From a virus, in the IMG/VR virus record IMGVR_UViG_3300035187_004050, positions 1-43,203 of that record: a DNA stretch of 43,203 nucleotides; one strand, 5' to 3'. The notes under the pieces are model-generated. The model saw only the letters and a program-made list of their open reading frames with translations, did not search any database and was not told the origin of the DNA. Below are positions 1 through 43,203 of this stretch, one piece after another (the stretch's first letter is position 1; each line of letters begins with the position of its first letter). Made by a program: the position numbers and the translations under genes.

Positions 1-185
1 CGCCTAACCTCTACGTCACTGCGCAAGCGATGGGGACAAACCTTAAAAACGTAGTCTCCATAGCAATAAACAGTTTCGTTTCAGAGCTGGAGTTCCTTCC
101 AGACGATGAGGCAAAATTAGCCTCCAGCGATTTCACAATAACTGTCAAACAAGGAGCACCAGCGCCGCGTCCTATTGCTCCGTAA
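1..185 (+). CDS. Hypothetical protein, 3' part of a junction-spanning gene
   Basis: This is the carboxy-terminal part of a gene that starts at 43164 and continues across the ends of the window. Bases 1-12 duplicate 43192-43203; merging that overlap gives one open frame of 70 codons ending in TAA at 183-185. The predicted protein is small, without cysteines or membrane segments, and ends in a proline/alanine-rich tail. No family is recognised. Its importance is that it supports circularity of the sequence. Confidence 0.7.
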   Translation, partial: PNLYVTAQAMGTNLKNVVSIAINSFVSELEFLPDDEAKLASSDFTITVKQGAPAPRPIAP

Positions 186-205
186 AATCCCTTTCCCCAC
201 ATCCC

Positions 206-736
206 ATGAACCAGCTCGTCACTTCCCTCATAATCCCCAAAGTCCATCAAGTTACCTATCCGTTCCCATTCACAAATGGAGGGCAGGAAGCGAATTTTCT
301 CTCCAAAATCCTCCCGCCGGATGAGAACGGATGCCGCGTTTGGGCGGGGATGAGTCAAGCCAACGCGGGATTAGTGCATTTTGGAAAAAAGGAACTCCGC
401 GCTCATCGTGTGGCGTATATGTATTACCTCGGCCCTATTCCAGAAAACCATCAAGTCCACCAGACTTGCGGGAATAAGTTCTGCCTCACAAAAGAGCATC
501 TCATTGCAGTCCCAAATCCGACAAAAAAGGAAAAGCCTCCCGCAAAGGAAAAACAGCGCAAGTTTGATCCAGAAACCATCCGCAAAATCCGCAAAATGCG
601 TCATGAGAGCTTCACACTCGCCCAGATAGCTGACTGTTTCAACACCACCGCACCAACGGTGCTGAACATTTGCAAGTTCAAAGCCTACGCCCACGTCCCG
701 CCGGAAGATGGGCTTGAATTGAAGCAACTCCCATGA
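206..736 (+). CDS. HNH endonuclease with C-terminal helix-turn-helix
   Basis: A 176-residue protein of the HNH_3 / phage homing-endonuclease type. The order GCRVW (42-46), AHR (66-68), H85, C88, N90, C93 and H98 fits the beta-beta-alpha-metal HNH fold, which cuts DNA using a divalent metal. Residues about 120-160 (DPETIRKIRKMR then TLAQIADCFN) look like a helix-turn-helix that would give target specificity. It is free-standing, 20 bp after the previous gene, and has no Shine-Dalgarno sequence. Such genes are often selfish elements, but some phage HNH proteins assist packaging; position among early genes favours the first reading. Confidence 0.85.
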   Translation: MNQLVTSLIIPKVHQVTYPFPFTNGGQEANFLSKILPPDENGCRVWAGMSQANAGLVHFGKKELRAHRVAYMYYLGPIPENHQVHQTCGNKFCLTKEHLIAVPNPTKKEKPPAKEKQRKFDPETIRKIRKMRHESFTLAQIADCFNTTAPTVLNICKFKAYAHVPPEDGLELKQLP

Positions 737-740
737 ATTT

Positions 741-754
741 CCAGCACAAGCTGG
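741..754 (+). other. Small hairpin before an A/C-rich leader
   Basis: CCAGC (741-745), loop ACAA, GCTGG (750-754). It sits between the HNH gene and the leader of the gene at 789. There is no T-run after it, so it is more likely a processing or stability element than a terminator. Confidence 0.4.
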
Positions 755-788
755 CAAAAGAAACAACAAACCAACAAAACATAGCAAT

Positions 789-1154
789 ATGAACAAAGAC
801 ATCACAAAACGCTCCCACGCACAAAACAAGTTCCTCCGCCGGAAAGATAACCGAGCGGGCAATCATCCCGCCAAGGGCACTCCCATCCCTGGCCAGCTCA
901 CTCCCACTGAAATCGCCCATAAAGCACGCAGGCGTTCCCGCCGCCTCGCAAAAGCAAAGTCCGCCAGCTCCCTCCTTCCCTCTCGCCTCGAAAAGCTCCA
1001 GTCCCGCCTTGCCCATCTCGAATCCCAGGAAAAGCCACAAGATTCCAAGCATCTCCAAGCTCTTGAGCATGAGATCACTGACACGAAGCTGGCAATTTCC
1101 TACACCGAGAAAGAAATCTCCCGCGCCTCCCGCATCCTCTCCGCTCTGTCTTAA
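789..1154 (+). CDS. Hypothetical basic coiled-coil protein
   Basis: A 121-residue protein with no recognised family. The first 60 residues are rich in Lys/Arg (KRSHAQNKFLRRK, RRRSRRLAKAK), suggesting nucleic-acid contact. Residues about 65-115 form a heptad-like helix (SRLEKLQSRLAHLE). The start at 789 is supported by the leader CATAGCAATATGAAC, nearly identical to the one before the gene at 42239. A function in RNA or DNA binding is inference only. Confidence 0.7.
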   Translation: MNKDITKRSHAQNKFLRRKDNRAGNHPAKGTPIPGQLTPTEIAHKARRRSRRLAKAKSASSLLPSRLEKLQSRLAHLESQEKPQDSKHLQALEHEITDTKLAISYTEKEISRASRILSALS

Positions 1155-1203
1155 TTAACGGCCCACCACGGACGCTGGCTCTCCGCAAACCAGCACTCTT
1201 CCC

Positions 1204-1506
1204 ATGACTCTCATCGACTCCACCACAAAACTCCCTCTCTCCGCAGGGCAAATCGTCAAAACCTTCCGAGGAGAAGAAGTCACTCTTCTTTCCTGGCAAG
1301 CGCCAGACCGCACCATCTGCACTTCCTGCAATGGCACTGGCAAGGACTGGCTCTACCTTCGCGATAGTGGCGATTCAGCCTCCTGCGAACACTGCGAAGG
1401 CTACGGCTGGCACGGAAGCGCCTCCACCGGCCGCGTCACCTGCTCCCGCAACGGCGTTGAGTTCTCCGTCTACCCTTCCGTAATCAACGCCAACTTCATC
1501 TTTTAG
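1204..1506 (+). CDS. Small zinc-binding protein with DnaJ-type CxxCxGxG motifs
   Basis: A 100-residue protein. Two cysteine motifs, CTSCNGTG and CEHCEGYG, match the CxxCxGxG repeats of the DnaJ zinc-finger region and probably bind one zinc ion. There is no J domain, so it is not a DnaJ chaperone. Upstream, GCTGG and CCAGC (about 1179-1199) can form a weak hairpin. The start codon lies in a pyrimidine context (TTCCCATG) without Shine-Dalgarno. Confidence 0.65.
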   Translation: MTLIDSTTKLPLSAGQIVKTFRGEEVTLLSWQAPDRTICTSCNGTGKDWLYLRDSGDSASCEHCEGYGWHGSASTGRVTCSRNGVEFSVYPSVINANFIF

Positions 1507-1537
1507 CCCTCCGTAAACCCTTCTTACCCATTTCATC

Positions 1538-1621
1538 ATGGCTCTCCTTCAAATCCTCATTTGTATCGCCGTCGCGGTGGTGGTTTTCACAATGGTTGCA
1601 AGTGCCCTTCTTAACGATTAA
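1538..1621 (+). CDS. 27-residue single-pass membrane peptide
   Basis: A very short frame, ATG at 1538 to TAA at 1619-1621, encoding a peptide that is almost entirely one hydrophobic segment (LLQILICIAVAVVVFTMVA). It fills the otherwise empty space between two genes and ends 11 bp before the next start. Tiny membrane proteins are common in phage early regions. Confidence is limited by length. Confidence 0.45.
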   Translation: MALLQILICIAVAVVVFTMVASALLND

Positions 1622-1632
1622 CCTTCTTCACA

Positions 1633-2139
1633 ATGGACCCTCTTCTTTCCCATTCCACTCTCAAGCGCATCAAAGCGGAAATCGCAGAAATGCATGAATA
1701 TATCAAAACCTTGGAGGTTGATTCCCTCCCGTATCGTGTTGCCGTCGCGCATCTTCAAGCCCTTGGGAGGCAGCACAATAACATCTCCTCGAACCTTCCC
1801 GTCGCGCAGCCTCCCGCGCCGCCACGTGTCCTCACCCCGATCAGAAGCAGCATGGGCGCAATCGCCAACGCGGGAAAACGCGAAAAAGTGGAGACGTGGG
1901 ATTGGAACAATCTCAACGCAAAACAAGCGGCAGTGATGGAAAAGGTGCAGAACGAAGTAAAGGCGCTGTTCTTCAAGAGCACGCAGAAACACATCTTGAA
2001 GCTCATCATACTCTCTGGTGGCTTGAAGAAAGCGCTGGAAAAGACTTCTCTCTCCGCCCTGGCTGTCCTCCCGGACTTCGTGCGGCAGCAACAAGGCACG
2101 ATCCTACTCAAAACCTTTGAAGAGAAACTTTTGAAATAA
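1633..2139 (+). CDS. Hypothetical protein
   Basis: A 168-residue protein with no recognised domain. An N-terminal helical region (residues 1-50) is followed by a proline-rich linker (VAQPPAPPRVLTP) and a basic helical C-terminal half (about residues 90-168). No cysteine motif or signal peptide is seen. Confidence 0.65.
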   Translation: MDPLLSHSTLKRIKAEIAEMHEYIKTLEVDSLPYRVAVAHLQALGRQHNNISSNLPVAQPPAPPRVLTPIRSSMGAIANAGKREKVETWDWNNLNAKQAAVMEKVQNEVKALFFKSTQKHILKLIILSGGLKKALEKTSLSALAVLPDFVRQQQGTILLKTFEEKLLK

Positions 2140-2143
2140 CACC

Positions 2144-2314
2144 ATGAAGTCCCATCCCACCTCCCCACCCTTCCAACTCCTCGCTGAAATTCTCTTCGTC
2201 ATCCACTTCTTCCTCCTTGCCTTCGTCTTCGTTAACTTTGTCAAGCACGAGGCGGAAAAGTGGAGCAAACAGCAGAGAGCAACCAAACAAACCCTCACCC
2301 ACATCGCAAAATGA
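2144..2314 (+). CDS. 56-residue membrane protein
   Basis: ATG at 2144, TGA at 2312-2314. Residues about 11-33 form one hydrophobic helix (FQLLAEILFVIHFFLLAFVF), followed by a charged helical tail rich in Lys, Gln and Glu. It starts 4 bp after the previous stop, and its own stop overlaps the next ATG (ATGA at 2311), indicating translational coupling. Function unknown. Confidence 0.55.
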   Translation: MKSHPTSPPFQLLAEILFVIHFFLLAFVFVNFVKHEAEKWSKQQRATKQTLTHIAK

Positions 2315-2567
2315 ATAACACCGCACAACAACTCCGCCTCGCTGCGGACATCGTAGAGACTTCTTAAAAACAAAGCGTCCAAAGGAAGAACTAAAAACAA
2401 CACTTGATGTTTTACGTGAGTTTAAAAGTTGCGAGTCTGGCCAGGAGTGGCTGGCTATCCCATTTGTGGCTTGGGCAAAGTTGGAGCAGATGCGAGAGTT
2501 TCTCGAACATCTTGTTGAAGACACACCGCTGCAACCAGATACACTAGCTTACATAAACCGCGAGTAA
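2311..2567 (+). pseudogene. Probable frameshifted small gene
   Basis: Frame 1 begins at ATG 2311 and encodes a phage-like N-terminus (MNNTAQQLRLAADIVETS) before stopping at TAA 2365-2367. The overlapping -1 frame then stays open to TAA 2565-2567 and reads like real protein (KTKRPKEELKTTLDVLREF, then WLAIPFVAWAKLEQ). That second frame has no ATG, GTG or TTG before the middle of its sequence, so the two halves probably belonged to one gene. No classical slippery heptamer lies in the correct register, so an indel is more likely than programmed frameshifting. Confidence 0.45.
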
Positions 2568-2627
2568 TCGAAACCCGTTCCCAGACGGGTCGAGACGGCC
2601 TGAGCAACCGCTCCTGATGAGAAGCTC
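2562..2627 (+). ncRNA. Type II hammerhead ribozyme candidate 1
   Basis: All core parts occur in type II order: C2569-GAAA (2570-2573); stem III CCCGT/ACGGG (2574-2578 with 2585-2589, loop TCCCAG); U2590 and C2591, with predicted cleavage after C2591; stem I GAG-A-CGG/CCG-CTC (2592-2598 with 2608-2613, A2595 bulged); CTGATGA (2614-2620); then G2621. Stem II is short (TC 2568-2569 with GA 2621-2622). It may be extended by GAG(T) 2562-2565 with GCTC 2624-2627, or the same GCTC may pair with GAGC (2602-2605) in the stem I loop as a pseudoknot. It begins at the stop codon of the preceding frame. Self-cleavage is established for this RNA class; activity here is inferred. Confidence 0.8.
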
Positions 2628-2658
2628 CATTTGAGATAACACAAACATATCCACGACA

Positions 2659-2967
2659 ATGAACGAAGACACAACAAAAGCAGAAATACTGGCTAAAATG
2701 CAGGCAATCCAAGACGCTATGCAAAAGCGCTACCAAGCGGAATACGAACGCTACAAAGCCTGGTTCCTGGAACGCCGTCAGAAAGTGCTCGATGAAGTCA
2801 CCGCCCGCCGCCAACCCGGCATCCTCGATCGCATCCGTGCTTGCGAGTCCTCCGAAGAAGCCCACACGCTTTTCTATTCCTTCCTCGACAGCGCCAACTG
2901 TGTCTCCCAAAAGACCATCAACCGCGCCACTCGCCTGCTCGCAACCCTTGACTTCCCACTGCCATGA
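2659..2967 (+). CDS. Hypothetical helical protein downstream of hammerhead 1
   Basis: A 102-residue, mostly alpha-helical protein with a long charged N-terminal helix (AKMQAIQDAMQKRYQAEYER). No family recognised. Its ATG is 68 nt downstream of the predicted ribozyme cleavage site, so a cleaved mRNA would start with a short leader for this gene. Its stop overlaps the next start (ATGA at 2964). Confidence 0.65.
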   Translation: MNEDTTKAEILAKMQAIQDAMQKRYQAEYERYKAWFLERRQKVLDEVTARRQPGILDRIRACESSEEAHTLFYSFLDSANCVSQKTINRATRLLATLDFPLP

Positions 2968-3317
2968 AACTCCTCTCCTCCCTCCTTTCCATCCCCTCTT
3001 CCACCGAGCCAGACTCCTTTGACTGGGGCGTGGCGGAATTCTCCACCATCCTCTATCACGGCATCACCTATGATAAGGTTGAAGTCGATTTCCTCGACGG
3101 TGAAGTCCGCTTCTACCAGCACTTCGACCCCAAGCGCCTGCTGCAATCCCAGGCACCAACGATCCGCCGTAAGCTCACTGCTTCCATTCAACACTCCACA
3201 CCAGTTCGCCTCGTCGCCCTCGACGACCCCGAACCCGACACCGCCCCGGCGGAAGCTTACACCCCGAGCGAGCTTCGCGGGTTGGATGTGCCAGTTATTA
3301 ATAATGACAACGAATGA
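2964..3317 (+). CDS. Hypothetical protein
   Basis: A 117-residue acidic protein, probably mixed alpha/beta, with no recognised domain or cysteine cluster. Translation is likely coupled to the preceding gene through a 4-bp ATGA overlap. The last 30 residues are proline- and acid-rich and probably disordered. Confidence 0.65.
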   Translation: MKLLSSLLSIPSSTEPDSFDWGVAEFSTILYHGITYDKVEVDFLDGEVRFYQHFDPKRLLQSQAPTIRRKLTASIQHSTPVRLVALDDPEPDTAPAEAYTPSELRGLDVPVINNDNE

Positions 3318-3322
3318 CACCC

Positions 3323-3484
3323 ATGAACGCTCACGACCTCGCTCGATTACTCCTTGCCCAGCCAAACCTCCCAGTTCAATTCCTTGATTATGAGGGTATG
3401 ATCTGCGAAATTTACGGGCTTACAGCTGAAAACTCCGCAGAGTTTGACCAACCAGTAGTGCAACTCCAAATTCAGCACCCATGA
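3323..3484 (+). CDS. 53-residue hypothetical protein
   Basis: ATG at 3323, TGA at 3482-3484, overlapping the helicase start (ATGA at 3481). The protein begins with an amphipathic helix (DLARLLLAQPNLPVQF) and continues with short beta-like segments. It resembles small phage proteins of the kind that start with a leucine-rich helix followed by a pro/val turn, but no function is known. Confidence 0.55.
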   Translation: MNAHDLARLLLAQPNLPVQFLDYEGMICEIYGLTAENSAEFDQPVVQLQIQHP

Positions 3485-5076
3485 ACATCTCCCTCGATCT
3501 CCCCGCCCCCACGCCTCCGCCTCTCTCCCCTCACTGCACCGACGAACAGCGTCTCTGCATCGACTTTATCCACCAATCCACTGGCCATCTCGTCATCGAC
3601 AGTGTCGCGGGCTCTGGCAAATCCTTCACCCTCGTCGAACAGTGTGTCGCTATCAACCACTACTTCCCCAACGCATGTATCGCCCTCGTGATGTTCAACT
3701 CCAAGAACGTCCCGGAGATGCAGGCCAAAATCACCAAACGTGGCGTGCTCAAAACCACCGTCGGCACCGTTCATAAGTTCGGCTTCGACGCCTACAAATC
3801 CAAACACGGACCCTGCCAAGTCAACCGAGACAAAGCCAGCGACGCTGCTGCCATCCTCAACAAGCGCTACAAGTTCACCTTCGACGACGTGAATTCCATT
3901 ATCAAAATGGTTTCCCTCGCCAAAGACACTGGCATTTGCCCAAGCCCAGACGACACCATCACCCTCGACCAATGGCGGCACATCATTGAGAACTACGAAA
4001 TCTCCTTCAAACAAGAAGGAATCTCCATGTCAAAAGTCTTCTCCTTCGCGCAGGACCTCTTCTACGAGACAATCAACGACACCACCTCCGTTGACTTCTC
4101 CGACATGATCGCACTCCCGCTTTACCACTCCTACCCTTTCCGCCAGTATGACTTTGTTTTGGTGGATGAAGCCCAGGACATCAACCGTTGCAGGTTAATG
4201 GCGATTGAGAGGATGTTGAAAACTCAGCAATATCCAGAAAACTATGGTATGCCGTACGACGCCCCACTTGTCACTGGCCGCCTCATCGCAGTCGGCGACC
4301 GCCACCAGTCCATCTACGCCTTCACGGGTGCAGACGCAAAATCCCTCGACAATATCAAACGCCACTTTTCCGCTCATGAGCTCTCCCTTACAACCTGCTT
4401 CCGCTGCGACAAAGCAATCATCCGTCACGTCAACCATCTTGTCCCTCACATTCGAGCCCGTGACAAGGCAGGCCCAGGAACAGTCAACTCCCTCGCCTAT
4501 GAGAAGTTTGAAGAGTTACTGTTCGACGGACCCCCGTGTGACCTTCAAAGCCACGCAATTCTTTGCCGCAAGAACGCTCCCCTCATGCGACTTGCCTTTC
4601 GCCTCTCCGCCCGCGGAGTCAAGTGTCGCATGGAAGGCCGCGACATCGGCAATTCCCTCATCTACTTTGCCAAGAAGTTTAACGCCTCCACTCCCGGAGA
4701 ACTCGCCACCCTAGTCGGCAAACACCTCTCCGAACAAGCTTCCAAGCTCTCCCCATACGCTCTTGAAACCCTTCGTGACAAATGCGAATGCCTCACCACC
4801 GGCTGCCTTCACTCCACCTCCATCAAGTCTTTGTTCCAATACATCAAAGACATCTTCTCCGACTCCACCGACCCCGGCGCGCAGAAGCTAACCCTCTCCT
4901 CCATCCACAAATCCAAAGGCCTCGAATGGCCCACCGTCTACATCCTCGGTGAAAACCTCTGGATGCCATCCCCTCTCGCCAAAACTCCCACCGCCATCCA
5001 GCAAGAAAACAACCTCATCTACGTCGCTCGCACCCGCGCGATGCACACACTAACCTCAATTACAATGGAAACCTAA
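3481..5076 (+). CDS. UvrD/Rep-like superfamily 1 DNA helicase
   Basis: A 531-residue helicase that would unwind DNA using ATP. The SF1A motifs appear in order: Q motif TDEQRLCIDF (20-29), Walker A AGSGKS (43-48), motif Ib VGTVHKFG, Walker B LVDEAQD (D229-E230), motif III AVGDRHQSIYAFTGAD, motif IV CFRCD, motif V SSIHKSKGLEW and motif VI YVARTRA. It is shorter than cellular UvrD (about 720 residues), probably through reduced 1B/2B insertions. The gene is coupled to its predecessor by an ATGA overlap. A role in replication or recombination is likely, since a separate DUF3987-like protein is the better replicative helicase candidate. Confidence 0.93.
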   Translation: MNISLDLPAPTPPPLSPHCTDEQRLCIDFIHQSTGHLVIDSVAGSGKSFTLVEQCVAINHYFPNACIALVMFNSKNVPEMQAKITKRGVLKTTVGTVHKFGFDAYKSKHGPCQVNRDKASDAAAILNKRYKFTFDDVNSIIKMVSLAKDTGICPSPDDTITLDQWRHIIENYEISFKQEGISMSKVFSFAQDLFYETINDTTSVDFSDMIALPLYHSYPFRQYDFVLVDEAQDINRCRLMAIERMLKTQQYPENYGMPYDAPLVTGRLIAVGDRHQSIYAFTGADAKSLDNIKRHFSAHELSLTTCFRCDKAIIRHVNHLVPHIRARDKAGPGTVNSLAYEKFEELLFDGPPCDLQSHAILCRKNAPLMRLAFRLSARGVKCRMEGRDIGNSLIYFAKKFNASTPGELATLVGKHLSEQASKLSPYALETLRDKCECLTTGCLHSTSIKSLFQYIKDIFSDSTDPGAQKLTLSSIHKSKGLEWPTVYILGENLWMPSPLAKTPTAIQQENNLIYVARTRAMHTLTSITMET

Positions 5077-5080
5077 CACT

Positions 5081-5335
5081 ATGAGCAAAACCATCCAGAA
5101 ATTCTCCCTCTCTCTCGAACGCGAACAAAAACTCCTTAGCCCTCCTAATGCGGAGGTAATCCTTGTAACGCTCGACGCGGAAGGTCAGCCTGCGCTCTAC
5201 GCCATGGTCGATCCCACCCTACCGCGCGAGGAATTCGTTATCCACACAATCCCCACCGGCGACCAAGTTCCGCCTAACACGGAACACATCGGCTCACTGG
5301 TGTTCTTCGGCCAAACCTTCCACCTCTTCTCCTAA
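5081..5335 (+). CDS. Small phage protein, DUF7352-like
   Basis: An 84-residue protein. The pattern (IQKFSLSLEREQKLLSPP, then AEVILVTLDAEGQPALYAMVDP, then IGSLVFFGQTFHLF) resembles the widespread phage DUF7352 family, whose function is unknown. It begins 4 bp after the helicase stop. Confidence 0.6.
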   Translation: MSKTIQKFSLSLEREQKLLSPPNAEVILVTLDAEGQPALYAMVDPTLPREEFVIHTIPTGDQVPPNTEHIGSLVFFGQTFHLFS

Positions 5336-5342
5336 CCTCACC

Positions 5343-5612
5343 ATGCCCGCACCGCGAAAAGATCGCGAACTCTTTCTAAAACTCGCACCTCGCCTCAAAG
5401 CTCTCATAGCTTTCCATCGAACACCCTATGAAGAGCTCGCAGGCTTACTCAACTGCAACCTAACCTTCATCTCCCACCTCATCGCCGGCAGAAAAATTCT
5501 TCCAGCCGAGAAGCTAGCGCCCCTTGCCGCACTTTTGCGTGTAACCCCAGACCAGCTTCTCGGCAAGGCTCCCATCAAGAAAACCAAAACACTAAAACTC
5601 AACCTCCCATGA
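5343..5612 (+). CDS. XRE/Cro-type helix-turn-helix regulator
   Basis: An 89-residue protein. Residues about 15-75 have the five-helix lambda-repressor-like fold: YEELAGLLNCNLTFISHLIAGRKILPAEKLAPLAALLRVTPDQLLG. The recognition helix would be TFISHLIAG. The basic tail (KKTKTLKLN) may add DNA contacts. It could control the early/late divergent promoter region at 41.75-41.81 kb, but nothing in the sequence shows that directly. The stop overlaps the next start (ATGA at 5609). Confidence 0.8.
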   Translation: MPAPRKDRELFLKLAPRLKALIAFHRTPYEELAGLLNCNLTFISHLIAGRKILPAEKLAPLAALLRVTPDQLLGKAPIKKTKTLKLNLP

Positions 5613-6022
5613 CCCCTCTCACTCCTCACGCCCAGTTCGACGACAACCGCGTCCACCTTTCCGACCCGGAACCCGCCCGAGCTCCCTGCTCCAACTGCTC
5701 CCACCGCGCCATCCTCTCTTCCAACGACCTCTGCGCCTACTGTGAATGCGAGGCTTCCATCCTCACCCACACCGCCCTCACCGGAGAACCCCTCTACGTC
5801 CTCACCCCCACTCTCGCCGTTTACACCGTCGCCCGTATCGAGCCCGCCTCCGGCTCTTACCGCTACCACGTCCTCACCAACGAACTCACCGACCCCTTCA
5901 TCTGCTCCATCGAAGACCTCTACACCTCCCCCACCGCCCTCGCCCTCTCCGGCATTAACAAAGCCAACGACGCGATCCTCCGCCTCACCCATCTCCTCAA
6001 ACAGCACCTCCCCACACCATGA
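5609..6022 (+). CDS. Hypothetical protein with N-terminal zinc ribbon
   Basis: A 137-residue protein. Two cysteine pairs (CSNC near residue 27 and CAYCEC near residue 42) suggest a small zinc ribbon. The remainder is mixed alpha/beta with no recognised family. The coding strand is extremely cytosine-rich. It is coupled to both neighbours by ATGA overlaps. Confidence 0.65.
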   Translation: MTPLTPHAQFDDNRVHLSDPEPARAPCSNCSHRAILSSNDLCAYCECEASILTHTALTGEPLYVLTPTLAVYTVARIEPASGSYRYHVLTNELTDPFICSIEDLYTSPTALALSGINKANDAILRLTHLLKQHLPTP

Positions 6023-6378
6023 AACTCAAACCAAACACCGAAACTGAATACGAAGCTTACAAAACCAACAACTCATCCGACCCATACTCCGCTCGTGTTG
6101 TGAGCTATGGTGAGGACTGGGCGAATCTCATGGAAGCCCGGCTAAGCAAAGGCGAACAACTAGCCGATATCGCAAAGGAGACAAGCCATGAAGCTGATAC
6201 AGACGGAATAACAGGCTTCATGTATGGCTGCGCCGTAAGTGCGCTAAGCCACTTCTGGGAGCACGGCGAGACATTGCGCCGCTGGCACAACAAAGACACC
6301 CAAATCGGTCAGGAGGGCGATGAAGCTAACGAAGCGGGAGGAGTTCTCAACCCAGCACTGCTCCAGGTAAAAGTTTAG
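6019..6378 (+). CDS. Conserved-looking phage hypothetical protein
   Basis: A 119-residue protein. The segment GFMYGCAVSALSHFWEHGE, followed by LRRWHN and VLNPALL, resembles small hypothetical proteins seen in many tailed phages; no biochemical role is known. It is the last gene before an intrinsic terminator at 6401. Confidence 0.65.
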   Translation: MKLKPNTETEYEAYKTNNSSDPYSARVVSYGEDWANLMEARLSKGEQLADIAKETSHEADTDGITGFMYGCAVSALSHFWEHGETLRRWHNKDTQIGQEGDEANEAGGVLNPALLQVKV

Positions 6379-6400
6379 CTACTTACCCAACCCTTTTTCA

Positions 6401-6433
6401 CCTCGGTAAAACCTTTTAACCGAGGTTGCTTTT
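6401..6433 (+). terminator. Intrinsic terminator
   Basis: CCTCGGT (6401-6407), 11-nt loop, ACCGAGG (6419-6425), followed by TTGCTTTT. A perfect 7-bp GC-rich stem with a T-rich tail, 22 nt after the stop at 6378. It would end transcription of the preceding gene run and insulate the promoter at 6463. Confidence 0.75.
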
Positions 6434-6462
6434 CAAAACCGCAAAACAATCCCAAAAACCCC

Positions 6463-6490
6463 TTGCGCTTTTCCCCTTTTTTGCTACCTT
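6463..6490 (+). promoter_or_regulatory. Sigma-70-like promoter with extended -10
   Basis: TTGCGC (6463-6468), 16-nt T-rich spacer, TGC-TACCTT (-10 at 6485-6490). It lies directly after a terminator and about 60 nt before the ATG at 6553. The string TGCTACCTTT recurs at 12784, also 16 nt after a -35-like hexamer. Confidence 0.55.
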
Positions 6491-6552
6491 TAACCCTTAC
6501 CGAAAGCAAACCGCTTTCTCAAACCAAAACCAAACAAGCAAACATAACCAAC

Positions 6553-7200
6553 ATGGCATCCTACCCTACTCAAGTCATCACGAACAAGTCCCTCGGCGTC
6601 TCCGTTCCTGTGACTGTCCCCACTACGCTCGAAGGCTTTCTCCAGATCGCCCCTGAGGCTGACCTCATCAACGCTATCGTCCGCCACTCCTTCTACCAGA
6701 AGTGGAACAACAAGTTCCGCAAGAACTTCGTCGAAGCCTTGGTCGAGTTCACCAAAATCGCGCGTCGCCCAAAGACCAACGCAGCTGGCATCACCATCCA
6801 GCGCAAAGCCCGTGGCGGAGCCCTCGTCGATGAACTCGAATCCGAGCAGTCTTACATGGACTACCTCCAGGACGAGAAGCTCATCACCGCCGAGGACTAC
6901 CAGCGCATCGGCCTGGAAATCGGCGCTACCATCGCCTTCGAAGTCTCCAAAGCAGAAGAGGAAAAAACCCCTGCCAAGAAGTTCATGGACTCTGCCGCTG
7001 CTATCCTTGGCCTCGCGGAACAGGGTCTCGCCGGTCCAAACGGTCAGGTCGTTACCGAGGAAGGCTTCGTCGCCACCTGGTCCGAGAAGAATCCAGGCCA
7101 CAACTTCGAGGCTATCGGTGGCTGGACGCAGATCGGTATTGCTCGCGCGATCGAAATCAATCTCAATCGCGAGCTTCAAGCTGGCGGCGGGTTGTTCTAA
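6553..7200 (+). CDS. Unknown protein from an isolated transcription unit
   Basis: A 215-residue protein with no recognised family. The frame is open from 6463, but the start at 6553 is chosen because it directly follows an A/C-rich leader (CAAACAAGCAAACATAACCA) like those before the coat protein and ssDNA-binding genes, and because upstream codons cover the promoter. The protein is helical, with a basic stretch near residues 50-80 and a Gly-rich end. Its own terminator and promoter, together with the leader type, suggest high expression. It is immediately followed by the structured RNA 7201-7605, so an RNA-protein partnership is possible but unproven. Confidence 0.75.
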   Translation: MASYPTQVITNKSLGVSVPVTVPTTLEGFLQIAPEADLINAIVRHSFYQKWNNKFRKNFVEALVEFTKIARRPKTNAAGITIQRKARGGALVDELESEQSYMDYLQDEKLITAEDYQRIGLEIGATIAFEVSKAEEEKTPAKKFMDSAAAILGLAEQGLAGPNGQVVTEEGFVATWSEKNPGHNFEAIGGWTQIGIARAIEINLNRELQAGGGLF

Positions 7201-7605
7201 CCAATTGAGTAAAGTAGGTGTGCGCATACTCACAAATCAATTGTGACACCCAAGGAAGGTGCAAAGCCTTCCACCTTCAAATCAACACATTGCAGTGAGG
7301 GCACAAGTTCAAGCAGTTGGGGTGGGATACCAGTCAGCAATTCTCGTAAAGGCTGAAACAGGTTGCAAGGACCCCACTCTACGTGACCAGCGCTGAGACT
7401 GCGATAATGTGAGCGACCTGACCAGTGTGTTGATTTGAGGGTAAAGCGGCGGCCTTCTAAACCGTGCAGCTGAGAACTCATAGGGCGGTGGCCACCTGAA
7501 ACAAGCCATGAGAGACCGAGCAACCTGCTGACAATGTGGTGGCTCCTGAGCGTAGTCAACGTCTCGCAGGCGTATGCGCTCAGACCAATTTCACCCACCC
7601 ACCTC
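7201..7605 (+). ncRNA. Large structured noncoding RNA candidate
   Basis: This 405-bp gene-free stretch carries many complementary segments. The main one is a 20-bp helix, 7273-7292 with 7423-7442 (18 Watson-Crick, 2 G-U). Others: 7202-7208/7237-7243 (CAATTGA/TCAATTG), 7254-7259/7267-7272, 7315-7323/7371-7378 (one bulge), 7334-7338/7352-7356, 7477-7481/7508-7512, 7491-7496/7538-7543 and 7546-7552/7577-7583. CAGGTTGC (7359-7366) pairs with GCAACCTG (7520-7527), linking inside and outside of the main helix as a pseudoknot. It starts at the upstream stop and ends about 15-20 nt before the exonuclease ATG. It does not look like a tRNA, tmRNA, RNase P RNA or intron. Orientation is assumed from flanking genes. 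Confidence 0.75.
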
Positions 7606-8187
7606 ATGTTCCTCTTCTTCGACACTGAAACCACCGGCCTCCCAGCCAAAGGTCAATACTCCAACCCGTCCCACCCGTCCACCCCAAAGCTCGTCGAACT
7701 CGCGGCAGTTTTATTCGACACCGACGGCGTTGAGCAAGCTTCCCTCGTCCACATCATCAAACCCTACGGTTTCGACATCCCACCCGGCGCTTCAAACGTC
7801 CACGGTATCACAACCGAACGCGCCCACTCCGAAGGCATCGAACTCAAAACCGCCTTCGAGTCCTTCCTCGATCTCGTCGAACGCTCTACCGCCCTGGTCG
7901 CCCACAACGCCCTCTACGATAAGCTCATCCTCGATCGCGTGATGATCGACCTCAACTACTCGGACTCTTTCCTTATGGGCCGACCTCTCATCTGCACCAA
8001 AGAGCTCACCACTCCTGTCTGCAAGCTCCGCGCTACCTGGGGCTCCGGTTTCAAATGGCCCACCCTTCAAGAGGCTCACCTCCATTTCTTCAACTCAGAA
8101 TTCGCCAGTGCCCACTCCGCTCTCGCCGACGTCCGTGCCTGCGCTAGCATCTTCTTTGAAGGCCGCAAGCAAAACTTGTGGGTATAA
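7606..8187 (+). CDS. DnaQ-like DEDDh 3'-5' exonuclease
   Basis: A 193-residue exonuclease of the DNA polymerase III epsilon / RNase T family, which removes 3' nucleotides using two metal ions. Motifs: Exo I FDTETTG (D6, E8), Exo II AHNALYD (D105), Exo III AHSALADVRA (H170, D175). The frame is open from 7534, but the start at 7606 places the catalytic DTE at the usual N-terminal position and avoids overlap with the structured RNA. It could proofread, mature recombination ends or degrade host nucleic acid. Confidence 0.9.
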   Translation: MFLFFDTETTGLPAKGQYSNPSHPSTPKLVELAAVLFDTDGVEQASLVHIIKPYGFDIPPGASNVHGITTERAHSEGIELKTAFESFLDLVERSTALVAHNALYDKLILDRVMIDLNYSDSFLMGRPLICTKELTTPVCKLRATWGSGFKWPTLQEAHLHFFNSEFASAHSALADVRACASIFFEGRKQNLWV

Positions 8188-8258
8188 CCCTTTTACCCAG
8201 AACCCTTTCCGGCTCTCACTTTCCTCGGCAGAGGCGCCCCTAAGTGATCCGGTTCAGG

Positions 8259-8306
8259 TGGTGCCAGTCGTTGATCGCCCTCTGTCAGCGGCTGGCACCA
8301 ATAATT
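8259..8306 (+). terminator. Intrinsic terminator or strong hairpin
   Basis: TGGTGCCAG (8259-8267) pairs perfectly with CTGGCACCA (8292-8300) around a 24-nt loop, followed by ATAATTTT. The region 8188-8318 otherwise carries no gene. It separates the exonuclease gene from the next one. Confidence 0.65.
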
Positions 8307-8318
8307 TTCCCAACTCCC

Positions 8319-8819
8319 ATGAGCGAACCCACCTCCCCAGAAGAAATCGAATTCCAGACCGAAGAGCATCGCATTCTCGACATGCTCAACGCCTACCCGG
8401 AGCCTGTTGTCTTCTCCGTCCCAGGCGGCGGCGCTACCGCACTTCGCAACCGCTTAAAGCGCTGCTTGCGGAACCTCGTCCTCAATCCCACCTGGCCTAC
8501 CAATCTTGACCGCGGCCTCGCTTACAAGATTCTCCAGCAATACACCTTCGTCGCTGACTCCAAGAACTCCCTCTACGCTGGCCTGCCCCGCCGCTCCCGC
8601 ACACCGATTCTCCAGACCACTGGCTTCGAGCTTCCCGTTATAAAGTTTGATGACCCGGAAGTTCTCAAAGCCCTCCTCCTTCTCAAAAACTTCGATCACA
8701 TTTCTTTCCCAATTAAGATCGAAACTCCCCTTCCCGTCCACGACATTAAAGTCAACCTCCCTTTCCCCAACGCGGAAATCGCAGACTCGATTCATGAAAA
8801 CTGTTACACCATTATATGA
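8319..8819 (+). CDS. Hypothetical protein
   Basis: A 166-residue protein with no recognised family. The start at 8319 (TCCCATG) is preferred because an in-frame ATG further upstream (8244) would place the terminator hairpin inside the coding region. The sequence suggests an alpha/beta domain with a Gly-rich turn (VPGGGATALRNRL). The stop overlaps the next start. Confidence 0.65.
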   Translation: MSEPTSPEEIEFQTEEHRILDMLNAYPEPVVFSVPGGGATALRNRLKRCLRNLVLNPTWPTNLDRGLAYKILQQYTFVADSKNSLYAGLPRRSRTPILQTTGFELPVIKFDDPEVLKALLLLKNFDHISFPIKIETPLPVHDIKVNLPFPNAEIADSIHENCYTII

Positions 8820-9187
8820 TCCCCACCCCCACCGCGCACCTCATCCCCGTTGAGTCTCTCGAATCACCCTACAAAGACCTCCCTTGCGAGGAAAAGGTCC
8901 GCTCTCACGCCTTCATCCGCGAACTCGACCTCATGGAACTCCGCTCCTACTTCCCCCGCAAGGGCGTCTTGGATTCCATCACCGCCCACCTCCTTCGCGG
9001 CTTTCTCCTCCATCTCAACTCCCTCGGCGTCCAAAAGAACGCTAAAGACTACCACAAAAACGAACAGATCATCATCTCCCTCCTCAAACAATATGTCCCA
9101 GGCACAAACGACACTCGAATCAAGTTCACCCTCGACGAAACCAGAACTCCCCAGCCCGAACTCCTCACGCCCCGAGTCGTTCAGTAG
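8816..9187 (+). CDS. Hypothetical protein
   Basis: A 123-residue helical protein, coupled to the previous gene by overlap at 8816-8819. No recognised motif. Its last 95 bp overlap the next predicted gene in another frame. Confidence 0.65.
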   Translation: MIPTPTAHLIPVESLESPYKDLPCEEKVRSHAFIRELDLMELRSYFPRKGVLDSITAHLLRGFLLHLNSLGVQKNAKDYHKNEQIIISLLKQYVPGTNDTRIKFTLDETRTPQPELLTPRVVQ

Positions 9188-9389
9188 CGCGATCTATTAC
9201 GGCGTCCCGTTTGATGAGCTTCTTGAAAAGGACTTCACCAGCATGGGACCGAAGGAACAACTCGCACTTCTCGAAGGCATCCGCTCTGCCCGCATTAACC
9301 CTGGACATAAGAAAGTGGAGAAGTCCACAGGGAAGAATAACAAAGGCAAGGGATCGGATTCTGGCAACCTCTTGAAAGGACTAATCTAA
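9093..9389 (+). CDS. Hypothetical protein overlapping its neighbour
   Basis: A 98-residue protein. The Ser/Pro-rich N-terminus (about 32 residues) lies over the end of the preceding gene in another frame. The body (AIYYGVPFDELLEKDF, then MGPKEQLALLEGIR) reads as a real protein, and there is no later suitable start that keeps it intact. The basic tail (KKVEKSTGKNNKGKG) may bind nucleic acid. It ends in TAATG, sharing one base with the nuclease start. Confidence 0.55.
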   Translation: MSQAQTTLESSSPSTKPELPSPNSSRPESFSSAIYYGVPFDELLEKDFTSMGPKEQLALLEGIRSARINPGHKKVEKSTGKNNKGKGSDSGNLLKGLI

Positions 9390-10531
9390 TGAACCCCCTC
9401 CCCCTAATCGACCTCGACCTCGGCTCCTCCGCGATGGACTTTCTTCTCGGCAGTGACGCTCCTCCATCTGACGACTTCTCCCCTCCTGCTGCACCCAAAG
9501 CCATCCGCAAGCTCTTCCACTGGACTGACGACCCAGCTTGCCCTCTCGTCCTCACTATGGATTGGTCTTCCCTGGAATCTCTCCTCGCCTGCAATCGCAG
9601 CGCAGAATACAAGCTCGTCCACTCCAAGACCACGCACACCAAAAGCGCCCTCATCTTCGGAGCGGCTTTCCACAGTGCCCTTGAGTGCTTCTACAAGCGC
9701 AGCCCCCTCGACACCGTCGAAACCATCACCACCCTCGGCGGTCGCGCTATCCAGGCCGAATACGCCCTCCATCCACCCGGCCTCATCGACGACTACCGCA
9801 CGGCTGATTTCTGCTTCGCCACCTACTGCCAATACGTTGCACAGTATTTCAACGAAACTATCACCCCTTACGTCCACGAGGGCAAGCCACTGGTTGAGTT
9901 TACCTTTGTGATGCCTGTTGGAATGACGGAGGTTCCTGCTGACGTGTTTGAGAAATGGGGTTACGGCAAGCTAACTAATGACCCTGAACGTGAGCGTGCT
10001 AACTCGCTAGGCGCTCAACTGTTAGGCAGCATCCCCTGCCGCATCGAATGGTCTGGCATCATCGACGCACTCATGCTAATGTCCGACGGAGAAACCCTCC
10101 GCGTTTGCGACCACAAAACCTCTTCCATTTCCACCAGCGCACTCTTCGACTCCTACAACGTCTCCATGCAGCCCATCGGTTACGTCACCGCGATGCGAGC
10201 TGCCTTCCCAGACCTTACCATCAAAGGCTTTCTCCTCAACTCAGTCATCTGCCGCAAACCCACCAAAACCGGAACCTCTTATGAGTCATACCGCCGCCCC
10301 TACGACTACACCACCGAGCAATGCGACGAGTGGAAGTCAGACCTCTTGGCACTCATCGGTGAACTCCTTCACAACCTCTCATCAAAGAACTTCCCCAAGA
10401 AAACCAATTGGTGCGCGGGAAAATACGGAGCCTGCCCCTATCTCGACGTATGTTCCGCACCGGCTAGCCAAAGAGCTATGATCCTGAACACGGGAATGTT
10501 TGCAGATAACACTTGGAAACCTGGGACATGA
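9389..10531 (+). CDS. PD-(D/E)XK exonuclease, Cas4/AddB-like with iron-sulfur cysteines
   Basis: A 380-residue nuclease of the RecB/Cas4 superfamily (PF12705-like), expected to degrade one strand of DNA ends during recombination. H95 in GAAFHSALEC, D226 in GIIDAL and the D241-x-K243 of RVCDHKTS form the catalytic set. C68 near the N-terminus plus C342, C349 and C355 near the C-terminus have the spacing of a [4Fe-4S] staple as in AddB and Cas4. It lies two genes upstream of the Sak4-like ATPase, suggesting a common recombination module. Confidence 0.85.
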   Translation: MNPLPLIDLDLGSSAMDFLLGSDAPPSDDFSPPAAPKAIRKLFHWTDDPACPLVLTMDWSSLESLLACNRSAEYKLVHSKTTHTKSALIFGAAFHSALECFYKRSPLDTVETITTLGGRAIQAEYALHPPGLIDDYRTADFCFATYCQYVAQYFNETITPYVHEGKPLVEFTFVMPVGMTEVPADVFEKWGYGKLTNDPERERANSLGAQLLGSIPCRIEWSGIIDALMLMSDGETLRVCDHKTSSISTSALFDSYNVSMQPIGYVTAMRAAFPDLTIKGFLLNSVICRKPTKTGTSYESYRRPYDYTTEQCDEWKSDLLALIGELLHNLSSKNFPKKTNWCAGKYGACPYLDVCSAPASQRAMILNTGMFADNTWKPGT

Positions 10532-10854
10532 GCATCTTTATGAAAACCGAATCTGGGGCAACATCAATAGGCTCACCAGGCAGTTGTGCCCGCCTTGAAG
10601 AGGAAGCTGCACATGTAATCCGCTCCGATTACTACCAAGGGCTCCTCTTAACCGACGAAGGAAAAGAGCTACTCACTCGCTTCGCCAAAACCGTTGGCTC
10701 TGATTTCACCAAAATGTCCAACTTAGACGCCTCCAACTGGATTGAGACTGAACAGAAAGCCCTGTTCTCTTTCCTTGCTGGTGTTCGTTATATGTATCAC
10801 AAGATTGAAACTGACCGACAGCGCGCGTTAGTCTCACAAGTCCTTGGCGCATGA
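10528..10854 (+). CDS. Hypothetical protein
   Basis: A 108-residue protein of unknown family. The start at 10528 is chosen because it overlaps the preceding stop as ATGA, the pattern used throughout this operon. Mostly helical (EEAAHVIRSDYYQGLLLTD). Stop overlaps the next start at 10851. Confidence 0.65.
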   Translation: MSIFMKTESGATSIGSPGSCARLEEEAAHVIRSDYYQGLLLTDEGKELLTRFAKTVGSDFTKMSNLDASNWIETEQKALFSFLAGVRYMYHKIETDRQRALVSQVLGA

Positions 10855-11138
10855 TCACCTCCCTCCTTCCCACCATCGCCTTCGCCACAACCCGTCGCGG
10901 CACTGAAGAAAAACCTCTCTACCAGCACACCGCAATCCTCTGCCAACAACACGCCGAAGGCTCCCTCTCTCCCACCCCAAACAAACCCGCACTTTCCCGC
11001 GCTATCTACAACCGCGTATATGGACCCATCCAAGACGAAGTTGCCAAAATCGTCGGCCTCATCGACGCCAATCCCGCTGCCGCAAAGCAGCGCCTCACCC
11101 TCCTCCACCGCGACTTAATCAACCACACTGTTCTATGA
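10851..11138 (+). CDS. Hypothetical protein
   Basis: A 95-residue protein between recombination genes, coupled by ATGA overlaps on both sides. A helical C-terminal half (EVAKIVGLIDANPAAAKQRL) is visible; no domain recognised. It could be an accessory protein of the neighbouring ATPase, by position only. Confidence 0.6.
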   Translation: MITSLLPTIAFATTRRGTEEKPLYQHTAILCQQHAEGSLSPTPNKPALSRAIYNRVYGPIQDEVAKIVGLIDANPAAAKQRLTLLHRDLINHTVL

Positions 11139-11926
11139 AATCCTCCGACTCCTTCACCATCTCTCTCCCCAACTCCATCCTCATTCTCGGTCGCCCCGGC
11201 AGCGGCAAAACCACCCTCGCCCTCCAGTTCCCCAAGCCCTTCGTCTTGGACTGCGACCAGAACATGAAAGGCCCAGCTCGTTATCTCGCCGCCAAATTCG
11301 GCAAGCTCCCTTCGTTCAAATACGACTCTCCACTCACCGACAAAACCGGCGCTCCCACCTCCCGGCAAACCCGCATGAATCGCGTGCAGGAACTCCTTAA
11401 CGAAGCCATCGCGGACCCCGAGATCGAAACCATCATCATCGATTCCCTCACCACCCTCATCGACTTCGTCTTTGACAAAATCCGCGCCACCGCCACTGGC
11501 ACTAACGCGCCTAAATTCGGCGATGGTGTCAAAACCCAAGACGAACCACTACGCATTCAAGACTGGGGCGTCTTCGCCTCCATCATGAAGCAACTCATCT
11601 TCGGCCTCAAAGCCTCTGGCAAGCGCGTTGTCTTCATCGGCCACATCACCCACGACAAAGACGAAGTCACCAAAATGATACTCAACTTCATCGCCTGCCC
11701 AGGCCAAGTCGGTGACATCATCTCAGGTCTTTTCGAGGAGGTCTGGCAAACCGAGGTCAAATCTACCGGCGCAGACGCTTCCCTCAAAGCTGACTACAAA
11801 GTCCGCACCGTCGGCGACGCCCGTTCCGAAGCCCTTGGTCTTAAATCCGCAGGTGGGATTGGAGCTTACATCTCCGCCGACGCTCCTGCAATTATCGCGA
11901 AACTTCTTTCCTCTCCTGTGAAATGA
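11135..11926 (+). CDS. Sak4-like RecA-fold recombination ATPase
   Basis: A 263-residue ATPase of the AAA_24 / Sak4 family, minimal RecA-like proteins that support single-strand annealing together with a phage ssDNA-binding protein. Walker A GRPGSGKT (19-26), Walker B IIIDS (D103) and the conserved VVFIGHITHDKDE segment are present. It is followed after one small gene by a DUF669-like ssDNA-binding candidate, the usual pairing of this system. Confidence 0.88.
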   Translation: MKSSDSFTISLPNSILILGRPGSGKTTLALQFPKPFVLDCDQNMKGPARYLAAKFGKLPSFKYDSPLTDKTGAPTSRQTRMNRVQELLNEAIADPEIETIIIDSLTTLIDFVFDKIRATATGTNAPKFGDGVKTQDEPLRIQDWGVFASIMKQLIFGLKASGKRVVFIGHITHDKDEVTKMILNFIACPGQVGDIISGLFEEVWQTEVKSTGADASLKADYKVRTVGDARSEALGLKSAGGIGAYISADAPAIIAKLLSSPVK

Positions 11927-12171
11927 AACGCACCGCCCTTCTCACCTTCGACATCTCCGAATCCTCTGACATCAAACTCTTCGCCGACGAAGCCCTTTCC
12001 ATCCTCCAAGACGAAGGTATGCCAGCCATCACCTGCGTTCCTTGGGGCCAAGCCTCCCTCGACACTCCCGAAGAGTTCCTCGGTCAAAGCCCTTTACCGA
12101 TAGCACCAACACCGCCTGCACCAGACGCGTTCAGTTCTCTAGCCCCAAGCGATCCTTGGCTTCCTGGCTAA
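11923..12171 (+). CDS. Hypothetical proline-rich small protein
   Basis: An 82-residue protein lying between the Sak4-like ATPase and the ssDNA-binding candidate. The N-terminal half looks like a small alpha/beta unit (RTALLTFDISESSDIKLFAD); the C-terminal half is Pro/Ala/Ser-rich and probably disordered. Function unknown. Confidence 0.6.
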   Translation: MKRTALLTFDISESSDIKLFADEALSILQDEGMPAITCVPWGQASLDTPEEFLGQSPLPIAPTPPAPDAFSSLAPSDPWLPG

Positions 12172-12181
12172 CCAGTTTCTC

Positions 12182-12195
12182 GCCACAAGTGTGGC
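12182..12195 (+). other. Hairpin before the ssDNA-binding gene
   Basis: GCCAC (12182-12186), loop AAGT, GTGGC (12191-12195), then TTTG and a long A/C-rich leader to the ATG at 12243. It may be a weak terminator or an mRNA stability element. Confidence 0.35.
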
Positions 12196-12242
12196 TTTGA
12201 AAACCAAACAACAAAACAAACAAGCAAACCAAACTAACCTAT

Positions 12243-12752
12243 ATGTCCGACATCCTCCCTCTCGACCTCGACTTCTCCGGAGCCGACCTGTCCATGCCAC
12301 TGATCGCCCCAGGTAATCACCTTGTGCAGATCCACTCCGCAGAGCTGGTCAAATCCAAAAACACACCCGACTCCTGGAACCTCAAACTCGTCTGCAAGAC
12401 CGTGGACGAAACTGAAGACCCCGATGGCAAAAAGGTCGCCCCCGGCTTCCAGCTCATCACCTACCTCCAGGTCCCAGTCCCTGGCACCGAATACGGCGAA
12501 GGTCCAAACAAGGACATGTTCATCAAGAAACTGACCTTGTTCCAAGTGGCTGTCGCTGGCCTCGTCGCTAAAGGTGACACTGCCCCGGAAGTTCCCCGCT
12601 TCAACAACGTTTACATCGCGGAACTCCCCACGAAATACGTTATCGCTGTCACTAACAACAACGCTCCGAAGAAGAAAGAAGGCGAAAGCGGTGACGAGTT
12701 CGGCATTCGTTCCCAGATCGCCGGCTTCAAAGCTAACCTCCCAAGCGAGTAA
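12243..12752 (+). CDS. DUF669-like putative ssDNA-binding protein
   Basis: A 169-residue protein. The beginning (APGNHLVQIHSAELVKSKNTPDSWNLKLVCK) and the helical basic/acidic end fit DUF669-type phage proteins, which accompany Sak4 ATPases and are thought to act as single-stranded-DNA-binding partners. The 5' leader contains AAACAAACAAGCAAACC just before the start, like other probably well-expressed genes here. An OB fold is expected but not proven by reading. Confidence 0.7.
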   Translation: MSDILPLDLDFSGADLSMPLIAPGNHLVQIHSAELVKSKNTPDSWNLKLVCKTVDETEDPDGKKVAPGFQLITYLQVPVPGTEYGEGPNKDMFIKKLTLFQVAVAGLVAKGDTAPEVPRFNNVYIAELPTKYVIAVTNNNAPKKKEGESGDEFGIRSQIAGFKANLPSE

Positions 12753-12764
12753 ACCCAAACGCGC

Positions 12765-12797
12765 TGGCAGACCGCTTAAAGTCTGCTACCTTTTATT
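12765..12797 (+). promoter_or_regulatory. Overlapping terminator-like hairpin and promoter-like sequence
   Basis: GCAGAC (12767-12772), 8-nt loop, GTCTGC (12781-12786), then TACCTTTTATT: this reads as an intrinsic terminator for the ssDNA-binding gene. The same bases also give TGGCAG (12765-12770), 16 nt, TGC-TACCTT (12787-12792), matching the promoter at 6463-6490. If it is a promoter, transcription would start at about the ATG 12798, giving leaderless mRNA. Confidence 0.5.
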
Positions 12798-13103
12798 ATG
12801 GCAAAACGAAAAACACAGAAACCACAAGTAGCCGGTTGCGATCCCGAGGCTAGACCTCGCCGCTCTATCCCAGTCGAAGAAGTCAACCGCATCGTCGAGC
12901 ATGCTGTGCGCGAGGTTAAATCTCAGCGCACCATCTATGACGATCGCCTCGCTCTCCTCGACTGTCTAAATCACAACGAGCAACAAATCAACGACTACGA
13001 AGACTTGTTGCACCGCACCAAACTGCGCAACAAAGAGCTACGTCTTGACCTCGCCCAAGTCAACCTGGCCATCACGCGCCAGATGGAACTTGATGGTGAA
13101 TAA
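12798..13103 (+). CDS. Hypothetical coiled-coil protein
   Basis: A 101-residue protein with a basic N-terminus (MAKRKTQKPQ) and a long helix with coiled-coil character from about residue 24 to the end (EEVNRIVEHAVREVKSQ, later LRNKELRLDLAQVNLAI). No family recognised. Possible leaderless expression is described under the upstream element. Confidence 0.65.
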   Translation: MAKRKTQKPQVAGCDPEARPRRSIPVEEVNRIVEHAVREVKSQRTIYDDRLALLDCLNHNEQQINDYEDLLHRTKLRNKELRLDLAQVNLAITRQMELDGE

Positions 13104-13129
13104 CCGCTAGCCGGTGTTAAAGAAGCCTC

Positions 13130-13156
13130 TGGCACGAGGGCGTAATTCTCGTGCCA
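13130..13156 (+). other. Perfect 9-bp hairpin between genes
   Basis: TGGCACGAG (13130-13138) and CTCGTGCCA (13148-13156) around a 9-nt loop GGCGTAATT. The following sequence is pyrimidine-rich (CCCATCCCTTTCCTTTC) but has no long T-run. It may be a terminator, an RNase III processing site or a protein-binding palindrome for the ParB-like protein encoded just downstream. Confidence 0.5.
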
Positions 13157-13178
13157 CCCATCCCTTTCCTTTCTTCCC

Positions 13179-14612
13179 ATGATCGCCCGCCTTCAAAACA
13201 TTGGTTACACACCCATCTCAAGTATCACCGTCGGAGAACGTCTGCGCCGCCGTGACGCTAAATTCCAGCAAGCCGTGGAGGAGAAGATGCAATCCCTCCA
13301 AGAGTTCGGCCCCTTCCAGCCACTCCTTATTGACGAAGACAACAATCTCATCGACGGCGGGACGCGTCTTGAAGCCTACATCCAGCTCGGCGAAACTGAC
13401 GTCCCCACCGTAGTTGCCATCGGCATCGACGCGGCCAAGAAAATGGTCATGGAGATTGAAGCCAATGAGCAACGCAACGCGCTTACCTGGCAGGAAAAAG
13501 CTGTCGGCATCTACAAAATTCACACCGCCGAGTCCGCCAAGTATGAAGACTGGGGCACACGAGCCACCGGCAGCCTGTTCAAAATCTCCCACGCCAGCGT
13601 TGCGCAGGCTCTTCTCTTTGCTAAGGAACTCATCCGTGGTGACAAAGAACTCTGGGAATGCGACACCGCTATGGCGGGACGTGACCTTCTTCTCAAGCGC
13701 CGCGAAGCAGCCATCACCGCCTCTATTGCGCAGACCCAAAAGAATGTCTTCCAAGTCCCTGTGGCGGAGAAAAAACCCACCCACTCTCCCGGCATCCTCA
13801 ACATCACCCTCGGCACGCCCGGCACAGCTCCCGCGCCAGTCACCGAAAAGAAAAAGGACCACCTCCCATCCAACGTCATCACCCGCATCCCCATCTCCAC
13901 GATGATTTTCCACGCGGACTGTCATGAGTTCATGGAGAACCAACTGAAACCCTTTTCCATAGACCACATCGTCACTGACCCACCTTACGCCATTGACATG
14001 GCTAACCTCGAAGGCATTCAAAACCTGGATTCCACCGCTGGCGAGCACGAGGTCGAAGAGAACCTCGAACAGCTCCCCCGCTTTATCGAGAACTCTTACC
14101 GTGTTCTCAAAGCTGATGGCTTTCTTGTTTTCTTCTGCGCCTTCCAGCACTGGGAGAAGATGCGTGACTGGGGCAACGCGGCGGGTTTCAAAGTCCAAGA
14201 CTGGCCCCTCATCTGGGCAAAACCCAACGGCTGCAAGAACAACGCACCTCATGCGAACTGGACAAAATCCATTGAACCTGTCATGGTCATGCGCAAGGGC
14301 AAGGCCAACCTTCGCACACCGATGACAAAGTGTCACATGGAATGCGACGCCACAACGGATCGCATGTGCCAGTCCCACCCGTTTGCCAAGCCTCACGAAT
14401 GGCTCTCAGAAATGATCTGGAAACCCCTTGTCTCCCCAGGGACAACCATCTACGATCCTTACATGGGAGGCGGTTCGATTCTCCGCAGTGCTATCTTAAA
14501 AGGCGCGCGGGTCATCGGCACGGAGAAGAAAGAGCACCATTATGTGCAGGCTCTTGAAAGTATCAAGAAAGTCTTCACGCAGGTGCAAGGGAAACATGTT
14601 GAATTTTCTTGA
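13179..14612 (+). CDS. ParB-like domain fused to a DNA methyltransferase
   Basis: A 477-residue fusion. Residues about 10-80 are a ParB/sulfiredoxin-type domain (SSITVGERLRRRD; LIDGGTRLEAY at 57-67). Residues about 100-200 are helical. From about 245 there is an S-adenosylmethionine-dependent amino-methyltransferase: DPPY (267-270) comes before the SAM-binding motif DPYMGGGS (426-433), the beta-class order, so N6-adenine or N4-cytosine is the expected target. Such fusions occur in phages and can protect phage DNA from host restriction. No cognate restriction enzyme gene is seen. Confidence 0.9.
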   Translation: MIARLQNIGYTPISSITVGERLRRRDAKFQQAVEEKMQSLQEFGPFQPLLIDEDNNLIDGGTRLEAYIQLGETDVPTVVAIGIDAAKKMVMEIEANEQRNALTWQEKAVGIYKIHTAESAKYEDWGTRATGSLFKISHASVAQALLFAKELIRGDKELWECDTAMAGRDLLLKRREAAITASIAQTQKNVFQVPVAEKKPTHSPGILNITLGTPGTAPAPVTEKKKDHLPSNVITRIPISTMIFHADCHEFMENQLKPFSIDHIVTDPPYAIDMANLEGIQNLDSTAGEHEVEENLEQLPRFIENSYRVLKADGFLVFFCAFQHWEKMRDWGNAAGFKVQDWPLIWAKPNGCKNNAPHANWTKSIEPVMVMRKGKANLRTPMTKCHMECDATTDRMCQSHPFAKPHEWLSEMIWKPLVSPGTTIYDPYMGGGSILRSAILKGARVIGTEKKEHHYVQALESIKKVFTQVQGKHVEFS

Positions 14613-14614
14613 CT

Positions 14615-14890
14615 ATGAACACCATTGAAGTAATCACTGCCTACGAAGTCGAGGGTGGCTGCGGGAACAGTTTCCCCGCCATACGCCTCACCGACTTCCT
14701 CGACTGGAGCAATCGTGTTGAGACTGAGATTCGTGAGCTTAAAGAAAAGCTCACGCAAGCACAAACACCCATCTGCATTGGTAGCCCTATCATTGAAATC
14801 CTCGCAACTGAGGGAATCTGGACCTCTATGAACGGTAACTCTGTCATCGCCGCTGATGACCTATTCCACAACAGCCCATACGCAAAATGA
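14615..14890 (+). CDS. Hypothetical protein
   Basis: A 91-residue protein. A TTG six bases upstream (14609) is in frame, but the ATG at 14615 is preferred. A central charged helix (SNRVETEIRELKEKLTQAQ) is visible. No family recognised. Confidence 0.6.
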   Translation: MNTIEVITAYEVEGGCGNSFPAIRLTDFLDWSNRVETEIRELKEKLTQAQTPICIGSPIIEILATEGIWTSMNGNSVIAADDLFHNSPYAK

Positions 14891-15228
14891 TCTACCTCGC
14901 CTCACCATACTCCCACCCCGACCCCGCCATTCAAGAAGAAAGGTATCAGAAAGCCCTGCACGCAGTTTATTACTACGCACAAAACGGGCTAACGGTCTAT
15001 TCTCCTATCGTTCACTGGCACCACGTCGCGGCAGTCTTCGGCCTTCCTAAAGACGCTGCTTTTTGGGAAGCTCAAAACCTGGCCATGCTCGAACGCGCTA
15101 GTCAATTTATTGTGCTTAACATAAGCGGCTGGAAAGAATCCAAAGGTGTGACGCAAGAGCTCACCTGGGCTGAGGATTTAAACATCCCGGTCTCTTTTAC
15201 CGATCCCGAAGAAAGAAAGCCACTATGA
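14887..15228 (+). CDS. DUF1937 family, nucleoside deoxyribosyltransferase-like
   Basis: A 113-residue protein. IYLASPYSHPD at the start, SPIVHWHHVA, DAAFWEAQNLAMLERA and GWKESKGVTQELTWA fit DUF1937, a relative of nucleoside 2-deoxyribosyltransferases. It may act on nucleotides or bases, consistent with the DNA polymerase immediately downstream (ATGA overlap), but its substrate is unknown. Confidence 0.82.
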   Translation: MIYLASPYSHPDPAIQEERYQKALHAVYYYAQNGLTVYSPIVHWHHVAAVFGLPKDAAFWEAQNLAMLERASQFIVLNISGWKESKGVTQELTWAEDLNIPVSFTDPEERKPL

Positions 15229-17684
15229 TCCCCACCGAATTCCCATCCATCCCTTCCGAGCATCGCCTCGCCATTGTCGGTGACTTTCCTCGTTCCCATG
15301 AGACTTCCGCTAAGCGTCCGTTCGCCGGACCAAATCTCATGTATCTTGAAAAGGCACTTTCCCGCGCGGGCATAATGCGGGCGAATTGTCTCGTCACAAA
15401 CATCTGCCGATCCCAACCTCCCACCTCCTATGGAAACTCTTCCTTCTTCATGTTCGACGGACCCGACATCCAAGAAGGTCTCGCCCAGCTTCGTAGTGAT
15501 TTTGCGCAATTCCAGCCAAACTGCGTTCTTCTACTCGGCGATCTGGCGCTTAAAGCCGCCGGAGTTCATCACTCGCTTGACGCGTTCCGTGGTTCAATCT
15601 TTAGTGGCTTCAACGACAGACACAAATGCGTAGCCACCTTCCATCCCACGCGCCTGTTCCAAACTTATGACGACATGCCGTTTTTCCTGCACGATCTTAA
15701 CCGCGCTGTGGCTCAAAGTAAGTTCCCTGAACTGCGTCTGCCGAAGAGAAAGCTTGAAATTAACCTACAACCGAATGAAATTATCGCGCGGTTGGTGGCC
15801 ATACTGCAAGATAAACCTCTTGTCTCTCTCGACATCGAGGGGGGAATTCCCAACGAGCGTGCAGCCAAAGTCGAATACAAGCACCGCAACGGAATCACAT
15901 GTTGTTCGGTTTCTACCGACCCATCAAGCGCCTTCATTATCCCTTTTGAAATCTATGACGTGGTTACTCTCCAACGCATCCTCATCCCCTTCTCCAAGCT
16001 CCTAGCCGACAAGTCCATCCCCAAAGTCCTCCAAAACGGCCTCTACGACTACACCGCTCTTGCCTGGCACTTCCGCTGCCCCATCAACAACATCGCCCAC
16101 GACACAATGTTCTCTGGCTGGGAAATCTACCCAGAGCTTCCCAAAGGTCTCGGCACCCAAGCCTCCATCTGGACGGAAGAACCCTATTACAAATCTGAGC
16201 GCACAATCGACGACAAAGACACGCACTACCGCTACTGTTGCAAAGACGCCGCTGTCACCCTGGAAATCCATCAAGCCCACATGCGAGCGATGACACCCGA
16301 ACAGCGTGCCCATTATGACTTCAACATGTCCATCATGGAACCGCTGCAATACATGTCCCTGCGCGGTTTTAACTACGACATTGACGCGTCCAACCACCGC
16401 CTTGCAGAACTCCGTGCGCAACAAGCGGAGCTTCAAGATGCCTGCAATCTCCACACACCATCCCCAGTCAACCTCAACTCCGCTCCACAGCTCATCAAAA
16501 CCCTCTACCACGAGTTCGGCTTTGAGAAGCAATTCAAGAAAGAGGCTGGTCGCAAAACCACCACCCTCACCGCTGATAAAGGGGCTCTCCTCAAGCTCGT
16601 GGTATCTCAAGGTCAAAGAGCACATCCCTTTCTTATCAACCTGCTTTCCTGGAAAAAAGTTGAAGGCAAGGCCAAGCAACTTGACGTTTACCGCGACCCC
16701 GACGGTCGCATCCGTTGCTCTTACAATCCTGTCGGCGCTGACACTGGGCGGTTGTCCTGCGCACAATCCACAACCGGCTCCGGCACCAACCTCCAAACCA
16801 TCTCCAAGGAAAACCGTAAGTTCTACATCGCCGACCCAGGTAAGGTCTTCTTCCAGTGTGACCTTGAAGGCGCTGACGGCTGGACGGTAGCCGCTCACTG
16901 CGCCGCTCTCGGTGATACCACCATGATCGACGACTATTACGCGAAGATCAAACCCGCCAAAGTGCTCGCTCTCATGCAGCTTCAGCGCGAAGGTAAGCTC
17001 CCAGATGTCAAAGTCCCCATCAACAAGCTCACGCGGCCTGAAATCAAAGCCCTCATCAAATCCACCAAGCTACCAGAAACCCTTTATGGCGTCTGCAAAG
17101 TCGTCCAACACGGCAGTAACTACGACATGCAGCCAAACAAGATGTCCGAGAACTTACTTGAAAAGAACTTCACGCACAGCGAAGAGTTCTCCATCATGTA
17201 TGTTCCGCCTCAAGAATGCAAAATCATCCAAGCCCTTTACTTTGAACGCTACCACGGTGTTCACTCCTATCAAGATTATGTCAAACAACAGCTCAAAACT
17301 GGCAGATCGCTGTCCTGCGCGTCTGGTCATGTCAGAAAGTTCTTCGGCAGGCCGGATGATGGCACAACCATACGAACAGCACTCGCGCATGAACCGCAGG
17401 CAAACACGACCTACGTTACCAACCTCGCCATGCAACGCCTTTGGCAAGATCCTGAGAACCGTCGATCCGACAACTCCCTAATCATCGAACCCATCCACTC
17501 CGTCCACGACGCCCTTTGCGGACAATTCCCCATCGAACTCGCCGAATGGGCCTGCGCCAAAATCAAATCCTACTTCAACAATCCCGTCCGAGTAGCCAAC
17601 GACACAATCGTAATCCCTTATGAAGGCGGTTACGGGCAGTCTTGGTATCACACTGGCGAGGACAACCGCCTTGGAGAAATTTAA
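15225..17684 (+). CDS. Family A DNA polymerase with N-terminal UDG-like domain
   Basis: An 819-residue replicative polymerase. Residues about 10-165 resemble a family 4 uracil-DNA glycosylase fold (IVGDFPRSHE, RPFAGPN, a TNICRSQP segment and ATFHPTR). A DEDDy 3'-5' proofreading exonuclease follows (D203/E205 in SLDIEG, N271/D275 in QNGLYD, D341 in YCCKDAA). The polymerase palm and fingers have motif A CDLEGAD (D546), motif B K625-x7-Y633-D and motif C VHDA (D762). The metal-binding aspartates are present, but motif B ends YD rather than the usual YG, and motif C is HDA rather than HDE. The UDG-like part may be inactive or structural. Confidence 0.92.
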   Translation: MIPTEFPSIPSEHRLAIVGDFPRSHETSAKRPFAGPNLMYLEKALSRAGIMRANCLVTNICRSQPPTSYGNSSFFMFDGPDIQEGLAQLRSDFAQFQPNCVLLLGDLALKAAGVHHSLDAFRGSIFSGFNDRHKCVATFHPTRLFQTYDDMPFFLHDLNRAVAQSKFPELRLPKRKLEINLQPNEIIARLVAILQDKPLVSLDIEGGIPNERAAKVEYKHRNGITCCSVSTDPSSAFIIPFEIYDVVTLQRILIPFSKLLADKSIPKVLQNGLYDYTALAWHFRCPINNIAHDTMFSGWEIYPELPKGLGTQASIWTEEPYYKSERTIDDKDTHYRYCCKDAAVTLEIHQAHMRAMTPEQRAHYDFNMSIMEPLQYMSLRGFNYDIDASNHRLAELRAQQAELQDACNLHTPSPVNLNSAPQLIKTLYHEFGFEKQFKKEAGRKTTTLTADKGALLKLVVSQGQRAHPFLINLLSWKKVEGKAKQLDVYRDPDGRIRCSYNPVGADTGRLSCAQSTTGSGTNLQTISKENRKFYIADPGKVFFQCDLEGADGWTVAAHCAALGDTTMIDDYYAKIKPAKVLALMQLQREGKLPDVKVPINKLTRPEIKALIKSTKLPETLYGVCKVVQHGSNYDMQPNKMSENLLEKNFTHSEEFSIMYVPPQECKIIQALYFERYHGVHSYQDYVKQQLKTGRSLSCASGHVRKFFGRPDDGTTIRTALAHEPQANTTYVTNLAMQRLWQDPENRRSDNSLIIEPIHSVHDALCGQFPIELAEWACAKIKSYFNNPVRVANDTIVIPYEGGYGQSWYHTGEDNRLGEI

Positions 17685-17695
17685 CCCACCCACAT

Positions 17696-18019
17696 ATGCC
17701 ACACGCACCCATACCTCAGTTCTTTCCAGGAAACCTCTTGCTTCTAGAAAAAGCCAGTGTTCAGACCTTTCGCGAAAACGCGCAAGAAGTTCAGCTTCAA
17801 GTCAACTCAGACCTAACACTGATGCGAACCCTGCCCTTTCACATCTGGAGAACCAACGTAGCAGCTCGCTATGCCGCTGATCCCATCGTTATGGAACTGC
17901 TCAATCTACTAGACTCAATGCAGTCTGGCGTGCAAAACAAAATCCCAAGAAATATTTCTAGCTCTCTTACTTCCAGCTCTGAAGCAGAAGCGCAACCCTG
18001 GACCACCTTCTTCCAATGA
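17696..18019 (+). CDS. Hypothetical protein
   Basis: A 107-residue protein. The frame is open from 17642, but 17696 lies just after the polymerase stop and avoids overlap. It shows helical segments (VQTFRENAQEVQLQVN, DPIVMELLNLLDSM) and a Ser-rich disordered tail. No family recognised; the stop overlaps the next ATG. Confidence 0.6.
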   Translation: MPHAPIPQFFPGNLLLLEKASVQTFRENAQEVQLQVNSDLTLMRTLPFHIWRTNVAARYAADPIVMELLNLLDSMQSGVQNKIPRNISSSLTSSSEAEAQPWTTFFQ

Positions 18020-18348
18020 CCCCTCCTCCCCGCCCAAATCTCAAAGCCCAAGTCCTCGCCGATCTCGACTCAGACCGCGCCGTAATCCTCGAGTCCACCT
18101 ACATCCCGCTTATCTGGGAATCCGAAGAACGCCTCGCTGACTGGTGCGAATCCTGGAATCTCCAATACAAAATCGCGGCAGGCTCCGTTCCTCGCGAACG
18201 CCACGGGATGAAACTCCCAATCTACTGGCTTGAGATCACCCGCCTCAACCTCCGCGAAGAGCTCTCCACACTCGAAGAGCCTGACTCCCTCGAAGAATCC
18301 TCACTAGAAAGGAGTGAACTCGAAGATGAAACCGATGCTAGCCTTTAA
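18016..18348 (+). CDS. Hypothetical acidic protein
   Basis: A 110-residue protein with an acidic, Glu/Ser-rich C-terminal third (EELSTLEEPDSLEESSLERSE). The rest is probably alpha/beta. It overlaps the start of the ligase gene by 23 bp. No function recognised. Confidence 0.62.
   Translation: MTPPPRPNLKAQVLADLDSDRAVILESTYIPLIWESEERLADWCESWNLQYKIAAGSVPRERHGMKLPIYWLEITRLNLREELSTLEEPDSLEESSLERSELEDETDASL
18308..18314 (+). promoter_or_regulatory. Rare Shine-Dalgarno-like sequence
   Basis: AAAGGAG at 18308-18314, 11 nt before the ATG 18326 of the ligase gene. It is one of very few purine-rich Shine-Dalgarno matches before a start in this genome and supports 18326 over the in-frame GTG at 18314. 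Confidence 0.45.
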
Positions 18349-19180
18349 GGTGCAACAATATGGACACACTCTTTCCAACCCCTTCTACGTCCAACCCAAG
18401 CTCAACGGAGTCCGCGCTCTCTGCAACGGCCCAGGGTTCCAGTCCCGCGATGAGCACCTGTGGAACAACAAAGTCCTCGCTCATTTGCACGAACAAGTCC
18501 AACCGATCTTCCAGCGATATCCGAACTTTATTACTGATGGAGAACTCTATCTTCATGGACTATCTCTTCAAAAGATTAACCAAGCCGTTGCGGTTAACCG
18601 TCATGAACCTACCTCCGTCACTCCAACTATCGAATACCACATCTTCGACATCCTCGATTGCGAAAACGCCGCCAAGGATTTCTCCTATCGTGCCGAGCAA
18701 CTCGAAGCTATCCAAGCTCTCATTTCCTATCACGGACTAACCCACATCAAAGTCGTCCCAACCCATCTTTGTGGGTCAATGGATTTGACGGAGCCGCTTT
18801 ACAAGAGCTACCTCAAAGCGGGATACGAGGGCTTGATGTATCGCAGTCTTGGCTATATGTATGGCCTGAAAGAAAACTGCGGCAACAAAGAAAACAGGTG
18901 GAAATGCTTGCTCAAACGCAAAGAGCGCCCGGACAAGGAGTTCCGCATTGTCGACTTCACCCTTACCACAGGCAAAAAGGGCGAACCAGGCTTTCAAGTC
19001 ACCTGTGAAATCGAAGGCACGGGACAGACTTTTAACGTCGGCTCTGGGCTTTCTGACGAAGACCTTGAGTTTTACAAAGAGGAAAGTCCTATCGGCCAGT
19101 GGGCTAAGGTGGGGTTTGATTCTTACTCAGACGACGGGATTCCGAAACAAGGAACAATACTTGCCATTCTTAGTTCATGA
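18326..19180 (+). CDS. ATP-dependent DNA ligase
   Basis: A 284-residue ligase that would seal nicks during phage DNA replication. Motif I QPKLNGVR (K25 would be adenylylated; the usual D of KxDG is N27), motif III ITDGELY (E73), motif IV YEGLMYR (E168), motif V WKCLLKRK (K193, K197), then a C-terminal OB-type domain (FRIVDF onward). Length and order fit small phage ligases. Confidence 0.9.
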   Translation: MKPMLAFKVQQYGHTLSNPFYVQPKLNGVRALCNGPGFQSRDEHLWNNKVLAHLHEQVQPIFQRYPNFITDGELYLHGLSLQKINQAVAVNRHEPTSVTPTIEYHIFDILDCENAAKDFSYRAEQLEAIQALISYHGLTHIKVVPTHLCGSMDLTEPLYKSYLKAGYEGLMYRSLGYMYGLKENCGNKENRWKCLLKRKERPDKEFRIVDFTLTTGKKGEPGFQVTCEIEGTGQTFNVGSGLSDEDLEFYKEESPIGQWAKVGFDSYSDDGIPKQGTILAILSS

Positions 19181-19368
19181 GAGCTTACACTGTTCACGCT
19201 TACACAACAGATTCTACTGAGGGTATTATTATAGACCATTCAGGAACAATACCAGATGCTGAGCTTCTCCAGCTCTGGATGCAGACACCCGAAGGTAGAG
19301 AGTCTTTAGGCTCATGCGAGCCAGAGCGCCTTTTTCTTTCAGAGCGCCCCATATTGATTATCCCATGA
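19177..19368 (+). CDS. 63-residue hypothetical protein
   Basis: A small protein coupled to both neighbours by ATGA overlaps. It begins with beta-like segments (YTVHAYTTD, EGIIIDHSG) and has no recognised family. Confidence 0.55.
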   Translation: MRAYTVHAYTTDSTEGIIIDHSGTIPDAELLQLWMQTPEGRESLGSCEPERLFLSERPILIIP

Positions 19369-20624
19369 GCTTCCTCGCCGACTATTCCGAATACTCCTCC
19401 GGTAATGAGGCCCCACCTGAGTTCCATCTCTGGTCCGGTCTCTGCACTCTTGCTGCCTGCTGTGGTCCAAACCTTTGGATGGACATGGGCGGCGCAGGCA
19501 ATATCCAGCCCAACCTCTATGTCTTACTTGTCGGACCCCCAGGAATCAAGAAATCCACCGCCAAAGATATCTCCCGTGATCTCTTACGCGCTATCGGAAC
19601 AAACAAGCACAAGATACCGATCGCGCCAGATTCATCTAGCAAAGAAGCGTTTGTTGACTTCCTATCGAGAAAGGATTCGATTTGCAAAATGGTGTTTGAT
19701 CATAACGGCAGCGCTCGTTATTACACTAAGTGTTGCCTTTGGTCTGACGAATTCGTTAACCTTGTTTCAGTCGGTGGAGACCCTATGGCGTGGATTCAGG
19801 TTTTGACGGAAATCTATCTCCCTAGGCCGAGTTTCAAAGCGGCAACGATTGCTCGTGGGCATGTGGAAATGCCGTATCCGTATATCAACTTGCTAGGTTG
19901 TATGACCACCGACATCACCAAAGCCCTCATCAACGACGGCTCCCTGAGCGGTGGCTTCTCCCGCCGGACAATTTACATCTACTCCAACAAAGACGGAGAG
20001 CCTGTCCCCATTCCAGTTTTCACACCAGAACAAAAACGAGCTAAAGAACGCTGTGTGCAACGCGGCCAGGAAATCCAGCGACTTTCCGGGTGCTTTCAAT
20101 TTTCCGAGAAAGGCGAGGCTGCTTATCGTGACGCTTACATTAAAAACCACCACGCTAAACAAGAGGCTCCCTCTGCCGCGCTGGTAAACTTCATGCAGTC
20201 ATACGGCAATTTCCTCATCAAAATCGCCATGCTCTTGCAGCTCTCCGAAAGCGACGAACTCGTGATTGGCGAGGATAAAATTCTTCACGCAAAAGCTCTC
20301 ATCGACAGCGCACAAAGCCACGTTAACATGATCTTCGCGGGTGTCGGCAAAAACCCGCACGCCTCCACTATGGCAGGGATCAAAATCTTCATCGACCAAG
20401 TCTCTTCCCGTCCGCCTTATTTCGTTACTCTCAAGCGTGTTTACGCCCAGTTCCTCAACCAAGCCGAGCAAAAACAATTAGAGTCCATCTTAGTTCAGAT
20501 GGACTCTATTGGGGATTTGATTCTCGTTACCGGGCGTGTGCCTGGTGCGGGGACGCTGAAAGGAGTGACGACACCGGCAGCGCATTCACAATTCCTGCAG
20601 TATCTTGCGGGACAGACTCAATAA
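19365..20624 (+). CDS. DUF3987-like replicative helicase/primase-type ATPase
   Basis: A 419-residue ATPase. The start at 19365 overlaps the previous stop (ATGA). P-loop VGPPGIKKST (56-65) is a slightly unusual Walker A with Lys in place of the common Gly. The downstream segments CLWSDEFVNLV and INDGSLSGGFSRRTIYIYS fit DUF3987 proteins, thought to be SF3/D5-like or DnaB-like phage helicases. With polymerase, ligase and exonuclease nearby it is the best candidate for fork helicase; no separate zinc-binding primase domain is seen. Confidence 0.78.
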   Translation: MSFLADYSEYSSGNEAPPEFHLWSGLCTLAACCGPNLWMDMGGAGNIQPNLYVLLVGPPGIKKSTAKDISRDLLRAIGTNKHKIPIAPDSSSKEAFVDFLSRKDSICKMVFDHNGSARYYTKCCLWSDEFVNLVSVGGDPMAWIQVLTEIYLPRPSFKAATIARGHVEMPYPYINLLGCMTTDITKALINDGSLSGGFSRRTIYIYSNKDGEPVPIPVFTPEQKRAKERCVQRGQEIQRLSGCFQFSEKGEAAYRDAYIKNHHAKQEAPSAALVNFMQSYGNFLIKIAMLLQLSESDELVIGEDKILHAKALIDSAQSHVNMIFAGVGKNPHASTMAGIKIFIDQVSSRPPYFVTLKRVYAQFLNQAEQKQLESILVQMDSIGDLILVTGRVPGAGTLKGVTTPAAHSQFLQYLAGQTQ

Positions 20625-20628
20625 TATT

Positions 20629-20874
20629 ATGTTTGACTTTCCACGATACATCATGACAGAAATACAAAGTAACCACATTCAGCTAACAGGTTGCTGTCCA
20701 AAACCTGAATGCCAACCAAAAGAGGGTCTTGGGCCCAAAATGGAAGAGCTACCAGGCAGCGAGGAAGCTAGATACTTACACTGCTCGAGGTGCCACAGTA
20801 TGTGGGTGGTTAATAAAACAGCCCAGGCTGAGCCTCGAGTTCCATCTGTCTTTCCTTTGCTCTCCTCATACTAG
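20629..20874 (+). CDS. Small zinc-ribbon protein at the convergence point
   Basis: An 81-residue protein; an alternative start is 20653. Cysteines GCCPKPEC and CSRCHSMW suggest a zinc ribbon. It is the last gene of the rightward arm. Its 3' end overlaps the end of the giant late gene on the other strand by 65 bp. No clear bidirectional terminator is visible between the two arms. Confidence 0.6.
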   Translation: MFDFPRYIMTEIQSNHIQLTGCCPKPECQPKEGLGPKMEELPGSEEARYLHCSRCHSMWVVNKTAQAEPRVPSVFPLLSSY

Positions 20875-23800
20875 CCGGTGACCGTTGTGCTCCAAGCTGC
20901 CGATAAATGCTCCGCATAATCTGCTCCTGTTCCACATTCCCCGCAGGCGGTGGTTGATACCCAATCGCCTGCGCAATATCGCTAATACTACCTGCCGTCT
21001 GCGCCGTGGCCTTCCCACGGATGTCAGACGGCATTTGTTCTTTCACCTTTTGCAAAGCGATTCTCTGGCGAAGGTTACCCATCATATCTTTCAACGCAAC
21101 CTGACGACCGCGACCTTCGAGCCTTTGGTCGATCAAAAGATTAGCCTCGCGCATAAGGGTCTTCTGCGCAATCTCTGGACCGAGCATCAGGCTTTCTTCC
21201 ACGCGTTTTGCGGCGAGTCGCATATCATTCTGCGCTGCTTCATTTGTCTTGCTGATAATCCTTTCCATCTCCTTGTTCTTAAACATCGCGCCAGACCTAA
21301 ACCCAGCCATCGCCATAGGCAAATTCGCATCAGGGTTTTCCGCCTGGAACTCCTGACTCAAAGCCTCCGCCATGCGTTTAATCCCACCAGGACCACCTGC
21401 TTTAAACGCCGCACCAAGATCTTTTTCCTGCACCAGCGCTTTGCCCATTTTCCACATACTATTCACCATGCTCGCCGTCGGCCCAAGCACACTAGCCGCG
21501 CTGACTCCATCATACGCGTTCACACCCATAAAACCACCCAGTGCAAACCGGGAATGCAAGTCCGCCGGAATCCCAAGGCTCTCCGCCATAGAACTCATCA
21601 CTCCATAGCTCAACGCCTGAGTGAGCAACGGGTCATCCGTCATCTCATTCAGCGCTTTCAAGCCGTTCCCTTTGATCTCGTCACCAGTCAAATCTTCCAT
21701 CAGTGCAATCCCAGCTCCGATAAACGGAAAGCCCAGAATCCCAGCTGCTGCAAGTTGCCCGGAGATCATCGTTGCAAACGCAGTCCTTGCAGCCCTGCGA
21801 TCACTTTGATCCAACTCAGGAAAGTTCACCTTGTCAAAACCGTGACGGTAGTAGCGAGCCAGGTCCGTGAACCTTCCCCGCACATAGCTCGACAATGCGT
21901 AAACCATATATCCCGCGCTGCCCAGCTTACCAAAGTAAACAGGCCGTTCAGTCCGACCACCAGAGTTATTCGCTGTCAATTCAAACAGCGCCGCACTCTT
22001 CACGGCTTCGTCGTGACTCAAACCCTTCTTCTTCGCAAGGCGGTAGCCTGTCAGCAAACCCACAAGATTGTTGTGCTGTGTGAAAACAGAATACAGACCC
22101 ATCGCGGCATTTGAATACATATTCAAAGGCTTGGTCAAAATCTTTGACGGAGAAAGCATTTCGCGATCCTGGGCAATCCCGCGTAGAGTTTCCTGGTTCA
22201 CACCGACTTGCTGGTAAACTTCTTGCAGCGGTTGTGTGAGGCTTCTTCTCCAGTTGACTTTAAGCATTGCAGCCTCATCCTTATCCGGCCAGTTTTCCCA
22301 AATCGCCGCGTCGTCGTGGTAGCCGATTTTGGACTTAAGCAGCTTAGCAATAACCCCAGCCGCAGACTTCTCCGCACCGACGGTGGTGCGAAGTGCTGTA
22401 AGCATCGAGTGACCTTGGTAAACCGCTTCATGAATATGCGTTTGCAGCGGTTGAAACAATTCCGCCAGATGCCCAGGAAGGTTAAACCCAATGTGCCAGA
22501 CGGCATTTGCCTTGTTCACAATGCGCCAGAACTTAGGATCGCTTTCTTTGGCTTGCTTGTAAAATTCCATGAACTGTGTCTTCTCACGGAGTTGATCCTT
22601 GAGCTCTGGGTTGTTCATGTGGTACTTCAACTCTTCGCCCAGGGCGGTCATGTAGCCGACCTTGTGCGCAGCTTGTGTGTAGGTGAGATGCTGCTCGAGC
22701 ATGTCGAGATGCTCAGGTCCACCGGAAATGCGACGTTTCACACCAGGAAGGTAAATGTCATTGCTTTTAGCTTCGCGAAGAACGTCCGCTAGGAATGAGC
22801 TTTCACCAAGAAGGGCGTCGCGATCAGCGGGGTCAATGTCCATTGAATCAATGAGATCCTTCAAGCGGCCCTCTTTTGATTCAAGTAGGTCAACAACTTT
22901 GGAATCAACAGTGAATTCGCTTTTATACTTCTTGTCAAAGTCTCGCGTGATTGGTTCACCCACAGCCTTCCAGCCTTTAGCCTCCAGCTCTTTCCTCATC
23001 GCCAAAGCCTCGGACCCTTTGTTAAAGTCCAGGACCTTGCTCTCACCGTTCGCATCAGTGTAGCGCTGAATGATTGGCTTAAACCTGCGAAGGCTTTGGA
23101 AGTTCGGGCTCTCAGCATAGTGTTTAGCTAAACCACCCAACGTCGCCTGCTTGTCTTGAATAATCTCAACAAGTTTTCGTGCCTCATTTGGATCAGTAAA
23201 ACGAGCCATTGCTTCTTTCATCGCAACCTGATCACCTGCCTGCACCGCGTCAAACAGCTTCTCCGCCACGACACGCGCTTCCTTATGCCGTAGCACAGGC
23301 TCAGCGCCTTGGTCAAAGCTCTTCATCCTCGTGACAAGATTCACGGCAAACATACGAGCCTTGTTTGTCTCGTGTTCGACATTGTGCTTTTGCGTCAACC
23401 TTGTCGATTGCTCTTTCTGCATCAAGAACTGAGCCATCGCTTTTTGCTGGTCAGGATTATACATCTTAACCTCAGCGCGGTGCTCTGGCGACATTGCAAG
23501 CCAGTTAAAGCTCACAGTGCCGTCAGGGTTTTGCACGATCGCACTCACTTTAGAGTCCTGCGCTTCAAGGTTAATCCGCTTAGTCAAGTCATAAAGCGGT
23601 TTGCTGTTAGCCAGCTTGAACCAAGGTAACGATTTGTCTACAACAATATTATCCGTCGCACCCTTGTGCCCAAAGATCGGCGTCAGGCTCTCAGAAACTT
23701 GTTCAGTCACCGCGTTCCCAGAGTTCAACAGCTTAAATCCAGGCTCAATAAAACTCCGATAAGTCGCCATGAATCCACCTAGACCTTGCGTGGCGTTGTT

Positions 23801-26800
23801 GAAGAAATTCCCCAGCGTCTGCTTAACGCCCTCAACCGGATAAGGGCTCCGTGCGAACTGCACGTTTTCCATCTTGTTCATCAAGCTTGCGGGATTAACG
23901 TCCAGGAACTCCACCGCCTGCGCGGTCTGCCATTCAGCCTCGCGGAACTTCTGCCGAACAGAATCAACCATTTCTTTCACACGAAGAACCTGGCCCATTT
24001 TGTTCTTATCCCCACTAAGTTTCCAATACATCCTGGCGTGCTTCAACGCATCCTGCACACGGCGGATGGTGTTTTCAACAATAGTGCGAATCGGTTTTGG
24101 CAACAACAGCAACGCTTTAATCGGCTTGTTAGCCTGCGCGGCACTTGTCACCATCATCGCATGCGCGTTCGCCATCCACTCTTCTGGCTCGAGATTTCCC
24201 AACACATCCCGCACGCCGTCAAGATTCTTCATCTCTTTCGGCAGGTAGAGCTCCCGGATAATTTCTTCAACGTCCCTCAAAACTGCTGGGTCATTGCCTT
24301 TTACCCAGGCGATTGCTTCGTCAAACATTTGCTTGGTTTCTGGACCGTATTCTCCACGCATGGCTTTGCCAAAGGCTATGTGGCCCATTTCGTGGGCGAG
24401 GACGTAGCTCATGGCCTTGGTCTTGTTTGGACCCTGGAAGGCTTTAGTGGAGAAGAACGCTTGGGCGATGTCTTTGAAGGAGGCTCCGTAGACGGTTCCG
24501 CCCTCTGCCATTTGCACATCCCAGGGGCCTTTAACGCGTTCGACGCCACCACGGCGCTCAATAGACAGCTTAACGCGCTCAGCGGTAGCGCTTTTGTCCA
24601 GTGAAGACCAAGGCTTAGTGAGATCAAGTTCCTTGTCTGCAATGGTGAAGTCGTTGTTATTTTTATCTTTTCCGTTAAAAACGAAGCCCTTACCGTCAAA
24701 CTCATTAATACCAATTAAGCGCGTCGGCAGTCCAGTATTTTTATTAATCGCTGTAACGGCATGCTTAAACCGTGTTCTGTCATCTTCTCGGAGATACTTA
24801 TCGGCAAAGCCAGGAAACAGGTCAGTCGCTTTGGCGAACTGAGCACCTTCGCCAGTAGTTCCAGCCATACTTCCAAACCTGGCTTCCCCCGCAGCAAACA
24901 TCTGCGTGATCCTGACAAAATCATCCACCGTCGCAGGAATTTCACCTTCCAGCACGCCAGCTTCTCTTGCCCAGGCGGTGGCGAATTCTTTAATTGGAAG
25001 TGGCTGGCCGGTTGTGAAGTGAATCGTCAACGGGTCAATGTCATTCGCCGCAAGTTGTGGAAAACCCTTTGCCTTCCATTCCTTCGCCAGTGCAAGGTTC
25101 TTTTCCCGCACTCCAAACGGCATGTTTGCAAACCTTGCTGCCGCGTCTGCTGGGCTAAGCTCAACGCCAACTTTCTTCGCAAGCGCGACCATGAAATCAC
25201 GAGCAAGATTTTGATCCTGCGCCGTCTGACTAATTTCCGGAGTGTCTTCCTCATCAAGCTCGCGAGTGATTTCTTCCACAATCAGCTCCTGCATCGCTTC
25301 TTCGCGGGCAGGCTCGCTAGCTGTGTCAACCTCTTCAATCGCAGCTTCCATTTCAGCGATTGCGTCTGGGGTAATTTCTTCGTTGAGCGGAACAGTTTTA
25401 AGCTGGCTACTAGCTTCAACGCGTTCATCAAGAGTCTTCAGGCCTGCTTGGAACTTCAGCAGTTTTTGCGTGAGCGGAAGCGGAGCATGCTCAGTGGCAA
25501 CCTTGCTCAGCCAATTCAAACCCTTAGCTCGGTTAGCTGGGTCGATCATTTGACTGGCGATAATAAAAAAGCGGTCGTCGTCGGTTGGTTTTAGAGCTTT
25601 TCCAGCGATCAGAATGCGTTCTTCCATCGTGGCATTCTTGTCTACAGTCGCTTTAGAAGCACCGACAGGACGACCACCTTTAGGCTTTTCTCTCGCCGGT
25701 GTATCAACTGCTTTTGCCGCAGCAACGCGTTCTTCCACGGCAGCTTTCAAAGGATCGGCTGCTTTTGCGGCAAGCTTTTCAGCTTCAAGCTTAGCCCAAT
25801 TAGCGGCACGCTGTTCTGCTCTGCTCAAAGTAGCGACTTTGCGAGTAGCGTTAACGTTAGCCTCGCGAACAGTCTGACCTTCAGCCTTCGCTTCTTTAGC
25901 AGCCTTCTTCTGCGCCTTCACCACTTTCGGAAACTTCCCAGTCGCAAGCAGGCTCGCCGTGATCAGCTCATACCGGTCGTCGATCGAGCCTTCGAATTTC
26001 CCAGTCAACGCGTTGTTGTGTTCTTCCCACAACTTCGGAAACTCCGGCACAAAGTTCTCACCCTGCGCGATTTCCATATGTTTCATGCGGATGAGCTTAA
26101 TCGCGTTGTCAGACAGCTTAGTGCCCAACGCTTGCTGGTATTGCTCAACCGTGCGTTGCTCCACAGGAGTGCTGAGCAGCGTGTCTGGCAGCTTCAAGTC
26201 TTCCTCAACAAGCCCCATGACAGAATCTAAGTTAGCGTCGCTTTTCGCAATACGACTCAAATTCCCACCCTTGACCTTGTTGATTTGCTTCAGCTTCTGC
26301 GCATATTCTTGCACGAGCGTCTTTGCTGGGTCAAAACCAATTACCGAGGGGTTCTGCATCAAGACCTTTGGATCAATGCCGGTCAGAACGTCAGGGAGCG
26401 CTGAGTTAACTTCACGAAGCTTACTCCAGGTGTTCTGGAAATTCTCCGCTTCAAGCTTAACCGCAGTGCGGTGACCTTCCATCGTTGCGGCGACTTCGTT
26501 GTTTTTGGAGATGAAACGGCCGATGTCCACACCAAGTTCAGCTTCTTTTTGAAACTTAGCGAGACTGTTGTCGATGGCTTCAAGAGACTCGCGTGTAACT
26601 TCGCCACGGGTTTTCTCCGCGTTGATTTGTGCCTGCGTTGGCTTGAGCGGAGCATCTGTTGGTTCCCACGCAAACCTAGTCTTCGTGAAGTTCGGAATAT
26701 CCGCAGCCATGAACGGAATGTTCGAGGCGAGGTTGGCGAAGAGATAATCCTTGTTCAGCACCGCGTCTGGGCCTTGCTGAACGATGTCAAGCCCTGTAAA

Positions 26801-27526
26801 GCCGACGTTAGCAAGCGCTTCACCAGCCACGTAGCCAAGGGCTTTGTCACGGAAGGTATCGACGGTCTCACCGAGAACCTGCCTGGAAAGCCCAGTCGCA
26901 GCGTCAGTGACTGTGTGCGTAGCGGGAGCGAGGACATTCTTGCCCTGCATGAAGCCAGCTTTGTTCAAGAAAGACCCTGGAGTCGCAGCACTGCGAAGGA
27001 CGGCTTTAGAACCGACTTCCGACAACTTACCACCAACATAAGGCGCAACACCGCCGATAATCGCGTCGCTCACATTGCCCGATTTACCGTAGGCGTCGAA
27101 AGCAGACAGGCCGGAAGTAAGCGCAAGGCCGGCCTTACCACCTACCACAGCGCCGGGAGGCCCAGCGGTGGCGAGACCAATAGCTCCACCAGCTACCATA
27201 GGAACAAAGTTAAGCACTTGTCGTGGGAGTTCTCTACCCGCCGCGCGACTAGCCTCCGGTGTCACACCAAACTGATCGCCCACCCAGCCAAATGCTTCCG
27301 CAGTCCAATCGTCAACTGGGCCACTTTGAATAGCCTCATCCACATTTGCGCTCCAGCCGCGGATCATGTTCTTCCACGCGGGAGAATCTGCAACTTCTTG
27401 GTAAGACGGATCGCCAGTTGCGCTCGCGCCGATTTTAGCAAAGTCAGCCAAGGAGCTCTCCTGCGGAAGGAGGCCCTTGGCTTTTGCAGCTTCGTGCTGG
27501 CGTTGGATTGTGAGAAAGTCGGGCAT
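20810..27526 (-). CDS. Giant virion/ejection-type protein with zincin motif
   Basis: A 2,238-residue protein, by far the largest here and last in the late operon. Residues about 107-165 are Gly/Ala-rich and hydrophobic, suitable for membrane interaction. A zinc-metallopeptidase signature HEMGH (1045-1049) lies in a helix. The segment around residue 500-620 is Ala/Lys-rich and helical. The C-terminal 450 residues resemble terminal domains of large polyvalent phage proteins (AKKKGLSHDEAVKSAALFE, then GYMVYALSSYVRGRFTDLAR). By size, position after connector genes and lack of a tape measure, it is probably packaged and ejected with DNA. Peptidase activity is inferred from the motif only. Confidence 0.75.
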   Translation of the reverse strand: MPDFLTIQRQHEAAKAKGLLPQESSLADFAKIGASATGDPSYQEVADSPAWKNMIRGWSANVDEAIQSGPVDDWTAEAFGWVGDQFGVTPEASRAAGRELPRQVLNFVPMVAGGAIGLATAGPPGAVVGGKAGLALTSGLSAFDAYGKSGNVSDAIIGGVAPYVGGKLSEVGSKAVLRSAATPGSFLNKAGFMQGKNVLAPATHTVTDAATGLSRQVLGETVDTFRDKALGYVAGEALANVGFTGLDIVQQGPDAVLNKDYLFANLASNIPFMAADIPNFTKTRFAWEPTDAPLKPTQAQINAEKTRGEVTRESLEAIDNSLAKFQKEAELGVDIGRFISKNNEVAATMEGHRTAVKLEAENFQNTWSKLREVNSALPDVLTGIDPKVLMQNPSVIGFDPAKTLVQEYAQKLKQINKVKGGNLSRIAKSDANLDSVMGLVEEDLKLPDTLLSTPVEQRTVEQYQQALGTKLSDNAIKLIRMKHMEIAQGENFVPEFPKLWEEHNNALTGKFEGSIDDRYELITASLLATGKFPKVVKAQKKAAKEAKAEGQTVREANVNATRKVATLSRAEQRAANWAKLEAEKLAAKAADPLKAAVEERVAAAKAVDTPAREKPKGGRPVGASKATVDKNATMEERILIAGKALKPTDDDRFFIIASQMIDPANRAKGLNWLSKVATEHAPLPLTQKLLKFQAGLKTLDERVEASSQLKTVPLNEEITPDAIAEMEAAIEEVDTASEPAREEAMQELIVEEITRELDEEDTPEISQTAQDQNLARDFMVALAKKVGVELSPADAAARFANMPFGVREKNLALAKEWKAKGFPQLAANDIDPLTIHFTTGQPLPIKEFATAWAREAGVLEGEIPATVDDFVRITQMFAAGEARFGSMAGTTGEGAQFAKATDLFPGFADKYLREDDRTRFKHAVTAINKNTGLPTRLIGINEFDGKGFVFNGKDKNNNDFTIADKELDLTKPWSSLDKSATAERVKLSIERRGGVERVKGPWDVQMAEGGTVYGASFKDIAQAFFSTKAFQGPNKTKAMSYVLAHEMGHIAFGKAMRGEYGPETKQMFDEAIAWVKGNDPAVLRDVEEIIRELYLPKEMKNLDGVRDVLGNLEPEEWMANAHAMMVTSAAQANKPIKALLLLPKPIRTIVENTIRRVQDALKHARMYWKLSGDKNKMGQVLRVKEMVDSVRQKFREAEWQTAQAVEFLDVNPASLMNKMENVQFARSPYPVEGVKQTLGNFFNNATQGLGGFMATYRSFIEPGFKLLNSGNAVTEQVSESLTPIFGHKGATDNIVVDKSLPWFKLANSKPLYDLTKRINLEAQDSKVSAIVQNPDGTVSFNWLAMSPEHRAEVKMYNPDQQKAMAQFLMQKEQSTRLTQKHNVEHETNKARMFAVNLVTRMKSFDQGAEPVLRHKEARVVAEKLFDAVQAGDQVAMKEAMARFTDPNEARKLVEIIQDKQATLGGLAKHYAESPNFQSLRRFKPIIQRYTDANGESKVLDFNKGSEALAMRKELEAKGWKAVGEPITRDFDKKYKSEFTVDSKVVDLLESKEGRLKDLIDSMDIDPADRDALLGESSFLADVLREAKSNDIYLPGVKRRISGGPEHLDMLEQHLTYTQAAHKVGYMTALGEELKYHMNNPELKDQLREKTQFMEFYKQAKESDPKFWRIVNKANAVWHIGFNLPGHLAELFQPLQTHIHEAVYQGHSMLTALRTTVGAEKSAAGVIAKLLKSKIGYHDDAAIWENWPDKDEAAMLKVNWRRSLTQPLQEVYQQVGVNQETLRGIAQDREMLSPSKILTKPLNMYSNAAMGLYSVFTQHNNLVGLLTGYRLAKKKGLSHDEAVKSAALFELTANNSGGRTERPVYFGKLGSAGYMVYALSSYVRGRFTDLARYYRHGFDKVNFPELDQSDRRAARTAFATMISGQLAAAGILGFPFIGAGIALMEDLTGDEIKGNGLKALNEMTDDPLLTQALSYGVMSSMAESLGIPADLHSRFALGGFMGVNAYDGVSAASVLGPTASMVNSMWKMGKALVQEKDLGAAFKAGGPGGIKRMAEALSQEFQAENPDANLPMAMAGFRSGAMFKNKEMERIISKTNEAAQNDMRLAAKRVEESLMLGPEIAQKTLMREANLLIDQRLEGRGRQVALKDMMGNLRQRIALQKVKEQMPSDIRGKATAQTAGSISDIAQAIGYQPPPAGNVEQEQIMRSIYRQLGAQRSPASMRRAKERQMELEAQPGLFY

Positions 27527-27530
27527 AAGC

Positions 27531-28463
27531 TTACATTACTGGAAATGAGAACGGTTCCTTACCGCGCTGGTGCGCAGGAGTAACTGGCGTTTGCGGTGCT
27601 AGACCATTAAGGAATTTCATCAGTTCTTCTTGCAAGTTGAGATACTGGCCCGGGGCATAAGGCGCGTTTGCTGTTGGATTGGGAATCGGCATCCCAGAAT
27701 TAGTAAAATCAGGAAGCTGACCCATCAGCATATTTTGTTCCGCTGGCATAACGGCTGGCTGCTGCACTTGTGGCATAGGCTTAGCCGGAGCGCCACCAGC
27801 AAACAAAGAGTCAAATTCCTGGTTAGACGCGGCTGGCGTTGAAGCCACTCGTGGGGCTGTTGCAGGAGCCTGATTGATACCAGGACCATACTTCAACTCT
27901 TGCCTGTCCATCGCATCGTCCAAAAAGCTTCGCAGAGGAATCTTTTTACCCGTTATTGGATCGGTCGTCGTTGCCATAGGACGCGCTTCACCCGGTTGAA
28001 AGAAAGAGACACTCCCCGTTCCATACTTGGAACTTGGTGCGGCCACTGGCATTCCTTGTCGAGCCTTAGCCTCCGCCACAGCAGAACGGGCAGCTTCCTG
28101 CGCGTTGTTGCGAATTTGAGTCTGCTCAGTGTTGACGCGATTTTGCCGTGTAGCAACTTGCTCAGGTGAGTTGTTTTCATCCCACCATTTCATACCCTGG
28201 CCCATTTTACCAGGCTGGTCTGCGTTTGGATTCCTATACCCACGATTAGGCACAGGCATGGATTGGAACAGCTGAATCATATCCTTCGCAGACAAAATCC
28301 CAGCAGGAGCTTGACGCTTTTGCTGCCCTTGCCTACGCTCTTTACTGCGCTTGGTATTAACGCGAGCAACAACTTTCCCGCGCTTAGCCTGCTTAAGCCC
28401 GGCTTGAGATGCTTTGCCGACAGCGCCGGCGACAGAGGATGAAATAGAGTCAAAAGGAAACAT
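27531..28463 (-). CDS. Gln/Pro-rich probable virion protein
   Basis: A 310-residue protein ending 5 bp before the giant gene. The N-terminal 60 residues are basic (KQAKRGKVVARVNTKRSKERR); the rest is rich in Pro, Gln and Ala and mostly disordered. No family recognised. Position between connector candidates and the ejection-type protein suggests an internal virion or tail component. Confidence 0.6.
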   Translation of the reverse strand: MFPFDSISSSVAGAVGKASQAGLKQAKRGKVVARVNTKRSKERRQGQQKRQAPAGILSAKDMIQLFQSMPVPNRGYRNPNADQPGKMGQGMKWWDENNSPEQVATRQNRVNTEQTQIRNNAQEAARSAVAEAKARQGMPVAAPSSKYGTGSVSFFQPGEARPMATTTDPITGKKIPLRSFLDDAMDRQELKYGPGINQAPATAPRVASTPAASNQEFDSLFAGGAPAKPMPQVQQPAVMPAEQNMLMGQLPDFTNSGMPIPNPTANAPYAPGQYLNLQEELMKFLNGLAPQTPVTPAHQRGKEPFSFPVM

Positions 28464-28481
28464 TGGAAAGGTGGGTAAAGG

Positions 28482-28877
28482 TTATTGACCGAGCTGAGAC
28501 ATAAAGGCCTGGGCTTTTGCGCGTTCTTCAGCCATAGGATCAACAGGCTGCTGCATTTGCACTCCACGAAGCTGAATACCTTGTTGCGCAAGATACTGAA
28601 GCAGCGCAGTTGGATCTTGGAACCCTTCCGCGTTTTCAGTGCGGCTTAGAGCGGAGATGATGGCGTTCTGCTCTTGCTGCTTCAAAGCGGCCTGTTGTGC
28701 GGCAAACTGTTCGTCATACCGCTGCCCTTGCATCGCAAGCTGTTCTTGTTCAAGCCCAAAGTTGCGATCCTGGTTCGCCTGCTGTTGGACTTGCTGGTTT
28801 TGACTGAGCGCAAACTGCAAAATCTGCATCATTTGCGCCATTGGATCATAGGCGGGTTGCTGTCTTTGGGGAAACAT
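28482..28877 (-). CDS. Gln-rich helical probable virion protein
   Basis: A 131-residue protein with very high glutamine content and a long helical centre (LEQEQLAMQGQRYDEQF, AAQQAALKQQEQN). Likely coiled coil. Together with its neighbours it forms a run of Q-rich small late proteins. Function unknown. Confidence 0.6.
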   Translation of the reverse strand: MFPQRQQPAYDPMAQMMQILQFALSQNQQVQQQANQDRNFGLEQEQLAMQGQRYDEQFAAQQAALKQQEQNAIISALSRTENAEGFQDPTALLQYLAQQGIQLRGVQMQQPVDPMAEERAKAQAFMSQLGQ

Positions 28878-28881
28878 AAAA

Positions 28882-29274
28882 TTACCGGGTTAGAATATTG
28901 CCACTAAGGTCACGACGGCGTTGAACACCGCGGATTTTACTGCCCATTATTGGCTCTCCAAAAGAGTTCAAACGTAGTTCCTCTTGGTAAGGATTCCACG
29001 GGTTGGGCTGTTGTGGTTGCTGCTGCCCAGGGAATAGTGACTCCATCCAGCCAGGTTGCATTTGTGGCGGTGGCGTTTCTTGCATTTCTGGCTGAATAGC
29101 ACCAAAAGGCTGCACGAAGTTGTTAGCCAACTGCTGGTTATCCGCATGGAAGGCATTAAGCCCGCCACCGCCAGCACTGCCCATCATGCGCTTGTTCTGC
29201 ACGCCGAGGACTTTATTCCCCATGAAGGGTTGACCGAAAGAATTTAGCCGTTGGCCGTAAGAGTTAGTAGCCAT
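28882..29274 (-). CDS. Probable virion protein with internal repeat
   Basis: A 130-residue protein. A 21-residue segment near the N-terminus (9-29) recurs at 101-121 with 14 identities; both copies read RLNSFG-x-P-x-MG-x-K-x-x-GVQ and end in basic residues. The middle is Gln/Pro-rich (QQQPQQPNPW). Duplicated short docking motifs separated by a flexible linker are consistent with binding two copies of a partner, but no partner is known. Confidence 0.6.
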   Translation of the reverse strand: MATNSYGQRLNSFGQPFMGNKVLGVQNKRMMGSAGGGGLNAFHADNQQLANNFVQPFGAIQPEMQETPPPQMQPGWMESLFPGQQQPQQPNPWNPYQEELRLNSFGEPIMGSKIRGVQRRRDLSGNILTR

Positions 29275-29276
29275 AA

Positions 29277-30035
29277 TTAAAGAGGTTCTAGAAATTGACT
29301 TGCGTCGGTTGAGTCTTCATCAGTTGCGATAAGCTGCGCAAGGGCACGCTCAACGTCTTTTGTTGGGGGCGGAAGGTTGCCTTCAACATTTCCGACAAAC
29401 TTTTCGATCAGTTTGTTAGCCTCCACGATGCCCTGGAGCATAAGGTATTCTTCACCGTTTTCAGTGAACCAGTCATCGTCTGTGCTAGCGGTCCAGCTAG
29501 GCCACCAAAAGCACGCGTCCACGGTAAGGATTTGGTTTGAGGTAGGAACAGGGTGAAGAGAAACCTTTTGCCCGTTCAAAATTACATAAGTTTGACCCAA
29601 AAGGGGATCGTCATATCCAGTAGCCACAGTCCCTGGATAGCGTTCAATGCTTCTTGGACTCGAGTAGTCAAGAGAAGCCTGGGCTTTTACTTTGGTGTCT
29701 TTATCCGTAGCGCGGAGAATCGTGTCATTTCCATATTCCCCACCGGCGATACCATCACTTCCACGAAGATACCAGTTTTTAACCTTTCTCACTTTCTGCG
29801 TTCCAGCATCCCACCAAGTGATGCCAGACGTCCAGTTAGCGCCTGTGGCACCGACAGTGTAGTAGCCCCCTTTCAAACAGGCCGCAAAATCATGTTCTCG
29901 CTCCGCAGATTTGCGGGCGTTGTTAAGTGCGACAAGCAGCAGATCAACTTGATCCGCACCGGTGCCTTTTACAAACGAGGACGCTTCTTTGTGAAGATAC
30001 GCCGCGATTAATGTTTTGAGTTGACCTATTTTCAT
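29277..30035 (-). CDS. Putative head-tail connector (adaptor) protein
   Basis: A 252-residue late protein. The helical N-terminus (LLLVALNNARKSAEREHDFAACL) followed by a beta-rich middle and a helical end (EANKLIEKFVGNVEG) is reminiscent of adaptor or tail-tubular proteins of short-tailed phages. It follows the coat protein genes in order. The assignment is from position and general character, not from a firm motif. Confidence 0.5.
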   Translation of the reverse strand: MKIGQLKTLIAAYLHKEASSFVKGTGADQVDLLLVALNNARKSAEREHDFAACLKGGYYTVGATGANWTSGITWWDAGTQKVRKVKNWYLRGSDGIAGGEYGNDTILRATDKDTKVKAQASLDYSSPRSIERYPGTVATGYDDPLLGQTYVILNGQKVSLHPVPTSNQILTVDACFWWPSWTASTDDDWFTENGEEYLMLQGIVEANKLIEKFVGNVEGNLPPPTKDVERALAQLIATDEDSTDASQFLEPL

Positions 30036-30060
30036 GGGGGCTACTACAAGTTGTCAGCGA

Positions 30061-30240
30061 TTAATAGCGACTTGCGCCACCTTTACCGTAAGACTTGCTC
30101 TTGCCGGTAAAGGATTTGCCAGTTTCATGACTCTTCTGCGTGCGCGGGTCTTCGCGGGCGTAGGGGTCGAGCATTTTCGTGTCTTTCACGTCCACCGCGC
30201 GGGGTGGATCACTTTCGTAGCCTTTGGATGGGAGTGCCAT
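30061..30240 (-). CDS. 59-residue basic late protein
   Basis: ATG at 30240 reading leftward to TAA at 30061-30063. The protein is small, hydrophilic and ends in a Gly/Lys/Ser-rich tail (GKSFTGKSKSYGKGGASRY). It fills the gap between the 111-residue and 252-residue late genes. No family recognised. Confidence 0.5.
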   Translation of the reverse strand: MALPSKGYESDPPRAVDVKDTKMLDPYAREDPRTQKSHETGKSFTGKSKSYGKGGASRY

Positions 30241-30258
30241 ATTGGTTTTGTTTGGGTG

Positions 30259-30594
30259 TTAGAGTCCTTCGACGACCAGCCTGAAGGTTCCAGACACATC
30301 CGCCGGGTCGTCGCGGGTCGCATCTGTGGCTTGCGCCGGGTTGTAGAAGAACAACTTCGTGCCAGCGTAGCTCGGAGCGGTTGGAAGCGCGAGCGCGTCG
30401 TCACTTTTCTGAGCCATACTAGAGCGAAGAATCTTCTGAAAGCCAAGTTGATCAGCTGCGATGAAGTTTGTTGCTCCACCCTGGGAGGAGAGAACAATTT
30501 CAAGCTGCAGGGTTTTCAACGCAGGGGACGTGGTTGGGGACATGAATCCCTTAAGCACGGTCAATGTCGTTGCCGATTTTACGAATGCAGCCAT
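30259..30594 (-). CDS. Small late protein next to the coat gene
   Basis: A 111-residue, probably beta-rich protein starting 1 bp after the coat protein stop. Size and position fit a head decoration or head-completion protein, but no motif proves this. Confidence 0.5.
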   Translation of the reverse strand: MAAFVKSATTLTVLKGFMSPTTSPALKTLQLEIVLSSQGGATNFIAADQLGFQKILRSSMAQKSDDALALPTAPSYAGTKLFFYNPAQATDATRDDPADVSGTFRLVVEGL

Positions 30595-30595
30595 A

Positions 30596-31993
30596 TTAGA
30601 ACGTCAGTGAAGTAACGCCCTCCACGTAGAGATGGTTTTCTGGGAACTTGCACTGAAGCCCGCCTTCACCAAGCCACTCATCGCGGCGGCAATCTTCATC
30701 AGGAAGCTGACGGTTAGCGAGAAGGGTGAGCTCACGGTCGGTGAGATCGCGCCACTCAAGGCAAGGAACGTCAACCACAAACGCACTTTGGTTGTGCTGA
30801 GTGCGGTTCCACATCGGATGGGTCTTAAGGACCAATTCACCCCAAGGGCTCGTCCAGCGAGTGATGCTCATGCCGTAGGAATCTTCTTTGGTCTGCAGAT
30901 TGCGAGTCGTGATAGACTGCGCTTTGCAGTATTTCTGGAAGATGCTCATGAAGCCGTTGCCGCACTGCATGAGTTTTTCGCTCGCGCCGGGGAGTTGATC
31001 CATAAACGCGCGCTCCATGATAATCTCGAACTGCTCGATAGACATCGAACCGTTGATTTTGATGATGCGCTTGTCGTTGTTGGTTTCCCAGTTGACGGCG
31101 GTGAGGTCAATGCCGTTCGGGCGGTAGTCAAAAGCGCCACCGTTTGCTGTGTTGCCTTTTTCCCACTGTTCCAGGAACCACAGCAGACCGCCGGTGAAGC
31201 GGCGCGGGACTGTCTTGCCGCGCTGGTTGGTCACAGTATCCACCTTGCGCACGCCGAAGTAGAGTGCACCTTCCATAGCCTCGCAGATACGGAACATGTT
31301 CTGGCGGGCCATTGTTTTGTAGTGACCAGTTTCGTCCCATTCCATGCCAGCTTTGAGCGCAGTGCCGGTGCTGTCAAAAGCTTCGCGGAAGATCTGAGTG
31401 TAGTTCTCAGGTTCAATTGGAAGCTCAAGACCGCCAGAGCGGGAAGTATCGCCTTCGGGGGCTGCTTTGCCGATGAGGACGACGTCGATGCTTTGTGCGT
31501 CGGTGTCATTGCTCACGCTTGCCACGGAGACTAGAGCCATGACTTTCAGTCGTGTGGTGGAGCCACTGACGACTTCGGTCACGATGCCTTTGAGTTCGAG
31601 GTAAGCGCTAGCAGCCGCGTTTGGCACACGGCGGAGCCAGATCACATCGTCCACGCGGAAACGCTCATTCGAGGTAACGTAGACGTTGTAGACCGTATCG
31701 GCGGTCCAGGTGAACCCGGAGGCCGCGGCAGAAGCGTCGTTGGCTGCGTTGGCGAAAGGGCCAGCACCACCGCCACCAATAGCGCCGGAAGTAATTGTGG
31801 TCGAGGAAACCTGCGTTTGACGGCCTTCATACCAGTCGAACTTGGGTTTATCAGTTTCATTCTTGTCCATCAAGGACAGGAGGTAGAGGAGAGGCGTATT
31901 GCCCCACGGGTATTTCCAGGCGATCTGCCTGAGAGCACGAGCGGAGTAGCTGGACTCCAGATCGGCGGATGAGATGAGATTGAAGAGAGACAT
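30596..31993 (-). CDS. Major capsid protein (SU10/DUF5309-like)
   Basis: A 465-residue protein expected to form the head shell. Features fitting HK97-type coat proteins of the DUF5309/SU10 group: an N-terminal segment with aromatic residues (IAWKYPWGNTPLLYLL), a beta-rich middle, REAFDSTGTALKAGM and a conserved-looking C-terminal part (GNGFMSIFQKY, LEWRDLTDRELTLLA). Directly downstream of the scaffold candidate. The leader on the coding strand reads CCCAAACAAACACA before the ATG. Confidence 0.75.
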   Translation of the reverse strand: MSLFNLISSADLESSYSARALRQIAWKYPWGNTPLLYLLSLMDKNETDKPKFDWYEGRQTQVSSTTITSGAIGGGGAGPFANAANDASAAASGFTWTADTVYNVYVTSNERFRVDDVIWLRRVPNAAASAYLELKGIVTEVVSGSTTRLKVMALVSVASVSNDTDAQSIDVVLIGKAAPEGDTSRSGGLELPIEPENYTQIFREAFDSTGTALKAGMEWDETGHYKTMARQNMFRICEAMEGALYFGVRKVDTVTNQRGKTVPRRFTGGLLWFLEQWEKGNTANGGAFDYRPNGIDLTAVNWETNNDKRIIKINGSMSIEQFEIIMERAFMDQLPGASEKLMQCGNGFMSIFQKYCKAQSITTRNLQTKEDSYGMSITRWTSPWGELVLKTHPMWNRTQHNQSAFVVDVPCLEWRDLTDRELTLLANRQLPDEDCRRDEWLGEGGLQCKFPENHLYVEGVTSLTF

Positions 31994-32017
31994 TGTGTTT
32001 GTTTGGGTTCGTTAACG
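31994..32017 (-). promoter_or_regulatory. A/C-rich AAACAAAC leader of the coat gene
   Basis: On the coding strand the 24 nt between scaffold stop and coat start include AACGTTAACG and then CCCAAACAAACACA just before the ATG. Equivalent leaders precede 40927 (late, minus), 6553 and 12243 (plus). No Shine-Dalgarno is present. Confidence 0.5.
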
Positions 32018-32908
32018 TTAGCCTAAGAGATGCGCAAACGAAGCAGCTCCAGAACTTTGTGCGGGAGCCGGACTACCCGCCCCCTGCCTTGTTGTTCGGA
32101 ACGACCCCGCCTGACGGTGTTGGTTCGGTGCCTTTGACTTGAGCGAAAAGTCGGGCATACTCTCGCGAATGATTTTTTTAGCCCTTTGTGCGACTGCTTT
32201 ATAGACTTGCTCAGGGTTAAGGCCCTTGGCGCTAAAGCCTTCAGTAGAAAGTTCCTGCATCGCGCGGCCGACAGCACCGTTGAACTTTTTCAACGTTGGG
32301 TAGTGCTGTGTCAGGTTATTGCGGAAGGCAGCTTCTTTTTGTTCACGCTGTTGCTGTGCAAACTGCGCCTGCATTTCAAGCAGGGGAGCTAGTTGATGCT
32401 GCAAAAGGTGTTGCGTAGTCGTCATCGCGTAACGATACGTGCCGTCTTGCAGTTGCTGCAACGCGTCGGCCACTTGCTCTGGTGGCGTTTCAGGATTGCG
32501 GATAAGCGCAATCAGCTCAGCCTTAACCGTCGGACGGCCAAGACGCTGTTGGATTTCAGCCTCGGTGAGGGGTGTTTGACCTGGCTGCTGTCCCTGCTGC
32601 TGAACGCGAGCAGTAACTTCAGCAATCTGACGCACGAGGGCGTCTTGGTCAAGCTGGATGGGTTTAGGTTGACGAACGGGTTTCTTGGCCGCACCGCCAG
32701 CAGGCACCGCAGACTCCAAGTCATCGTCATCATCATCGTCATCATCGACAAACGAATCATCATCGTCGTCGTCATCGTCGCTGTTTCCAGCGTCGTCATC
32801 ACTGCTCGCGGCAGCTGCTCCTGTACCACCAGAAGCAGTAAAGCGAGCAAATTCCCCTTCTTCTTCACAGAAGCCGAGGCGGTTCATTAAAGACCAGTTT
32901 ATTTTCAT
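32018..32908 (-). CDS. Capsid scaffolding protein candidate
   Basis: A 296-residue protein between portal and coat genes, the usual scaffold position. It has an acidic N-terminus with Asp runs at residues 44-51 and 55-63, a long Gln-rich helical region (about 90-210, e.g. LAPLLEMQAQFAQQQREQ) and a basic C-terminus, the typical scaffold layout. The Asp runs are encoded by a GAT/GAC repeat (about 32720-32784) that may vary in length by slippage. Confidence 0.72.
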   Translation of the reverse strand: MKINWSLMNRLGFCEEEGEFARFTASGGTGAAAASSDDDAGNSDDDDDDDDSFVDDDDDDDDDLESAVPAGGAAKKPVRQPKPIQLDQDALVRQIAEVTARVQQQGQQPGQTPLTEAEIQQRLGRPTVKAELIALIRNPETPPEQVADALQQLQDGTYRYAMTTTQHLLQHQLAPLLEMQAQFAQQQREQKEAAFRNNLTQHYPTLKKFNGAVGRAMQELSTEGFSAKGLNPEQVYKAVAQRAKKIIRESMPDFSLKSKAPNQHRQAGSFRTTRQGAGSPAPAQSSGAASFAHLLG

Positions 32909-33219
32909 GGTTTTAGTTTTTCTTGTGTTTCTTCGAGCTTAAGTTGCTCGTATTGTGCTTTCGCGTCTAGAATCTCATTGTCCAGCCACGAAAGTAAAAC
33001 CTGGTATTCTTCTGCCACACCGAAGCAGCGCTCCCTCGCGAGAACGCCCTCCATAGTCGTGGGAGTTAAGAACACACTCTGCATAATTCCAGCGTGTTGA
33101 GTCTTGATGTAACTCAAAAGCTCTCCGTAAATAGGATTTACCGACAGCTCTTCAAGTGCGGTTATACGACGCGCAAAGTCTTTGCTGTTTGGCGGGTCGA
33201 TAAGGGCTTCGTCGGTCAT
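32905..33219 (-). CDS. Small late protein between portal and scaffold
   Basis: A 104-residue helical protein coupled by ATGA overlaps to portal and scaffold genes. The second half is charged and coiled-coil-like (LDAKAQ, then LKLEETQEKL). Many podoviruses carry such an uncharacterised gene here. Confidence 0.65.
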   Translation of the reverse strand: MTDEALIDPPNSKDFARRITALEELSVNPIYGELLSYIKTQHAGIMQSVFLTPTTMEGVLARERCFGVAEEYQVLLSWLDNEILDAKAQYEQLKLEETQEKLKP

Positions 33220-35087
33220 GGGAGAACGGGTGTGAGGTTAGGATCGACGGGTGGGATGGGTGGAAGGCCCGGAGCAGGAAGCCCAGGCTGAGCTTTCACC
33301 TTGAAGCGAGAAAGGTTTTTAACTCCTCGGAGCGCATAAATCTCATTAAGCATCGCGGGAAGGTCGAGTTGCATACTGGCTGCAACTTCCGGGTTAGAAA
33401 CAAGGCCGAGGAAGAGCTCTTGAAGGGACTGGGCCACGTAGTTACGCTCGGATTCAATGGTCGCGTCGTAAGTGAAGAAGTCCTCGGAGGAGTAGAGCTC
33501 GTAAGGGGAGGCTGGGTGGAAGAGGTCGTAGTATTGCTCGGCTTTAGCCGCGCCGACAATCTTGGAGAATGTCTTAAATGACATGTCCTGACGGCAGGAA
33601 AGGAGAAGCTTACGACCGAGGGAGGCGAGGCCTCCATACCAGCAAGAGGCTCCAATGAGCTTCATTCGTGCGGAAGCACCTGCATTCGCTGTGCGGTTCT
33701 CTGTGGCGGAGCGGCGACCGGGGGCAAAGGCTCCCATGGAGTTTTCGTTCACTCCGGAAACCATGTAGAGGATGCGGATTAGCGCCTCGGAATCGTTGAA
33801 GTGAGAAGCGGTAGGGTCTGTTGTGCGAAGCTGCTCGATGAAGCGCGAGGTGCCCATGCGCGGGGCGGACTTTTTGAGGAGGATGAACGGACTGTTTGTG
33901 TTCAGCGTGGACATATCCACGTGCTGTTGGTCAACAACAAGGCGGCCGTCAATGTTGCGACGGACCGAGGCGACACGAGCGTTGATGAGCCAGGTGATGA
34001 CTTCCTGAATAGGATCAATGAGCTTAGAGAGAGAGTCAGAAAGATCAGCGTGCTGGTCAGGAAGGAGCTGGAGGATGTCGTATTGAAACTCGTTTGTCGG
34101 AGAATTCAACGGTTGAAGGCCGATAATGCGACTGTCGTTGGCTATTGTAACGACCCAGATCTCTTCATCGTCCGAATCTCCAAGCCCGTGCTCGGAAGGG
34201 GTAAGGCGGTATTGAACAGACGTGCGAGCAACCATGCGATCGCCTTTGGGTTTCTTGCCGATGTAGTTGGCGGGCTCGACGCCTTCGAGGCGGTTGTTAG
34301 CGTTACCGCCACGAGCGGTCCAGAGCTCACGGTCAAACTCTTTGATGTGCTTTGTGCCAGCGAGGAAACCCTGCTTGTCCAGACGTTTGAGGTCTTTCAA
34401 GTTTACCGACTGCTCATCTGCGGCAAAGCGCCCTTCTTTCCAGCGAGGAAGTGGGACGCGAGTGTCATAGAAGAAGTGATAAGGCGAGATGTTCTCGATC
34501 TTACAGCCTTCTTTGAGAATGACCTCTTCCTCCTCGACTTCAGGTTCCTGCGGAATGGTTAGGTCTGTGGGGTCGAAGAGGAAGGAGACGTCTTGCTCTG
34601 GTGGAGTTGTAGTGACAAAAACAGACTCATATTCCCAGCTGGTTTTGAGAACACCCAGGGAAAAGCGCACCATGTCGAGCAGGGCTTCGACTAGTCGCAT
34701 GTGGTAGTTTGTCTGACGGACTTCGCGATCAACGACAGCCTGGGCGACTTCACGGATGGGGAAATCTTCGTCTCCGGTGGCAGAAAGCTCGAAAACACTG
34801 TCTTTCGACGTGAGAGAGATAAAAAGGAAGGTGACCAGCGTGTTGCATTGAGCGTAAGTAAGAGGCACCACCATCTTAGCGGGTTCTCCCTTTTGCTTAG
34901 CACGAGCATCGGAAGCGTCGACGTGCTTCTTACGCTTGTAGGTTTCCAGGCTTTTGTCCCAAGCGGGGTAATTTGCAGCAATAAAAGTGCGCGAGTTATT
35001 CACCGCATCCACAACTTCCTCAAGAAGCTCTTGGATGTTATCTGGATGCTCCTCTTGTTCGAGCATTTCGATGATTTCAGGTGTCAT
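33216..35087 (-). CDS. Portal protein
   Basis: A 623-residue protein directly downstream of the terminase large subunit, with the helical N-terminus and wing/stem features of portal proteins: an early Trp/Tyr-rich stretch (YPAWDKSLETYKRKK), LSDSLSKLIDPIQEVITWLINARV, and MSGVNENSMGAFAPG near residue 445. It would form the dodecameric DNA channel at the head vertex. Confidence 0.82.
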   Translation of the reverse strand: MTPEIIEMLEQEEHPDNIQELLEEVVDAVNNSRTFIAANYPAWDKSLETYKRKKHVDASDARAKQKGEPAKMVVPLTYAQCNTLVTFLFISLTSKDSVFELSATGDEDFPIREVAQAVVDREVRQTNYHMRLVEALLDMVRFSLGVLKTSWEYESVFVTTTPPEQDVSFLFDPTDLTIPQEPEVEEEEVILKEGCKIENISPYHFFYDTRVPLPRWKEGRFAADEQSVNLKDLKRLDKQGFLAGTKHIKEFDRELWTARGGNANNRLEGVEPANYIGKKPKGDRMVARTSVQYRLTPSEHGLGDSDDEEIWVVTIANDSRIIGLQPLNSPTNEFQYDILQLLPDQHADLSDSLSKLIDPIQEVITWLINARVASVRRNIDGRLVVDQQHVDMSTLNTNSPFILLKKSAPRMGTSRFIEQLRTTDPTASHFNDSEALIRILYMVSGVNENSMGAFAPGRRSATENRTANAGASARMKLIGASCWYGGLASLGRKLLLSCRQDMSFKTFSKIVGAAKAEQYYDLFHPASPYELYSSEDFFTYDATIESERNYVAQSLQELFLGLVSNPEVAASMQLDLPAMLNEIYALRGVKNLSRFKVKAQPGLPAPGLPPIPPVDPNLTPVLP

Positions 35088-36631
35088 TGGGAAAAGGAGT
35101 TTAAGTCGCCGTCACTAAACGGGGTAAGGTCAAGCTCGCGGTCAGAGGCTTTTGAAGGTTTCTCGCTAAGCGGCTCGCTCTCAGGTGAAACCCAATGCAA
35201 GCCATGCGAGACCGCCCGGTAGAAACATTCCATCATGTGATCGTCTTTGTCAACCGGCTTTTCTTTTTCTTTCTGCCAGGTGTAAAGGAAGAACTCTCGG
35301 ATGGTTTCGCTGCACGAAGAGCAAAAGCGCACTAAGCCAAGGGTTACCTCGCGCCCGTTGATGACATATGCCCGGGTGGCTTCGAGCGCCTGGCGGGCTT
35401 TAATGATCCCGGTTTTCAACTCCTTAGTCGCGCGCTGCACAGGAATGCCATACTCCCAAAAAATATCCGCCAGGCATCGACCATCCACCGGATTCGCGAT
35501 GAAGGCGCTCGGGTCGATCACACAAAGGTAAGGAGTTCTCCCACCCAGAGTTTCCAGAATCGCTTCGCAGAACGTGTTAATAAGGCAGTCCGCAAAAATC
35601 TCCGCCCAACAAAACATCTCGCCCGTCGGCGCGGTGGCCCAGAACTGCACTGTTTGCTCAGTCCTCACATGCGTGTCGATCACAACGCGGATGGTGTAGT
35701 CCTCCGGCGGCGCGTCAAAATCCTTCCAACCAACCGGAAGGTCGCTATAAACATGCCTCTCCATTTCAAAGTTTGGATAAACCAACCCAGCTGACGCCTT
35801 TGGAATCCCGTGAATTCGAGACTGACGTTCTTTAGGGTCCAGACTGTTCGCGAAGGTGTCAATGTTTTCCTTCGTCAGCGTCTGGTTGTCATACGTCGAA
35901 CCGGTCATGATCCACCTTTCAGGGTAGTCGTCATGCACCTGGCCGAGCTCAAAACTCTTCCGCATCTTGCTGGGCGGAAGGAAATATTCATTAATCCACT
36001 GTTCTGTAATCGGCGTGCAAGTGAACCAGGCACTGCCACCCGTGTCGATCAACCCACGACTAGCCGCAATCCACATATCCTTCGGGATAGGCTCATCAAC
36101 ATGAATCCAGTCCCATTGGCTGGACTCCTGACTCAAAGGGTTGTGCTTGAAACTCGCCACCGTGTCGATGTAAATCAAACTCGTTCCGCCCCAGATGCTC
36201 TTCACCGGCACGCAATCAATTTCACCACTCTGATTCTTCTTCGGTGTCATCAAACGATCCACAGGAATCCACTGCATCAGCTTCCCCTTTTGTCCCTCTT
36301 CCACACAAGTGAACACCTCCCTCGCCTTGTCCCAGTCTGCGACAAGAATCAACCCTTTCGTCGGGCGCTGCGGAATTCCCTTGCGCCGGTCGGGATCACT
36401 TTCATCCATCCAAGGGCGCTCGCCAATAGCAAAAGCCGCGTCCTCCGCACTGCCACACGTCGACTTTCCAAAGCGGTTCCCAGTCCGCAAATAGCGCCTC
36501 TTCTTATCCCCGTTCCTGTGAAAAATCTCCTGCTTCTCGTGCGGCTTATACATAAACAAGGCATAGTCACGCTGAAGCTTTTCGAGCTTGCGTAGCGCTT
36601 CCAGTTCTTGCTGCTGCCGTGGGTCAAACAT
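35084..36631 (-). CDS. Terminase large subunit
   Basis: A 515-residue DNA-packaging motor. Walker A-type GNRFGKST (51-58), Walker B WIHVDE (175-180, E180 catalytic), and an RNase H-like nuclease with D319 (VVIDTH), D373 (VIDPS) and D463/D464 (DKDDHMME). The frame is open to 36730, but the start at 36631 is preferred because upstream codons overlap the previous gene and give a non-family N-terminus. Its stop overlaps the portal start. Confidence 0.92.
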   Translation of the reverse strand: MFDPRQQQELEALRKLEKLQRDYALFMYKPHEKQEIFHRNGDKKRRYLRTGNRFGKSTCGSAEDAAFAIGERPWMDESDPDRRKGIPQRPTKGLILVADWDKAREVFTCVEEGQKGKLMQWIPVDRLMTPKKNQSGEIDCVPVKSIWGGTSLIYIDTVASFKHNPLSQESSQWDWIHVDEPIPKDMWIAASRGLIDTGGSAWFTCTPITEQWINEYFLPPSKMRKSFELGQVHDDYPERWIMTGSTYDNQTLTKENIDTFANSLDPKERQSRIHGIPKASAGLVYPNFEMERHVYSDLPVGWKDFDAPPEDYTIRVVIDTHVRTEQTVQFWATAPTGEMFCWAEIFADCLINTFCEAILETLGGRTPYLCVIDPSAFIANPVDGRCLADIFWEYGIPVQRATKELKTGIIKARQALEATRAYVINGREVTLGLVRFCSSCSETIREFFLYTWQKEKEKPVDKDDHMMECFYRAVSHGLHWVSPESEPLSEKPSKASDRELDLTPFSDGDLNSFSQ

Positions 36632-36642
36632 ATTTACGGAGG

Positions 36643-37302
36643 TTACTCGGCGTAGACTAGGCGATTTGAGGGGATGGCGGGGATTTTGCTGAGGTAGCCA
36701 GAGGTAGAGACGGCGAAGTAGAAACCCCATTGCTCACCGTTGTGGCGTTTGAGAGGTGTGGCAGAGAGTTCGTCTGTGGAGGCGATAGTGGCTGCGGTCA
36801 TGGTGGCCATGCCTTGGGCGATGGTGATTGTCGTTGGTAGGGTGGCGATACCACTGCCTGAGGATAAGGCTGGCACTGTGGAAGCACCATTTTGGTAAGA
36901 GTAAAAGGTGTTAGTGAGCCGATGTGTGTTTCTCCAGGTGCCCATAGCGTAGGCGGCAGAGACTATGGCTTGCGGGTCGAAGGAGAGGACTTGCGCGGTG
37001 ATGCCGGTATAGTCGGTTATGGCTGCGGCGTTTGCGGCAGAGGTTGTCCAGACGCCCGCAGAGGAGAATGTGCTAGCGACGAGTTCTAGGACTGTGGTGC
37101 TACGGACTGCGTGGACAATGCATGGGCCAGCAAAACCAGCGCAGCGAAGAACCATACCTGGGAAGACCCCAGCGGTGCTTGTGCAGGTGACGCGGGCTTC
37201 ACTTGTAACAGTCGCAACACCAGCAAGGGTTACCGGAGCGAGAAGCCCAGGAACTGTGCAGACAAGCTGCCCAAATTCATTGTATTCTTTAAGAGAGGCC
37301 AT
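36643..37302 (-). CDS. Probable virion structural protein
   Basis: A 219-residue, Ala/Thr/Ser-rich, beta-strand-rich protein (VATVTSEARVTCTSTAGVF) without transmembrane segments. It lies between the 277-residue late protein and terminase. The composition suits a tail spike or fibre part. No firm homology recognised. Confidence 0.5.
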   Translation of the reverse strand: MASLKEYNEFGQLVCTVPGLLAPVTLAGVATVTSEARVTCTSTAGVFPGMVLRCAGFAGPCIVHAVRSTTVLELVASTFSSAGVWTTSAANAAAITDYTGITAQVLSFDPQAIVSAAYAMGTWRNTHRLTNTFYSYQNGASTVPALSSGSGIATLPTTITIAQGMATMTAATIASTDELSATPLKRHNGEQWGFYFAVSTSGYLSKIPAIPSNRLVYAE

Positions 37303-37304
37303 AG

Positions 37305-38138
37305 TTAGATTTCTAGAGGTTTGAACGGATTTGGAGGAATGACGAGATGGCGACGGTAAAAGAAACCGCCGTCACGTTCGGCTACTTCGAGCTTGCGGAA
37401 GTGAGGTGCCCAGCCCGGCATGTTAGTGGCGGGGTAGATAGAGCCGAGTTCCCATTTGACTTCTCTCGCGTTAGGTGTGCCGAAGTCTTCGACTAGAGAA
37501 GAGCTGAGAATTAGTTCAGGAATTTTGACCTCATCGTGGAGGCAGTCGATGGAATTTTGCATTCCTAGCGTGGAATACTTAACAGTCGTTGGGCGGGGTT
37601 CGGTGGCAACGAGGCCTGGGATAGGGCGGTAGGAAAAGAACTCTTCAACGATGTGCTGGGTGTTGAAGTCTCCACCAGGGATAAGGATATAACGGTCGAA
37701 GTAGCGTGTGCCTGTGACAGTGTTGGTGTTTGTAGTGCCACCGGAGTCAGTGCCCGCTTCACTCTGCAAAGGCACAGTGGCTTGCAAGGCGTAGAGAGAG
37801 ACAAGCCAGTTAGGCCACCAAGTGACTTCGTTTATTGTAGACGGTTCTTTAACTGGAGTGATTTCTTGCTCTTCTGTCTTGGCTTTAAGGAAGATAAAGC
37901 GGAGGTTGTTCCCTTCTTTTCCGATTTGCTCACGGTAGATATAATCTCCGTAGCCCATGTCGATAGCATCGCCTTTGGGAATGTCCAAGGCGGACATGAA
38001 GTTAGTCAACGTCGTCCCAGCGGTGAGAACAAGCTCTTCACGGATGTGCTGCTCGCGGACATGAAGGATGAGTCCGCGTTCGTTTACAGTGCCTACAATC
38101 GGGAAGAGGGAGTAATGGACTTTTTCGCTGGAAGCCAT
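37305..38138 (-). CDS. Probable virion structural protein
   Basis: A 277-residue protein. The start at 38138 follows the DUF1353 gene stop by 5 bp; upstream in-frame codons overlap that gene. The aromatic C-terminal part (ERDGGFFYRRHLVIPPNPF) and a WWPNWLVSLYALQ segment suggest a structural protein. No family recognised. Confidence 0.55.
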   Translation of the reverse strand: MASSEKVHYSLFPIVGTVNERGLILHVREQHIREELVLTAGTTLTNFMSALDIPKGDAIDMGYGDYIYREQIGKEGNNLRFIFLKAKTEEQEITPVKEPSTINEVTWWPNWLVSLYALQATVPLQSEAGTDSGGTTNTNTVTGTRYFDRYILIPGGDFNTQHIVEEFFSYRPIPGLVATEPRPTTVKYSTLGMQNSIDCLHDEVKIPELILSSSLVEDFGTPNAREVKWELGSIYPATNMPGWAPHFRKLEVAERDGGFFYRRHLVIPPNPFKPLEI

Positions 38139-38143
38139 AGGAG

Positions 38144-38554
38144 TTAAAGGGATTTGAAATGTGGCCGACCACCTAGACGGACGCCAAGCCAGCGAAGGTA
38201 GGCACGAATAGGAGAAACGCCCTTGGCTCGGAGGAATTCGTGATAGATGGCATCGGCCTGAAGACGAGTCACGGGAAAGGTCCCGCCTGGATTGGTGTAG
38301 GAGCCGTGGATGTAAAGCCAGTCGTGGATGCAAGCCGCTCGTTTGCTCTCACCAACAGGGCGCGTGAGAGAGAAAAGAAACGACGGGATGCTTTCTTCAA
38401 ACTCAAACCCGGCGGGAATGTGGATGAAGGTGTTGAGAACAGCAGAGAAGACTCGAAGCTCGTCGAGGAGGCGGAGCTTTTGAGTCTCGTTGCCTTCGGT
38501 GATGTCTTGGAAACGCGGGTCAGTGAGAAAAGCGGCTTCGAGTCTGGAGCTCAT
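38144..38554 (-). CDS. DUF1353 family protein
   Basis: A 136-residue protein. The segment IHIPAGFEFEESIPSF, followed by KRAACIHDWLYIHG and LQADAIYHEFLRAKG, fits DUF1353, common near lysis and tail genes of phages and of unknown function. H and D of HDWLY are typical. Start set at 38554; the longer frame to 38635 overlaps the endolysin gene. Confidence 0.8.
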   Translation of the reverse strand: MSSRLEAAFLTDPRFQDITEGNETQKLRLLDELRVFSAVLNTFIHIPAGFEFEESIPSFLFSLTRPVGESKRAACIHDWLYIHGSYTNPGGTFPVTRLQADAIYHEFLRAKGVSPIRAYLRWLGVRLGGRPHFKSL

Positions 38555-38561
38555 GGGAGTT

Positions 38562-39140
38562 TTATTGTGTTGCTTGTGCGTGCATGGCGTCGCGGAGCCA
38601 GAAGGCACCGGCGCAAAGCCAGCCTTCGCGAGCAAATTCTTCCATCACTTCGATTGGCATGGTAGCGCGGACAGGCCAGGCGACGTGGTTGCCATTATCG
38701 TCAGGGTTAAGGTCGACGGCAATACCTCGCGCATGAGTGCTTGGTGTGCTACTGCCACGCATAGGGCGATTGTTGAAGCAACCGGCGTAGTGTTCCAGAA
38801 TTCTTTTATGCGGTCCTTTGGAAATGGCAGTGAAAATGCGTTTTAGACTGGCTGCGACTTTGTGGTGGCAACGGATTTTTTTCACGGGTTTTCCGTCGTA
38901 GAGAATGCCAAGCCCTTCTACATCAATGGTGATGAGCTTTGTTTCATCTCCAACGCTGCCATAGAAGGCTTGTAGGCTTGCCTGGTCGCTTGTAGGCCAC
39001 GGGTTTGGCTTAGGCATAAGCGAGCGCAGGTAGGCCTGGCAAGCCGTGATGCTTTTTGGACCCCAGAAGCCATCAGCTTCAAGAGGAAAACCGGCAGCAC
39101 TGATGCGACGCTGCATTGATTGAATTTCGGATTGGTTCAT
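38562..39140 (-). CDS. Endolysin, M15-type peptidase with peptidoglycan-binding repeat
   Basis: A 192-residue lysis enzyme. Residues 1-45 resemble a peptidoglycan-binding helical domain (IQSMQRRISAAGFPLEADG, then FWGPKSITACQAYL). The C-terminal domain has the M15/VanY zinc-peptidase signature: STHARGIAVD (H136, D143) and DAMHAQAT (H187). It should cut peptide cross-links in the cell wall. No signal peptide is seen, so release depends on a holin. Confidence 0.88.
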   Translation of the reverse strand: MNQSEIQSMQRRISAAGFPLEADGFWGPKSITACQAYLRSLMPKPNPWPTSDQASLQAFYGSVGDETKLITIDVEGLGILYDGKPVKKIRCHHKVAASLKRIFTAISKGPHKRILEHYAGCFNNRPMRGSSTPSTHARGIAVDLNPDDNGNHVAWPVRATMPIEVMEEFAREGWLCAGAFWLRDAMHAQATQ

Positions 39141-39250
39141 GGCTTTTTGTTAGCGAGGATTACCATTGTCCAGACGAGGCAAATGCAACCAACGACAATC
39201 CAGCCGAGGGGTTCTTTGAACGTGAGTTCACTTAATAGGAGAAAGTTCAT
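39137..39250 (-). CDS. 37-residue membrane protein, possible holin or spanin part
   Basis: ATG at 39250, TGA at 39137-39139. One transmembrane helix (LGWIVVGCICLVWTMVILA) and a short basic end (NKKP). It overlaps the endolysin start by ATGA and the upstream membrane gene by 23 bp. Location within the lysis cassette suggests a lysis role. Confidence 0.55.
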   Translation of the reverse strand: MNFLLLSELTFKEPLGWIVVGCICLVWTMVILANKKP

Positions 39251-39596
39251 TGGGGTGGTCGAGTTTACCGAAAATGTCCTCGGTTTTGGTTGCGGTGCTA
39301 CTTACGGCGAGTTTGCCATAGATGCGAGAGAGCTCCTCTCGGAGGGTTTTAATCTCCGCACGGGTTTCCTCGCGGTTTTCCTTTACGTCCTCGTGAAGTT
39401 CCTTGACAGAGTTGAGAAGAACTGACTGCACTTCAACGCGAGTGGAAAGCGCTTGGACTGTTGTGTTGAGCTGTTCAAGCTTTCCTGGGAGAGGCTGCAC
39501 AGTTGCCCACCAGGAACCTATGCAAGCGATGCCAAGGATGAGCTGCCACGGGGTGACACCGAGGGTTTGGAGTGGTTTTTGCAAGGAATTGCTCAT
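39228..39596 (-). CDS. Membrane-anchored coiled-coil protein, probable lysis protein
   Basis: A 122-residue protein with one N-terminal transmembrane helix (about residues 15-32, WQLILGIACIGSWWATV) and a long coiled coil (about 40-95). This is the layout of an inner-membrane spanin or a class III-like holin. It lies directly upstream of the endolysin. Confidence 0.6.
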   Translation of the reverse strand: MSNSLQKPLQTLGVTPWQLILGIACIGSWWATVQPLPGKLEQLNTTVQALSTRVEVQSVLLNSVKELHEDVKENREETRAEIKTLREELSRIYGKLAVSSTATKTEDIFGKLDHPNELSPIK

Positions 39597-39599
39597 TGG

Positions 39600-39833
39600 C
39601 TAGTCCGTGGTTTTAAAGATTTCATCTGCGCGTGCGCTTGTGATAATACCTCGCTGAACTAGCAAAGCTTTTGCCAACGCCACGGCAGGCTCGTTAGAAC
39701 GAATACGCTCCGCCATGGAAAATTCCGCGTAAAAAAGCTTCAAGTCGTCGTCGGTGGAACTAAGCCAAGCTAATTTTTCAGCCCTGGTCAGTTTGCGAAA
39801 AAGCGACAGTGGTGTTTTTGAGATGGGGTCCAT
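39600..39833 (-). CDS. Hypothetical late protein
   Basis: A 77-residue, mostly helical protein (LTRAEKLAWLSSTDDDLKLFY) with no recognised family, immediately upstream of the lysis genes. Confidence 0.55.
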   Translation of the reverse strand: MDPISKTPLSLFRKLTRAEKLAWLSSTDDDLKLFYAEFSMAERIRSNEPAVALAKALLVQRGIITSARADEIFKTTD

Positions 39834-39836
39834 AGG

Positions 39837-40616
39837 TTAGTAGAATGCGTTGCCGCCTTTATCATTAGTAACGAAGAATGAGCCACTGTCATAGGAGCAT
39901 CGCCCAGCGCTGATATAAGCGCTGCTGTTGGTTGCTCCGCGGATATCGCAGTTGTCAAATGAGAGCGTGCCGTCTGATACGGTTCCACCGGCCGCGACGC
40001 CTTGCGCAACACTGTAGTTCAAACTGCGGCAATCAAGGCCACGAATGACAATCGTGCCGCCATTACCTGGCATCATAGATAAGACCCCACTCGTTGCGCT
40101 CGACACCGATCCGCCATTGGAGAAGAGCGAGACTAGCTTGGCGTTACCAAATAGGGTGATGTCACCGCCGTCTCCGCAGGTGTATGCCTGTTCGTCGTTT
40201 TCGCTCACATTAGCGCCACTTGCATTGATGACAAGCGAAAGGTTATCAACCTGCGTGCTGATGTTGTATCCCTTGGTGCCGTTCTGATTCGATTCTGTTA
40301 CGCGTGAGCCCTCAATGGTCAGCGTGGTTAGGTTGACACCACAACCCGCGATCCTCGCGCAGAATTCGAGACCAGCCTCGCTCACCGCCGGGGAATAGCT
40401 ATGGTTTCCCACCCCGAGTTCCATCGCGAATGCCGTAGCAGTGGCTCGACCAGCTGCATAACCAGCAGCGAAGGTTTGGTAGGGCTTCGATGGATCGCCA
40501 ATGACAGCTGTGTTATCATCACCGTTGACACTATCAACAAAAACCACCTTTGGTTGAAGCGGACTAGCACCAGTGCCGCCTCCGCTACTTGCTGCTGGCT
40601 GGGAGATGGTAAACAC
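39837..40616 (-). CDS. Putative beta-helix tail or receptor-binding protein
   Basis: A 259-residue protein with repeated Gly, Ser and Asn turns and short strands (GGDITLFGNAKLVSLFSNGG, GTIVIRGLDC), typical of right-handed parallel beta-helix or pectate-lyase-like tail spikes. The early FVDSVNGDDN motif is common at the start of such domains. It may bind or cleave host surface polysaccharide. Confidence 0.62.
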   Translation of the reverse strand: MFTISQPAASSGGGTGASPLQPKVVFVDSVNGDDNTAVIGDPSKPYQTFAAGYAAGRATATAFAMELGVGNHSYSPAVSEAGLEFCARIAGCGVNLTTLTIEGSRVTESNQNGTKGYNISTQVDNLSLVINASGANVSENDEQAYTCGDGGDITLFGNAKLVSLFSNGGSVSSATSGVLSMMPGNGGTIVIRGLDCRSLNYSVAQGVAAGGTVSDGTLSFDNCDIRGATNSSAYISAGRCSYDSGSFFVTNDKGGNAFY

Positions 40617-40618
40617 GA

Positions 40619-40927
40619 TTAAAACCTCCCGACGTTAAGGTTTACTGCACCACCAGAGTTTTGCCTGACCAACCATTTAGCAGCAGCCAAAGCCGGCGTA
40701 TCAGCCAGAAGTGTCGTGGGCTGTGTTGAGCTTACGGCGGGGGCAAGGAAAAGATCCGCGCCGATCGTTACAGCGTCCAACTCGTCACTGTGACCAGGCA
40801 CAGCTTTCAGAGAAAACCCAACCGTTGTGTTGAAATTCTGAATCCACACCGCCTTGGCGGGAGTCTTTGATGTGTCACCGGCCAAAAGAACCGTGACGGT
40901 GTTGTTTGGAATAGATACTGTCGCCAT
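40619..40927 (-). CDS. Probable virion protein
   Basis: A 102-residue beta-rich protein (ATVSIPNNTVTVLLAG) whose ATG is preceded on the coding strand by AAATAAACAAACTTT, an A/C-rich leader like that of the coat protein. This suggests high expression; decoration or fibre function is possible. Confidence 0.55.
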   Translation of the reverse strand: MATVSIPNNTVTVLLAGDTSKTPAKAVWIQNFNTTVGFSLKAVPGHSDELDAVTIGADLFLAPAVSSTQPTTLLADTPALAAAKWLVRQNSGGAVNLNVGRF

Positions 40928-40936
40928 AAAGTTTGT

Positions 40937-41500
40937 TTATTTTGTTGCTGCCTGCCCTGAAAACCCAAGCATCTTCTTCAACCTCTCCGCTTCGCCTTTC
41001 GGGTCTTCAGTGATTTTGCCAGAAGAAAGCTGAATATGCTGTGGCGCTTTTCCGCGATGCTGGTCGATTACATACATCGCGCATTTTGCCTTGACCGCGT
41101 CGTTGCCGCTATTCTTGAGAAGATCTCTCAGCGCGACCAAAGCTTCCGCTGCGGTGCTTTCCAGCGCTTTGTCTAAGCTGATGACTTCCCGCGTCGCCAG
41201 CAGCGCGTTCACCTGAACGGTGAATTCCTCACTCCGCATGAGTTCATCCAAAATCACGTCGCTCAGCCCCATGACTTCCGAGATTTCATTCGGCATCACA
41301 CCCCGTGACCACAGCATCGCGACTTTTTTAACATCAATCTTGCTGTCCAGCACCTTTGGGCTGTCGTCGCGCAGGGTTGGCCGGGAACCGCCAAGGAGTT
41401 CACTCACACTCACGTCAATCACATCCCCGTTGCGGTGGGTAAAACCGTTTGACCCAGTGCGTCCTTGGGGTTGTGAGAGAGGAAGGACGGTGAAGGACAT
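40937..41500 (-). CDS. Terminase small subunit candidate
   Basis: A 187-residue protein near the start of the late operon. Residues about 55-90 look like a DNA-binding helix-turn-helix (VAMLWSRGVMPNEISEVMG), followed by a helical oligomerisation region (EALVALRDLLKNSGNDAVKAK) as in small terminases. It would recognise the packaging site and load the large subunit encoded 4.3 kb further along. Confidence 0.68.
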   Translation of the reverse strand: MSFTVLPLSQPQGRTGSNGFTHRNGDVIDVSVSELLGGSRPTLRDDSPKVLDSKIDVKKVAMLWSRGVMPNEISEVMGLSDVILDELMRSEEFTVQVNALLATREVISLDKALESTAAEALVALRDLLKNSGNDAVKAKCAMYVIDQHRGKAPQHIQLSSGKITEDPKGEAERLKKMLGFSGQAATK

Positions 41501-41503
41501 GGG

Positions 41504-41644
41504 TTAGGCGGTGGCGGTAGGAGACTGTGGAATAGCCTGAGCAGTGCTGATAGTGCCCTGTGGGTTTTCCAAAGGCCTGGGCACGGTGTTTCTGACGTGC
41601 TTGATAGAAACTGGCCCGCTGGCCGGTGTGGGGTTTGCTCTCAT
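41504..41644 (-). CDS. 46-residue first late protein
   Basis: ATG at 41644 reading leftward to TAA at 41504-41506, 3 bp before the terminase small subunit start. The peptide is Pro/Thr/Ala-rich with no hydrophobic segment. The frame is open further upstream to 41872, but that would cover the promoter region. Confidence 0.45.
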   Translation of the reverse strand: MRANPTPASGPVSIKHVRNTVPRPLENPQGTISTAQAIPQSPTATA

Positions 41645-41752
41645 GGCGGGAACTCTACCACACTGCGGGAAACATTGAAAGGGAAATTTTGGGTTTATTT
41701 GCCCAGGCGCTTGTTGTTGCTGGAGAGGAGTAGGTTTGAGAAGGGAAGTGGT

Positions 41753-41807
41753 TTGTGTCACCCGCGGGGGTGGGATATAAATAGCGCAGCAGACCCCACG
41801 TGGGCAA
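41753..41807. promoter_or_regulatory. Divergent early/late promoter and operator region
   Basis: Rightward: TTGTGT (41753-41758), 17-bp spacer, TATAAA (41776-41781). Leftward, read on the minus strand: TTGCCC (41807-41802), 18-bp spacer, TATTTA (41783-41778). The two -10 elements overlap. A 10-bp palindrome CCCACGTGGG (41795-41804) and an inverted repeat CACCC-GCGG-GGGTG (41759-41772) lie in place to act as operators. The remaining sequence from 41645 to 41895 carries only leader sequence and a small hairpin (GAGGC/GCCTC near 41840-41855). Confidence 0.55.
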
Positions 41808-41865
41808 AGTGCTTGAGGTTTTGGTATAGGGTGACAAGCGAGGCGCGGTTGCCTCCGGTCCAACT

Positions 41866-41895
41866 GAAACAAACAAAACTAGAAAGCATAGCAGT
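41866..41895 (+). promoter_or_regulatory. A/C-rich leader with shared AACTAGAAAGCATAGC element
   Basis: AACTAGAAAGCATAGC (41877-41892) directly precedes the ATG at 41896. The same 16 bases occur at 42220-42235 before the ATG at 42239, and a shorter version (CATAGCAATATGAAC) precedes 789. It appears to be a translation-initiation leader specific to early genes. Confidence 0.6.
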
Positions 41896-42135
41896 ATGAG
41901 AATCCGCACCATCAAAACCCGTATCATTAGCATGACAGCAAATGAACACGCCGCATTTATCCGCGCCCTTGAGCAGGCGAAAGAGGGCCGCACCGTGCAT
42001 AGTGGAAGCGTGGAGCTTGACGACGGGAGCCAGTTGTGTGTTTGCGTGCAATCTCAAGAGGAGATTGACGAGCGCGAGAAAGCTGCCCGTGATGCCCGTA
42101 ATGCGCGGGAGGAGGAGCGCCGTAATCGCTATTAA
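41896..42135 (+). CDS. First early protein, charged and helical
   Basis: A 79-residue protein. Its second half is extremely charged (EIDEREKAARDARNAREEER). An internal Met (MTANEHAAF) is an alternative start, but the shared leader element points to 41896. It is the first gene after the rightward promoter and is followed directly by hammerhead candidate 2. Confidence 0.65.
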   Translation: MRIRTIKTRIISMTANEHAAFIRALEQAKEGRTVHSGSVELDDGSQLCVCVQSQEEIDEREKAARDARNAREEERRNRY

Positions 42136-42137
42136 GA

Positions 42138-42196
42138 GTCGAAACGGCATAAGCCGTCGCAAGGGATTAGCCTACCTTGCCTGAAGAGACAGGCTA
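42138..42196 (+). ncRNA. Type II hammerhead ribozyme candidate 2
   Basis: Complete type II core: stem II 5' strand GTC (42138-42140), GAAA (42141-42144), stem III CGGC/GCCG (42145-42148 with 42153-42156, loop ATAA), U42157, C42158 with predicted cleavage after it, stem I GCAAGG/CCTTGC (42159-42164 with 42175-42180), CTGAAGA (42181-42187, allowed variant of CUGANGA), stem II 3' strand GAC (42188-42190). TAGCCT in the stem I loop (42168-42173) is complementary to AGGCTA (42191-42196), a possible 6-bp pseudoknot that could stabilise the fold. It starts 3 nt after the stop of the preceding gene and lies 81 nt before the next ATG. Confidence 0.88.
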
Positions 42197-42238
42197 CTTG
42201 AACAAAATCAAACTAAACAAACTAGAAAGCATAGCGAT

Positions 42239-42883
42239 ATGAACACGACAAACAGCGACAACAACAACGGCAATCTTGACAGCATCTTGAACATCCGCGC
42301 AGTTAGCGGCGGCGAGCGGGGGAATAAAGAGGCGGGTAAAAAGTATGACTACCTCATCCCGAAGGTTCTTTTCTTGGAACTCATCGGGGAGGTATTCGAC
42401 AAAGAGGTCGAGCGTAGCAACAAGGAGAACGCGAAAAGCGGCGGGGCGGTGAGTCAGTTCCTCCACAGCTACGGCGCGACGGCTGATAAGATGGAAAAGG
42501 CGGGGATTGATCCGTTTCCCGCTATTCGGTATGACCTGCGAAACGCCGCTACGCGGGAAGTGGTGGCGGCGAATGTGACGGAAGCGGAGGGCAATAAATG
42601 GCTCGCGGATTACGGCGGCGACGTAAAACCCGTTTGGGAGCAGCTTCCCGGCGGAACGTTTGACGGGGATTGTGTGGAGAAATGGCTAGAACTCATGGAA
42701 TTCAAAGCGCCGCGCAATGGCGGGAATCGCAAGAGCGCGAAGGAGGTCAAGATGGAAACGATTCTCACGACGCTTTCCATTCCGGGCATCTCATGGAGCA
42801 TGCTCTCCAGCGCCTACCCTGACATTACCGAGGCTGACCTTGAAGCCTACAAAGCGAAACTCGCCGCGAAAGCAGGGGAATAA
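42239..42883 (+). CDS. Unknown early protein in a ribozyme/terminator-bounded unit
   Basis: A 214-residue protein with no recognised family. An Asn/Gly-rich N-terminus is followed by a mostly helical body (DYLIPKVLFLELIGEVFDKEVE) and a charged helical tail. It has the shared early leader, lies downstream of a hammerhead candidate and ends directly in a strong terminator, so it is probably made in quantity at the very start of infection. A host-takeover role is possible but not shown. Confidence 0.72.
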   Translation: MNTTNSDNNNGNLDSILNIRAVSGGERGNKEAGKKYDYLIPKVLFLELIGEVFDKEVERSNKENAKSGGAVSQFLHSYGATADKMEKAGIDPFPAIRYDLRNAATREVVAANVTEAEGNKWLADYGGDVKPVWEQLPGGTFDGDCVEKWLELMEFKAPRNGGNRKSAKEVKMETILTTLSIPGISWSMLSSAYPDITEADLEAYKAKLAAKAGE

Positions 42884-42945
42884 TAGGCACAAGTCGGAGG
42901 CAGGGCTTTCATTAGTCCTGCCTCTCTTTGTGCCTATTTCCCTTT
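42884..42945 (+). terminator. Strong two-part intrinsic terminator
   Basis: TAGGCACAA (42884-42892) pairs with TTGTGCCTA (42928-42936), and inside it GAGGCAGG (42897-42904) pairs with CCTGCCTC (42917-42924) around a 12-nt loop. TTTCCCTTT follows. It begins one base after the stop at 42883. Confidence 0.8.
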
Positions 42946-43163
42946 GGCTAACTTGAGATTTTTCCCTTTTGCGCCTATCCCAAAAATGGATCTTTTGGGG
43001 TGAAATGGGCAAATCAGGGGGGGTTCTATTTGTCCTTTATTTTTCTATCACATCCCCCCCCCGAATCCCGCGTTCCGATACCATGCGCTCATAATTACCT
43101 ACCACCCCCGCCCCCCATGCGTTATATTCCCGCGCCCTTCACCCATTCCACCTAATTCCCTCC
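42946..43163. other. Gene-free region with homopolymer and palindrome features
   Basis: About 218 bp without a gene. It holds CCCAAAA/TTTTGGG (42979-42985 and 42993-42999), a run of seven G (43017-43023) and a run of nine C (43054-43062) separated by 30 T-rich bases, and further C-rich tracts to 43140. TTGAGA (42953-42958), 17 bp, TATCCC is a weak promoter candidate. An origin or packaging site is possible but not demonstrated. Confidence 0.4.
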
Positions 43164-43203
43164 ATGTTCACTGCCACAGCACGCCACGAATCGCCTAACC
43201 TCT
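43164..43203 (+). CDS. Hypothetical protein, 5' part of the junction-spanning gene
   Basis: ATG at 43164 starts the gene completed at 1-185. The N-terminus reads MFTATARHESPNL. The preceding bases (TTCCCTCC) are pyrimidine-rich, like other starts in this genome. Confidence 0.65.
   Translation, partial: MFTATARHESPNL
43192..43203. repeat. 12-bp terminal overlap with the start of the window
   Basis: CGCCTAACCTCT at 43192-43203 equals positions 1-12. It is best explained as the overlap left when a circular or circularly permuted genome was linearised, since merging the copies keeps a gene in frame. Confidence 0.75.

What the first reader, a model, noticed from the sequence alone, without database searches (positions are those of the whole stretch)
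42138..42196. Type II hammerhead ribozyme with possible loop pseudoknot in the early leader region
Every conserved core element (GAAA, stem III ending in U-C, stem I, CTGAAGA, stem II) is present in type II order with perfect stems. In addition the stem I loop TAGCCT can pair with AGGCTA just beyond stem II. The chance of all parts aligning by accident is low. A self-cleaving RNA between the first two early genes of a dsDNA phage suggests mRNA processing.
Basis: partly seen in the sequence, partly recalled or inferred. Interest (0 to 1): 0.88.

Follow-up and report, generated by a model that had tools for sequence, protein, structure and literature searches.

The report
Phage intercistronic type II hammerhead ribozymes
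The sequence is almost certainly a genuine self-cutting RNA (a type II hammerhead ribozyme with a pseudoknot), placed just after one early phage gene and before the next; this is a new member of a known kind, and the phage carries a second one that a related phage conserves.

Summary
Window 42138-42196 holds every part of a type II hammerhead ribozyme: stem II, GAAA, stem III, U-C, stem I, CUGAAGA, and a 6-bp loop I/3'-tail pseudoknot. Predicted cleavage is after C42158. Rfam's type II model does not detect it. A covariance model built here from 15 other phage loci scores it 63.4 bits, E 2.6e-14. Nine same-length loci, this one included, show double compensatory changes in stems I and III and in the pseudoknot.

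A related phage (76-80% nt) keeps it in synteny with four compensatory pair changes. The reported copy lies in a module (79-aa ORF plus ribozyme) absent from that relative.

Type II hammerheads, this pseudoknot, and phage clusters flanking single genes were published in 2011, so this is a new member of a known kind.

New here: in 192 non-redundant model hits (nearly all from other IMG/VR contigs), the upstream ORF's stop codon ends 2-12 nt before GAAA in 80% (random 4.4%), never closer than 2 nt. An ATG follows 10-40 nt after stem II in 86%. I infer that cleavage splits polycistronic phage mRNA into single-gene messages with protected ends. Cleavage in RNA is unproven.

The parts
42138..42196 (+). 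Type II hammerhead ribozyme, site 2 (the finding), including the pseudoknot tail
   Evidence: R1 covariance model 63.4 bits, E 2.6e-14; core and stems read directly
42158..42159 (+). Predicted cleavage site, C42158^G42159
   Evidence: Position of C17 after U16.1 in the hammerhead numbering; established chemistry, not measured
42168..42173 (+). Loop I strand of the pseudoknot (UAGCCU)
   Evidence: Pairs with 42191-42196; pseudoknot helix 92.6% paired with 3 doubly changed pairs across 9 loci
42191..42196 (+). 3'-tail strand of the pseudoknot (AGGCUA)
41896..42135 (+). 79-aa upstream ORF; its UAA ends 5 nt before GAAA; no Pfam or PHROG match; absent from the relative
42239..42883 (+). 214-aa downstream ORF, start 80 nt after the cleavage site; relative in IMGVR_UViG_3300022745_000008 (52% best segment, 65% over alignment)
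42213..42243 (+). Second copy of a leader (AAACTAGAAAGCATAGC-NN-TATGA); the first lies at 41877-41900
2567..2632 (+). Second type II hammerhead ribozyme, site 1: UC/GA stem II, CCCGU/ACGGG stem III, GAG-A-CGG/CCG-CUC stem I, CUGAUGA, pseudoknot GAGC 2602-2605 / GCUC 2624-2627; cleavage predicted after C2591
   Evidence: RF02276 29.1 bits, below the cut-off of 37; R1 34.3 bits, E 1.2e-6; ortholog L005 4191-4255 minus strand, 51.8 bits
2659..2967 (+). 102-aa ORF downstream of site 1, conserved with its hammerhead in the relative (72% identity)
42874..42944 (+). Very stable hairpin that closes the first early transcription unit (terminator-like)
   Evidence: -47.9 kcal/mol, z -8.7

Best explanation
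The element is a type II hammerhead ribozyme that cuts the phage's early polycistronic mRNA in cis after C42158, between the 79-aa ORF and the 214-aa gene. Shown by sequence: the full catalytic core, three stems and a pseudoknot, with covariation across phage relatives. Shown by position: it fills the space between a stop codon and the next start site, in the sense direction of the early genes. Inferred from established hammerhead chemistry: the upstream message ends in the stem III hairpin with a 2',3'-cyclic phosphate, and the downstream message begins with a 5'-OH and the stem I hairpin. Inferred: this gives each gene its own message with protected ends and independent dosage, and lets genes be swapped upstream without affecting the downstream gene.
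For: The model from 15 other phage loci hits the site at E 2.6e-14. Nine same-length loci pair in 97.8% of cells, with 28 double changes against 8.1 in shuffles; slid registers drop to 33-44%. The second copy in the same phage is conserved in synteny in a relative, with compensatory changes in stem III (CCCGU/ACGGG to CCGCC/GGCGG) and stem I (C-G to U-A). In 192 non-redundant hammerheads the stop codon ends 2-12 nt upstream of GAAA in 154, against 4.4% at random positions; none is closer than 2 nt; ATG lies 10-40 nt past stem II in 165. The 70 hits outside my search pattern behave the same, 56/70. Arrays of 4-7 hammerheads have mostly one-gene spacing. In vitro and in vivo cleavage of comparable phage clusters, and a halovirus transcript 5' end within 3 nt of a hammerhead site, are published (PMC3088659).
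Against: No RNA data for this phage. Site 2 has no ortholog in the one relative found. Rfam's model does not detect it. Without the pseudoknot, RNAfold prefers an alternative outer helix (-21.8 against -17.2 kcal/mol) that would block stem II and the pseudoknot. In the 2011 study 4 of 18 consensus hammerheads were inactive. Bases fixed by my pattern strengthen the model's core.
Confidence: 0.8

Rival explanations
1. Translation-gated switch: the ribosome that terminates at UAA42133-42135 covers stem II and GAAA, so cleavage waits until upstream translation falls. The alternative helix UUAAGAGUC/GGCUACUUGA is the off state. The ribozyme then sets mRNA lifetime by use of the upstream gene.
For: Stop codons cluster 2-12 nt before GAAA and never overlap it; 43 of the 47 stops found at -2 are UAG, whose G is part of stem II. 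An alternative fold of lower energy exists here.
Against: The alternative fold was seen in one sequence only and the pseudoknot was not in the energy model. Stop proximity also follows from tight packing of phage genes.
Confidence: 0.2
2. A ribozyme that has decayed or is a passenger: it arrived with the 79-aa gene module and has no use to this phage.
For: The module is absent from the relative; functions of phage hammerheads are unproven (PMC6155905).
Against: The core and all stems are intact, and the second copy shows compensatory conservation.
Confidence: 0.12
3. RNA circularisation or trans-splicing, as with retrozymes or viroids: paired hammerheads release and ligate RNA circles.
For: Two hammerheads lie in the same direction about 3.6 kb apart if the contig ends join.
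Against: Perreault et al. looked for ligated or circular products and found none; the distance and gene content are unlike retrozymes.
Confidence: 0.03
4. A chance resemblance to the hammerhead core.
For: Loose core matches occur at about 0.28 per shuffled window.
Against: Full motif 0/400 shuffles; E 2.6e-14; a second conserved copy.
Confidence: 0.01

Closest known systems
Type II hammerhead ribozymes of bacteria and phages (Perreault et al. 2011, PMC3088659)
   Same: Core, permutation, loop I/3'-tail pseudoknot of 4 or more bp, short stem II, clusters flanking single phage genes
   Different: A new phage lineage; a stem I of 6 bp with a 10-nt loop that Rfam's model does not score; the stop-codon placement rule is not in that paper's main text (no occurrence of 'stop codon')
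Rfam RF02276 Hammerhead_II
   Same: Site 1 matches full length at 29.1 bits
   Different: Both sites are below the cut-off of 37 bits; site 2 is not reported at all
HHphage of haloviruses HF1/HF2
   Same: Hammerhead before an early phage gene, 13 nt from its start codon; transcript 5' end mapped within 3 nt of the cleavage site (PMC3088659)
   Different: Variant core, archaeal hosts
Theta ribozymes of gut phages (PMC10879173)
   Same: Small self-cleaving RNAs in phage genomes
   Different: HDV-like fold; placed at tRNA 3' ends

Membership tests
Type II hammerhead ribozyme | Core GAAA ... UH ... CUGANGA in the order of an open stem II | tested here: met
   Read at 42141-42187 and 2570-2620
Type II hammerhead ribozyme | Stems I, II and III paired, with covariation in relatives | tested here: met
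   Nine loci 97.8% paired, stems I-III 100% paired; syntenic pair for site 1
Type II hammerhead ribozyme | Loop I/3'-tail pseudoknot (common, not obligatory) | tested here: met
   6 bp at site 2, 4 bp at site 1; covariation in 3 pairs
Type II hammerhead ribozyme | Independent covariance-model match | tested here: met
   R1: 63.4 and 34.3 bits
Type II hammerhead ribozyme | Self-cleavage 3' of C17 | not testable with these tools
   Needs in vitro transcription
Rfam RF02276 curated set | Score at or above the gathering cut-off of 37 bits | tested here: not met
   Site 1 29.1 bits; site 2 no match. The Rfam model's stem I differs; 18 hits above the cut-off in 15 related loci

The most novel reading that the evidence does not exclude
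Type II hammerheads of phages are a standard intercistronic cassette (stop codon, ribozyme, ribosome site, start codon) whose cleavage is coupled to translation termination and which marks exchange points where phage genes are swapped.
Probability: 0.3. Interest if true: 0.7.

Novelty: new member of a known kind. Interest (0 to 1): 0.42.

Why it matters
The roles of prokaryotic hammerheads are described as an open question (PMC6155905, 2017). The tight placement between a stop codon and the next start, seen across many phage contigs, turns that question into simple reporter tests. It also shows that Rfam's model misses a subclass that is common in viral metagenomes.

Tried and rejected
Rfam at the gathering score and at E <=10: nothing at site 2. 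RF02276 searched in the relative missed its hammerhead, although R1 finds it at E 2.9e-11, so that search's first look is lossy. blastn and tblastn against cultured phages: no close relative. Relatives of the 79-aa protein: none. More relatives of the 214-aa and 102-aa proteins: only the same contig. Host by helicase in bacterial genomes: none. R1 on phage PaP3, whose published hammerhead has a variant core: no match. Swap-point test: homology breaks at 12 of 15 hammerhead junctions against 113 of 252 others (p 0.014); small and not independent, so only suggestive. Sigma-70-like promoter scan: none found.

Full report
What is there. The window is a 43,203-base IMG/VR phage record. At 42138-42196 on the + strand it reads GTC-GAAA-CGGC-ATAA-GCCG-T-C^GCAAGG-GATTAGCCTA-CCTTGC-CTGAAGA-GAC-AGGCTA. 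That is a type II hammerhead: stem II is open, stems III and I are closed by loops, and every core base is present. TAGCCT in loop I can pair with AGGCTA just after stem II. No shuffle in 400 reproduced the full motif.

Covariance test. Rfam's Hammerhead_II model (RF02276) does not report the site. The Rfam consensus has an interrupted 9-bp stem I with a short loop (alignment), unlike the 6-bp stem with a 10-nt loop seen here. I therefore scanned IMG/VR with a core pattern. Of 135 matches, 119 had stems I and III of 3 bp or more, and 64 of those also had a pseudoknot of 4 bp or more. A model (R1) built from 15 of these loci, without the window, hits 42138-42200 at 63.4 bits, E 2.6e-14. My pattern fixed about 20 core and flanking bases, so the model's core is strict by construction; the window was not used to build it. 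On eight same-length loci plus the window, 97.8% of cells pair against 33-44% in slid registers, and double changes occur in stem III, stem I and the pseudoknot. The larger same-class alignment agrees.

A second copy. At 2567-2632 there is another type II hammerhead: RF02276 29.1 bits, R1 34.3 bits, E 1.2e-6. A related phage, IMGVR_UViG_3300022745_000008, carries it in the same place, before the same 102-aa gene (72% identity). Stem III has changed from CCCGU/ACGGG to CCGCC/GGCGG (three pairs changed on both sides) and stem I has one further double change, while the pseudoknot GAGC/GCUC is kept. DNA similarity between the two phages begins at window 2566, the 5' edge of the ribozyme; the genes before it differ.

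Context of the reported copy. In the relative, the conserved upstream region and the leader lead straight to the homolog of the 214-aa gene. In the window a 79-aa ORF plus the hammerhead sits between them, bounded by two copies of the leader AAACTAGAAAGCATAGC. So the hammerhead belongs to a module gained here or lost there. The 214-aa gene is followed by a very stable hairpin (-47.9 kcal/mol). The relative's contig runs through this hairpin into the homologs of window 203 onward, so the window's ends probably join and the two hammerheads lie about 3.6 kb apart in one early gene block.

A placement rule. R1 found 205 hits in 114 of the sources searched, 192 non-redundant, three of them from this phage and its relative. 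The stop codon of the upstream ORF (40 codons or more) ends 2-12 nt before GAAA in 154 of 192, against 4.4% at random positions of the same loci, and is never closer than 2 nt. An ATG with an open frame follows 10-40 nt after stem II in 165 of 192. The 70 hits that do not match my search pattern behave the same, 56 of 70, so the pattern did not cause it. A stop at exactly -2 is UAG in 43 of 47 cases, with its G forming part of stem II. Eleven loci hold 4-7 hammerheads, most spaced by about one gene. At the reported site the UAA ends 5 nt before GAAA. At site 1 a UAA also ends 2 nt before GAAA, but its frame has no ORF of 40 or more codons with a start, so its true upstream gene is uncertain; the nearest qualifying stop is at -22.

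Mechanism. Shown: sequence, structure, covariation and placement. Inferred from hammerhead chemistry: cleavage after C42158 leaves the upstream message with a 3' hairpin and a 2',3'-cyclic phosphate, and the downstream message with a 5'-OH and a hairpin. Both ends should resist the usual bacterial decay starts; this rests on general knowledge and was not tested here. The simplest function is to split early polycistronic mRNA into single-gene messages. A translation-gated version is possible: a terminating ribosome would cover stem II and GAAA, and an alternative helix without the pseudoknot is 4.6 kcal/mol more stable than the bare active fold. That is one sequence only and the pseudoknot is not counted (its duplex alone is about -7.1 kcal/mol).

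Known or new. Type II hammerheads, the pseudoknot and its importance for rate, clusters flanking phage genes, in vitro and in vivo cleavage, and the mRNA-processing proposal are all in Perreault et al. 2011 (PMC3088659). De la Pena et al. 2017 (PMC6155905) call the role in prokaryotes an open question. I found no mention of the stop-codon rule in the papers I could read; subscription literature was not available, so priority is not established. The element is a new member of a known kind.

Noticed in passing
window 2311-2568: Two adjacent frames (MNNTAQQLRLAADIVETS... and ...LREFKSCESGQEWLAIPFVAWAKLEQM...INRE*) look like one gene broken near an A-run at about 2366: a sequencing error, a real frameshift or a programmed one.
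   Followed up: no
window 780-792, 41887-41899, 42230-42242; L002 2992, 4403: A shared leader CATAG-NNN-ATATG lies directly before several starts in both phages, without an obvious Shine-Dalgarno: a possible phage-specific translation or promoter element.
   Followed up: partly
window 15225-17684: Family A DNA polymerase with an N-terminal uracil-DNA glycosylase domain in one 819-aa ORF.
   Followed up: no
window 13179-14612: ParB-like domain fused to an N6/N4 DNA methyltransferase in one 477-aa ORF.
   Followed up: no
window 20810-27526: A 2238-aa ORF on the minus strand, the largest of the phage, not annotated here.
   Followed up: no
window 41740-41840: Highly conserved non-coding stretch upstream of the first early gene (CACCCGCGGGGG-GGGATATAAATAGCGC ... 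GGTATAGGGTGACA) in both phages; probably an early promoter or operator region, with no sigma-70-like match.
   Followed up: partly
L052, L007, L100, L106, L108, L116, L084: Arrays of 6-7 type II hammerheads within a few kb, most about one gene apart; good material for the function question.
   Followed up: partly
L009, L013, L014, L018, L023, L060: A second subclass of phage type II hammerhead with a 4-bp stem II (GATC/GATC or GGTC/GACC), a short GTAA-like loop I and no pseudoknot.
   Followed up: no
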